Part shown: positions 1-64,000 of the stretch, piece by piece
Position numbering within the stretch: the stretch's first letter is position 1
Layout: every line of letters begins with the position of its first letter
DNA from: Linanthus parryae
Lineage: Eukaryota > Streptophyta > Magnoliopsida > Ericales > Polemoniaceae
Assembly: GCA_023055425.1 (NCBI GenBank)
Contig: JALGPY010000005.1
Span: 82,377,495 to 82,441,494 of the forward strand
DNA: 64,000 bases
Reading direction: 5' to 3'
The notes under the pieces: generated by a model
Seen by the model: only the letters and a program-made list of their open reading frames with translations
The model's database searches: none
Told to the model about the DNA's origin: nothing
Program-made: the position numbers and the translations under genes

Positions 1-1350
1 GGTTTCTTAATCACATTAATTGCCTAGTTGTGTTCAACCTCTTATTTAAACAGATGAACATTACTAGCTTGTGCCATCGCATTCCATCATTATGAACCAA
101 GTCGCCCTGCTTTGGCACGCACGAACTTGATAAATAATGATGATCATGAGTGTTTAAATAACGAGAAGGCAAGAACACAATATTTGAATTTTGAGGAATT
201 TTTAAATTCAATTTTAATTGTTTTGTTGATCAAAATCAACTAATCTATCAATTTGAGTTTGGGCACAACTCCAAATAATAGATCCGGGTTGTCTAATTAT
301 CTTATTATCCTAATTGCATGCAACATCCATACACCAACCACACAATAATAAGACAATAAAGTAAACAACCACAAAGCATAAATAAACGTGATGTGGATAT
401 GGCCTTTTCTAGACTAAGATAATTCCAAGTCAATGGAATTATCTATGAACCCTAAAAGCAAACACATCTCCATGCATCTTAATCTTTTGGTCCATCCTTC
501 ATAGTCATGTGGAATGCTCCATGCTCCATGCTCCATGCTCCATCTTTTGTGACTCCTATTGGCTTTGGGCTTCTTTTTCTTCAATCTTAGCTAACAATCT
601 ACTTTATCTAGCACTAGCTAACTTCTATACTAAATAAAATAAATCTCACAAGTTGAGAAAAAAAATGGCACGCAGGCCATAAAACCCTAATTAATTATTA
701 CAATTAATTGATCAGCTCGCAGGCCGTAATCCAAACCACAAAAATTAAACATCCACATCAAACCACATCCTAAGGTCTAATCCAATCACCATGCGATCTG
801 CACATAAACAGTTAAAATCCAATTTTAACGCGCTTGGTCAATTTTAATTGATTTTAGGATTTCTAGGGTTAAAAACGGTCCATGGGCCCAACAATCAAAT
901 CGCCCGGGCCCAACAAGGTGAACCGCAAAGCCATAGGGCCGGGCCGGGCCATAACCCACGCGGCTAGGCCGCGGGCTAGGGCCGCCCGGCCCCTAGGGCG
1001 GCCAAAACTTGGGCGGCAAGCAAGAGGGGCGGTCCCCTAGGGGGCCGAACCTCCTATAGGGAGTTGTTTCCAAAACAACTCCCTTGCTTGGTGCCCAAGT
1101 TTGGTTGTTTCCTTGTTTTGGAAGAACTCCTTCTTCCCCAAGGATGCCCAAACCCTAGATCTAAGATCCTAAAATTTCTCAAACTCACTAATTCATGCAT
1201 CTAATGCAAAAATTAGATCTTGTTATGATAGATTATTGACAAATTGCATCCCATGCTTGATTTGTCTTGTTTTACGCGATAAACAATCAATTTAAGGTGT
1301 AAAACAACTAAAACGTAACACATAAACCACTTTTATGCTCTACGACCTGT

Positions 1351-1363
1351 GGCTCTGATACCA
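1351..1363 (-). other. Primer-binding site (tRNA-iMet type)
   Basis: Read on the minus strand this is TGGTATCAGAGCC, one base after the LTR end. It is the standard primer site complementary to initiator tRNA-Met in plant Copia and many Gypsy elements. It fixes the orientation of the element. Confidence 0.85.
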
Positions 1364-1364
1364 C

Positions 1365-2776
1365 TGTAGGGTTTTGATTCATGGATACGCAACGGAAACA
1401 ATAATTAACCATGCAAAACCCTCCAAGGATCACAAGTCAAGAGACATAACGATCGTAAAGGAAGAAATCAACACACCTTAGGGTTCTCCTTTGATGACTT
1501 CAAACGCGAATTGTGTCACGTTCTCTATAGTTGATCCACGCCTAGATTTGATTTCTAGATCTCCCACTCCTTGGTGCTAGCCCGAAAAGAGGAAGAGGAA
1601 GAAGAATCACGCAAAACGAGACGAACAAGGAGGTGTTCAGCCTCCTTGTGGCCGACGGGGACGGGCGGCGGGCTAGGGGCGGCGAGCTCCTAGCTTGTTG
1701 CTCTCTCCTCTCCTTTTGTTCTCTCCCACTCTTGTTATGTTCAATTATGAGCATAAGTTGTAGGGAAGGAAGGAAGGAAGGTCCTTTATATAGTCCAACA
1801 ACTCCTTGCCAACTACCTAAAGGACTTATTCTAGTCCTACTAGAATTTAATTTAGTCCCTTCCTTGCAAATTAGTCCCTACTAAGTTTGAGGGGTTTTGC
1901 AAAGTGATCCTTCTAATTAATTAATCCAATTAATTAATTCCCAAATCTAGTTCAACTCTATATAGCGTGTGACCTCATAGGTTCTATCTAGTTGGTAGCA
2001 ACTATTTGCTAATATGGAGCGGTTTCTAGCAAAACATCCATTCTAGCCAACTAATAGAATAGTCATCTTGACAACCTTTGTACAAGTAATCGTCTCATCC
2101 CTTTCTCTCTATATCCGGATTGGACACGAGACATACAAGTCACACTCGTATATCCAATCCATAGTTTCTCGATCCATGGGAATAGCCTTATTCGTGCAAA
2201 TAACATCAATATCCCATATTGATTTATTTGAGTCTGGTCAGACATTCTATAAGCACTATCCCTCGAGTGGCCTAGGATATTTGCTCCCGTTATGTGGGAG
2301 GGACAAATTCTATCTACGTCCACTACGATCTCTAAGCTTGCTTCTTATTGTATCCAGTACACGCCTTTATAACTACCCAGTTACGGTAACGCTACCAAAA
2401 TCACACTAATCCACAACTAGAATATCTAGTGACTTCAAGTCTAAGGATGACAATACCATTGCACCGCGAGAAGCGCTTGTGACTCAACATAACCTGTATG
2501 TAGCCTTCTCGGAGATGGGTCAATCCAGTGCGTCATTACCCTTAATGCACACCTATGTGTTGGATCGTGATATCTCCATATCAATCCAACCCCATACTAG
2601 TCTATAGATGATTGTCCCATTAATCATTATACTGGACTAGGGATATTTAAGATAAACAACACAATTGTAAATCTAAGGACTTCATTATATTAAATATTCA
2701 ATAAATAATAAATGAATTTCTAGCCAAAAACAAATTCATACTAAACTAGATTGCCTCTAGGGCATCTATTCCAACA
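1365..2776 (-). repeat. LTR of minus-strand Copia element
   Basis: 1412-bp LTR with TG...CA ends. Its reverse complement is similar along its whole length to the solo LTR at 4593-6022: same first 25 bases apart from small changes, the same TTAATTAA-rich tract, a similar TATA region, and the same AAAACCCTACA end. Confidence 0.85.
1785..1792 (-). promoter_or_regulatory. LTR TATA box
   Basis: TATATAAA on the minus strand inside the LTR, about 420 bases before the LTR end. The copy at 5592-5599 in the other LTR is in the equivalent place, which supports a conserved U3 promoter. Confidence 0.6.
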
Positions 2777-2949
2777 GTTATAAACGGAAAATTGGTAGTT
2801 GAACTCTAAAAAAAATGTATTAATATTACTTAACATAGTGGTTGAGTGTGGTTGAAATGGTAAATGATAAATAATAATATCACCCCAAAAAAATGACAAA
2901 TGATATATATGAAATCTACAAGTATAATATTGATTATGTTGGAGAGACC

Positions 2950-4592
2950 TACGCAGTTTGACGTAGACATGGCTTATGAAGGGCGCAATAATATGACTTT
3001 TTCAGTTGGGTTGGCCATAAATAGCCATGGCTCCAAAGAAACCAGTGGTTCTGGGTGGTGGCTCAAAGACGGCGGAGAGACTATTGTTTATTACTAAGGA
3101 AGCACAAGAATTTGAGGCAGATATGAAGGTTGGTGATAGGATACTCGCATTGATTCGATGACCATTCGTGATGCATGATCATGAAAAGTCAGTATAGGAG
3201 GTAATAGAGCAACTTTGTGGATTGACGGAACGGTTTCATAATTTGATCTATGACTATCTGTCGGACACCCTTCCTCTGATATGAGACATTCAGCATCACA
3301 TGAACTAGACCAAGGGCTAGCCTTCCCAATATCTCCAGTTATCGAATAAGTCCTAAAGAGAATGACATTTTGCATAATAAAGTTGAGAAGTTTCTGGAGA
3401 AGGGATTCATACAGGAGAGTATGAGTCTGTGTGCAGTACCAAACTTGCTTGTACCGAAAAAATATGGATAGTAGAGCAATCAACAAGATAGTAATCAAGT
3501 ACCAGTATCTCATTTCGTAGCTTGATGATATGTTGGACATGTTGGATGGTTTCAAGGTATTCTACAAGATAAATTTGTGTAGCGGGTATCGTCAGATTTT
3601 GATCAGACCTGGAGATGAGTTGAAGTATCATCATATTTTGATTTATATTAAATCAGAAGATGAGCATGTGCGCTACGTGAAAGATGTTCAATAATTTTGC
3701 AAAAAGACAAGTTGTATATCAACTTGAAGAATTGTACTTTCATGAATGACAAGTTGAATTTCCTATGATTCATGTTCAATTTTTAGGGGATTCACGTGGA
3801 TGATGAGAATACTTAGACCATTCGTGGATGGCATACTCCTAAGACAGTAAGAAAAGCCTGAAATTTTGATTGACTGCCTACTTTTGGTCTCTAATTTATT
3901 AGGGACTTCACTACCATAATGTCCCCTATAACAGAGTGCATGAAGAAGGGAAATTCTATTGGGAAGAGAAATCATATTAGATTTTATCCTCATCAAGGAT
4001 AAGTTGTGAACAGCTCAAATCTTAGCCCTCCAAGCTTCGGGAAATTGTTCGAAGTTGAATATGATGCATGCCAGTGGTATTGGAATTGGTGCAGTTCTCT
4101 CACAAGAAGGGAGGCCAATATCTTATTTTAGTGATAAGTTAGTGTTTCCCTATAGTGGTGGATTACCTATTATTAGGATTTTTATGTTGTGGTGCAAGCG
4201 TTGAAGCACTGTGAGCACTATCTGTGACAACGGGAATCATATTATACATAGATTGACAAGCCCTGGAATTTTTGAACATTCAGAAAACTCTAGGCTTTAT
4301 GCACATTCAGTGGTTGACGTTTCTCCAAAGGTTTTCGTTCGTGATCAAGAATAAGTCTGGTAAGCTAAATAAGATTGCTAATTCCCTTAGTCAAACGGAC
4401 AACCATGTTGACTATACTAGTTCATGAGATAGTGGGTTTTGAGACTCTTAATGAGTTGTACGAGGACGACACATATTTTGCAGAACTATGACAATCATAT
4501 AACAGATGACTCTCATTTTTCTGACGGGTATTTACTTAAGGGAAACTGCATGTGCATTCCTAAGACCTCTTTAAGGGAGAAGGTGATGCGTG
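2950..4592 (+). pseudogene. Degenerate Ty3/Gypsy pol, protease-RT-RNase H part
   Basis: Broken coding DNA of a chromovirus-like Gypsy pol. Readable blocks in shifting frames include the linker with DIQHH, the RT entry block with [11 protein letters not shown], the RAINKI block, LDDMLD, and [13 protein letters not shown] (3270-3620). The central RT segment that should follow, with the catalytic YxDD, is missing. The sequence jumps to the block ending in an [12 protein letters not shown] stretch and then to an RNase H region (SGIGIGAVLSQEG, about 4070-4110) and a tether (IKNKSGKLNKIA, about 4345-4380). Many frameshifts and stops make it non-functional. The same pol resumes at 6023 after a solo LTR. 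Confidence 0.8.
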
Positions 4593-6022
4593 TGTTGAAA
4601 TAGATGCCCTAGAGGCAATCTTATTTAGTATGAACATTATTTTGGCTAGAATAATCATTGTATTATTTATGGAGGTATTTAATATAATGAAGTCCTTAGA
4701 TTACAATGTGTTGTTTATCTTAATATTCCTAGTCGTTTATATTGATTAACAGGACGATCACCTATAGACTAGTATGTGGGTCAATTGATATGGGGATATC
4801 AAGTCTAGCACATGGGCATGCATTAGGGGTAATGGCATACTGGATTGACCCATCCACGAGAAGGCAACATACATGTTATGTAAGAGTCACAAGCGCTTCT
4901 TGTTGTGACAATGGTATTGTGGTCCTTAGACTTGAAGTCACTAGATACTCTAGTTGTGGATTATTGTGTTTTGTTATCGTCAAACGCTACACCGTGAGTG
5001 GGTAGCAATAAAGGTGTTAATCGGACACAATAGGAAGCAAGCTTAGAGATGGTAGTGATGTAGAAAGGATTTGTCCCTCCTACATTACGGGATCAAATAT
5101 AAGTGGCCACTCGAGGGTTAGTGCTTATAGAATGTCTGGCCAGACTCAGATAAATCAATATAGGATAATGATATTATCTGCAAGGATATTACTATTCCTT
5201 GGATCGAGAAAATTTGGATTGGATATACGAGTGTGACTTGTATGTCTCGTGTCCAGTTCGGATATGGAGACAAAGGGATAATGCAATACGGTAAAATTGT
5301 TCGCAAGGTTTGTTGGATTACTGACTATTTCTACTAGTTGGGTGACATTGATGTATTGCTAGACACCGCTATATGTTAGTAATTGTTACTACCTACTAAG
5401 TAGAAACCTATGGGGTCACACACCCTAGGGACTAAACCGGACTTGGGAATTAATTAATGTAATTAATTAAATAGAAGGATCAATATGCAACCACAAGCAA
5501 ACTTAGTAGGACTAATTTGCAAAGTGGACTAATCTGTGTATGGATATGATTAGTATTGGGGCTATTATGTAGTTAATAAGGAGTTATTAACTATATAAAG
5601 GGAACACATAGCTTATTTTCTCATAAGTATCATAATTGTTATAACATTAGAGAGAGAAACAAAGCAAGGAGAGATCCAAGATAAGGAGGCCGAAACCCCC
5701 CCCCCTCCGCCCCCCTCCCCCCGCGTCCGCCACTCCCTCTTGTCGTCGGCCTCGTGAGGTGCGGCCTTGGGTGCTTCTTTTGCGTGATCTTCTTTCTTCC
5801 TCCTTCTTTCCTAGCTAGAACAAGGTGTGAGAAGGATCTGGAGCAATCCTAGGCGTGGACGTGGACACTATTTCATGCGAAGTCATCAAGGAGACAAACT
5901 AAGGTACGCATAAATGTTTTCCCTTACCATCATTATGTGGTCTAGTCATCTGATCCTTGGAGGGTCTTGAACCGAATCAATTATTGTTTATTCCGCTTCA
6001 TAATCCGTATCAAAACCCTACA
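4593..6022 (+). mobile_element. Solo LTR (Angela-like Copia)
   Basis: 1430-bp LTR starting TGTTGAAATAGATGCC and ending AAAACCCTACA. It is flanked by the 5-bp target duplication GCGTG (4588-4592 and 6023-6027) and has no internal region, so it is a solo LTR left by recombination. It sits inside a Gypsy pol: the words before and after join into the normal RNase H to integrase linker (LREKVMR then MHGDG). It is homologous to, and inverted relative to, the LTR at 1365-2776. A C-rich tract lies near 5696-5722. Confidence 0.92.
5592..5599 (+). promoter_or_regulatory. LTR TATA box
   Basis: TATATAAA at the position matching the TATA box of the inverted sister LTR. The solo LTR could in principle still drive transcription rightward. 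Confidence 0.55.
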
Positions 6023-7250
6023 GCGTGATATGCATGGTGATGGCTTGAACGAGCATTTAATATGTTACAAGACTATTTCTGCCATTATAGAGAGTTTTGC
6101 TGACCCCAATTGAAGTGGGACGTCGTAACCATTGTTGGTAAGTGCTACGTGTGCCATGTTTCTAAGGGACAAGTCCAGAATATAGGACTTTATACGCCAT
6201 TTCCAGTTCCCAAGGGCATTTCTTCTATTGATTTTGTGTTCCGACTTCCCCGATCTCAACAAGGAGTCGATTTTTTCTTTTTGGTGGTTGATCGTTTTTC
6301 AAAAACGGCCCGTTTAGTTCCTTGTCGAAAGACTGATGATGGGACTAACATCGCAAGGTTGTTATTTCATGAGGTAATTCATTTGCATGTAGCGCATGTT
6401 TCCATCACATTATAACGTGATACAAATTTTCTGAGTCATTTTTTGGTTACTTAATGGAGGATATTTGACACTTCACTCAACTGCACTACCACTGCTTACC
6501 CAAAAACTGATCGGCAGATCGATGTTACATATTGGCCTTGGGGAACCTTGTTAGGTGAATTTGTGGAGATAAGCCCAAGTAGTGAGATGTTGCTTTACCT
6601 CAGGCGGAGTTCGCATACAGTAGTGTAGTACATTCTTCCCATGGTAGGTTTCCATTTTGCAGTTGTATGTATTACTCTGCCTCGTCATACTATGGATTTT
6701 TGTAGCTCCCAAATGGTGTCAAGGGTAGTGTTTCTGCAGAAAGGGTTGCTAAGAAAGTGCAGAAAGTTCATGAGGAAGTTCACAAAGTTTAGAGGTTAAG
6801 AATGTGAAGTACAGGGAAGTTTCAAACAAGCATCGACGTTCTTTCAAAGATTTTCCAGGAAGGAGACTCGGTCATGGTGCTCTTGTGGAAGGAGAGGGCA
6901 TCGTGGGTGCGTATAGAAGCTAAAGCTGCGAACGTGTGGGTCATACAATATTTTGAGGGCATAAATGAATATTCATATTTAGTGTACCTGCCTAGAGGCA
7001 TGGGTATTTCACTGATCTTCAACGTTTTTGGCTTGTTGGAGTTTCATGGTGATGCGCCTATTCATCCAGATGATTGCTAAAAGGATACTGATACAGGACC
7101 AAAGTAATATGAAGACCTAAATAATTGGATATTCTTGATTCTTAGGTTTGTCCATTCGCGATGGACCCAAGCCTATTATGAGCAGACTTGCTAAACAAAC
7201 ATGCCTCCCTTTTAAGGTAGGGAGCACCGGCCATTTTTTATGTTTCGGCA
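6023..7250 (+). pseudogene. Degenerate Ty3/Gypsy integrase and pol 3' end
   Basis: Continuation of the pol at 2950-4592. The integrase zinc/core region is legible: CYVCHVSKGQVQN, GLYTPFPVPKGI, IDFVFRLPRSQQGVDF, VVDRFSKTARLVPC (6145-6330), then the TDGQ-like region near 6500. Further on, GDSVMVLLWKER, YLPRGMGISLIFNV and HPDDC (6865-7080) match the usual C-terminal integrase extension. There are several stops and frameshifts. The final 170 bases are 3' untranslated, with no clear polypurine tract. Confidence 0.8.
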
Positions 7251-7254
7251 TTGT

Positions 7255-7585
7255 TTAAGGGGTCAAATTGTAGTTTTTTGTTTTCTTTACTAATTTTTAT
7301 AGTACTTCAACCATTAGTAACTCGGCAAGGACAACTCAATTTTAAGATTCTGTAAATTATGAATGTCTTAGAATTCCATCATTAGTTGGTGTTGAGCTCT
7401 TGGCCTTTTTTATTCTTTTACTCTTTTTAGAAATATTTTTTTATAATAGAGTTATTTATTCAATTGTAGCTTACAGAATAATTACTTCCATTGTGTTTAA
7501 CTTCAAGGGTTCGTCTGCATCCAAATTTCTTTTTTTTCGGGTGATCAAAGAAGATTGTATATTCTCGTATTTCACTGTGTTAAGT
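7255..7585 (+). repeat. Possible LTR remnant between pol and gag
   Basis: An AT-rich stretch between the end of a Gypsy pol and a site TGGCATCAGAGC (about 7582-7593) that looks like a tRNA-Met primer-binding site followed by gag. A pol-LTR-gag order suggests one LTR shared by two head-to-tail copies. The boundaries are not clean and no second copy is present to confirm it. Confidence 0.35.
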
Positions 7586-7593
7586 GGCATCAG

Positions 7594-7885
7594 AGCAAGG
7601 ATTCACCTTGCTCAAGGCCTCATGGCATGTGTAGACGAACACCGTGTTGTCGTTGAGCACAAGGTGGACTCTATATAGGCTGGTATGGAGAAGCTTTAGG
7701 AGATTATGTAAAAGATCCTTGAAGACAAGACCAATCCCGGCGATAAAGAGCTTTTAAGTGATAGTTCTGCAACGTGTGAACGCCATGGTCCCGTTGTGGA
7801 GTATTCCTGGAGGAAGAAGACCTTAGAGGCAAAAAAAACTTTGAGGAAGAGGAAGATTTTGACTTCTCAAAGGAGGATGAAGATA
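7594..7885 (+). pseudogene. Degenerate Gypsy gag, N-terminal part
   Basis: Follows the primer-binding-like site. Readable as an acidic, lysine-rich N-terminal gag region (ACVDEHRVVVEHKVDSI, then KKTLRKRK) ending in a DFSKEDEDKE-like stretch. It is interrupted at 7886 by insertion of a non-autonomous LTR element and resumes at 9970 with PTKNQRLDQLLQLL in the same sense. Confidence 0.6.
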
Positions 7886-7890
7886 AAGAA

Positions 7891-8382
7891 TGTTAGAAAT
7901 TACGCTCGCGGAAGCTCGATGCCTCTTGTTAGGAACCAAGAAGAGTGATTAGACGAAGAAGAAGATGAAGAAACAACACAATGATATAATGTGCTTCACT
8001 AGTTTTTAGGCTAGCTACATCCACGGCCAGAACGAACCAATTTATTGATGATAACCCAATTACAATCAAACACACTCAACCACACAATATTAGTTTCGAA
8101 CCTGGTCTTTATATAGGCCTACGATACTGACTTGTGCCCAAAGAAACGAAGAAACATTCTAAAATTGAATAAGGAAACAACGAAACCGCCCCAGCCCCGA
8201 TGTCTTCGCACGAAGACAAATTGTCTTCGAAATAAGACTCTTCACAAGAAAAAAAAATGTCTTCGCAAGAAGACACTGACAGTACCCAATTTTCGCGTCT
8301 TCGTTCTTCTTCCTTGCTTCGCCAATTTCTTCGCCGTTTCGTCCAACTTCTATCTAGGGGCTTGAATCACCAAAACATAAAG
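7891..8382 (-). repeat. 3' LTR of the compact element
   Basis: 492-bp partner of the LTR at 9422-9964. The outer end (TGTTAGAAATTACGC on the plus strand) is diverged. The inner end shows CATAAAG where the other LTR has CATAACA. Confidence 0.82.
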
Positions 8383-9405
8383 AATCTCCACCTTGATTCA
8401 AGTTCCCTAACAACCAATCCAATTCTCTCATCAATCCAATTGTGGGTGCGCCTCCCAATCAAGAACGCCTCCACCCAATTCACCAAATCGTTTATTGCCA
8501 TTCGTCTTTTCAATGAACACGCCAATTTTGGTTGCACCTTCAACAATCAAATTCAAAGCGCTCCACCCAAATCGATACGATCAACCAATCAACCAATAGA
8601 ATGTATTCCCAAATTTGCGGTTTTAGAATACATCCACTATGCGGCACAACAAGCGCTCCTTTGCGTCTCAACAAACGCATAGACTTCTGTGTCTCAGTGA
8701 ACACACCATGCACCATGACACAATGCATCTCCCTAACTTCATTACAATGATACTTAACGAAAAAAGTGCCTATCAATCAAGTAAAGTCAATTGCGTCACC
8801 AATACTAACTGCACCAAGACGCCAATAATGTGCCACCAATCAATGCGCTCACATTAACACCTCGTCAATCAATACATGCTCAATAACATGTAACAAACCA
8901 ATCCGTGTCCAATAACGCGTCACCAATCAATCACGTGCCAACAAGACACGTCAATTGATCCATGCCAGGAGCCAAATCCGCCAGGTGACTCGATTCGTCT
9001 CTACCTTGACTTGAATCCTCCTAGCTCCAAGAAAAAGATCACTCCATGCTGATGCTCCAACTCTTACGAGTTCTTGCAACGGATGAGCCCGATTGAGATC
9101 CACACGCCCAATGCTCCACGCCAGAAGCCCGATTGCGTCGGAACGCCAATTGCACGTGAACCTCCAAATTCGCGCTAGAATGCGCGCCCGATGCTCCATG
9201 GAAAAGAACCCGAAAACTCCCCCCAAAAGGAACCCGATTGTTCCCCTAAAAAGGAACCGATAGCTCCCACAATAAGGAGCTCAATAGTTCCCCCAATAAG
9301 GAACTTGGTGGTGGGTGTATCAACAATATTCTCATCAACACGATAGATCTACATCCCAAACAAATTCATCGTCACTCCTCACCAACAAACCCTAACCCAA
9401 CAACC

Positions 9406-9419
9406 TGGCTCTAATACCA
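9406..9419 (-). other. Primer-binding site of the compact element
   Basis: Minus-strand TGGTATTAGAGCCA, two bases after the 5' LTR. It differs by one base from the usual tRNA-iMet-type site. Confidence 0.75.
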
Positions 9420-9617
9420 CTTGTTGGAAAATGACAGCGGAAGCACAAGAGGAGCCAAGAGACGATGAACAAGATGAAGAAACAACACAACGATATAACG
9501 TGGTTCACTAGTTTTTAGGATAGCTACATCCACGGCCAAAACGAACCAATTTATTGATGAGAACTCAATTACAATTAACCACACTCAACCACACAATATT
9601 AGTCTCGAACCTAGGTC

Positions 9618-9625
9618 TTTATATA
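9618..9625 (-). promoter_or_regulatory. TATA box in the 5' LTR
   Basis: TATATAAA on the minus strand, set inside the partial palindrome CCTAGGCCTATATAAAG...CCTAGG. The partner LTR has the same box at 8108-8115. The 21-bp repeats lie upstream of it, where enhancer-like U3 repeats are usual. Confidence 0.6.
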
Positions 9626-9692
9626 GGCCTAGGATACTGAGGTGTGCCCAAAGAAACGAAGAAACATTCCAAAATTGAACAAGGAAACAACG

Positions 9693-11024
9693 AAACCGCC
9701 CCAGCCCCGATGTCTTCGCACCAAGACAAGTTGTCTTCGCACCAAGACAAGTTGTCTTCGCACCAAGACAAGTTGTCTTCGCAAGACGACTCTTCGCAAG
9801 ACGACTCTTCGCTAGACGACTCTTTGCAAGAAGACATAATGTCTTCGCAAGAAGACACTGACAGTATCCAATTTTCGCGTCTTCGTTCTTCTTCCTTGCT
9901 TCGCCAATTGCTTCTCCGTTTCGTCCAACTTCTAGCTAGGTGCTTGAATCACCAAAACATAACAAAGAACCTACTAAGAATCAGCGCCTCGACCAGCTTC
10001 TTCAATTATTGGATGAGTTCAGACATTTCGAGTTCCAACGAGAACGTGAACGTAGAGCCATTCTTGAATTGGGTCTCAGAGGTTAGGTTCCTCAACATTG
10101 TGGAAGTTCCATAAAGTAAGATGGTCCAACTAGTGGCTTTTAAGTTGAAAGGCGATGCGGTTGTTTTGTGGGATAAGTTGTAGAGCGATCGAACCAGGAT
10201 GGGGAAAACTCCATTCCGTACTTGGAGGAGGATGAAGCAGCTACTGCTAGCCAGATGTTTGCTACTAGATAATTAGTAGTACATGTTCATGATATACCGA
10301 TACTATGCACACTATAACCGATATGTTGCATAATACAACTATGAGTTTACGCGATTGTCAGGCTATAACCGATTGACAAACCGCCCCAGCCCCGATGTCT
10401 TCGCACGAAGACATTTGTCTTCGCACCAAGACAAGTTGTCTTCGCAAGACGACTCTTCGCTAGACGACTCTTTGCAAGAAGACATAATGTCTTCGCAAGA
10501 AGACACTGACAGTATCCAATTTTCGCGTCTTCGTTCTTCTTCCTTGCTTCGCCAATTGCTTCGCCGTTTCGTCCAACTTCTAGCTAGGTGCTTGAATCAC
10601 CAAAACATAACAAAGAACCTACTAAGAATCAGCGCCTCGACCAGCTTCTTCAATTATTGGATGAGTTCAGACATTTCGAGTTCCAACGAGAACGTGAACG
10701 TAGAGCCATTCTTGAATTGGGTCTCAGAGGTTAGGTTCCTCAACATTGTGGAAGTTCCATAAAGTAAGATGGTCCGACTAGTGGCTTTTAAGTTGAAAGG
10801 CGATGCGGTTGTTTTGTGGGATAAGTTGTAGAGCGATCGAACCAGGATGGGGAAAACTCCATTCCGTACTTGGAGGAGGATGAAGCAGCTACTGCTAGCC
10901 AGATGTTTGCTACTAGATAATTAGTAGTACATGTTCATGATATACCGATACTATGCACACTATAACCGATATGTTGCATAATACAACTATGAGTTTACGC
11001 GATTGTCAGGCCATAACCGATTGA
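9693..11024 (+). repeat. Tandem duplication spanning LTR and gag
   Basis: Copy 1 (9693-10376) and copy 2 (10378-11024) are direct repeats. Each starts inside the U3 of the compact LTR element and ends in the flanking Gypsy gag remnant, so the duplication arose after that insertion. I see only about three substitutions outside the 21-bp repeat block. Copy 2 is shorter mainly because it keeps one 21-bp unit instead of three. Long frames running through each copy (about 9644-10114 and 10355-10762) are chance LTR-gag fusions. Confidence 0.9.
9711..9773 (-). repeat. Three 21-bp tandem repeats in LTR U3
   Basis: Three exact copies of a 21-bp unit that contains GTCTTCGCACCAAGAC, itself a near-palindrome, followed by shorter GTCTTCGCAAGACGAC and CTCTTCGC variants to about 9860. 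The partner LTR has fewer and decayed copies. Confidence 0.85.
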
Positions 11025-11265
11025 GTGAGACAATCCAACAGAAAGTGGCTCGATATTTAGGGGGTTTGACATTTTCTATTAGGGACAAGGTCGGACTCCA
11101 AACATTATGAAGTGTGGTGGAAGCCGACAATATGGCGTTAAAGTCTGAGATGAGGAAGAAATAGAATACATGGTTTTACCGAAAGGGTCAGTCTAGAAAT
11201 TCTGACAAATTGTCACCAACACGGTACCAACTTTTCACAACCTTCACAGGAAAATTTTAACCATT
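9970..11265 (+). pseudogene. Degenerate Gypsy gag, central part
   Basis: Gag capsid-region remnant after the LTR insertion, present twice because of the tandem duplication. Recognisable in shifting frames: PTKNQRLDQLLQLL, FRHFEFQRERER, LKGDAVVLWDKL, RTWRRMKQLLLA, then after the duplication LSETIQQKVARYLGGL and VVEADNMALKSEMRKK. This block is typical of the retrotrans_gag domain of chromovirus-like Gypsy elements. Stops and frameshifts are frequent. The remnant ends at the junction with a LINE fragment near 11265. Confidence 0.75.
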
Positions 11266-11640
11266 TCTCATTTTTGCCCCCCCCCCCCAACACTTTTGAA
11301 GCAACTACCCATATTTTTTCCTCTTGTCACACAAGGGCGAGTGTTTCATGGAGAAGAGCTCCCACACTCCACAGACCATACTCTCCCCTAACTATTGAAT
11401 ATTGGGTCAAAAGATGGCTCAAGAGTAGTCCAAAGAACATCACCTCCCGTCATTGGTATTGGACTGTTTCAATCATATGGATCACTTGGAAAGCTCGAAA
11501 TGCACATGTCTTCAAGAATGAAATTGTTACCAATTGTTAAAAATGTACATAGACCGTCTATGTACATTTTGGAACTCTTGGTTACTAATGAAGTTCTCTT
11601 CCTCTGAAAAAAAAAAAAAAATCTCTTGGTTGCTAATGAG
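11265..11640 (+). mobile_element. LINE 3' end fragment with poly(A)
   Basis: A 5'-truncated non-LTR retrotransposon piece inserted in the gag remnant. The frame around 11395-11540 reads ARNAHVFKNE after a W-x2-W-K-like motif, as at the C-terminus of plant LINE ORF2. It is followed by a short 3' UTR and an A-run at 11607-11621. The 33 bases just before the A-run (CTCTTGGTTACTAATGAAG...) recur just after it with two changes. Confidence 0.65.
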
Positions 11641-12003
11641 GTTCTCTTCCTCTGGCAACAACCGACAAAGGTAAAGTTGCAAGAGCAACTCCCACATACC
11701 ACAGTTTCTCCAGCATTGGCCACTAACAACCCCGACGGATCTAATCAGGATAGCCATGGCAACCGTACAACTCAACAGGTAGCATCTAGCCCAGCGATAA
11801 AGCTAATCTGTATGCTAGACCAAGTGGTGGAAAGTGCGGCAAGTGTAATCAATATGGACATACTTCAACTCAATGTCAGAAAATGGCTTATGTGGTAGAT
11901 GTGTATGGGGTGGATGAGCACACATGGGAGGTTGCAGTGATTTTGAAAGAAAAGACTCCTATGACACAAAACAACCAACCTTCTCCAGTTGTGCTCGTCT
12001 AAA
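11640..12003 (+). pseudogene. Degenerate Gypsy gag, zinc-knuckle part
   Basis: The gag remnant resumes after the LINE piece. A polar linker leads to a legible CCHC zinc knuckle (about 11830-11880): CGKCNQYGHTSTQC, fitting CX2CX4HX4C, followed by QKMAYVVDVYGVDEHTWEV. The nucleocapsid signature confirms the gag assignment. No protease follows. The remnant stops about 290 bases short of the stop codon of the diaminopimelate epimerase gene on the opposite strand. Confidence 0.75.
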
Positions 12004-12288
12004 TTTCTTTTTATAGTAAGTGAATTTCGAATGGTCACTGCAAAGTACAGTTGGTCAATTAGTGTGATTGCTGTTGCAATGTGGTGTCAGGGAGGGAACT
12101 GGAACAAGAAAATTTACCAACATGAGTTCTGTTGTCTCTAAAACTCGAAAAGTTACACTCATTATAGGACATCAATCCATAACTACAAATTTCGGAAGAT
12201 CACAACCACAAGGATCTTTACAAAACTACTTCCACCCCACCAGTCAAGATCTATCAATACATTCAATTGCAAGTGTATTAATGAAAGA
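12004..12288. other. 3' flank of the DapF gene
   Basis: Between the gag remnant and the DapF stop codon. It should contain the DapF 3' UTR and polyadenylation site on the minus strand. I could not pick out a specific AATAAA-like signal and saw no other feature. Confidence 0.4.
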
Positions 12289-12405
12289 TTACAATTGCAC
12301 TGATCCGTAAAACACTACTTCTGCTGGCCCGGTCATATAGATATGATTGTCTTCCTCTCTCCATTCAATATCCAATGGCCCTCCAGGTAAATCCACTGTG
12401 CAACT
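12289..12405 (-). CDS. DAPF: DAPF exon 9 and stop
   Basis: 117 bases, residues 334-371 and TAA. Acceptor AAACAG|AGTTGC. It encodes [15 protein letters not shown] and [15 protein letters not shown], the conserved C-terminus. Confidence 0.95.
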
Positions 12406-15400
12406 CTGTTTTCAACAAATACACAAGGCATGAGAGACGATAAAAAACAGCCAGTGAACCTATATGCAAATATCCAGCGCCTAACATGTTTGCAAATATT
12501 CATGCGTTCCTTCTGTAATGGCGCATTTACAGTATAGATCATAAGCAAAAAAGAATGTGAGACAAATGGACTGATGCATAGTGCAGACCCCTCCTCACCC
12601 GGACACATTGGGAAGAATAGAGCCGGTAAAAACCCAGATAAGCTCGGGTAGTATATCTAGGGGCACTGGGAGCACCTACTTCGAAAATTTGGATAACTAC
12701 TAAGAGACCTTCAGGTTTAGTGAGAAACTAAAGCTCGGGTACTTGCTCATGGTTAACCAATCTGATACAAGTTTCTTTATATATTCATTTCTCACTATTT
12801 TCATGTCATAATCATCAAGTTTACTCTTTAATCAGCCCTATATTCTAAGTGAGGGAATGGCTTTAGATAGACAGAACCGGAGGAATTTGTTCCATTTTGA
12901 GTTGAATCGAGTTGCGAAGAGATATCATCCAGTGGGTGTCGTTTTCTATTCATACCCATCCTAGTTTTGTCAGTTTTGGTGTTCCAAGACATTTTACGTG
13001 GGAATGGGATTTGCATATTAGGTACCATTTGGGGGCAGGTTTGATGCCGTAGTTATCAGGGCTTCTTCAGTGAGCTTTTGATGTTCAGAACCCGAAGCTT
13101 TCTCTTGTACGAAGTATGAAGCCAATCCAAATGATGCATAACAAACATATCAAGTCCAATATAACGTAACACAGATGTTCTAAATTAGCAGATAAGTTAT
13201 AATAAAAACTAGATATGCTGGCTGCAACGCGTTCATTAAGGAATCTGCAAGTTACTGAACTCACCCTTTCCGCACGACCTTCAAGAACTGCAGCCACCAC
13301 CACTGCACAAGCTCCTGTTCCACAAGCTAATGTCGCTCCTACAATGCCACCAGAGAAAGCTTCATACTCACTCAGCACAAAGACATTTTCACAAATACCC
13401 GCAATAATGAGAGAGAGAGAGAGAGCCTAATCAACATTTTAAGAATTTATCAAGCATCAGAAACCTAACCTGCTCCCCGCTCCCAAACACGCATCTTTAG
13501 GTGTGATGGAGAGTATACTTGGACAAATTCTGCAGAAATAAAACGATAATCAATTAGACTACAGAAGTACTTCAGACAGTATTAAACAAACACAGAAGTA
13601 TTCCTATCCACCCTTCTACAGTACTGGTTACGATATAAGAAAGATAAGAGATCGTTAAGATTGAACCCGAAATTGGAAATAGAACCACACTGTTTCGCTT
13701 TATATCTACAAAACAAAACCCAAAGAACTGTCTTTTAAGCATTCGAGTCCACGCATTTACAGATGTTGGATCACTTGCTAGGTGGAGAGAGCAGACGGGA
13801 AGTTTCTGAGCACAGAAAGTGTCATTTAGGTTTGAGATTCAAACCACAAATCGCATCCAAAACTCTTACTGTCCTTTTCCCCCTTCCTATGTACTCTTTC
13901 ATGATATCTCAAATAAGGCGACCGACCTACCTCCAAACAAGCTCCTGTCTCCCGTCTATCTGCGACTATGTAGCACCGAAACGGGGACGAGACGAAACGG
14001 GGACGGGAACGCCGGAACGGCAGTTTTCAAAAATTTAGGAGACGAAACGCCGGGGGAACGGCGATTTTTATATAAAAAAAACATATAAATATATTTAAAT
14101 AAACATAAATTTCTTATTTATTTACAATTTTTTATGATGTATATGACACACAAATAAATATATCTAATTAGAAAACACAACTCTTTTGGGTTGTTACTTA
14201 ATAGGAAAGCCCAAATCAAACAAGTCCAGGAAAGTCCTTTTATGAGGAATGGCATTTTTGTAAAATTGAGAAAAGAACTGGGTAATACAGTAAAAATAGG
14301 CAAGAAAAGTGGGTTTTCTCCTCCAACAACGCGTTTAGAAGCTGCTGTGCGGCTGTGCCTGTTACAGCCATGGCCGCCATCTTCTCCTTTCTTTTTGTGA
14401 TCGACCTTCTGATGCCGCAAAATCCCGTCGCCGGTGAGCCAACAGCGATGTCGCAGGTCGCCTCCGAGAATCTGGTGGAGATCGAAGTCACCAGACGTCA
14501 TCGATCTAGTGGAGGTCGTCGTGAAGGCCGCCTATAGGTCAGTCGATCTCTTGATAGTCGGCTAGGGACGTTCCCCAGGAGTTCCAGAAAGCTGGAACGC
14601 GTCCCAGCGCCGCTCCAGGTAGGTTCCGAATCTCATTTTTTCCGGGGGACGCCATCTGTCATTCCGGGGACGTTTCCAGGCGTTCCGGCGTTCCGGACGG
14701 GTACGAAACGGGGACGAGAGCCTATATGGCGTTACGGTGCTTCATAGATCTGCGATGATAGACCAACCACCAGCCCTCTCACCGTCAACGTGGCCGAATC
14801 ACTCGAGACGTAACAGGAAATACATAGCTGAATACCAGTCGTATCTCTCACCTGAACTCACCACCCACCGTCAACCGCCACCACCACTACCACGGAAAAT
14901 TGATGCCATGGATACACTAAGGTGGACCAGAGTCCCCGATTTGGAACAATGAGCCACTCTCAAAGTAGGTATGAATCTCTCTCAAAGAACCCGCCTCCAA
15001 TTTGTATCCTTTCTAGATCTGTTTTAGGTCTCTATCCCTCTCATCGAAGGACGTTTTTCCTATTTGTACATAGTACTTTAGTTAATTTCAGTCTGTCCTG
15101 TAAGGATTTCAAATATTGGGTTGATTTTCACCTTTCCAGCTGTCAAGATTTTTTCGCAGGAGCGCATCACTACTTCTGATAGATTTATTTTTTCCCAATC
15201 TTTCACAAGTTGTATTCTGCTGTGTTCTTTACTTATGAAACATTGACCCTGTCTAGATTTCGTCTCTAGATATGCCTGCAATAACCTTAATCTTACAGTG
15301 CATCCGCTAAAAAGTCCATTAAATTTGCAGGACAATGCAGCCAAAATTCAGAGCTGCGTCTATGTTCAGCCTAACCTAGCCATGGTAAGCCATCCCTTGC

Positions 15401-18400
15401 ACTCACTATTGGACCAGTTCAGTTAGGTTGATACAGCCGATTGACTATTTGCAGAAACGAGTAAGTGGTTTATTGAAGTGCGGTTTAACTATATAGTTGA
15501 TTCAGCCATCAGATATTCAATTTTGCGTTCATCTGTAGTGTAGGAGTCCCAACTTTCATATCTTATCTTCTCATAGAGCAAGAAGCATCCAAGTCTTTGC
15601 CAATTTCAGTTTGCGCAGTGCCCTTACGGCAAGGACTCTGTCGGCTAGAAAAATCAACTGTAAAAATCAACTAATTGGTCTGTTATACTGGTCTGTTACA
15701 TTCTGCTTAAATTCAAAACTATTGATTGGTCTCTGCCGCACACATTCCAGAGCTCCTTTGAGTTTCCCCATGACGTGACTTCTTAATGATGTATTCCAAA
15801 CGTTTGAACCTTTTAAGTGTTTGTTCAGGTCTACAGGGACGGAGCAACAGAGCCAGCAATTAGCTGATTTCGTGAGTACCTATATTATTGAAGCAGAGGA
15901 TAAGGGGAAACAGAGGCAGCAATTAACTGATTTGGTGAGTCCCTATATTTTCTCTTACTTTGGACATCTTATTTATAAACCAATTATATTATGCTCCAAT
16001 AAGATGTTAAGTCATGGGGCTACTAGAGAAAATTATCATTGCTAATAGATAGCGACAAAAGGAAGACATCTACTTCAAACTGTGCATTGGTTGATTGTGT
16101 TCAATCTATTTCGAAATTTCACTTGGTAGTTTGGATATGTATCTCCCCATTTCTTCTGTCAGTTCATCGTTCAGATTTTCTTTTCTACCTTGATCAACTT
16201 CATTCATAACAAAACTTACTTTCATTAGTGTCTAAGTTCAGCTGCTATCGTATTCTTAGTTGCAGAAGGAGTGGTTGTGTACTTACATGATTGAATAACT
16301 TATTTTAAATTCTGATGTACTTGATTATGTACCACACTTCTGCGAAGACCAACTTTTCTCCAGCAGTCTACGTAACTGGGATCCAGTTCTGTCGTTTTCA
16401 AAAAAATGCTCACTAAATTCACTATTTTGGTGGTTTTTGCCTTTTGCAGATTTTTGGATAAAATTTTCTTTTTGTTTAAATTACTTTATAACTGGCAGAA
16501 TGTTCTTAGCGTTTATTTCGATTGTGCCCACGGGCAAGGGCTATCCCTTAGTCTCTAATAACAAGACTTCATAACAACAACAACGGTTATGACAGCCAAT
16601 CTCAAGAAGAAATGCAGTACTCCTATACTTAACATCTATGAAGCCCAGAACATGGATGAAAAAGCTCCTAAAACAAAATGCCCTAAGTGTAAACTCCAAA
16701 ATTCAAAGAGAATACTAGACCTTGAACCGATGCAGCAGGGATTTATATGTTGGAGAAGGCTGCTCCAATAAGAAGCAAAAGGTGACCGTAAAAGAATCTC
16801 TTTTGGCCCGAAGGAAGTACCCATGAATAGATAATAAATTAGTGTTCACTAGGGTTTTAGGCTTTCAGCAGTCTAAGTATTTAGACAACTAATTCCTGCA
16901 AGATTGGAAATGTGGTGCCACCCAATCTTGATGATGAGTTTTCTACATTAACAGCGGAACGAATAAATTTGATTTTTAGGTCATTACATAGGTTCATCAA
17001 TCTGTGAAACTCTAGCAAAATAATGTTCTAAACTAATGCTATAATTCTTCTATCACATCACACAACTACTACCCTTTATATCACAATATCTTATTGATTC
17101 TAAACCATCCTAAAGCCCACTTTACATAATTTCCAAGAAAGCATCAAAAGGACTAGGACCCTGAAACTGTACTGTATTGAAATCAATTATTGAACAGGAA
17201 ATGTTAAAAGGCAACTGTGGTTTAATTAGAGTGAAATCTCAAATGGAACATAACAATTAAGGAGGTGCAAAATCTAACCTGTGTTAGTTCGGGCTGGGAA
17301 CACCTCGTGATGCTCAAATTGAGGTCCAATTTGTGCTAAATTTAGTTCATCAACCTGCAAATTCTGTTTCGAAGAAAGAGTATCAGCAAGATAAATTATT
17401 TCAGGGTGTGACGCATCAAATTATTCCACATTGTTTCATAAACCCAAGAATGCAATTCGTCTTTCTTTTCTCCGGAGTGCAGAAAGTCAGTTAACATGAG
17501 CAAGGCAGCCTCCAAAGTATTTGCAGAAATCAAGGGTCCCGTGATCAAAGCTCCAGTTTTGCTCTTCCCCAACTTATCAAAAATATTCTGAAGTTGCTCA
17601 TCCTTCCTCTCGATGGCAACATATGAGGCGTACAAATCATGGTTTTTATGAAATTCATCTAGTTGCGATTTAAATGAGTAACTTAACAAAGTGAAAAAGA
17701 TACTAACTCCACCTCTAACAAGAGATTCCATGTGGAGGTTCAAGTATTGTTACGGAAATATCTTATTTCTTAAAAGTTTCTTCTATATTCCTGACCATAA
17801 ATTTTTATTAGCACATCAACACTCAGTAAAGCTATACCCAAGATGGAACATAGGTTACAAAGCTTTAAGTACTTTTGTGCTAACAACCTAGGACAATCAT
17901 ATCATATTAGTTGTCTAACAAGGGATAGCATCTGCTATAGCCTTCCACACAACTGCATGGTCATGTTATATGGAAGTTACATGTACGCTGTCACATTTAC
18001 CACAGTAAAATATAGTTATTTCCGTGGTAATAAACATGATGCTGCTATTGTAATCTCCTACTGTCTTATTTGTTATCAGGCAAAAGAAAAAGAAAACAAT
18101 GGCATTTAATGTCACTCCCAGTTCAAAAACCATGGCAAGACTTGGCACGTCTCTTGGCATGTCTTTGTCTTTTGATTGTTACAGACCATTCACAAGAATT
18201 GTACAGTCTCTAGGGTCATGGATTGGCTTTCAAAATTAGGGAGCTCTATTCCTTTCTAAGATACCTTAGACACATTATGCGAAGTTTTCTGCTATGGTCG
18301 CCTGACTTCATTGACCGCCCAACACCTGTCTCAATAGGGATGTCAAGGTTAGCAGTTACCTCCCGCCTCCTGGGAACTTTATGGAGTAAATCAACACTGG

Positions 18401-20143
18401 ATTAAAATTTCAGTGTAAATCAACCATGTCTCGTCTGTTTCCCCCCGCCTAATAGATGGTCAACTAAGGTAATTTACCTCATTGCCTATTACAGGACAAG
18501 TTATCGACTTTGGATGCATCTTTACCGCAACCTAATTCATAGCATTTACAGAATGCAACCAAAGAACGCACTGATTTGATTTCACTTCCACCTAAACATC
18601 AACGTGCTTGAGTAAACAGATCCACAGAGTATACATAGGGCTGCAAATGAGCTGAGCTGCCCAAGATCTGCACGACGCCAGCTCTGTCAAAGCTCGGATT
18701 GAGCCTAAATTTAGGCTCGTTATGTTAAAGCCGAGCCAAACATGATGAAGTTTGGATCAGGAACTCTAGAGCCGGCTCGTTTATATGTAATTACTAAATT
18801 ACAGTACATCTTATAGCACACTATTAAGTACAATCATATAGTATATGAATAGCCTATAATAATTAGCTGCTACATTCATGTAATTTTGTTTTTTAGGGTG
18901 GGTTTGATAGGTCATTGTTCATAGAGCCATACAAGAAGACCTCACAAGCCTGACGAACTTGAAGGCTAGAGCTACAAGTTCACTCCATTCATGAGCCAAG
19001 CTCGAGTCCTAACTCGAACATTTCATATTTTTGGCGAGTCGAGCCCAAGTCACGGAGAATAAATATAAGGTATAAATAACCAAAATGAGGAAATAGTGAT
19101 GTAGAAGGAATGGAATCACAAGTTAAAGATTTTAATTGAATTTCAGTTATTATTAGAACTGGTTTGATTTTCAGAGATTTGGTAGAATTATTTGTTTCCT
19201 CTCTAGTATACTTTCTCATCTCTAAATAAAACCTTTGTCTTTCATTGTAAGGCAGCTCTAATTTGTGAATGATCTTTGATATCTTTGACATTATTGAGAG
19301 CTGTGAGTGCTCTGTGTGAATCCCCAGGTGATTCATTGTTTGGTTGCTTTGTGTAAGGCATCAACGACCCTGCAATACAGAGATGTAAATGAGCTGGCGT
19401 AGAGCCCAAGCATGTAACATGATGTATAGATACAAATTCGAGCCTGACGATATTACGCTAGGCTCTTCTTGTTTACACACATAACACCCGTACGCATACC
19501 TGCATATCCACGATAGAGCAAACACAGAAGTGCTTCAAGCGATGCTAGTTACAAAAGTCACGGAGATTAGGTCAGTCCCCAAGAAGAATTTATTTTTTTT
19601 GAGAAATAAATAAATTCTTCTTGGTATACAGACTGGCAAGTTCAACCTTCATGATTAATTTATCTGCAACACTACAGCCAAACCTTTTGGATTAGGCAAC
19701 TAATGTGGGAACTAGCAGTATCTTCAATACCGAAGACCTTACTTGGTTTCAGGGGTATAATGATTCTTCTTCCAGCTATATTCCAGATGCTGATAGCATT
19801 TTATCATCCAATGTCAAAAAACATTGCTATAGTGTGGATAGACAGACAGCACTATAGGAGCAACTAGAAGGTGGGTGCCTAAACACAAAAGTATATCTGA
19901 AGTGGAATTGAATGCATGGATATAAGATGGAGAATCTCCGTGAAACCAGTCCTATAATTTGCCAGATGAGTCTTCCAGAACCATCGACAGGTGACAAAAT
20001 GTGACGCAAGAAAGATAAGAGAACAAAGGTGAGCAAAGAAGAAAGTCGCTTTTTAAGGCACGCATTAGCATTTGAGGGTTTCAAAGTCTATAGTTTAATG
20101 CTTCGAACAATGTGTCTTCTCTTAACACACGGGTAGTCTCAAA

Positions 20144-20203
<60 letters not shown>

Positions 20204-23200
20204 CTATCTATATTACTAAGATAGGATGGTGTTTTACTATTCACTTTGTTGTGTTGGCCATCTCAATAGCCATTGGATCAAAATTAGATCTACATGCTAC
20301 AATTTGAGGAGGGATGATTAGATGGTTGATAAAGATTGATTAGATGGGGAATCAGAAAAAGTGCATATCAGTGGTAATAATTTTTCTCTTTCCTGTAAAT
20401 CTTTCAAATTTATCAATTTTTTATTAATCATATTTAAAATAAACAATAAATATTTTAAGTATTTCTCCGGGTAAGTTGTGGTAATCCCAACGGGACGGAC
20501 AATACTCTAGTATAAATATAAGATTAGGACACCAGCTTCATGTGAATTTGATGTCCTAAAATCAAAATAAGAATTATTATAATGAGAAAACAGGTGTAGC
20601 GTTAAAGTCTAAACTAAATGGTCATTTCAGTATGGTATACACCTCGTTTCAACAATTCAACTAGAATAAGCAAATTCTTCATTTTGTGAAATTACTTAAA
20701 AACCTAGGTGTGAATACCCAGTCCATTTTCTAGTTCTGCTACGACCACTCTATACCTCCTTTTGATATATGTGTGGTACTATTGAGAATCACAATGCCCT
20801 TGAATCAAGGTCCTATTTTACAATATGTTGCTTGTATCAAAGAACTATGATGAATGAATAAAATTGTAGTTGTATGACCTTTGCGGTTCAGGTGTGAACA
20901 TACCTTACGTCACTTGTAACATTTCTACAAAATCTATAAGAAATACTACTTTCATTGGTGGAATACATACCTGACTACCTTCATTGCTAAATGTGACACA
21001 GTGAGGGTTCCCCATGCTAACACATGTCACGTCCCACTTAAGTCCATCTACATCAAGTTCTGCCTTCACGACGGAGTGTTCCCTGTTTGCTGGTAGTTTT
21101 GTAGGAACATCAGACGCCTTCAATATTGGTTCTCCCATATCAACTCTTACCTATAATCATAACACGTGGGATATTTACATGTGTTATAAACATGAAAAAA
21201 AAAAAGTTAATACAGTAAGGTCATTGTGACTCAAGTTATAATTTTATCATAAATTAGTTTTATCACTTTTAAATTAATAACTATATATGCAAGGGACCTA
21301 GATATGATTTAAATTCATGCAAATTGTCTTATACTACAACACAGGCCCAAAATGTATCATCTTGGGAACAATGGAAAACTCTACTAACTGAAGCCTAAGA
21401 AAATGCATGGCAGAAAGATGCTTATATAATTCTGACAAATGGGTCACCTTTCCATCATCTCGAATTTCAGGAACAATTAAACCAGCGCCCGTATGTATGG
21501 TGAAACTGCCAAAATTCAGGCAGAAGGTCAGATTTTTATGAGTGTTAGTATGGTATAACATCCAACAGTGATAATATAATAAGCGGGCAAACACAGTAGA
21601 AATCTTAGATAAGAAAATAATCTAACTTCAATCTCCACGATCATTACATGCAAAAGCTCTTCTGCATATAACAATAAACAGTTACAGAAGTAAAATCCGT
21701 ACGACAACTCAGACCACAAATGTTACAAAAGATTAATAAATGTTATCATAGCAAGTGACGTACTACAGCAAAACAGTAGAGAGGGGCACTGACAAGGATA
21801 ACATCATAACACCACTGTACATCCAAAGAAGTTCGAAAAGCTTGAGTAGCAAATGTGCAATGTGCCTTGTAAAGTGTGTGTGCGCACACACACAGATAGA
21901 TATGAGTATATGATCAAGAGAGGAGTACATCACCATACCTTTTCCTACCATGTAAGTTTTCGAGCTCGGCAATAAATCTAGCAAAACACCGTACTCCATT
22001 TCCACACATCTATATTAAGAGAGAAAATTCATAAGTCACTCCTCAAAACAACAGATTGTCAAGACCGTGCCAGTAATGTAGAAACAAAAGATGAAACAAC
22101 TACAGATAGGCTTCTCCTGGAATCTTGATTTATAAAGAAAAATTAACATGATCAATTTTTTTCATTCAAAATAGTTTTGTGCATAAATGAATGAAATTTG
22201 AACTCCAAACTAAGACATCCTTGTTCAATCTTTTCAGGTAAGTAAGCACGGACAAAGACACCATAATGCAAAAAATATACATGTATATATTAAACATTTG
22301 CAATTGAACACTAAGGGCATACGTACAGGAACTACAAGAATGCAACCTCCAATGACAGCTATTAGGGCCGTGCAAAAAACTGTTGACGCACATGGCCTTC
22401 ACTTGATTTTATTAGTTTCTCTGCATTCATATTTTTGTGATCAATAATGTTTGCCTAGATACTAGATTGTTTAAGTCTTACTCTAAATTTTGTTAAATAT
22501 GTAGTTTCTATTACTGCTAAAAATATACGACTTCTCTAAAAATTGTTCTTGTTTATACCAGATGTTGAATAAGGCAAGGAAAGCGGGTCAAGAGGCAAAC
22601 CTGGCCATAGCAACAGAAAATAGAGGAAATATGGCCACTGTTGTTCACCATCAACTAAGATTAATCCGTCAAAGGCTGGTATAGTTCATAAATCTGTTTC
22701 TACTATAGCAACAGAATCAACATTTAGCACAGCAAGTCGAATACCAGATCCATTCAGGAGTTTGCTGTCACCAAATATGGAGTTTGCTGATCTTAGAGGA
22801 TGAGAATCGCATTCCGTATTTTGTGGGGTTTTAAATGTTTGGTGGAACCGAATTGTCTTGCTATAATGTCGGTGAATCTGACTGAATCATTATTCTTCCT
22901 CGGACTTGATCTTCTTTTTTCTTTTCATTTATATTTCTTTTTGCTATGTTGATGAAGACTATTTGATGCAGCACACCGCACGCACCAGGAAGACACGCAG
23001 TAATCCAGAATTATCAATCACTCAATATCTGAGGAGAAATCAGTTTTTCAATAACCATAAGCTGAAAAACAATTGTAAACTTGAGACCTATAAAACAGGC
23101 AACACTGAAGGAATCATAAACAAACTAAAACTCTAAACAAGATAAATTCTTAAAAGGATAAGCTACTAACTTATTTCTGATACCAAATCAAAATCGATAG

Positions 23201-26200
23201 AACTAAATATAAAAAAATCCTAGATAACTTAAGATAATTTTGGATTTTATCCGCATCATTCTCCGCCACTGAGAAAACTCTACTCTGGAGAGTTTAACGA
23301 AAGAGCCACGGGCATGGGCGACCTTTCCAGAGCATCATGTACTCCCATACGTTATCACAGCCAAGAACTTTTGGATACACGTGCATTGGGACAATCGGAC
23401 AATTTCTGCAATGAAGCAGATGTTCAGCAAGTTGCCAGACTACACTCTTTGGACAGTTTTTCCAGCGTTAAGAAACTTCCATATCATGTCTCAAGCTGGC
23501 GGAAATACTCGAACTCAGTACTCTCGCATAACTTTTTATGTGGTGGGGATGGCACAACTTGAGAAGATATGAGAATAGACTCAAGTTTAGAATCATCTTG
23601 CAGTAGGTTTGCTTGAGGAAAGAAAGTATGAATACCCAAATGATCATACCATCAAGAGGGTGAGGTTCATAATCAAGGATACAGGACATCATGAAAGGGC
23701 TACTATCACAAAACAAGCCAACAAAATCGCCCATGATTGTTTCAGGAGTACCCACATAAGAATTGATATGATACAAAATCAGAGGATTGAGTGAACAACC
23801 ATCAAGAGGTATGGAAACAAGATTCCACTTTTGAATTGCCACGATAGGCTTAGGTATCCATACAGTGTAAGAAGATGAGATCCCATAATCAGGATGACTA
23901 GTGACGGGACCCAAGTTCAAGTATGTCAGCATGGCACCATCATGATCATGATATTGCAAGGAATACTAACTCTGATGATGGTAGCGGCACCTACATCGAG
24001 GCACAAGACATCCTCGATAGACTGCTGAACTTCATTCTCATCTTCATATTCATCATCTGACCAATTAGGTTTCTCATGAGGGTGAACTTCTTGAATATCT
24101 TCATCATTTATCGCTAAACATTCCTCTAGTTGAGTATCATCCTCTACTCCACATACAACTATGCATTGATCATTACTCAGCATAGAATGATGAGCAGGAA
24201 ATGTCGGACGATCTTCTTGGCGAGAGATATGGGACACTTACTCTCTTACCTTGTGATAACCTTTGGAGATTATCGCAAGGAAAGTAAGCTGTATTGCTTG
24301 AACTCTCAACGGATGGATACTTGAGACAAAGCGACCCTTCAACTTTAGAGGATGACAGCCTCCGAGAGGGGCGACTCTCGTATTTTTCTACATCAAAATA
24401 ATCATAATGATCTCTGCTTTGTCTGCATGGTGGAAGGTAATTGACTTTCTGAATTGCTTTCATCTCGTACTACTTCGTGATGGGCTCTTGCTCATGACGT
24501 TCCAGACTGTCTTTTAACTTCCGTCAATACTTCTGACTTCTGAGCTGATCCTCGAAGTTTATTAATAGCAAACACGATACATAAAGAGTCGGAAATCATA
24601 CTGGTCAAAATAATCTTCTATATCATCCATCCAAACCAATAATTTGCAACTTTCAATCCAAAAGTATAGAGCATCATCGTCTAGGTGATCGTTGAGACTC
24701 GTAATGAGGGAGCGAGTAATAACTGTCATTTTTCATGCTATCACGACTTGCATAGGAATATCTCGCCATGATCCTCTCAGAAACTTACGAGGCCCGAAGC
24801 CATAAAGACAACAAAGTCCTAAAAAAAGGTAATAACCAAGGTGACAAAGATCCTTAAAAGGATTTCGCTGTGTTAACCTTTAAATCTCTGAAGAATCAAA
24901 GTCAAATGTGCTCCATAATCCGAAGGATATAAGCCAACTGTAACGAAAATCCTCAAGAAGGAAATTTGCCAACTAAAGCAAATCAAATTAATTTGATTTT
25001 ATGTGGAGTCTGTAGTTAATGGGTTGAAGGTAGAGGAAACTGGGCTGCTGCAGCTAAAGTATGGGCTTTATGTATAGTAGAGTAGTGTGCTGGGTAGTTT
25101 TTGGGAGCTGATGTAAAGACAGGGCATAGATATAGTTTTTGCTACAGGGAAAATAGTAAATTACAAATTTCAGCAAGGGTAAGATAGGGTTTTGGGGCCA
25201 GTTTAGTTTCTGGGTTGAGGAAAACAGGGATGAAGAACAGAGCAGCAGGGTGCAGCTGTTTGCCAATCTGCGGCTGTAGTCCCCAGTATTCACCAGCGAT
25301 TTGAAGTTAATTGTATTTCAAATACACATGTTTCTTTGGAGATTAGATATGATTGCTTAAATTCTTCTCTAGTTGAATCTCATGTTTCCAACCCAACAAA
25401 CTGAACCAAACCGAGCCAAACCACTTACAATGGTTTGGGTGGTTTGGACAGGTTTATGGTTTGGTTTTGGTTTCAATTTTTTCAAACTGAAACGAATAAT
25501 TTGGTTTTTAAAAAGCTCTTAACCCGACCAAACCGACCAATGCACACCCCTACCAGGTATATGCCCGAGTAGCCAAAACTCAGCTTTCCCAAAAGTTGTT
25601 ATTTAATTTAAACACGACGGAAATTTCAAAGCAACCCCTATAAACACTACTAGTTCGATTCAAGTGACAATTTAGATGTCCAACACAGTGCATTCTCCGC
25701 CAATGATGGAAATTAAATCAAAAAGTTAACCTATGAAGCGTGCATCAGACAAATTCCGGAAGTTAGTGTTCATAAAACATATGGCCTTTAAGTTTTCTGT
25801 GTAGTGACTCAAAACGAGATGATTGTCTCAAATAAACGGTTCCCCTGCTTCCGCAGCCAAAAAGAAGAGAAGGTGTCACTGTTAGGTGATACGTGACACG
25901 CATTACACAATAGGTATCATACCATGTCAGCAATAGATGACATACTAATGTCTGCACATCATGCCACATCATACTGGTGTACGATAAGAAGCATATAGAT
26001 CTAAGCGACGAAAACTTCGATTTGCATCCCTAATTTGGGAGTTTATTGTTATTCTCTTCATAATAGTCCAACTGCCTCCAAACAGGTTTGTTGTCATTCA
26101 TAAGTTATCCCTACTTTCACACTCGATATACCATTTTTTTTATTTAGCCAAATCGAATTACTACTGAGCATAGTTTTGCTTTTTGGTTGAGTTTTTGCTG

Positions 26201-29200
26201 TATGAATATGCGGTAAAAATTTAAACCTTGTATACAAATATGACTGTAAACAACATACCTACCACAGATTTTAAGATATCAAGCATTTTCAAATTAAACA
26301 CTAGTTTTGAAATACATAATTTGCATTTAGCAGAATTCAAATCTCAAGTCATTTAAAAACACGGCTAGAGCCTAAAACTAGTAAAATTGGAAACCCACGG
26401 GTAATCACAATAATAAACATACCCACAACACAATCACCACAAAGAAGCACCAAGAGTAGGATCAAATTCCAACCCAACGAACCATATAAAATCACAACCA
26501 ACACCTCTAACAAAGACCACCGAAAGAGAATAAAAACCAACAAAACAAACTAGAGATCAACAATCCCTCAAAACCAACCCCATGTTCCATAATCAATGAG
26601 ACACAAATTTCTATTCTGGTGCTTGACAAAAAAAAATATGGATAGTTGGACATATTGCTTAATGCTCATAGTATCAATTTGTAACTACAAAATAGTGGGT
26701 TAGAGAACTAGTAAGTTACAACGGATAATTGCAAAAGAGAAGAGAGAGAGAGTATTGATTACCCTACTATGACAATTTATTTTCATCAACCACACCTTAA
26801 GTGTCATTGATGGCGTCTTGCTCATGAAACACTTAAAATATTTGTTGATTGGGCCTCACTTAGTTCTTCTTCAAGGAAACATATTGAGGGTTGTTTGGGG
26901 GATGCAAATCAGTGATCTAACTTATTTCCAAAAATAATGCTTCCCAAAAGGTTAATAATTAAATTGAATATCAAGTAATATTTGCCAGGAGTTCCAAGCC
27001 AGTCAAACATTAAGTTTGCTACGTAGAGTTTGCCGGTTAGATCCCTTTCAAAGGTACTGCTGGTTTATTTCATTGCTAACTTCAAGCCCTATGGGGTCAA
27101 TTGAGGTTCATATACATGCTGCCTTAGAGAGCCATGGTTGTCGAATAGAATTGCAGGAAGGAAAAGAATAAAACCCCAGGAGAAACACAGAAGATCCTTA
27201 TACGGAAAGCTGGAACTTTATAGTAGTAAATGAAAAAATTCAAATTCAACTTAACCAAGCTACGATCTTTGACATATTGAACAGCATCTACAAGTGCAAT
27301 CAAGATGATTTAAGATCAGAGAGAAGCAGTTGAGTCTCAAGTAAAATTTAGCAACAAACTCCACGATTTGAGGTAGAGGAGGCTGTATACTTGTACATAC
27401 ATAATGGTTTCAGTTCACCCTACTAATATTTGTTTCGGATGTTTTTGTCCGTAATCATAGAACAATGTAGGAATACAAACAAAATAAACTATCATCACAC
27501 AATTAGTCTTAATTCAAACCTTACTGTGAAAAAAGAGTAATTTGTTTCTATCGTGTTTTCCTTGGAATGAGTACTTCTTCTGCTTGTCTGTAGTAAGTAC
27601 TATTCGCAAGGCAAAGAATGCGCTCGTGTTACTTAGTGTCAAAAATGCGCTCGTGTTACTTAGTGCCTGGTTTTAACAAGAACCATGGTTGAAATACAGA
27701 ATGTTGAACCTATAGAGGGTCTCTCAAAACCATGCACAATCTCTAATCTCTAAAAATAATGAGGACATCCCTAACTGGGGTTTCCTAATTTTTTTATTGG
27801 ACAAAACACCGTCAATCGAATCGGGTAATGCCCACCTTACCAGACAACCACTCCACTCCTGACGTTTCTGAGTCGACTCCTCAAAATTTCAAAAGTTGTT
27901 TTGCGCCACTCAAGGTTTTCAGGATCGTCATCCTATGTAGGATCGTGGAGTGGCCCACAGGATCGAGAGTCGTAGGATCGGATCGGATCGTAAGATCCTA
28001 CCAAAAGTGTAATTTGATTTTTGTATTGACACTGTTACTACTTAAATGACTTATTTGCAGGTTCTTAATGTCCTAAAAGTTTTAATACACAAGCTCAAGA
28101 CCTAATATACCATAGAGACATACCATTTGGGTCATTTAGAACATCAATCTCTCTGCTAATTTTCACACCAATCCCTGCCCTTGCATATGATGATGAATCT
28201 TTGAAGTTTCAAAATTAGGCGTATAAAAATAGACTTCAATAAACATTTTTGCGGCATGAGAAGCCATGAGAAGTAAAAAAAATTAAAAAATATATATATT
28301 TTTGAAAAAAAAAAGGTAGGATCGTAGAATAGTAGGATCGTGACCGATCCTACGATCCTACTCGCGATCCCACCCGATCCTATCAGAAAACGATTTTCTA
28401 ACCGATCCGGATCGCCACTCGTCCTCAGGATCGTAGGATCGTACGATCCTACGATCCGGATCGCGATCCTGACAACCATGGCGCCACTCTAGATCACACA
28501 CAAAAAAATCTTCCCCCTTCAGTTCTGCTGATCCATAGGTGCGATTTTGCATTTTCGTTTTTCTTCCATTCTTTATAGGTAATAAAATTAAATTAAAACT
28601 GAGAGGAATGTTTATAGAGTAAGCGATAGGTCAATCAAACTATGCTAAGGAATCCATAAAATCTAACAAATGATCAAGTGAACTCAGCAGCATGCAAGTC
28701 CACCACTGCAACAACAAATGGACGATAAGCCTTCTAGAGAAAGAATCTGACATGCCAATCCTGTCGAAGATTTGTCTGTTGCTCACCCTCCAAATGATCC
28801 ATGTAACAACAAAAGGAGCCAACCTTCCCCTTCTCTTTATCCCCTGAACATCTGCCAAGCAATAAGAAACTGTAGCAGAAGCAGCCCAATATATACGAAA
28901 AGTCGATAGAACCTGACCCAGAAGGGCCGCACAGCGGGACAATGAAGCAGAAGGTGGTTTAACAATTCTGAACTGAACTTACACGTACATCAACAATTTA
29001 CTAACACCTGACTACGTCAGACCAAGTTGTCAATTCAATATCTTTTCATGAGCTGCACACTACAACAAAAAAGGAGACCCTTAAAGGAGCTCCTACCTTC
29101 CAGATCAAACACAAAGAGGGATAGTAAGATCAAACAGTAAAAATACACCATTGTAGATAAGCACCACTCTTAAGAAATTGATTCCCTGGTGGAGTTCCAT

Positions 29201-32200
29201 ACACTAAAGATAGCTGAAAAGGTTAAAATGTCATGGACCTCCCAGGCATGCAAGTTTCCCATAAACCTAATATCCCATGCCACACTCCCGCCCGTCTCCC
29301 TGGCTCCCTCCTAGACCATAACATTGACTCACCAAAGCTTTAGGGTCCTCCGATATATGACATAGAGTAGGAGCTGGAGAGACAGAAACTTCCTGCGCCC
29401 ACCTATCCTACCAGAAGAGATCACGATTCCCAAGACCAACCTCATACCTTACCCTCTCCTTAAACCTATCCCAACCCGCTCCAGCATCTTTCCACAGCCT
29501 GCACCCATAAGAACCAACAACCACGTTAGACCACCAACCACTCCCCCCCCCCTCTTCCCCCTTAAAGAACCAAACCTAGCATCAACCACCCTCCTCCGAA
29601 GTCTTTCTCACTAAAGACCAAACCGCCACAACCACTTCCCCAGTAAAGATTGATTGAAGTGGGCTAAGCGTCAAATAGCTAATCCCCCACTTCCAATCGG
29701 CTGACACACAGTACTCCAAACTACCAAAATGGGATATAACACGTCTCCCGTACCTCCCAATAAGAAGTTCCGCTGAATTATCTCCAACCTCCTCACCACA
29801 GACAAAGGCATGAGAAGAAGAGACAAAGTAGGTAGGAAAACTTGACAAAGTGCTCTTTATAAGGGTAACCCGCCGATCTTAAAGGTACCGACTCTTTCAG
29901 CCGGCCACCACACGATGATGCGTTCCAATCAGATCCTACACATTGTATTCTTGTAAGAAGCCCCCAAGGGCGATTCCGGGTTTGTTTTACCTTCAAACAC
30001 CGGTTGTTATCAGCTTTGTTTTGCTTTCAAACACCGTTTATCATCAACTACCATTCATCCACTCCGACAACGATCAAGTTCTCTAACAGAATGTATAGAT
30101 GTTATTCTCCTGCTCCAGATTCACCGTTGGCAGCAAAAATTGATGATCGAGTGATTGAGAATACTTTGTGTTGCTCCAAACTAATCCCCGGCAGTTTTAT
30201 GTCAAATGTCAGTTTTTCCGGCATTGTTGAAGGTGCAGGCCTCTCACTATATGAATTTAATCAAGGTGTCCCTTAATTAATTGAGTTCGTATTGTATTGA
30301 TCTTATGTGCAAGTTGTTTGATTAAATTTTCGGGAAAAGAAGAATTTGGTGAATGTTTACTCACTTCATTTTTCTATTTTCTACTGATTGATTGGTTCTT
30401 CCGAGATTCTCATTGTGTGGAATGCAGTGCTTTGGATTCCTGAACCCCTATATGGATCTTTCATGAAACGACTTGGAGGGAACAAAATTTATTTTGCAAT
30501 ACAAAACTGGTTTTGTTGGTTCTCTGCTTTGAGTTCTGCGTTTACCCTTTGCTCAAATTTGTACTTCTTTGCCCAAGTCTATTTCAGTTGATAAGGATTC
30601 TTTAAATTCCAAATTGATACAAAATGTAATTGCAGGATGTTCATGTGGTTCTCATATTACATACCAATGGAAGGTGCGGTATCGGAGAATCGTTGATATG
30701 AAGTGAGATGCTTATGCTATAAACTGTGATCCTTATTTCAAACTTCACATGTATGCACCCATCTTAATTGTGAATTCGCAATTTTATTTTATTTTTGAAT
30801 TTGTTGGTTCATTCATGCCAAGTGGTTGTAGTCAGATCTTCATATCTATTATAAGCTGGTAGCAGGCTAGCTTACCAAGAAAGCATTTGAATATAGGAAG
30901 CTAAGAAACAAGGGTGTGGGTGAATTCGCAGGTGCGGGTGCATTTTTCCAAAATTAGGGGTGCAGGTGTGAGGTGGGTGCAGCGACTTTCCAGTGTGTAT
31001 ATATGTATTTATATTATTTGTGAGATATTCATTTACATGAAAAAATATATGATCGACAAAAAAATTAAAATAAGTTCACAAAGATGATCTAAATTATATA
31101 TAACTCGGATATTAAACATTCTACAAAATAGATAATACACATCACATGTTCACAAGTCATAATAGGTGCACGTTCTTTTGGTTAAATTGCAGTTGTATTT
31201 AAGAAGATCTTTCAACTAAAACTTTCAAATTGACAGTCCACATCCACAAAGCACCCAAGAAGCATCCAGAAGTACCCAGTGCAAGTAGACGACCTCCCAG
31301 ACGCCCCCATGCTTCCTAGATAGGAAGTCTAAACTGAATAGTTGATGATCTGATGCTACTAACCAGACAAGACTGACTATATTTTCTAATTCTTGGTAAG
31401 CTGGTAGTAGTCTAGTTTACGAATACAGCATTTGAATTTAGGAAGGCTAAACCGACTTGATGGTATTAACCAGACGAGACTGACTATATTTTCCAATTCT
31501 TGCTGCAATGTAAGAACCTCTAAGTCCTGTAAGTTATTTTACTATAAGAGATCTCCAGTTACTTCTTTGCCACCCTGTATGATTGCTACAAAGTTCTTAT
31601 GTGAAAAAAATTTCTAATAAGTTGATATTGCACAATATATCATTCTGTATGCACAGGTCTGTGATGTTTTTTTCTTTTTTGTGATATGTTTGTATAGGAC
31701 TGAATTGTATTATGTTATATGATTGCGCAGTGAAACATCTGTGATCATTCCGTGGTTTAGCAGACAACTGAGTGGGAATCTGGAAAGAAAAGGTAAATAT
31801 CCAGCATTAGCCACTGTCCCAAACGATTGTACCAAATCATCGCTTGTAAATCATGCACCGGTGAAGGTCAGAAACATACAAAGGAACTGGACCGTATTTG
31901 AGTCAGTTATGGGGTCTTATAGGCCAGGAAATAGGATGGTCACTGTGGTAAATACTTTTTGTATGCTCCTCTCTAACTACCCATTCACTGTCTGATAGCA
32001 TTGTGGCCCTTGCTAGGATATTAGTTTGGCGGAGTAATGTTAATGAAAGAATAAGGTCTCTTTCACATGTAAATGAGCTGCGTATGATAAATGCATTTAT
32101 GAATTGAAGTGTCGCGAGGTGTTCATTTCTTTTGTTTTTGCGAAGTATTTGTTAAATTCTCCAGCAGTCTTTGCTAACAGAGAGTCTAGCTTCAGCAATA

Positions 32201-35200
32201 GTATATATTCTCCTTAGAAGGCCATGTTTACAGATCTAGTTTTGTAAACATAATATTAGGACTATATATACTTCCATAGAGAAAGTAGATACTATAAGGA
32301 TTTACTAAGGGTATTCTATAAGAATCCAGGGTTTTAATACCGTTATGTTATGGACGACATGTAACTGAATCGGTAGTGGCTGAGTCCGAGTCACCCGATA
32401 CATTGCACATGAATGGCAATCACAGTCATAGTGGCCGATATGCATCGTTACCGGTGACATTCAGACGATACACTCCGTTATCGCCTTATCGGAGATATAT
32501 GCTCTGTTATTGGTGATAATCGGACGATTCAACCACCGAGCAACTATTTTTCTACAGTTATGTCTTAAGAATTGTCTCTAATAATCTATAACAAGTAGTA
32601 AAAATACTATAAATATATTTGATATGCAAAAACAGTGGCTCAAAATCATTTTGTACATCTTTTAACGATATTTTAAGATTCACGCATTCAGTTCCCTATT
32701 CCTGTTAGTCTCCCCGATACAAGCCGATTTCGTTACACGCAAACGCGACCGATACGTCAACCGAAACCGTTTTTTAAAATCATGTAAGAATCTGCCAATG
32801 GCACAAATTGAAAAACTCAATGTGTATCATCATCAAACACGAGAATTGACGATCTCTTTCTTGTTGATAGTAGGTTCACTCTTACATAATCTTAAGATAA
32901 GGGAGGGATTTAAGCTTAGAAGGCCCGACACAGCACAAGGATAAAGAATATGCAGAGTTCTATATGCTTTCCACCGCTTCGACAAATGCAAGCTTGTATA
33001 TTTTGAAAGAAATGCTAGATATTTAGCATAGACAAGTACAAGTAATCATACCCCAGAGCTCAGTCATTTAAGTCATCAAATCAGTTTTTTCGATAGTAGA
33101 TTGAGTATGTTCATAAATTTGAAATAGGGTGTGAAATGAGCACTGGCTCTTCTAAAATGATTGTGATGATACAATCAGTTTTCTGAATAGTAGATAGATT
33201 GAGTAGCTTCCTATATTTGAAATAAGGTATGAGTGAGGACTAGCCCTTCTAAAATGATTGGGGTAAAAAATCATCTTTTCTATGTCCAGTATTTCTTCAA
33301 AGGCAAATTTCACTTCTGCACGACAAGTATTCTGATTTAATGCTTATAGGGTCCGTTTCTGGGACATTACCACATGTAGGCTTCGTGTTACTTTTTCTTC
33401 TGCATTCAACCACAAAAGATACATAATTCTCAATTTTTGCTACTAATTATTGCAAGATGTAGCTGCTTCTCAAGCCCGTATGAGCTGCTTTTTTAAGGGG
33501 AGAACAAGCTGCTTTCAAGGGTGACTCTTTTTCACATTTCTCCTCGTAACGGATTCATAGCTTTACCCCAATTGTTTAATTCTTTTTTCTGCACATTATT
33601 TCAGTATGTGACAACTGCTTACTACCCAATCGTAATGGAATCACCTCTAAACATTGTGGGGTAGTCTTTCTGGGATAAATTCTTTAAACCTCATCAATAC
33701 ATACCTATACCTACTCTCAAACCTTACAGTCTTCCAACAGAAATTTTTTTTCAACTTGCAGGTTCCTTATCCCATTTCTGTGCTAAGTATTTTTCTCTCT
33801 AGACACTACTTCACTAAAAAAATCACGCCAGAGCATCACTCAAGGATGTAACCAAGCATTAGTTCTTTCGCCAACATAATCTATCCCTTAATATTTAGCC
33901 CTCTTACAGGTACACACAGTGTCATCAACTGTGTTTTCTTATGTTAATTGAAACACCGTATATTTTTCCAAGCTATAAGTATCTAATGGGGTGTCTGGAT
34001 AGTAAGCTTATTGATAGATGAACAATCTGAATTTTAAAATGAGTCGTTGTGATGAAGAGAGAGAAGGAATATACTTCATCAGAGCAACTCATTTGGAATT
34101 AGATTAGCATACTATCCATACAAAGCCAATAATTGCTATATTCTTTATTTTTCTCCCCAGATTTGTTCTTATCCAGTAGAGAGCCTTTCTCTACCCTGGT
34201 TTCCGTCTCACGTGTGCTCCAGTAGCAGCAGTTTAAATAAGCTTATTGGTTAATCATTATTCTCTTTATTCTAGATGTTGCTTTCTTGGTGTCCAAAGAT
34301 TCACATATTATTTCTGCAGATGATATCTTTCATCTCAAAAGTAAAGATAAGCGCAGTTGCTTCTATTTCTAGCGATTAAGTTAGCTTCAGGGGTCACATG
34401 GAGATTTAGATGCAAGAACTCAGAAGTCATATACAACTGAACAACTATATATTCAAAGCAATCTTATACCTAATGTAGAGCTTTTTATTAAACTTCTCCG
34501 ATTTTATATGCCTTGTATTCATCAATCCTATAAAAATAATACCACGAATTCGGAAACTGTTGAAATCATATATAGCTCAATGGATATATGAGAAGATACA
34601 GACACCGAACCATCTGGTTCAACACTTCAGATCAGATGAAAGTTACATCAAAGTAACAAGTACATTCACTACTGCCAACTAGTAAATGTAATGATTCCAA
34701 AATGTAGATAGATAGATAGATACTAGATCGGCAACTGTAACAAAACAACTAATCGTCTCAAATTGAAGAAAACCATGAGGTGAAATAGATCAGTTTTAAT
34801 AGTTACCTCAGGCTCGCTACCATCAGAATTAAAAATCCTCATTGTATAATCAGTGCCGTCGATCCCTGGCATAGCAAAGATCACCCCATCAGCACCAATC
34901 CCAAAGTTCCTATCACATAGCTTCACTGCTTGTTCTGGAGTAACCCTGGGCTCCGAAGAATCACGATTGTCCACCTATAAAATCCACGAAATTTCATAAA
35001 CATCATCATCATCATATTTCTAATATAGATAGAAATCTGATTATACAAAAGTTAGTTTCATTGAAATTGCAATAAGCAAAATCGCAAGATAATAAATTAC
35101 CAGGATGAAGTCGTTACCGAGGCCGTGATACTTGACGAAGTGAAGAAATCCACTAGCTTTATGGTCGAGAAATGAAGCCTCTGATACTTTGTCGGGGGCT

Positions 35201-35403
35201 TTGATGCTCATTGAAGAAGAAGAAGAAGCCGAGATACGAAGACTAGGGTTTCGGAGAAGAGTGGTGGTTGACCTGAGATTAGTCGGTCGAAGAAGGAAAG
35301 ACGGGGATGAAGTGGCGACGGAGGAGGAGGTAATGGTGCTGGAGTGTGAGAGAAGGCGGCGAGAGGGAGAGAGAGAAAGCGAGATGGTGGCGGCTATGGC
35401 CAT
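12289..35403 (-). CDS. DAPF: Diaminopimelate epimerase, chloroplast precursor (9 exons)
   Basis: Catalyses LL- to meso-2,6-diaminopimelate in plastid lysine biosynthesis. Exons on the minus strand: 35101-35403, 34807-34974, 21939-22009, 21448-21505, 20971-21150, 17279-17363, 13470-13529, 13265-13338, 12289-12405. All eight introns are GT-AG. The joined frame is 1116 bases, 371 residues, with no internal stop; I recall the Arabidopsis protein as about 362. Residues 1-62 have no acidic residue and are rich in Ser, Thr and Arg, a plastid transit peptide. The epimerase domain follows: [35 protein letters not shown] (Cys159), [22 protein letters not shown], and ACGTGACA (Cys314). The two cysteines are the expected proton-transfer pair. 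The start is the only good ATG ahead of the transit peptide. Introns of 12.8, 3.7 and 3.6 kb carry transposons. Homology and frame continuity make this call secure. Confidence 0.96.
12406..13264 (-). other. DAPF intron 8
   Basis: 859 bases, GTGAGT...AAACAG. I see no recognisable element or secondary gene in it. Confidence 0.8.
13265..13338 (-). CDS. DAPF: DAPF exon 8 (second catalytic cysteine)
   Basis: 74 bases, Gly309 completed and residues 310-333 ([14 protein letters not shown]...RAER). Acceptor TTGTAG|GAGCGA, donor AGG|GTGAGT. It holds Cys314 in ACGTGAC. Confidence 0.95.
13470..13529 (-). CDS. DAPF: DAPF exon 7
   Basis: 60 bases, codon 289 completed, residues 290-308 plus one base ([20 protein letters not shown]). 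Acceptor CTGCAG|AATTTG, donor GCAG|GTTAGG. Confidence 0.94.
13966..14747. mobile_element. hAT-like non-autonomous TIR element
   Basis: 782-bp element in DAPF intron 6 with the exact 8-bp target duplication ATCTGCGA (13958-13965 and 14748-14755), the size typical of hAT. Inverted ends are CTATGTAGCACCG and, from the other side, CTATGAAGCACCG. The subterminal 100-200 bases on both sides are GC-rich with many ACGGGGACG, GGAACG and CCGGAACG words. The middle (about 14100-14330) is AT-rich. A GC-rich block at 14340-14540 reads open in frame for about 60 codons and could be captured or transposase-derived; I do not recognise it. Confidence 0.9.
14756..17278 (-). other. Rest of DAPF intron 6
   Basis: About 2.5 kb after the hAT-like element. 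I see no complete element. There are AT-rich tracts and a near-duplicated word around 15838-15960 (CAGAGGCAGCAATTA-like, beside splice-like GGTGAGT). Nothing here is called as a gene. Confidence 0.6.
17279..17363 (-). CDS. DAPF: DAPF exon 6
   Basis: 85 bases, residues 261-288 plus one base (NLQVDELNL to ARTNT). Acceptor AAACAG|AATTTG was chosen over the TTGCAG nine bases later because it restores the NLQV residues expected from plant relatives. Donor ACAG|GTTAGA. Confidence 0.92.
17396..17731 (-). other. Unrecognised 111-codon ORF in DAPF intron 5
   Basis: An ATG at 17731 opens a frame to a stop at 17396, 32 bases before exon 6, on the gene's strand. The product is mostly hydrophilic and would be helical ([52 protein letters not shown]). 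It cannot be spliced in frame into DAPF because it ends in a stop. It may be a captured exon or pseudogene fragment. I do not recognise the family. Confidence 0.3.
18636..19560. repeat. Degenerate GAGCTCG-rich region in DAPF intron 5
   Basis: Starts with TAGGGCTGCAAATGAGC, and a similar word (AGAGATGTAAATGAGC) recurs at 19380. Both resemble ends of hAT-type MITEs that carry GAGCCGAGC repeats. The interior has scattered GAGCC/GGCTC words. No matching inverted end or target duplication was found, so boundaries are approximate. Confidence 0.35.
19579..19624. repeat. Short perfect foldback
   Basis: A 16-bp arm (CCAAGAAGAATTTATT, 19579-19594) and its exact reverse complement (19609-19624) around a 14-base spacer, in DAPF intron 5. 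Confidence 0.85.
20147..20202. repeat. TA dinucleotide microsatellite
   Basis: About 28 uninterrupted TA units in DAPF intron 5, ending immediately before a Helitron-like 5' end. Confidence 0.95.
20207..20510 (+). mobile_element. Small non-autonomous Helitron
   Basis: 304 bp in DAPF intron 5. It starts TCTATATTACTAAG after an A and ends CTAG before a T, as Helitrons insert between A and T. A short hairpin TCCC-AAC-GGGA (20485-20495) lies 15 bases before the CTAG, the expected place. There is no target duplication and no coding content. The hairpin stem is only four pairs, so this rests on the combined termini. Confidence 0.65.
20971..21150 (-). CDS. DAPF: DAPF exon 5
   Basis: 180 bases, residues 201-260 (VRVDMGEPI to NEGSQ). 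Acceptor TTATAG|GTAAGA, donor CAG|GTATGT. It includes VSMGNPHC, a conserved substrate-contact region. Confidence 0.95.
21448..21505 (-). CDS. DAPF: DAPF exon 4
   Basis: 58 bases, completing Ser181 and coding residues 182-200 ([13 protein letters not shown]...GK). Acceptor TGGCAG|TTTCAC, donor AAG|GTGACC. Confidence 0.93.
21874..21893. repeat. 20-bp perfect alternating purine-pyrimidine palindrome
   Basis: GTGTGTGTGC and its reverse complement GCACACACAC back to back, in DAPF intron 3, about 45 bases after the exon 3 donor. It could extrude as a hairpin or adopt Z-DNA. Confidence 0.9.
21939..22009 (-). CDS. DAPF: DAPF exon 3 (first catalytic cysteine)
   Basis: 71 bases, residues 158-180 plus two bases of codon 181. 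Acceptor ATATAG|ATGTGT, donor AAAAG|GTATGG. It holds MCGNGVRC with Cys159. The nearby GTAGGA is in frame but using it would break continuity, so the donor six codon positions further is chosen. Confidence 0.93.
23468..24850 (-). pseudogene. Possible degenerate retroelement coding remnant
   Basis: On the minus strand several long open stretches follow each other with frameshifts. One reads [11 protein letters not shown] then, after a shift, [23 protein letters not shown], then [17 protein letters not shown], then a very acidic [26 protein letters not shown] (23950-24240), and a 160-codon frame (23468-23959). The [13 protein letters not shown] and acidic parts resemble gag of Gypsy-like elements, but no diagnostic zinc knuckle or pol motif is visible. 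Tentative. Confidence 0.3.
25380..25555. mobile_element. Fragment of a hAT-like MITE (CCAAACC-rich)
   Basis: Repeated AACCAAACC and GGTTTGG words, ending TGCACACCCCTA, which matches the TAGGGGTGTGCAC end of the larger element at 39381-40426. No left inverted end was found, so it is probably truncated. Confidence 0.5.
27912..28480. mobile_element. TIR element with GGATCGTA-rich ends
   Basis: 569 bp in DAPF intron 2, flanked by direct repeats GCGCCACTC (27903-27911 and 28481-28489). Ends read AAGGTTTTCAGGATCG and, inverted, CATGGTTGTCAGGATCG. Both subterminal regions are packed with TAGGATCG/CGATCCTA words, forming further inverted repeats such as CGTAGGATCGTACGATCC. The middle is AT-rich and non-coding. 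A 9-bp duplication fits Mutator-like elements, 8 bp fits hAT; I cannot decide. Confidence 0.8.
28640..29990 (-). pseudogene. Degenerate LINE ORF2 (RT C-terminus to end)
   Basis: Minus-strand remnant in DAPF intron 2. The upstream end reads [20 protein letters not shown] and then SSFPTYFVS (29800-29900), matching the LINE block usually read as [21 protein letters not shown]. The downstream end reads [22 protein letters not shown] (28780-28880), the W-x-IW-x3-N-RxIF motif after the reverse-transcriptase zinc-binding domain. Frames between are broken, with stops and shifts. No poly(A) end is clear. Confidence 0.6.
30848..31503 (+). repeat. Old tandem duplication split by a MITE
   Basis: A unit of about 108 bp occurs twice: copy A is 30848-30900 plus 31328-31395 (interrupted by the MITE at 30901-31319) and copy B is about 31396-31503. 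Shared words include AAGCTGGTAG, GCATTTGAAT, TAACCAGAC and GACTGACTATATTTTC. The MITE entered copy A. Confidence 0.75.
30901..31319. mobile_element. hAT-like MITE
   Basis: 419 bp with the 8-bp target duplication ATAGGAAG (30893-30900 and 31320-31327). Inverted ends are CTAAGAAACAAGGG and CTAGGAAGCATGGG. Subterminal GGTGTGGGTG/GGTGCGGGTGC words are typical of such elements. No coding capacity. Confidence 0.8.
32327..32784. mobile_element. hAT-like MITE
   Basis: 458 bp with the exact 8-bp target duplication TAAGAATC (32319-32326 and 32785-32792). Ends are CAGGGTTTTAATACCG and, inverted, CATGATTTTAAAAAACGG. The ends carry many CCGATAC/TATCGG words. The centre is AT-rich and non-coding. Confidence 0.8.
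33080..33272 (+). repeat. Diverged two-copy tandem repeat
   Basis: Two adjacent copies of about 95 bp sharing ATCAGTTTT, AATAGTAGAT, TTGAAATA and TTCTAAAATGATTG, in DAPF intron 2. Confidence 0.7.
33988..34127. mobile_element. Possible Tourist-like MITE
   Basis: 140 bp with imperfect inverted ends (GGGGTGTCTGGATAGTA and, inverted, GGCTTTGTATGGATAGTA) and the 3-bp direct repeat AAT on each side. Size, ends and duplication length fit PIF/Harbinger MITEs. The trinucleotide is not the usual TAA/TTA. Confidence 0.5.
34807..34974 (-). CDS. DAPF: DAPF exon 2
   Basis: 168 bases, residues 102-157 (VDNRD to SDGSEPE). Acceptor TTATAG|GTGGAC, donor GAG|GTAACT. It carries [11 protein letters not shown]. 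The 12,797-bp intron 2 follows. Confidence 0.95.
35101..35403 (-). CDS. DAPF: DAPF exon 1 (transit peptide and first motif)
   Basis: 303 bases, residues 1-101, from ATG at 35403 to GNDFIL. It ends at donor CTG|GTAATT (phase 0). It encodes the transit peptide and the start of the epimerase fold ([11 protein letters not shown]). Confidence 0.95.
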
Positions 35404-36108
35404 GGCTGGAGTTGGTCACTGAAGAGGTTTTTTCTCTCTCTCTCTCTCGCTGTTAAACGCGCGGCTTTCGAACAAAGAGACGCCGAGGCTGGTGAACAAA
35501 GACTGGTCGGAGGGATGGCAATGTAACCGCTGAGTGTATATTTACGGGCTTTCTACAGGCCTCAATTGCTGGACGAATTAGGGGTGGGTCTCTTTGATTG
35601 GGCTTGGAGAATCTTTTAAGAAAATTTACCCAATTTTGTGATTCTTGGGAGAAAATTTTATTTGCTCCCGGAGCAATGATGCTCTACACCATTCAATAAC
35701 TGACACATATGTCTACTATTGTTAACTCATTCTTTTTATAGGTTATAAAAAAAAATTAAATTTCTATTTGGTTATTTTTTCTCTCCCACTCACCCTCTTA
35801 TTGTAGATGTCAAAATGTGAGTGGAATTGAGCACCACGTGTGATTTGTTCAATGAATACCTAAGAGTTGCTCGATTCGTGGATACCAAACCAAAATGATT
35901 GTTTGACTTGCTTGGGTTAAATGGTTCAAATTAGCAATTTTCATGACAACAACTTAACTTACTGCACCAATTTCTCTTCTCATGTTGCATGTTTGGCAAC
36001 CATGACTTGGATGTGGATTTCAAATCTAAAATTTCAAATACGACGGGATTTGAATTCGTCCATTTGGATGCAATTAATAGTCTAAAGTTTGAACTTTTAA
36101 ATTTGAAT
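35404..36108 (-). promoter_or_regulatory. DAPF 5' UTR and promoter region
   Basis: A pure CT tract (35433-35449, GA on the coding strand) lies 30-46 bases before the ATG and is probably in the 5' UTR. A weak TATA-like AAATATAC sits near 35536-35545 on the minus strand. Beyond, to 36108, I see only AT-rich DNA with no gene. Confidence 0.45.
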
Positions 36109-36314
36109 ATATTTTCTTTTTGGTACTAAAAAGTTTTGGGTGGAGGGGAGGTTGCCCCATCCCAGGGTCAGGGCATATCTTAGGCCACTTTGAAGGCTTA
36201 CATAGAAAATTACAGATCACCCACCAAAAGAGACCGCCAGAAGCGGGACTCGAACCCAAGCGTCGGTCTAGCGAGGAGACGAGCCTTACCAACTCAACCA
36301 ACTCTCATTGGCAT
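36109..36314 (-). mobile_element. tRNA-derived SINE
   Basis: On the minus strand an RNA polymerase III A box TGGTTGAGTTGG (36300-36289) and B box GGTTCGAGTCC (36256-36246) are spaced as in a tRNA, followed by an unrelated body. Direct repeats AATTTGAAT (36100-36108 and 36315-36323) flank it. The tRNA-like head does not fold into a complete cloverleaf, so it is a SINE and not a tRNA gene. Confidence 0.65.
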
Positions 36315-36610
36315 AATTTGAATCGATTTTTCATTGTTGAATATCAATGTAAAACTTAACCAAGAGTGGTGTTGGCTAGCGGCAATTAGTCAACTCATTT
36401 GAAGTGTGCTAGAGGCTAAGGTACAGTGTCCGAGTATTCGATTTAGCAATTTTTTAATAAAATCAATTGAAAACAACAGATAAAAAAATTGATTGCATAT
36501 CTTTAAGCCGGATGTTGAATCCTCACCTTTATCACTTATGGGGACTCTTACCACATGGTAATTTCAAATGACAAGTTATTAGTTGGAACTTCAAATTATT
36601 CACAATTTAA

Positions 36611-36661
36611 GGACACATTGATACATAGTGTTCATTTGTAGCACTGCGTATCAATGTGTCC
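36611..36661. repeat. Foldback with 14-bp perfect arms
   Basis: GGACACATTGATAC (36611-36624) and its exact reverse complement (36648-36661). The left arm and the following 20 bases recur as a direct repeat at 36747-36780. Confidence 0.85.
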
Positions 36662-37860
36662 GTCTGGAACACAATGGACAAAACGATGTATGGATCAAGT
36701 TTAAGTATGATAAACTTGCAGAATATTGCTATTGGTGTGTCGTGTTGGACACATTGATACATAGTGTTGATTTGTTGCACGCGAGGAAGGTAAGAGAGAT
36801 AATATGGTGCTGATTTAAGAGCAAATAATTAATTGGCGACGTTAAAGAATAGGAGTTGCGTGATAGAGGAAGAAGGTCGCCGGAGAGAATGGAGGTGATG
36901 TCGGTGCGTGTAGCACAAGGAAGTTCAGATGAGGACAACTCGACGTGGAGCACAACTCCCGAAAGGAATAAAAAAGAAGAGGGGGACAAGATACACCTAG
37001 TGTAGCGTTGCAAGTAACGGTTGATAACAAAAGTACACGGAAGAACGAACGTTGTGGTGAATATAGCTGCTCAAGGAGACGAAATAAGGGGGAGCAATCA
37101 TGTGCAGTAGGCGTAGAATATGGTGGAACCACCAGAGAGCCCTATCGGCTAGGTATTTCTAAGGATCCAAAAGCAATTGATAGGACACAACTTACCAAGA
37201 GTGGGCCAAATTATAAGGATATCCATAAAACCAAGTTGAGCCTGATTGTAATTAACTCGGAGAAGTGATGATAGAAGCCTTAGAAGAAGAATGCAGCCAA
37301 CTCAAACCAATAAAGGTTAGGGAAACCAAGGAGATGACGGATATACACTCCCCATTTATGGTAAACCACTAGCACTAAACAAGGAAGAAAAGAAGAAGAT
37401 GAGGAACAAACCCTATAACTAAAAAGGCAGAGAACATTAAATGATAGAGCACTTGTGATTAGGTCCAGGACGAATCCATTAACCCGGAGTGAATAAGAAG
37501 AAAAGAAGTATCGAAACAACGTTGATTACATACTTGCAGCTCAACATGAACTAAAAAAGGCGGAGAAGAGGAAGAACAAAGTGAAAAGAATAAAAGGGAG
37601 TGATGGAGTGAAATCCCCCCAGAAGATTTGTCGGTGTATGAGAAGATGTAGCACACACTTTTGCAGAGAACATGCTCCAGCATGCGAAAGTGCGTGATGA
37701 AGAAGAAGCGGTGGTGGGTGGTCCTAAATAGCCAAAGACCCAATGTTAGTAATTAGTTGGAGCTTCCATGATTAAGAGACCTTTTATAGTCTAGCAATTA
37801 GACAAACTCAGTAAGGTTCATCGCCCTAGTTCTCCTATTTGAGAGGAATGTACAGCTTTT
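36660..37860 (+). other. Possible LINE 5' region (ORF1 remnant)
   Basis: Just upstream of a LINE endonuclease remnant. One frame reads VWIKFKYDKLAEYCYWC (36680-36755), like the zinc-knuckle entry of plant LINE ORF1. The rest is purine-rich and has no clear frame. Confidence 0.35.
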
Positions 37861-37861
37861 C

Positions 37862-38950
37862 GAATGCGAATATGTGGAACCAAGAAGGGTAGCAGGGGGC
37901 ATGTCATTGTGGTGGAATCAAGATAACCAGGTGCGCATTTTTTTTACTACCCCGAATATTATTCATACAAAACTAATTGGTTTGAATGGAGTGGGAGTTT
38001 ATTTTTCTGTGTACTTTGACCCATGGGAGAATAAGAAGAAACAATTATGGAAGTTGTTGGAGGAAGAAAATATAAGAATACAAGGCCCCTGGTGTCTCAT
38101 TGGAGACTTCAATGATTTTCGATCCAATGCATATAATTAGGAGGAAATAAAGCTGAAATATGAAGAATTAATAGATTTAAAGAAAAAAAAATCTTCCCTG
38201 GGCCTTATGGATCTTCATTTTGAGGGACATGCCTACACTTGGAGCAACAACTGATTGGTGGGGCATATTAGAGAAAGAATTGACTGGTGCTTATTTAATG
38301 CTGAGTTGCAACGAAGGAACCCCCAAGCCATTTTGAGCCATAATGCACATATTGGATCTGATCATTGTCCTCTCATCTTGCAAACATCCTCTACAGTTAG
38401 AAGAAGAATTTGTCTTTTAAATTTTAAGAAATGTGACTGAGATTTCCAAATTGCACAGAGCTGCTTCAAAAGGAATGGAGGATAAAATGTACAAGATTTC
38501 TTATGGTGATATTTGAGAAGAAGCTGAAAACTGCATATTTAAGTTAACGATTTGGAAGAAGTGAGATCAGCAACTTAAGGAGGAAACTTGAGGTGGTTGT
38601 TATAGAATTTAAAGTCCTTTGGGGGAAGGAGTGTAACATGGAGAGCCTAAAAAACAAAAGGCATTTTCTAGAATATATTGACAACCTTGGGGAGCAAGAA
38701 GAGAGTTGTTGGAAGCAGAGGTCTAGACTTGATTTCTTCCAAAAAGGTGACCATAATACAAATTTTGTCAACTCTTTAGTTTTAAAAAGAAGTAAATGGA
38801 ATCATATAGGAAAAAATGTAGGGAAATGGATAACAAGTGATCAAGAAGGTTAGACAGAGTTCAAAGCTTACTTGTCTATACAAAACCTGAGGGAGAGCAG
38901 AATACATTGGGATGCTAGATATTGGAAGACTGTTGTCATTAATACCGGAT
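37862..38950 (+). pseudogene. Degenerate LINE ORF2, endonuclease domain
   Basis: Apurinic-type endonuclease domain of a plant LINE. Legible blocks: AGGMSLWWNQ, the GDFNDF motif (about 38100), GLMDLHFEGHAYTWSNN (38200-38250), RIDWCLFN (38276-38300) and SDHCPL (38357-38374), then WKQRSRLDFFQKGDHNTNF (38710-38770), the linker that precedes the reverse transcriptase. Stops interrupt the frame (for example after SNAYN). It ends before the reverse transcriptase. Confidence 0.75.
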
Positions 38951-39380
38951 CGACATATATAACCGTTGAATAAGTCTCCTCTATGGCGTACTTAGTTCAC
39001 AAATGGGGAAGGAACCACATGCAACGAGTCTTAATTCCAGCCTCCAAAACACTCGATCCCCTGGTTCCTGTGCGAGTTGCAATCTGTGAAGGGACCCTGT
39101 CTCGTGCTCCGTTTATGCTGACATGGCATTATATGGTGTATATGGAGCATATATGCTTCGCCAGATGCGAGATGTTGATAGGTCCACGTGGTTGTGGAAT
39201 AGGACCGTGTTCTGGATTATTTACAGAGGGATAGCTCATTTCTCAGTGGAAACAATATGTGCACTGATCTAGATACGCCGCTACCCATAAACTCCAAATT
39301 TTCTCGCTTGTTGATGTTGTAATTGGGTACAAGATAAATGCTTGTCTCTCAATCTTTTTTCCCCCGTCCATCATAACATC
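38951..39380. other. Unassigned stretch
   Basis: Between the LINE remnant and a MITE. An 83-codon frame on the plus strand (38983-39234) has no recognised similarity and is not called. Confidence 0.3.
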
Positions 39381-40426
39381 TAGGGGTGTGCACTCAATCT
39401 GCTAAACCTCCCAAACCGACCAACCATACCCAATCTGGACCATATTTGAAAGTTTATCATTGATAAGGCTTAGTTATCGTTTGGAATGCTTTTATCTTGA
39501 AATCGAATCAACTCAACCCACATATATGTATATATAAGTTACATACTCACAGGGCCGGCCCTATAGGGAGGCAGCTGAGGCGGCCGCCTCAGGCCCCCGG
39601 GGCCGTCAGGGCCCCATGTTTTTTAATTGCAATTTTTTTTAATAGTACTTAATTATATATTATGATGTAGTGTTATATTAATTCTTATGTTGATCAAGTG
39701 GTAAGTTAAGATTTTGCCACAGACTTTGACCAAATCTCGCATCTTGTTAATGATACATTTAATTTTTCTACTTATAAAAAGTTGTAATGTCAATTAAATG
39801 AATTCTTTAAATGAACATCATACATTACACACAAGTGTTAAATATCTATATTTTTTTTCTAAAAATATACTCTTTTATGTGTATATTTTTTCTTCAATTA
39901 GGGGACCTCAAATTTATTAGTTGCCTTAGGCCCCAAAATCTCGTGGGTCGGCCCTGCATATTCATATAAATAAAACCCTATAATATATGCATATGTGTGC
40001 TATAAATAGTGAAAGATGTGACTCTTCCTATGATTGCTTATAAAAAATAGAAATTAGTGAGCATATATTCACTGAAATATAACAAACGACATAAATATCA
40101 TGCACAACTATAACATGTGGATTCATTCAAATATTTAGTACTCATATTACCCATTTTGTTTCAAGCAAAGTGTGGGAAAAATACATTTTCTTTCTTACTA
40201 CCTAAATTTTAATTTTTCTTTCAACCAAGCATGATCATGATTAGAAATCAGAGAAAATTGTGTTGTGAAATTTAAACCCCGAAACCCGACCAACCCGAAC
40301 CAAACTGTGCTTTTATGGTTTGGTTGGTTTGTAACCTATTATGTTTTGATTTGGGTTTCCTTCTCTCGTAAACCAACATTACCGGTTTGCTGTGCAAACC
40401 GCCAAAACGGACCTATACACACCCCT
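39381..40426. mobile_element. hAT-like MITE containing a second MITE
   Basis: Begins TAGGGGTGTGCAC and ends with the inverted counterpart TACACACCCCT. GGTTTGG/CCAAACC words sit next to both ends. TAACATC occurs on both sides (39374-39380 and 40431-40437), the right copy offset by four bases. Without the nested element it would be about 630 bp. Related end sequence occurs at 25540-25555. Confidence 0.7.
39550..39956. mobile_element. Nested hAT-like MITE
   Basis: 407 bp with ends CAGGGCCGGCCC and inverted CAGGGCCGACCC. The 8-bp target duplication is CATACTCA/CATATTCA (39542-39549 and 39957-39964, one mismatch). Inserted in the element at 39381-40426. GC-rich ends (GGCGGCCGCC, GGCCCCCGGGGCC) and an AT-rich core. 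Confidence 0.85.
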
Positions 40427-40439
40427 TTATTAACATCTT

Positions 40440-41076
40440 ATGCCTTGACATTAACGTATACCTCATACAATCTTGCATTTTCAACACAAAAAAATTGAAT
40501 AGTATCCTAAGTAAGAATGCTAAATAAATAGTTGTCATTGTTATACATTAACGGTGGTTTGGATGCGGTATAAGAACAAGAAATTTCATCAGGCATAGGA
40601 TTTAAAATCCCATAATTACAAATAACTTGTTTCTATTAGTATCGAAATTTTAAAATACCATGTCATTAAAAGTTGAAATTTCAACTCTTCATTCTGGAAT
40701 TTTTGATGACACCAAATTAGGTGTCATTTGAGATTCGACTGTGTATCTCCCACAGTTTCACATTAAAAATAAATGAAACGTAAAGTAAAATATAGCTAGC
40801 CCCTCACCAACACTGTGACCCCTACTCCATTCACCACCACTCTGATCACAACCACCTCCATTTTGGCCACCACCCTCATCGATACACAAGTCTTTCTTCT
40901 CTATGCTCTATGAACTCCTTATAGGTCACACATGGCTAGAACATGGGATGAGTTTCTTGGTCGGGCATAAGAGATAGATAGAGAGACAGTTGTTACGGAT
41001 GGTGGTCTGTTTGGGTCGTAGAGGTTGAGAGGAAGTTTTTTTAAGTGGTTTGGCGGATAAAGCGGCAGCAGAGGTG
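40440..41076. other. Intergenic, no gene seen
   Basis: AT-rich first half, then a CCACC-rich stretch near 40800-40880. Nothing callable. Confidence 0.5.
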
Positions 41077-41081
41077 GCTGA

Positions 41082-43747
41082 TGTAACACCCCTAATTCCC
41101 GAGAGAGTTCTTAGTGCAATATTAAGAATTTGGGGGCGAGTTTGTAAATAGTATGTCACGAATCTAAAGTTAGAATTTCGGAGTGTTGGCAATATTCGGA
41201 AGTTGTTAGAATGATTTTGAGGCACAAGAAATATTTGGGCTGGTTGTGCAATTCTTTGAAAATAAGTAGAATCTCTAATTCAAATTGTACCCTAAAGTTT
41301 GGGAAAATACACTTTAACCCCCATGCATGTGAGACACTTTTCAAACTAAATTTGACACATCTTCCCTTAGGTGGCAACACCTCCATATCCTTCCCCATCT
41401 TCTGAAACAACTCAGAAATCAACAAAGACATTTTTTTCCCTCACAACCTTCTTCTTCCTCTCTCTTCACCATGCAACCACCAAGAACACCACCACCTCCA
41501 CCAAGGAACTACCACCAAACAACCACCAACTCCCGACCTGCTACCACTCAGAGTAGCCCTCACCGAACGGATAAAAACTCCCCAAATAGTTCGGGGTTTC
41601 ATCAAGAATCGAGTGAAAAAATTCGGGTTTGAAGGTAAGAAACCTAGTTTGGTTTTATGTTATTTCTCCATCCTCGTTGCAACCATTCACCATTAACACC
41701 CATGTCCTTGTTCCTGAGATCAAGGTGAAGCCATAGGTACAAAAATTTTGCGCTGAATCGAAGGAATCAAAGTCGCCGGAAATTGGGGATGTTACCTCCG
41801 GAGTTCGCCGAAAAGAGCTTGGTAAGCTCGCGTTTGGGGTTTTTAAGCAGTCATGATCACTCCTTGAGGTCTATAGTTGATTATGCTCTATCGCTGGAAA
41901 AAACCATAGGAGACATGGTGAAGATAAAACCTTCGGTTCTTCCTCATTTCTTCAGCGTTTTTCGATTTTCTTGCACCAAATCATACCTAGAACATCTATA
42001 ATGCATTATAAGCATCGAAACCTGCCCAAAATCTAGTTATAATCGAGTTTGATTCCATATTTTGCACATTTTGTTCATTTTTCGGGTTCAACAACTGCCC
42101 CTGTTCAAATGCTTGTATCTTCCTCGTTTTTAATGCGTTTTGAGTGAGCCTTAGCTTTCTAGAATCCTCGGATGATTTTCTACAACTTTTGTGTTTTAAA
42201 TTTTTTCAATTCGGTCTCCAAACCACCTAAAAATCGAGTTGAAGTTGCTGCATGTGGTCGTTGTTCACCAACAAAACCCAGAATTTTTCTAAGTATTGAA
42301 ATTCTAATTTTTCACCCAACTTTGGACCTCGGTATCTCTCTCGTTTGTTAACCAAATCAAGCGTGGTAGGCGTTCGAGAAACCTTGGAACACCCTCTACA
42401 ACTTTCATGAAGATTTCAAGTTCCAAATCAATCTCTAAGTGTCTCTAACTCTGATCTAAAGTTCGAGCTAAAACCGAGTTCATGAGTTGTGTTCTTGAGT
42501 TCTTAGATTCTGCATTTCTTGTCCACTTTGAAATCTTCTATATCCCTCGTTATTAATCCGTTTTGAGTGATTCTTGGCTTTCTGAAAAGCCTAGACGTAT
42601 ATCTACAACCTTCATTAGAAGTTCTTGAGCTAATTTCTACTCTAACTGGTGTGAATCTGAGCCTCAAGTTGAGGAGAAAGTTATAGATTTCGTTGCTAAA
42701 TCCATATCGGAGAGCCATGAGTCTTTATTGCATTTTTTTGGGCCAATATGAGTATAATTTGGGGTCTTGGCAACTAGATAATTTTGGAGTATCATGGGCG
42801 TTTTGGGCAGTTAGCTTGCATGACCCCCCATTTCATTGCATTCTTGCATACAACCTCATATAGAGGATATATGCTAATAGATTCTATACTTTACTTGTGT
42901 ATATCCAGTCGTTATTAAGGATCGCTCGAAGTAGACGTACGTATTCGTGTTGTTGCATTTACTATGAGACTCGGATCCAATATGAGACGAGCGTTGTAGG
43001 AGTGCTAGCTTTGCTCTGCCCCTTTCATGCCTCAGAGGTAAGTGCATAGGTGCGACTTTTACTTATCGAAATGTGAGTGTTTGTGTGATGTCTCGAATGA
43101 ATATATGTTGAATGAAAACGCATGCAAATCATGATTTATAATCGAATTTGTTTGGATATAAACTGAATCCTCTTTATAACTCTAGGAACTTTACTTGTGA
43201 TAAGTTGCTAATATAATTTGGTTATGGTAAATAGAAGAACTAAAACACTTCTAATAGATTTAGGACGATGTACAGAGTTGTGTTTATTTATGGCTACGGC
43301 CGGAGGCGCCAAGCGATCCTCCTGTTACTTATGGCTACGACCATTGAAGCAATGCTTCCTTTTATTGGATAGAACTTGAATGTTCATAATCTGCCCCCGA
43401 TGAGCCAAAATTTTCTAAGGTATTGCGGACAAGGGGTTTGTTAGAGCTATAAAGTGCTACTTATACTTGTAAGGGTCACTACGGTATAGGGGTGTCGACA
43501 CTTGATGTCTTTTAGATAATGTTGTGAGCGGGGTTGACGAATGGGCTCCCTTAATGCTCGTGTGAAATAGGGTTTGATAGACCCTAGAAGGAACTCTTTA
43601 TGATTACTTCGTGATTCCTCTGTCTACATTAACGCTCAGGTGAAATTGTTGTATTTATTAGATGAAATGTAATCTTAATAGTTAATATTCTACTTTTGGT
43701 TATCGATTGTCGCATTAACTCTGAACCGAGATCCCGGGGTTGTTTCA
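41082..43747 (+). mobile_element. Large solo LTR, Ty3/Gypsy type
   Basis: 2666 bp from TGTAACACCCCTAATTCCC to GGGGTTGTTTCA, with the exact 5-bp target duplication GCTGA (41077-41081 and 43748-43752). The TGTAACACCCC start is typical of plant chromovirus LTRs. There is no internal region, so it is a solo LTR. No ORF of note inside. Confidence 0.85.
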
Positions 43748-43837
43748 GCTGATGTCACTGAGGTATACCTCGCTGATCATGGTGGTTGTGGGTGGTTCGG
43801 GTGTGAAGGGAAAAGTGGCCAGTGTGGTGGGAGGAGC

Positions 43838-43839
<2 letters not shown>

Positions 43840-43909
<70 letters not shown>
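43840..43909. repeat. GA microsatellite
   Basis: About 35 GA units without interruption, about 90 bases after the solo LTR. Confidence 0.97.
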
Positions 43910-43912
<3 letters not shown>

Positions 43913-44032
43913 AGGTTGGGTCTGTAATATCTCGTACAATAATTGCTTGTGTGACCGAATTTTAATTTAATTAATGACGTTTCTTGCTAAAATACTCCCA
44001 TTTATTTGTAAAGAACTCAAGATTTAACGTAC

Positions 44033-44236
44033 TGTTATGAAATATTGGGCTAGGTTATTGGTGAATATCTACCACATGTTGTAAGCCCATTGTATATTGT
44101 TATTAGCCCATTATCCCACCCTAATGCCTATATAAGGAGGCCTAGGGTTGGAGAATAATACACCTCTCACTACTATTCTCCCGGCACATCTTGTCTCTCT
44201 TATTTCTCATCTCCCGTCTTCTCTTGATTTACAACA
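44033..44236 (+). repeat. 5' LTR of the hairpin element
   Basis: 204 bp, TGTTATGAAATATTGG...TTTACAACA, with TATATAA at 44130-44136. Confidence 0.93.
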
Positions 44237-44238
44237 CG

Positions 44239-44248
44239 TTATCAGCAC
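44239..44248 (+). other. Primer-binding site, hairpin element
   Basis: TTATCAGCAC two bases after the 5' LTR, the primer site used by many plant Copia elements. Confidence 0.75.
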
Positions 44249-45112
44249 ACTTTCTCTATGATCTAAGAGACAAGAGAGATTTGCAAAACGACAACAAGTA
44301 TGACATTGATTAATGTTTTTCTTACATATTGAGAAAGAACAAGGAGACGAAAAATTCATTTTTCGGTCTTACTTGTTCACACAGAATCGATTCAGTACTA
44401 TATGTTCAATCTTAAAATACAGTACGTTTGTTACTGAACAATTACAAGTTAGGCAGAGTATTCGTTTTTCTTTAACTTTTTCAAAGAAAAATTGGACCTT
44501 CAAATTTTCAGAGAAACGTCCAAGTACACGAAAAAAACCAATGATATAGGGTTTTGGACCAAAAGTCACTGAGTGTATATGTTCGTTAATTATAGATCTA
44601 GAACAATTTTTGGGAATACTCATTGAATCAGCAATTTAATTTCGATAAACTAATCCGCAGTTTGTGCACATGCAAATTTTGTAGAGTCATAATAATATTA
44701 TCCGACTGACCTAGAGCATGATTTGTTATGATTTGTTTTCAATTTAATTAATGCCCAGTTTAATACCTTTGTTTGGACCAACTGATCCAAGGAGTACTTG
44801 ATATTAGTATTGTCTTCATAGGAGACATTGAATATGCATATTATTATATGGTGGTTGTTAAGTCGTGAGCCATCTAATACCAAGTTAACAACCAGTTGAC
44901 CAATTTTTTTTTTTTTTTTCAATCCAAGTTTGTAGTATTATGTTAATGGTCAGTTTTGTTTGGAAAGGTATGAACACAACCATTGGTGGATGGTTCAAAG
45001 TTATTATTATACTTTTATATTATTGAGTTACTACTTTTTACCCTAAGTCACTGAAAAATTTATTTTCGCTTAACCTGAATATAAAGCTATTAGTGCTCTT
45101 ACAAAAGCATTG

Positions 45113-48100
45113 ATCCATACCTGAAGTTATGGATTACATGAAGTTTTGACAGTAACATGATATTATGCTATTTTTATGACATGAAGTCATGAAACTCTAT
45201 TAGCCTATATTCCTCAAAGAGAAGTTTTTTTCATCGATCCTCCTGAAGAGGCTTGAAATCGGTGACAATATATCATGTCTAAGTTATTAGTATGCTTACA
45301 ATATCATGTTTTCACACCTGGCATTGTGAGCTACAAGAAGCTATGATTGTAACCTGAAGTTACACACTTTTTTTGTATGACCTGAAGTCATATTAGATCT
45401 CCGGAATAGATATCTAGAACGTCTAATACACTTGTTATTATCAATCCTCCTGAAGAGGTTTTGAATCTTGACCACATATTGGTCCAAGCTAATGATGCAA
45501 TTATGCTTTCACACATGTAGTTGTGAATTCCATGATTATCTAATCGTAACCTGAAGTTGCGATACAACTTTTTTATCACCTAAAGTGATATCGTATTACC
45601 ATAAAATACCATGAAGAGATATTAACGTTCTCGTTATTAACCTCCCGAAGAGGTCTTGTTCCCTTTTTTTAATTTATTTTATTTTACGCGCATTATGTAC
45701 TACAATTTTGCTCTTTACCTAATATGGATCAAAAACGAAACTCCAGAAGAGATTCCGTAGTGCCTATTGACACACATGTCTATCCATGTAATTTGTTCTT
45801 GAAGTAACAAATTACATGAAATCACTCATAACCCGTAGTTATGACTGGCATAACCTGAAGTTATGAAATTTTATAAATGGTGATCTCCTGCAGAGACCAC
45901 CTCAATTCAAATAATGATCCACCCTCCTGAAGAGGACTTCTTTTTCTTTCTTTTTACTTTTACGTAATTTTTTTGGGTACACTCTTGATCTTTATGGATT
46001 ATTGATCAAAGAGAAGAGATTTTACGGTCCATTATTTATATTGGACATAAGGGGCATAAGTTTGTATCGTACTTGGAGTTACGAATCACATGATGTATAG
46101 ATCATAACCTGCAGTTATGACACCTCTCGTGAAGAAATATCTAGAAATTTAATAATTGATCAATCCCCCCGAAGAGCATCCAGAAGATGTTCTCATTCCA
46201 TGATTTTTTACCGGACATACATACGCGTAAAATCGTTTTCATACCAGAAGTTATGAAAAATATGAAGACACTTATAACATAATGTTATAAAGTTAGATCT
46301 CCTTGAAGAGAGAATCTACAGTCATCGAACCAGAAGTTTCGATTGCATATTTGTTCCTGCTAATTTACATTTTTTTGTAGTTTTATTCATATTCTGCTAT
46401 TGTTGTTGTTATCTTAAAGGAAGAATACAATGATCAATAACTAGCGGATTGATATTAAATGAAGAGACTTGTGTACTATACAATGGAAATTAAAAGCAAT
46501 TGATATTGCTAGCGGATGTAACAGAAATATTTCACACCAGAAGTTGTGAAAGTTAGTTACAATTGTCAATAACTTGAAGTTATGACATTGTTCATGACCA
46601 ACTAATTCGACCCCATTCCCTTCAGTGAATGGTAAGTGCATTCCAGAAAAGATTCACTTGTTATATCCAGTCGAATTCCACATGACTATAGAGACGGTCA
46701 TGGTTATGAATATGAAGATGTCTAAAAGAGATTAAAGTCGGGAAGAAGATTTTTATTTTGCATAAAAAACCTCCGGAAGAAGTTCTTAGTCCATATTAAT
46801 ATTTGTTGGACATATTTAATGACTCATATCATGCAGTCATGAGGTATTTTATGACCCGAAGTCATAAAATTTTGATAGAGTTGAAAGGATATTTTCTTAG
46901 ATCCATTGAACCTGAAGTTTAATTCAGAAAATAAACACTTCTAGAAAAGGCTAGAATCCTGACCGTGTACTAGAAGTACAACTCATTATGTTGCCATAAG
47001 CCACTCATATGAAAGGCTCGAGCGATTATGAATGGATGAATATGAGCTTGTTATTTTGATCATCGCAAAGATGAGTCATCCTCTTTCAAGATGATTTTTA
47101 ATTATGGCCTCTCCATGGTATGGGTATCCTATCATTGAATGATAGACTCTAAAAGCAGTTGAGATTGATATATGCGGTATTTTATGTCAGAAGTTGTGAA
47201 ATACATGTTATGCCCAAGAGTTATATCATATTTTTATATCTCAAAGATATATCGTATTATCAAATGGACACCCTGTATGGTAATGCGAAAGATTTAATGA
47301 TTAACATTATGATAAGTTGGTCCCATGATGGACTGTAGAGCATTTCCAGAAGCAAATGCCTGCTCTACAACATTTGTGTTTTTAGTGACGCATTCCCTGA
47401 AGTGAACCAATCTATGGTGTCACAATAATCGATGCAGTCATGGACTTAGTTGCAATGATATGCACGCCCATTGTCATATATTGAGGTGCATCTTTATGAT
47501 TTCCCTGGAAGAGAAAGACTGCATAAAAATCGGGAGAGAAAATAAATGCATCAATAGTTGTAAGAAGAGCATCCCCTATGAACTTCATTGCATTATGGAG
47601 AATTATTTATTGGCTTATTTGAGAAGCTTCTAGCTCCTTAACAGATTTAGAGCAATGACTCCATGAATTAAATTTTAAGTAATTTTGAGAAAAAGGGCAT
47701 TCTCTACGAAGATATCATTTTGAGGGAAAGAATATGGCTTGATGGGTTACATCGCCAAACAAACGCGTAGGTGATGTGTTGTGTTCTTGTATCAATTCAC
47801 AAGAGAATATTCAAAAATTGTAATCAAGCCCCTGAAGTGGTTTTGATGTTATATTGCTATTATGATGAATATTTGTTAATGACGTAGTCTCTCAAAATAT
47901 CCAACCAAATTGACCCACATTCCCAGAAGTGAATGTCATTTTTTTTGTGTGGTCCAAATACTCCACACGATAGTGGACTAAGTTATGGTTATTGATAGAT
48001 ATAGTCCTTAAAAATCTCTAAAAGAGATTGAGCTATATCAATCAACCCCTGCAGTGGTTTGTAAGTTATAAATCATATAGAAATATCTAAATATTATATG

Positions 48101-49957
48101 ATGCCCCCCAAAGAGATTTTTTTAGAAGCATTTATGCTTGATGGAGGATATAATGATCCAATTTTGAGAAACTTTATTGATTGATACTAGTCTCAGCAGG
48201 ATTATGTTTGTTTTGGGATTCTTTCTACCTATTGCGTTCCCCGGAGATGACGACCAAATCAACTCATTAGATTTCATTGAAGGAAGTTCCACGCATAACA
48301 TATTTCTCAATGAATAATAACTCATCTCATGGTAGTCGGGACTAGAGTTTATAAGAATATGAAAATTGGAGCTGTGACATATCATATCTCATAGAGAGAT
48401 AAATTGCATGACATGAATTTAATGTCTGCTTGTTTTCTTTTATGCTAGAAGCATAAATTGTGAAGTTATTACGGTCATGAGTTTCACGTCATGAGGGGGA
48501 GATAGACCATATTGCATGACGTGAACTTTATTTTTATCTCATTTACATCCAGCTATACTGGTGTAATGTTAAAAGTTCCATTATAGACTGAAGTCTAATT
48601 GACGAATGAGTATTTGGTTTGAAAGCATGCTATTAGTATGTAAGGATTGCTTGTTCAATTATTATGATCTTCCAGAAGAAGATTTAGAAAGCATCCAAAT
48701 CTTATGCAATTTAAAGTCTCAAATTGAGAACACAAGATATGACAAATTCTCATGAGTTATGAGAAAATAAAGGATATCATCAACATTAGATCAAAGCCAA
48801 CGTTGGAAAACAAATATCCCTTGAAGAGGCATGGAGCTCTTGGAGAAGCTAAGGTACCTAATTTGAGATTAATCTCATGATCTTATGGTTAATGATACAT
48901 TAATTGAAAAAGTGCTTGAAATCATATATGATTTCCATTTACCACCTGGAGTGGATGAAGTTGACTTAAAATATTTGGCCATGACAAAAGTCAACGAATA
49001 CATGGACAAGAGGATACAAACTCTGCAGTTTTATCAATGCATGGAGTATAATTACAAGTACCTAGAATTCTTGTGATGCTTGAAGCATCAATGTCCATAT
49101 TGAATTAGTGTGTGTAAATATACAGGAGCTCTGCAGCTAATGCATAGAGCATATTGGGGAAGTATTTTGAAGAACTTTAGATGCCCATAGAATCCATGTT
49201 CATATATAACAACATATTCAAATGTCCGCACCCTAATGGTTGAATCCGTGAGACTATTGAAAGAGAAATATGCGGTAGTGCAAGTGATGCCTAAATGACA
49301 TCAATTTTTCTCATGGTTATAATTATGGTTATAACCCACAAATCCTCTATTTTTTAAGAGTGATTGTGATATTTTGTTTAGTCTAGAAGACTACGAATAT
49401 AAAAGTAACTAGTTACACAAAACGATCGTACGAATCACTTTATGTAAAAATCATGGAGGTTGATACCCATGAAAGATATCTAGTTGCCTGAAGCAACCAA
49501 AAGTGTACACTCGCGAGTAATCCAGGTGCATTTGCATTATGTCACATATCACCTGACATGATGACTGTTGATAAATAGTTTTTGTTTAATATCTCTACAT
49601 GGGTCATGTAGTATTGCATCATATACTTGATGTTTTTGTAGGTCTATTCACAAATGGCTAGACTTTGTTTTTGTCGTGAATTTATATTACAGGTCCTAAG
49701 CCCCCAATGGCTAGTGACGGTATACTTCAAAGCAAGCATTGAAGAAAGTGGAATGGATAAAAATCAATTGATGCTATGAAGAGGAGGGGGGGGGGGGTTC
49801 AAGGTTCAATTCTGAAACTATGAGGCGTTGTACCTTCGCTGAGGTTTTTATCCCACGTGATTTTTCCTAGCAAGATTTTTTATGAGGCACGCAGCTAAAT
49901 GTGAGTTCCTGAGGAATGCCATCTTCAATGAAAGTCAACAAAGAATCCAGAAGATTC
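45113..49957 (+). repeat. Array of short hairpins with conserved CCTGAAG-type loop
   Basis: At least 39 inverted repeats of the form arm-loop-complementary arm. Loops are CTGAA, CAGAA, CCGAA or similar when a C-G pair closes them, or CCTGAAGT/CCAGAAGT when it does not. Examples, arm then position: ATCCATA 45113-45134; TGTAAC 45348-45364; TATGAC 45376-45392; TTCACA 45508-45527; TCGTAAC 45544-45562 (one G-T); TATCAC 45574-45590; ACCTC 45640-45654; 13-bp CATGTAATTTGTT 45785-45818; TCATAAC 45826-45844 and 46102-46120; AGAGCATC 46173-46193; TTTTCATA 46236-46259; TTTCACA 46530-46551; CCATTC 46613-46632; 10-bp ATTTTATGAC 46846-46870; GCATTT 47340-47359; ACATTC 47917-47936; ATCTTC 48667-48683; TGATGC 49074-49090. 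Density is highest before 46632. Confidence 0.9.
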
Positions 49958-50167
49958 GTTATGACAAGGAGAATGTTTATTTTTGGTCTGTACTCTTTTT
50001 CCTTAGCCAAAGTTTTTGTCCCACTGGATTTTACTTGGTAAGGTTTTAACGATGCAGACGATACAAGTCTTCAAGCACCTATGTACTCTTTTTTCTTCGT
50101 TAGAGATTTTGTCCCGCCGAATTTTTCTTTACAAGGTTTTAACGAGGCATCTTTATGGTGAATATTC

Positions 50168-50176
50168 AAGGGGGAG
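50168..50176 (+). other. Polypurine tract, hairpin element
   Basis: AAGGGGGAG directly before the 3' LTR. Confidence 0.8.
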
Positions 50177-50373
50177 TGTTATGAAATATTGGGCTAGGTT
50201 ATTGGTGAATATCCACGACATGTTGTAAGTCCATTGTATATTGTTATTAGCCCATTAGTCCACCCTAATGCCTATATAAGGAGGCTTAGGGTTGGAGAAT
50301 AATACACCTCTCACTACTATTCTCCCTACACATCTTGTCTCTCTTATTTCCCGTCTTCTCTCGATTTACAACA
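50177..50373 (+). repeat. 3' LTR of the hairpin element
   Basis: 197 bp, close match to the 5' LTR, followed by the CGTAC target duplication. Confidence 0.93.
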
Positions 50374-50378
50374 CGTAC

Positions 50379-51300
50379 ATATATATACTTATACATTTGT
50401 ATGTGTGTCTATTTATTAAAAGAAAGAAAAGGGATGGTACCAAGCAATTTGGGTCCAAGGTTTAGAATCTCATGTTTTGCATTGTATAATGGTACCATGT
50501 ACAATAAAGAAAATAACATTTTTTGTAGAGGAAACCTAATACCAAGTTACCATAATTTTATATTTGACATGTATATGGTTGATTATATACTATAATTATC
50601 ATGGAACATTGATTATTTATCAAGCTTCATTTGTCATAACTACATATCTTCTAAGTTGTTTAGACATATACAAATGCAAATTTTATCACTGGTCAAGACT
50701 TTAAGTTTGAGAAAGTTTATTTATTTTTGAGAAGATTGAGAAAGTGTATTAATAATGTTACCCATATGCATTATTACTATTTTCCATTATTAGCAATATT
50801 TTTTTATGGATAAATACAATATTGATCGCAATCTAGCTTCCGCGAAAAGATCAATTTCGAAAAAAAGATGTAACTTCACAACTAAGTTGAGAAAGAAGAC
50901 ACTTGGCCTGATCGTAAAGATCCTTTCATGAGAAGATTCTTTTTCACAAACCTATTGAAAGAAGATTCTTTTTCTAGCTACATTCAGCTCCTTGCTTGGC
51001 TGCTAAATCACTTAAATATGGTGTTTGCTTTGTCAACTTTTATTAGGTGTCTTTGGTATAGAGAAACCCCTTAAGGAGGGTTTTACTTTTAAAAAGTAAT
51101 AAGCTAGTCCTAGGCTACCTCGTGGCTTACGTTTTCTACAACATCTGAGCCTATAAATAGAAACTAACTTTCACTACTTAATCTCATTCTAAAAACAGTA
51201 AGTTCACTATCAAAGGTTAGATCTTAGGTATTGCTAGTAGAACGAAAGCATCATTAGCTTTATTCACATACTTTCTCCACCTTATTCAAGAACAGCCATC
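50379..51300. other. Intergenic, no gene seen
   Basis: AT-rich DNA between the hairpin element and the LINE tail. No supported feature. Confidence 0.5.
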
Positions 51301-51556
51301 TTTTTTTTTTCTTTTTTTTTTGTAGGAAAAATAAATTCTATAGCTGGGTAGTCAACCCCAAACGATCAGAGTTCCGTACACCGAGCGCCCAATCTTGCGT
51401 TTGCGAAAAGTAACTAATATCATCTTATAACAGAGCTTTCGAGGCTAGCAAGTGAGCAAAAGTACTCCTTTCCCCATGCACATGAAGTAATTCAGCCGAA
51501 TCAAAAACAGAGAGCTTGTCCTTCATAATTTCTTAAAGATCTGACATGGAAACTAG

Positions 51557-52330
51557 TTATTTGATCTTTCCAGCACTTCCACCCCGCATCAACATCATTG
51601 CTACCAGGCAATCAAGCTCCAAGTGGACTTTTGCAAACCCCATTTCAGCTCCAAGTGCTAGGCCGCCGTTGGCCGCTGCTAATTCTGACATTAAGGGAGA
51701 CCTTTTCCGGTGCAATCTCCTCTGACGAGTTTCTAAAAAGTGGCCGTCATCATCCCTTAGAACAGAGCCCACCCCAGTGGTCAGTGAGAATTCCCTCCAT
51801 GTTGCATCCGCATTTACTTTGAAGAAACCTACTTTAGTAAGACTCCACTTGTCATTGGTTTCTCCTGTAACTTGACGATGGTCTCCGAAATGTCCAGAGA
51901 CTTGAGCTTCCCTGTACCAAGTCAGTAAATCTCTGGTGTGAGTTGCTAAAGAAATCGGATCCCTTCCTTTACTGTTGAATACCACATCATTCCTATTCGT
52001 CCAAATTTCCCACACGGACATCACAAAGAGTTCACACTGTTTCTTGCCTTCCCTTCCAAGACAGCTTCTCATCATCTCTCTGATATCATTGCTATGGCCT
52101 GAATCGAATCCTTCCCCCAACATTGATTTCCAGACAAGCATTGAGTGAGAAAACTGACAAAATAATTGCGTTGTGGTCTCCATTTCTTGGTCACAAAGCT
52201 TGCATCCGGGTTGTACATTAACTCCACGCCTTCGCAGTTTTTTAGCAACATGAAGCGAAGAGTGTAACAGACGCCTAAAAGGCATAATAAATTTCTTTGG
52301 AATCTTTAAATCCCATAATTTATTCACCAA
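51557..52330 (-). pseudogene. LINE ORF2 C-terminus: zinc-binding and RNase H
   Basis: A 257-codon open frame. Residues about 5-110 match the zf-RVT region (LWDLKIPKKF, CKLCDQEMETTTQLFCQF) followed by VWEIWTNRNDVVF. Residues about 165-257 form an RNase H-like domain with the acidic residues in VNADATW, MSELAAANGGL and LELDCLVAM. This is the end of the split LINE polyprotein. It is open but separated from the rest by frameshifts. Confidence 0.85.
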
Positions 52331-52632
52331 TTCTAGGCCACTCGAGCTATCTGAAGAAGAGGGTGGTGGAGCCGAGAGATTTCTCTATGCTTTATAGCCC
52401 ATTTTTACAGAGTATATTCCATCTGTCGAGTGTGTCCAGTAAAACAAATCTTGCTCTTCTTGACAAACAATTAGAACACGTAAAACTTCATACACATCAA
52501 TTGGCCAAAACTTTTTCTGACCTTCTCCTCATCCCACTGTCCTGTATTTGCATTGATAAGCTCGTTAACTTCCATCTCCTCAGAACTAGGCAGACATATA
52601 GTGAATAACTTGAAAGTATTTGGCCTCTTTAA

Positions 52633-53635
52633 CTACCTATCGCCAAAAACTTTTATATTGCTACCATCCTTAATCTTCCACACCAAGCCACTTTTTATAA
52701 GGTCAGTCCCGGCCAAAATACTTCTAAAAGAAAAGGAAAATTGGGAAGATTTCTTCACTTCGAGGTGTAGCAAGGAGGTATTGCGAAAGTACTTATCTTG
52801 GTACACACAGCCAATTAAGGAACTCGAGTTTTGTAACAGTCTCCACACTTGCTTTGCTAGCATCGCCTTATTGAAATCTTGAAAATATCGGATTCCTAAG
52901 CCACCTATTTCACGGTTATCATTCATTTTTGACCAAGCAACCCAATGATTTTTTCTCTTGTGTTCATCGCCACCCCAAAAAATTATCTGACAAGTCTTTC
53001 AAGATCCCGACGAAGTTTAATGGGCAAGAGAAAACAACTCATCATGTAATTAGAAATTTCTTGAACTACAGATTTAATTAACACCTCCTTACGACTATAG
53101 AACATGAGGCTTCTTTCCATCCCTTCATCTTCTTGGCTACACTCTCTACTAGCGGGCTGAAAGTGACCGTCCATGTTCTTCCTACTTGAGTTGGGAGGCC
53201 CACGTAATAATCATGATTAGCAGCCAACTAAACTCCACACAACTCACTGAGGGTCACCCGAGTCTGCTTATCAACATTATCTAAAAAGACGACCGACGAT
53301 TTTTTAAGATTGAGCACTTGAGGAGGCCAACTCGTACTCATGCAAAACTCCTCTCAGAACTCCAATCTCTTCAGATGTAGCTTTAGTTAATAAGAGACTG
53401 TCATCTGCAAAGAAAATATGTGAAATTTTGGGTCCTCCTCTCAATGCGCTGATTTCGGTGAGACTTCTTTCCTGCACTGTAGCAGTTAGCCTATGAGATA
53501 AAGTTTCACTTATAAGAAGGAAAAGATAAGGGGACGGAGGACACCCTTGCCACAATCCTCTATGAGGAGTAATGTTACCCTGCACTTCTCCGTTCACAAT
53601 AAGACTGTAAGTGACCGTAGATATGCACTTCATCA
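52633..53635 (-). pseudogene. LINE ORF2, reverse transcriptase C-terminal half
   Basis: Starts at the LTR insertion with MKCISTVTYSLIVNG, then GLWQGCPPSPYLFLLISETL and the catalytic FADDSLLL (about 53400). It ends downstream with GGLGIRYFQDFNKAMLAKQVWRLLQ and ILAGTDLIKSGLVWKIKDG (52640-52926). Frames break near 53300 and 53000, so it is not functional. Confidence 0.82.
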
Positions 53636-55331
53636 TGATAACTCTCTATTAGAGTTATATTTCTTGCACATTTTATAATGTTTTGCATATTTCCGGGGTT
53701 GATAATCTTAGATTTACACTATGAATGTTGAGGAAACATAGAAGAATGAGCTTTATGCACTTTATTGTTAGCCCGGGCGTTTCAATTCATATTTCGATGT
53801 TATTTGTCAAATATAATCGCTTTTTATGGTATTTCATGTTGTCTTGACAGGGACGGATGCTAAACGATAGCTAGGAGGCATGAAATGAACTTCGGAAATA
53901 AAGCAAGCTCAAGAGGAAGCAAGAGAAGCAAAGTTGGAAGAGCAAAAGTGACAAACCTTCACTATTTCAAGAGTATCTTGAGTTCTACAATGAATTTTGG
54001 AGTGATACTAGTGGAAAATGAAAGTATACTCAAAAATCTTTCCAACGATAGTTCACAGAGCTAAATCGGAGATCGGAGGAAGAAGTTAAGGCCCGTCGAA
54101 TTTGGAGCCAAAAAAATGGTAGGGAGGAGACTCTCTGCTGGTCGTACGACCAGTCTGAGTGTTCCTACGACCAGTCTGCTCACCAGCACGAAAATTTTGG
54201 GTTTTAATGCAATTTTTAACAAATTTTGGACGGGGAGTTCACTAGAGGGAACTAATATTCAACCTAGGGGACTACTCCAAGACATATTGACGTGAGAAGC
54301 AAGAGGATATTCACACAAGGAAGAAGACGAAGACGAGGAAGCTCCGATTGAGAGTTTGATTTGTTTTCTTCTTCCTCTATCAATCTGTTTATCGATAAAC
54401 TATCTTGTTTTACTAGCTTGAATAAGATTAGCTAGTTGTTTTGCTAGGCGTCTCTACGAGAGCCTAGGGTTTATGTAGACGGTTACACTTTTCCCGATTT
54501 AGACTTGTTTCATGCTTTTGATTGTGATTTATTGGATGAACGTTGATTTCATGAACTTGTTATTGAATCTGGTCTATTGACACGACTAGTTTATGATTTG
54601 ATAGTCATGAAAACTAGAATTTATTCGTAGTCATCTTCTTGCTTAATGTTTATATCTTTTCTTGTTACATGTTCTTGTTACGAGCTTAAACCTTAGTGTG
54701 AAAGGAGTGATCAACCGGACGTACTAACTAATTAGATGAGTGCACGACAATGACTCAACCAAATTGTGAAGAGAACCTGAACACAATCCCGAATCACCAA
54801 GACCTAAAATGATAAATGTTAGGATTGGCCTTAATGTGGGTAGATTCAGTAGGATTAGTTAGCTATTCCGTGAAACGGTGGGCCGACATGAACAGTTATC
54901 GTACCTGTAGATGACTTGCTAGAACGGAATAGTAGACAACATGAGACCGAGAGGAGATTGTAGTCAACCGAGACGTAAAATGACATGAGACCGATAGGAT
55001 AATGTTTATAGTCTATTACCCGGCTGAACTAGAATAGGATTGACTTGTTACATAGCTGAACCAAAATTTGTCTACAGCCATCGGTGATCTAGAGATCGCC
55101 TAGTTTCTATTTATTTGATTTAATCATTATAAAAAAATAAAAAAATATTAGCTTAGTTGTTATTTCAATTCTTAAATAAATCAAATCTTTCCTCCTGTAC
55201 CATACTCTAAATTAAGTAACTAATTAAATAGTCTCAAGTCTGTCCTCGTGGGATCGATAACTCGGGGTTGAAATACCACCCCTATATTACTTGACTGTGC
55301 ACTTGCGCATACGCGTTAAGAAATCGCGTCA
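53636..55331 (+). repeat. 5' LTR of the LINE-nested element
   Basis: 1696 bp, TGATAACTCTCTATTAGAG to AAATCGCGTCA. It contains the 16-bp palindrome CTGGTCGTACGACCAG (54138-54153) with a further ACGACCAGTCTG copy nearby. Confidence 0.9.
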
Positions 55332-55336
55332 AGTTT

Positions 55337-55352
55337 TTGGAGCCGTTGCCGG
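55337..55352 (+). other. Primer-binding region of the LINE-nested element
   Basis: TTGGAGCCGTTGCCGG a few bases after the 5' LTR, one base from the TTGGCGCCGTTGCCGG form of Athila-type elements. Confidence 0.65.
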
Positions 55353-55448
55353 GGACAACGGTAGATTATTTAGTTAAAAGTTAGTTTAGAGTACTTTTCT
55401 TTCAGTTTAGTTTTATTTTGTTCTATTCTCTATCTCTGTGCTTCACGG

Positions 55449-56651
55449 GTGTCTTTTGAGTTTGTTTTCTCAGGACCACAAGAAGCAGGAGATTCTACTA
55501 AGCATGTGAAGCGAGGACTACTATTAAGGTCCCCCTACTGTTTCTACTGTCGGGGTAACCATGAAGAAGAAGACGCATGCATAGTTTCGTGCTCTCGATG
55601 CGACATTTATCATGACAATCGGGACCCATGTCGAGTTCATCCACCCCAGCTTCATCAGCATCAAGAGGATTCATCAGCGAGTATGGAAGAATGGCTTAGT
55701 ATTATGGAGGGAATCCAAGTGTGCACAAATTTTTTGTCCATAGTTGCACAACTACCACAAGAGGATTCAGCCACAGGCATGGGATACGTGAGGGAAATGA
55801 TGAAGAGGATAACGAATCGAGTAGATAAACTATCATCGGCAGGGGAATCAAGTGTTCCAGAGACACAAGAGGTGCCCTTTCCACATGACAGTGAGCCTCA
55901 AATTGAACCTTCATCATCACGGCCACAAGTGGAAGAAGTGATACCTGAGCTGAGCAAAGACTGCAGTATCCAGGAACCATTGGTGGACTCGGGCATTTAT
56001 GAGGATTCAGACTCTGATTCCGACTAGGGTGGACATGTGTGCCCAAGATGGGAGGACCTGCCGTATTGCGAGCCAAAACCGCAGGCGCCCTCACTTCCTT
56101 GGCATGAATGGGAAGAAACTGACATTGGAAGCATGTGGTGTGCTGATGACGAAGCTGATGAAACACCTGTTCCCATATCTATTGAGGTAAAATCCCCTAC
56201 TCATACTTTTGAAGAATTATCCATATCTCATATTAATCAAGTCTGTGATGAGTTGGAAAGACTTGTGTATGGAGATTCTTATGGGGAAGAGCATCATAAG
56301 AAACTTTCAACTTCTTGTTCTATTGGCTATTCTATTAACGATCCACACACCATAGTCAAGGAATTTGAAATCAACAAGTGTGTGGGTTTGGATAAATTGC
56401 ATGGGTCATTTGATGAGCATCTAGCACATAAGAGGTATTACTGGGATGAATTTATGGAAAATGATGCATGTGAGCCTAGTGTTACTTTGTGGAAGTTGAT
56501 CAAGAAGATAAATTGCAAGATGAAAAGAGTCAGCTTCTACAACTCTCCACCATTTTCACAACACATGGGAGCACTTGAAGTCATTGAAAAGAGATGGTGG
56601 AAGAAAAAGAAGTGGAGGGATAAATATGCCTCCACAATCTGTTTCGGTTGA
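55449..56651 (+). CDS. Gag-like protein with tandem CCHC motifs and one in-frame amber
   Basis: One frame of about 400 codons runs from 55449 to TGA at 56649-56651, broken only by TAG at 56025-56027. The frame is open upstream to a TAG at 55371 but has no ATG before 55683 (MEEWLSIMEG), so the start is unclear; 55449 is a GTG. Counting from there, Cys31, Cys34, His38, Cys44 and Cys48, Cys51, His55, Cys61 form two exact CX2CX3HX5C motifs. An acidic middle (EDSDSDSD) precedes the amber. The second half has CPRWEDLPYCE, acidic stretches, and a basic WWKKKKWRDKY end. It is the only ORF of a non-autonomous element. Whether the amber is read through or is a mutation is unknown. Confidence 0.6.
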
Positions 56652-58465
56652 GGTAACCGGTTTAGGCTGTCGACCTTAAATTACAAGCGCTGCTTGGGAG
56701 GCAACCGAATGTAGAGTAGAATGCAAATTGTTTCTATTTTTGCTTTTAGTTGTCCTTATTTGATTTTGAGGGGTGAGAGAGATTTGCTTTAATTCTTCCA
56801 ATAAGTGTGCAGGGAAACAGGTACAGAAGACTCTCTGGGTTCCCCTTCTTGATGCGCGCGATAGAGAATGTTCAGTAGGCGCATCAGAATCTGGACGCGA
56901 GGTGAGAATTTTCCGAAAACTGTCAACGGTCCACAAGACCCCTTCTTGTTGTAGTTTCGCGGCAACGGTATCCATGTAGGTCCGGGCACCACAAGTATCT
57001 CTAACTCTCTCTGTTCTACATTTTGAGCCATAATTGTGTAGATCCTCCGCCAAAACATTTAAGCGAGGACACCTTCTACTTGATCTCTAAATTCGTTGAG
57101 GACAACGAAACGCTTAAGTGTGGGGGAGTTTGTGTATAATTTCACCAGCCCTGTTTTGTCTTGCATAGCCTTGTTACATGTAGTTTGTGTAGTACTGTGT
57201 TAATGTGGTTAGTGTAGAGTGGTGTTTAAGTTTCGTACTGTGCTAGTTTAATATTTTCGCATTGTTTGCACATTTAATTATTGAGTCCCCTACCCAAAAC
57301 TTGTGGTTAAGCGAGTTGGACAAAAGCATATAGAGTCTAGGAAAATATGAGAAAATTGAAGAAAAAAATTAGAAAACTAGAAAATCCAAAAAAAAATTAA
57401 AATTTTTGAGTTGGGCAATTAATGAAGCTTGAAACTAGAGAGAGTTCAGTGAAAGAGTCTCAATGAATAAGAAGTAGCGTAGTGGGGAAAACCTTAATTT
57501 TTAGTATCTTGCGCACCGTTTTCATGAAAGGAAGTTACGAATATTCAGGGAATGTGGAATGTAGATGTCGGGCATACCTTTAGTTCCTATATTGTGCTAG
57601 GAGGATTTAGTCCTAAGGTGGTTGAATAGTCTGTTTTCAGTGGAAACTTGTGGCCTCTTGAAATCTGGGGTGGACCATCGTGTAGAGTCGGTTCAATGTG
57701 GTACACTGCTTTAGCCTAAGTGAATTTAGGGAGTGTACACCACCATCCCTTACGACGGTTTCAAGAGATAACCGAAAAAGCCCACGCTTAGTTTCTCTAA
57801 CTGCACGGCTGAAATAATTAGAAGAGAACGAAAAACAAAAGAAATCAAAATATTCTCTTGGACTAGATACGGTTAACAGCCTAATGTGCCCCCGTTCGCG
57901 ATGGGAATTTGGATGAAAACCATATAGAGCGTCTAAGGAAAATTAAAGTCAAGACGTATTACACGGTGTTATATCTCCTACCATTGGGACAATTTGTGTT
58001 CAATGCAATAACGGCTAAGAGGGTCTGACAACCTCATATCACTTGGCGACAAAAGACTACCGTAAGACTAAGGATGCCTAGACCCTCTGAGCTGACGGAC
58101 GTGCCCGGATCTTGGATTGATTTTGGTGGATGTTTGTGGACCCCTTAGTGATCTTGTGCGTATGATCATTGTATTTTCAATTCCTAGCTGCGGTTGTGTG
58201 AATTGTATAAGAGACTTGTGAGAGCTTGATGATTTTGGTTAGTGATAGCGAGATTGCCCATCTCAAATGAAAAAGTAACGATATGTGTTGTTTCATTCTT
58301 GCATTGTTTAAAATCGAGTTGCATTGTGTATATTCATGTAGATTGCATCGGGTGTGTGTGTTGTTTGTGTCACATGGCTAGTGGAGTTGTATTCAATTTG
58401 GTGGATTGAAAACGTAGTGTGATGATTGATTTTTTCTCGGGACGCGTAAAAAGGTAGAGTGGAGT
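56652..58465 (+). other. Non-coding 3' interior of the LINE-nested element
   Basis: 1.8 kb with stops in all frames that I checked. It starts with a GCTTGGGAGGCAACC word and contains no RT or integrase motif. Confidence 0.6.
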
Positions 58466-60158
58466 TGATAACTCTCTATTAGAGTTATATTTCTTGCACA
58501 TTTTTAATGTTTTGCGTATTTCCCGGCTTGATAATCTTAGTTTTACACTATGAATGTTGAGGAAACATAGAAGAATGAGCTTTATGCACTTTATTGTTAG
58601 TCCGGGCGTTTCGATACATATTTCGATGTTATTTGTCATATTTAATCGCTTGGTATGGTTTCTTATGTTTTCTTGACAGGGACGGATGCTTAACGATAGC
58701 TAGGAGGCATGAAACGAACTTCGGAAACAAAGCAAGCTCAAGAGGAAGCAAGAGAAGCAAAGTTGGAAGAGCAAAAGTGACCAACCTTCACTATTTCAAG
58801 AGTATCTTGAGTTCTACAATGAATTTTGGAGTGAGGCTAGTGGAAAATGAAATTATACTCAAAGATCTTTCCAACGATAGGTCACATAGCTAAATCGGAG
58901 ATCGGAGGAAGAAGTTAAGGCCCGTCAAAGTTGGAGCCAAAAAGCTGGTAGGGAGGAGAATCTTTGCTGGTCGTACGACCAATCAGAGTGTTCCTACGAC
59001 CAGTCTGCTCAACAACACGCAAATTTTGGGTTTTAATGCAATTTTTAACAACTTTTGGACGGGGAGTTCACTGGTGGGAACTAATATTCGACCTAGGGGA
59101 CTACTCCAAGACATATTGACGTGAGAAGCAAGAGCACATTCACACAAGTAAGAAGACGAAGACGAGGAAGCTCCGATTGAGAGTTTAATTTCTTTTCTTC
59201 TTCCTCTATCAATCTCTTTATGGATTAACTATCTTGTTTTACTAGTTTGAATAAGATTAGCTAGTCGTTTTGGTAAGCGTCTCTACGAGAGCCTAGGGTT
59301 TATGTAGACGGTTACGCTCTTCCGGATTTAGACTTGTTTCATGCTTTTGATTATGATTTATTGGATGAACGTTGATTTCATGAACTTGTTATTGAATCTG
59401 GTCTATTGACACTACTAGTTTATGATTTGATAGTCATGAAATCTAGGGTTTATTCGTAGTCATCTTCTTGCTCAGTTTTAATATATTTTCTTGTTACATG
59501 TTCCTGTTCCGAGCTTAAAACTTAGTGTGAAAGGAGTGATCAACCGGACGTACTAGCTAATTAGATGAGTGCACGACAGTGACTCAACCTAATTGTGAAG
59601 AGAACCTGAACACAATCCCAAATCACCAAGACCGAAAAGGAGAAGTGTTAGGATTGGCCTTAGTGTGGGTAGATTCGGTAGGATTAGTTAGTTGTTCCGT
59701 GAAACGGTGGGCCGACAAGACCCGTTATCATACCAGTAGATGACCTGCTAGAACGGACCGGTAGACAACATGAGACCGAGAGGAGATTGTAGTCAACCGA
59801 GACGTAAAATGACATGAGACCGACAGGATAATGTCATAGTGTATTACCCGGCTGAACTAGAATAGGATTCCCGTGTTACATAGCTGAACCGGAATTCGTC
59901 TACAGCCCTAGGTGATCTAGAGATCGCCTAGGTTCTCTTTATTTGATTTATTCATTATAAAAAATACAAAAATGTTAGCTTTGTTGTTATTTCAATTCTT
60001 AAATCAATCAAATCTTTCCTCCTGTACCGTACTCTAAATTAAGTAACTAATTAAATAACCTCAAGTCTGTACTCGTGAGATTGATAAATCGGGGTTGAAA
60101 TACCACCCCTATGTTACTTGACCGTGCACTTGCGCATACACGTTAAGAAATCGCGTCA
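58466..60158 (+). repeat. 3' LTR of the LINE-nested element
   Basis: 1693 bp partner of 53636-55331, preceded by the purine-rich AAAAAGGTAGAGTGGAGT. The palindrome is kept near 58968-58983. Confidence 0.9.
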
Positions 60159-60163
60159 AATCA

Positions 60164-61740
60164 CCTGATTTATCCACCGAAAGCCAAAACCCATTCTCTC
60201 CATAGTAGCTCGCATAAAATCCCACTCAACCCTATCATACGCCTAGCTCTAATATGCTTTGAGGGCTAGGAAACCATTCTTGCCTTTCTTTCTATTCTTC
60301 ATAGAATGGAACAGTTCAAAAGCAATGAGTATATTATCTGAAATCAGTCTACCTGGGACGAAAGCTGTCTGATTTTAAACTAACTTCAGACGATTTGCCA
60401 TGGCTTTCGCAACAATTTTGTAAATAGTAGAGCATAAACTGATAGGGTCTAAATAAGTAGGTTTCCTGACCTGTTTAACCTCCAGAATCAAGGCAATAAT
60501 CGTATGGTTGAAAACCGCAACGTTACCATCTCCATTAAGGATACTAAAGAAAATCTCCTCAACTTCTCCACCTACAACGGGCCAGAAACATTGAAAAAAC
60601 ACAGCTGGAAAGCTGTCGGGTCCTGGTGCTTTAACTGGCGCTAACATACCCAAAGTAATCTTGACCTCTTCTGAGGTAAAAGTAGAGTCAAGTGATGCTC
60701 TTTGTTCTAACGATACCAGCTCCTCTACATTCCCCATCATGGGTTCCATGACTGCACGCATATGATCAGTGGTTGCAAAAATCCCCCTGAAATAATCTTC
60801 CAAAAGAGACGTAATATGTGAAATATTCGTACGCCACAAGCCCTGCTCGTGTTCTAGACCCACAATCCGATTTCTACTACGCCGGATCGAAGCTTTATGG
60901 TGAAAGAAACTTGTGTTCCGATCTCCCTTTCTCATCCACACTTCCCTGCTTCGTTGTCTCCACATCTCTTTTTCCAACAATAAATTTTGAAGAATGGATT
61001 GTCGAATAGTTCGCGACTCAGCCACATCAGCCGCTGTTTGAGGTCCCTCGGCTAACTGAGCAAATATGTGTCTCGCCTTCTTGAGTCTTGCTTTAACACT
61101 CCTGAAAACTTCCCTACTCCAACCTGAAAGTGCTTGAGCCATGCCATTCAACTTCCCATTGAATGGACCGTTGAAACTGGTCCAATTGTCCTTCATTAAA
61201 TGAGCACGTCGTTGTTCTTGAAACCACATTGTCTCAAACTGAAAGCTCCTGTTAATTATGACGTTTCGCAAAATTCCCGACGGCCATACCACCTGAAGCG
61301 GAACATGATCAGAAACTTCGGTGACAAGGTGATCAACCTTGGCAACACCGTAAATATCAGTCCAGTTATCTGTAACTAGACACTTGTCCAATATTTCCCT
61401 TATAATGTAGTCATCGCCTCGGTTTTTTGTCCGAGTGAAACAAGCACCAGAAAAACCAAGATCCCTGAGCTGAGACCGATTTATACCCCATTAAAACCCT
61501 CTATCTGACTAAAAGAGACTGCTCTTCCTCCTTCCCTTTCTGACAGAGACATAAAGGCGTTAAAATCACCTACCACACACTAAGGGTGGTCATCAGGGCC
61601 AAGACGTTAAAGCAAAGTCGAAGAATTGTGTCTTTGACTTCTGTAGATAGTGCATTCCAGACAGATTGACCACCTCCCATGTGGCAGCCATCCAGGAGAT
61701 CCACTATCTCCGTATCATTGTCTTTATATTCGCACTTATC
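60164..61740 (-). pseudogene. LINE ORF2, endonuclease end and RT N-terminal half
   Basis: A 338-codon open frame (60375-61391) carries the end of the endonuclease domain (VSDHVPLQVVW), the linker WMRKGDRNTSFFHHKAS, and the RT entry APGPDSFPAVFFQCFWPVVG, then SLCSTIYKIVAKAMANRLK. Upstream, after frameshifts, the words GDFNAFMS and LGFSGACFTR (61400-61570) continue the endonuclease. Downstream (60375-60164) the frame breaks but reads AYDRVEWDFM...RWINQV, ending at the LTR insertion. It is an unusually long open piece for a broken LINE. Confidence 0.85.
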
Positions 61741-61751
61741 CATATGGGGGC

Positions 61752-62247
61752 TGTGAGATAGGTTCGCCCTCGATACTAACCGCGCGGGAGTTGTAGGGTT
61801 CAAGTGGCTTGGAGGTTGGAGCATGGCTCGTCGCGCGCGAGCCCACGGCTGTACTCGCGCGACCATTTATTAACTGTCTAAGAGATTTAATGAAAGTGTA
61901 ATGTGTCATATATATACGGTCAACCATTTGAACGGTCCCTACATATACGGACGATCGTGTAACATGCCTTATATATAAGGGCGAACGTGCCGTTACGAGG
62001 TGGATATCTAGCCGTCACTTGCGGATGCATTAACCCCTTGTAACGACACACTTATGCCCTATATATAGGAATGTTGGCCTTCCATTGCAACTATCATATC
62101 TTTTGCTAATCATCATACTGTCTCTCTCCCAGACATTAGCAAGAGCTTACTCTTTCCCCTACGCCCTTACTCACTCTCTGTGCTTATTCTTATTCTCGAT
62201 TACAACTGTACCTTGAGATCTTCCCTAGAAGTATCCTAAAGTACACA
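61752..62247 (+). repeat. Probable 5' LTR of a Gypsy (Tat-type) element
   Basis: Runs from about TGTGAGATAGG to GTACACA, directly before TTTGGTGAACCCGA, a primer-site-like sequence that precedes a gag region. It has CTATATATAGG near 62060 as a TATA region and CT-rich DNA after it. The right edge is fairly clear, the left edge is a guess; the second LTR is outside the window. Confidence 0.55.
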
Positions 62248-62280
62248 TTTGGTGAACCCGATTTGTACAATACCTTCGAA

Positions 62281-64000
62281 ACTTTCAAGAGCTCTGCAAT
62301 CATGTCTCATGAAGCTAACCCTCGTGAAGTCAATAAATCTCCCTCAAGGGAAGAAGTCTCAAGATAGGAGAACCCCCTCAATATCACCACCAACACCAAC
62401 GTCCAGACCCAGGCAACTTCTGGGAAAAACCAGTCTTTGGAGATGCCGAACGCCACAATTCAGAGCCAGGCTAGGACTATGCAAGACCAACCTGCCCAGA
62501 TAGCGCAAATTATAGAGATTCTTGGAGGAATTGCACAAAATGCCACCCAGGGAGCTTAAGTCCCTCTAGGAGCAACCACGACACCTACACCACATAACTT
62601 TGCCCATTCAAACCCATGATCTTCGATCCACCCTCCTCTTCCTCAGGGGCCCACGCCCCAACAACCAAGATTTCCATAAGGGCCTCCTCTCGAGTCTAGT
62701 TATCAGCCATAGCATGTATCTACTGGAAATCCACTATCATATCCATTGGTGCCCTCATATGCGACCAAGGTCCAAGCCAGGTACACACCTCCACCTCCTT
62801 ATGATCCTAGCATGCCCTACATACCTGGATTTGCTGCCACACCATCCTCGACCCCAAAAAGAAGCGAACCTGCGAACGTGACCGCCTTGGAGCAATGCTT
62901 GGATAGCGCGCCACCAATCCTGCGCCATATCTACCTAATCCCTAACCCTGCTGGGTACAAGGCACCCAAGTGGGAGAAGTTTGACGAAATCAACAGGAAT
63001 GCACAGGAGCATGTGATGCGGTTTTTTGATTTGATGGGCCCGCACATGATCGTCACAAGGCTTCTAATGCGCGAATTCCCGAAGTCTTTGGGAACTGTCG
63101 CGTACAAATGCTACAAGACTTTGGAGGCGGGCTCCATCAAAACCTGGGAGGACATTGTTAAGAAATTTTAGACTAAGTTCTTCCAGGTCTATGAGAAGGT
63201 CACCACAATACATTTGTCGCGCATGCATCAGAAGCACGATGAAGAGGGAGTTGCTTTCATAAAAAAAGTTCAGGATAAAATCGCCAGAATGTGTCGATGA
63301 GGTGCTCGAGAGTGTCCTAGTGGAAATTTGTCTCCAGGGAATGCGAGACGAATACAAAGGTATGCTTAGAATCTACAAATGCCTACCTTCTCCAAGTTAA
63401 TTAACCGTACCAGGAACATTGAGCCCATCGTGGAGAAGCAGAAGAAGAAGTACTCGCATGATCGAGCACCAGCAAGCTCTGGTTTCAAGGTTGGGAGATT
63501 TAGTTACAAGCAAGGATGCGAGGCTGAAGTTAATGCAACCTTGGCTCAAAAGCAACCGGGAGGTCCACCAAAGGAACCACCCCCATTTCCATGTTCGATC
63601 CGGAAAATCACAGGCCTATGCAAGCAGTGGAGGAAAGATGGGGTCCTCCCTGCATTGGAGCATAAACCAAGTGGAGAGCAGCTGCGAGATCCAGAATGGT
63701 GTGAGTGTCATGGTCAAGTCATGCACCCAAAAAAAGACAACAGGAAGTTGAGGTAGTTAGTGGATAGGAAGATAAAGGAAGGTCAGTTGTCATTGATGAG
63801 CCAACCAAAGATGTGCGCAACAATCCATTGCCATCCCACTCACAGCGGTAGCCAAAAGGGAAAGAAGTGGCAAAGATCTCGATCTGAGATTACGAAGAAA
63901 CAGCAGATAAAGACGTTCCATTTGTGGCTGAGATCCGCGAAGAGGAAGATTACGCCATTGATACGGAAGACTCTCGAGCCGCACGCTCGAATGGCTTGGT
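62281..64000 (+). pseudogene. Degenerate Gypsy gag (Tat-type), runs off the window
   Basis: From MSHEANPREVN (62301) with an early stop, then a Pro-rich linker, then the retrotrans_gag region at 62890-63170: PKWEKFDEINRNAQEHVMRFF, REFPKSLGTVAYKCYKTLEAGSIKTWEDIVKKF. After stops it continues with FSKLINRTRNIEPIVEKQKKK (63380-63450), a block with WCECHGQVMHPKKDNRKL (63690-63750) in the place of the usual nucleic-acid binding motif, and a basic stretch to the window end. Stops at about 63171 and 63753 show decay. Confidence 0.7.

Follow-up and report, generated by a model that had tools for sequence, protein, structure and literature searches.

An LTR retrotransposon of Linanthus parryae without recognizable coding sequence and with an interior of hairpins that share one loop

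What could maintain dozens of hairpins around a single loop inside a retroelement in which no protein is recognizable? The question is raised by a stretch of 64,000 nucleotides from Linanthus parryae (contig JALGPY010000005.1), referred to here as the window, which holds a complete LTR retrotransposon insertion at 44033–50373 with two LTRs that are 92% identical and a 5-bp target duplication. An earlier note on this DNA had described an element with intact LTR signals but no gag-pol, and the LTRs, target duplication and polypurine tract were all confirmed. The framework of the element is as follows.

44028–44032, no strand: target-site duplication CGTAC, left copy
44033–44236, plus strand: 5′ LTR, TG...CA, with TATATAAGG at 44129; K2P distance to the 3′ LTR 0.057
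44237–44252, plus strand: presumed primer-binding site, CGTTATCAGCACAC.., directly abutting the 5′ LTR (from sequence)
49821–50149, plus strand: three diverged 68-bp direct repeats, just 5′ of the polypurine tract
50166–50176, plus strand: polypurine tract TCAAGGGGGAG, adjoining the 3′ LTR (from sequence)
50177–50373, plus strand: 3′ LTR
50374–50378, no strand: target-site duplication CGTAC, right copy

The sequence CGTTATCAGCACAC.. at the presumed primer-binding site does not seem to be complementary to the 3′ end of a tRNA in the usual manner. The lack of gag-pol was borne out by a Pfam scan with curated cut-offs, made in pieces and covering all 29 listed interior-overlapping frames of at least 45 residues: none of the 29, the longest of which has 88 residues, contains a Pfam family at cut-off. 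The matches were weak only, the best being to DUF1804 (E 0.022), which scored 15.1 bits where 29 are needed. A search for protein homologues of one 67-residue frame found none, a tRNA search was likewise negative, and no Rfam covariance model reached its gathering score in 44000–50400, where the sole match up to E 1 was V_IGR5 (25.8 bits against 75 required; E 0.95). Since there is no recognizable coding and the insertion is recent, its LTRs being still 92% identical, the element presumably transposed without proteins of its own.

A TG..CA LTR pair, a target-site duplication and a polypurine tract without gag-pol are the marks of a non-autonomous LTR retrotransposon. The element is LARD-like, with an interior of one-loop hairpins. 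It resembles LARDs in having LTRs, a presumed primer-binding site, a polypurine tract and a large interior with no recognizable protein. LARD LTRs are kilobases long, whereas those here are only about 200 bp, and the accessible parts of LARD descriptions contain no interior of dozens of short one-loop hairpins. LARDs are further marked by a large core that lacks coding sequence and is conserved from copy to copy, and by conserved RNA structure; the covariation described below lies between duplicated units inside one copy, not between copies. Cassandra and other TRIMs are plant LTR elements that likewise lack autonomy and have predicted RNA structure, although their internal domains are almost entirely absent and in Cassandra the LTRs, with the 5S regions they contain, form the main stems. 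The 5-bp target duplication is compatible with the Copia superfamily; the scanned frames hold no coding remnant in which pol gene order or RT similarity could be read.

The hairpins had been reported as too numerous for chance, and the comparison proposed with that report confirms it. The core word C[CT][ACT]GAAG occurs 32 times in 44241–50170, and 25 of the 32 occurrences are flanked by perfect Watson–Crick arms of 4 bp or more, with a loop length of 5, 7 or 8. In 500 dinucleotide shuffles the mean was 0.04 hairpins and the maximum 1, while the word itself averaged 1.8 copies (maximum 10). Such hairpins arise from none of the 3 occurrences on the interior's minus strand and from 1 of the 21 on the plus strand elsewhere in the window. 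With the GAAG core alone (loops of 5 or 8), 26 of 64 occurrences have arms of at least 4 bp, 21 of at least 5 and 14 of at least 6, against means of 0.26, 0.07 and 0.02 in 300 shuffles; elsewhere there was 1 on the minus strand and 2 among 346 on the plus strand of the rest of the window. No other four-base core exceeded 4 hairpins with arms of at least 5 bp in the same two loop registers. The interior is AT-rich (A 0.324, T 0.337), as a chance or low-complexity artefact might require, but at most one hairpin in any of 500 shuffles against 25 refutes that explanation, and we regard its probability as negligible. When the plus strand of positions 1–59300 was divided into 5.93-kb chunks, a single further strong signal appeared beyond the element; it comes from short tandem repeats near 9711–9835, not from the nnGAA loop.

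The exact numbers in the earlier note depend on how a hairpin is counted. Its total of at least 39 is reached with relaxed criteria (G–U pairs, one mismatch and near-cores allowed), which give 43 hairpins, some of them doubtful, but not by strict count; its 27 between 45113 and 46632 are matched by 23 relaxed hairpins plus 4 chosen by pairing, against 15 to 16 by strict count.

The shared loop is also recovered when hairpins are picked by pairing alone. Among 25 such hairpins (loop of 5, at least 6 Watson–Crick pairs, some overlapping), 17 have G at loop position 3, 16 have A at position 4 and 19 have A at position 5, and 17 pairing-chosen hairpins with a loop of 8 have the consensus C-C/T-A/T-G-A-A-G-T. 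The core C-C-W-G-A-A-G is a loop nnGAA closed by a C–G pair; in a second form a single T is added on its 3′ side. The 18 GAAG-core hairpins with a loop of 5 carry CTGAA (7), CAGAA (3), TAGAA (3), CCGAA (2), TTGAA (2) and ATGAA (1). The description of this core as near-constant holds for the shared loop and less well for its strictness, with CTGCA, CCGTA, CTAAA and CCTGGCAT also found on paired stems. Simple loop–loop dimerization is unlikely, because the CTGAA, CAGAA and CCGAA loops are not Watson–Crick self-complementary.

The densest hairpin region, 45084–46640, is a decayed tandem array whose units, each about 200 bp long, arose by tandem duplication, an origin that the first description had overlooked; the hairpins are therefore not mutually independent. 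The units and the hairpins beyond them, including the previously reported 13-bp stem, are listed below with matches to a sequence-only model of the unit.

45084–45280, plus strand: unit u1; hairpins 45113–45134, 45176–45190, 45239–45251
45281–45480, plus strand: unit u2; hairpins 45311–45330, 45348–45364, 45376–45392, 45446–45458
45478–45675, plus strand: unit u3; hairpins 45508–45527, 45543–45563, 45574–45590, 45640–45654
45785–45939, plus strand: unit u4; 13-bp stem 45785–45818, hairpins 45826–45844, 45849–45865, 45923–45935; model match 45799–45872 (E 2.4e-4)
46049–46193, plus strand: unit u5; hairpins 46067–46084, 46102–46120, 46177–46189; model match 46066–46127 (E 3.9e-8)
46229–46359, plus strand: unit u6; hairpins 46236–46259, 46272–46290, 46298–46313, 46324–46343; model match 46235–46291 (E 2.6e-4)
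46520–46640, plus strand: unit u7; hairpins 46530–46551, 46569–46583, 46613–46632; model match 46529–46599 (E 1.9e-6)
46846–46870, plus strand: 10-bp hairpin around CCGAA
46966–49957, plus strand: nine scattered GAAG-core hairpins, at 46966–46980, 47340–47359, 47917–47936, 48439–48457, 48667–48683, 49074–49090, 49379–49393, 49483–49497 and 49943–49957

The duplicated units allow compensatory change to be followed within one copy of the element. Six of the seven model matches with E < 1e-3 were aligned (alignment A4), the match at 45799–45872 being excluded because its hairpins are spaced differently; the rows at 46064 and 46527 begin two bases ahead of the model match. The other 56 of the 63 matches listed are weaker than 1e-3 and were unused. 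Two of them, at 54543 and 59372 (E 0.005 and 0.004), lie inside an LTR-like pair of another element and outscore the match at 46827 (E 0.009), so that matches at about this last level carry no weight. Across the six sequence-picked units 85 of 89 stem cells (95.5%) are paired, and both sides have changed in 6 of 18 pairs (10 cells); the cell count was reached in 0 of 500 shuffles and the pair count in 2, and every slid version of the alignment left at most 52% paired. The model itself had been built from u1–u3, which are also rows of this alignment, and u2 had supplied the structure. Without u2, 67 of 71 cells are paired and 6 of 18 pairs still differ on both sides; in the three units outside both model building and structure reading the figure is 34 of 36, against at most 19 of 36 in slid versions. 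In ordered comparisons, which are not independent of one another, Watson–Crick pairing is retained in 326 of 357 (91%) against 58% under independent change, and double changes number 62, where 7.4 would be expected. Further standard pair types are no more numerous (9) than in shuffles (9.3). Conservation is 75% in stems, 66% in loops and 45% in linkers.

The hairpins are far more frequent than chance allows, are a property of the element and have changed in compensating fashion from one duplicated unit to another, so that a paired structure with a common loop was maintained. The covariation and the conservation pattern argue for selection on the hairpins rather than for chance or snap-back copying. 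The latter, one of the origins suggested earlier, is disfavoured in that the both-side changes for the most part affect one pair at a time, in differing combinations, and do not rewrite whole tracts, and in that loops are conserved above linkers.

Folding gives a less directional picture. The folding energy lies well below that of shuffles (z −5.2; 857 nt, 20 shuffles), but folding of the antisense RNA is about equal or stronger (z −6.2), and neither strand is singled out. Non-Watson–Crick stem positions are G–T rather than A–C in 5 versus 3 cases for GAAG cores, and in 9 versus 5 with near-cores, no clear excess. The mean stem-pair probability in local folding exceeds 0.5 in only 18 of 26 strict hairpins, and in 4 of the 9 scattered ones. 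The hairpins would act in the plus-strand sense, a reading against which the antisense folding and the wobble counts are points.

These results bear on two further explanations. The stems themselves might matter as bulk structure, keeping small-RNA silencing, nucleases or ribosomes off, with the loop common mainly by descent. The low folding energy fits this, and tandem duplication would account for the shared sequence; however, loops are conserved above linkers (0.66 against 0.45), the motif recurs up to 49957 in places where the unit model has no match stronger than E 0.1, and many short fixed-loop hairpins would be a poor route to maximal structure. We think it rather improbable. Lower still, at a slim chance, we place mutational maintenance, in which template switching during replication or reverse transcription perfects quasi-palindromes without selection. 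It too predicts isolated both-side changes, and it suits stems that form about equally on the antisense strand and wobble pairs that are not clearly favoured, but it leaves unexplained the one common loop, its conservation above linkers and its confinement, within the window, to the present element.

How the RNA of a non-autonomous LTR element enters the particles of another element is, to our knowledge, largely an open question. Here a single RNA-binding protein would recognize the loop of one hairpin after another along the plus-strand transcript while tolerating different stems; our best guess is that an autonomous partner element supplies this protein as its Gag/nucleocapsid. Many weak sites would provide avidity, through which the particles of the partner could take up the element RNA, which would then be copied in trans. 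That the array offers multivalent docking sites for a partner Gag, enabling packaging and copying in trans, is a function suggested by the sequence pattern, and we hold it tentatively, at somewhat under an even chance. A shade more guardedly, the element may represent a class of coding-less plant retroelements in which dozens of hairpins with one common loop form a cis-acting array that captures a foreign Gag or a host RNA-binding protein by avidity. With equal caution, this class may be the retroelement counterpart of dispersed packaging signals, enlarged as units were duplicated and preserved through compensatory change.

In the dispersed packaging-signal model, as given in excerpts of PMC6281560, many stem-loops carry a common recognition motif. 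The interior likewise combines many hairpins, a shared loop and variable stems, and MS2-type signals in that source similarly share a motif among differing sequences; the likeness is one of hairpin pattern, and here the motif is another one and the carrier is a retroelement without gene products. For a plant satellite virus, the consulted part of PMC6475782 states that packaging signals proposed from in-vitro work played no discernible part in packaging in vivo, a result that by analogy would count against the Gag-packaging reading.

The same loop-specific array could instead be read by a host RNA-binding protein that stabilizes, tails, exports or localizes the transcript, which would thereby be protected or routed. 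The hairpin excess, covariation and conservation support this equally, and the available portion of PMC4053848 offers a close formal parallel and, for the Gag reading as well, a precedent for a loop recognized on a non-specific stem: the Smaug element, whose CNGGN loops are bound by the SAM-domain protein Smaug. In the sections seen of PMC11055085, an HBV and HCMV pentaloop recruits ZCCHC14–TENT4 and the RNA is stabilized. The present loops share with the CNGGN pentaloop (also that of the HBV PRE) the G at position 3 and the non-specific stem, but they are nnGAA: position 4 is G in just 3 of the 25 pairing-chosen hairpins (A in 16), and A in all 18 GAAG-core loop-5 hairpins, where the search word fixes it. 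The RNA is also of a different kind, and the HBV precedent, in the same sections, involves a single stem-loop. A host reader is on balance unlikely, if a serious contender.

Relatives were sought by pattern scans. Two patterns in viral_contigs (11 and 4 stretches) yielded no relative, the GAAG-hairpin counts in these 15 being at most 3 per strand (L012, read in part, is GC-rich); nor did one pattern in genome_contigs, where the assessment of the 28 stretches, 10 of them from Bradyrhizobium, relied solely on record titles, which are bacterial or archaeal. FaSt of Prunus was considered and is unrelated, being a Mutator-like MITE according to the part of PMC12071656 at hand. Open-access literature searches found no description of a comparable hairpin interior. 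An element with dozens of hairpins of one type and compensatory evolution visible in a single copy provides a specific RNA ligand to try against Gag and host proteins. It would also be an instance, among retroelements, of multivalent RNA signals in dispersed form; for at least one plant satellite virus that idea is contested (PMC6475782, in the part consulted).

The hairpins lie in the interior of a complete LTR retrotransposon insertion. The earlier note had described intact LTR signals, and both LTRs, the target duplication and the polypurine tract were located:

44028-44032 and 50374-50378, target duplication CGTAC
44033-44236, 5' LTR
50177-50373, 3' LTR, with the polypurine tract directly adjoining

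The LTRs share 92% identity over 207 aligned columns (K2P 0.057; 11 substitutions at 202 sites), which at the usual plant substitution rates of 0.7-1.3e-8 would date the insertion to about 2-4 million years ago. The element was also said to lack gag-pol, and a Pfam scan bore this out: 29 frames of 45 aa or more overlap the interior (the longest 88 aa), and none reached the cut-off of any family. Because the LTR divergence is small, gag-pol was probably already absent at insertion. The element is a LARD-like non-autonomous LTR retrotransposon. Directly 3' of the 5' LTR, the sequence CGTTATCAGCACAC (44237-44252) does not begin with TGG as usual primer sites do; its complement is one that we take to resemble a tRNA anticodon region, and priming may therefore be internal (from a half-tRNA). 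Just 5' of the polypurine tract, at 49821-50149, are three diverged direct repeats of 68 bp (TTTTTGTCCCACTGGATTTT...).

The scan proposed in the earlier note, for the core between complementary arms in comparison with dinucleotide shuffles, was decisive. Of the 32 copies of C[CT][ACT]GAAG in the interior, 25 sit between perfectly complementary arms of 4 bp or more, whereas 500 shuffles gave a mean of 0.04 hairpins and a maximum of 1. For the shorter word GAAG (n = 64), minimum arm lengths of 4, 5 and 6 bp leave 26, 21 and 14 copies, respectively; other four-base cores in the same registers give at most four hairpins each when the minimum is 5 bp. The loop consensus is also found in hairpins picked by pairing only. 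Among the 25 with a five-base loop, 17 have G at position 3, 16 have A at position 4 and 19 have A at position 5. The 17 with an eight-base loop have the consensus C(C/T)(A/T)GAAGT; this longer form can be read as the five-base form carrying an extra, bulged T on its 3' side. The arms are individual to each hairpin. Among 18 strict five-base-loop hairpins, for which own-arm pairing of 1.0 at positions 2-4 was the selection criterion, swapped arms pair in 0.21 to 0.36 at positions 2-10. For the 64 GAAG words, taken irrespective of pairing, the fractions paired at positions 2-4 are 0.50, 0.55 and 0.45 with a word's own arms and 0.30, 0.26 and 0.29 with swapped arms.

Local self-comparison revealed units at 45084, 45281 and 45478 (u1-u3). 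They recur about every 200 bp, and their aligned stretches are 68-69% identical. A sequence-only model built from these three matched further units:

45799, E 2.4e-4
46066, E 3.9e-8
46235, E 2.6e-4
46529, E 1.9e-6

Units u1-u3 each contain four aligned hairpins in identical order, and two model hairpins (h1 and h3) align in the units at 46066, 46235 and 46529. These matches and aligned hairpins mark the densest part (45084 to about 46640) as a tandem array that has decayed. Scattered hairpins continue to 49957 without clear unit homology.

Covariation was assessed in six units chosen by sequence and aligned without reference to structure. Pairing is kept in 85 of 89 cells, with both sides changed in 6 of 18 pairs (10 cells), and the covariation score was reached by none of 500 shuffles. 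Slid versions of the structure were 18 to 52% paired, a comparison biased in favour of the actual structure, which was taken from row u2; with this row left out, pairing holds in 67 of 71 cells, and the count of pairs that differ on both sides stays at 6 of 18. Three rows used neither for the model nor for the structure are paired in 34 of 36 cells. Further pair types show no excess (9 versus 9.3 in shuffles). In u1-u3 alone, both sides changed in 4 of 23 pairs, and pairing is lost in 3 of 69 cells. Watson-Crick pairs were retained in 91% of ordered comparisons (326/357, non-independent), against 58% under independent change. Identity in stems, loops and linkers is 0.75, 0.66 and 0.45 for six units and 0.775, 0.725 and 0.508 for three; because aligners anchor on conserved words, the stem and loop values are raised relative to those of linkers.

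A fixed loop, a free stem, many copies and kept pairing form the pattern that would be expected of a loop-reading protein needing only some stem. We predict that the hairpins are Gag-binding packaging sites, because the element would depend on proteins supplied in trans and LARDs and TRIMs are assumed to rely on autonomous partners (PMC7215508); dispersed packaging signals, as described in PMC6281560, offer a precedent for the pattern. Several points count against this reading. The antisense RNA folds about as well as the sense RNA, wobble pairs in the stems indicate no strand, local folding does not favour 8 of the 26 hairpins, and the packaging signals proposed for STNV-1 are reported in PMC6475782 to have no discernible significance in vivo. 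The first rival is that the loop is read by a host protein rather than by Gag. Further precedents for the pattern come from the Smaug element, with a CNGGN loop on a stem of no particular sequence (PMC4053848), and from the HBV pentaloop, a recruiter of ZCCHC14-TENT4 (PMC11055085). Rfam gave no match to the hairpin-array architecture, and searches of an open-access library listed no comparable one.

The 19-base unit pattern ATYRATCCTCCYGAAGAGG matched 28 stretches in a genome contig scan, of which 10 are from Bradyrhizobium and probably represent one shared gene. Elsewhere in the window, a second LTR-like pair on the same strand (53636-55332 and 58466-60159; 1697 bp, 92.9% identity) encloses long reading frames at 55374-56027 and 56028-56651 and is probably another LTR element. 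A minus-strand remnant at 51557-52384, with zf-RVT (E 1.3e-10) and RVT_3 (E 5.9e-9) domains, is probably a LINE. An inverted pair of about 1.4 kb (1364-2776 and 4593-6023) is 75% identical. Short tandem repeats of about 21 and 15 bp at 9711-9835 and 10396-10483, with a partly palindromic unit (TGTCTTCGCACCAAGACAAGT), sit in SSHQDKL-rich reading frames, and the block around them is duplicated at 96.7%.
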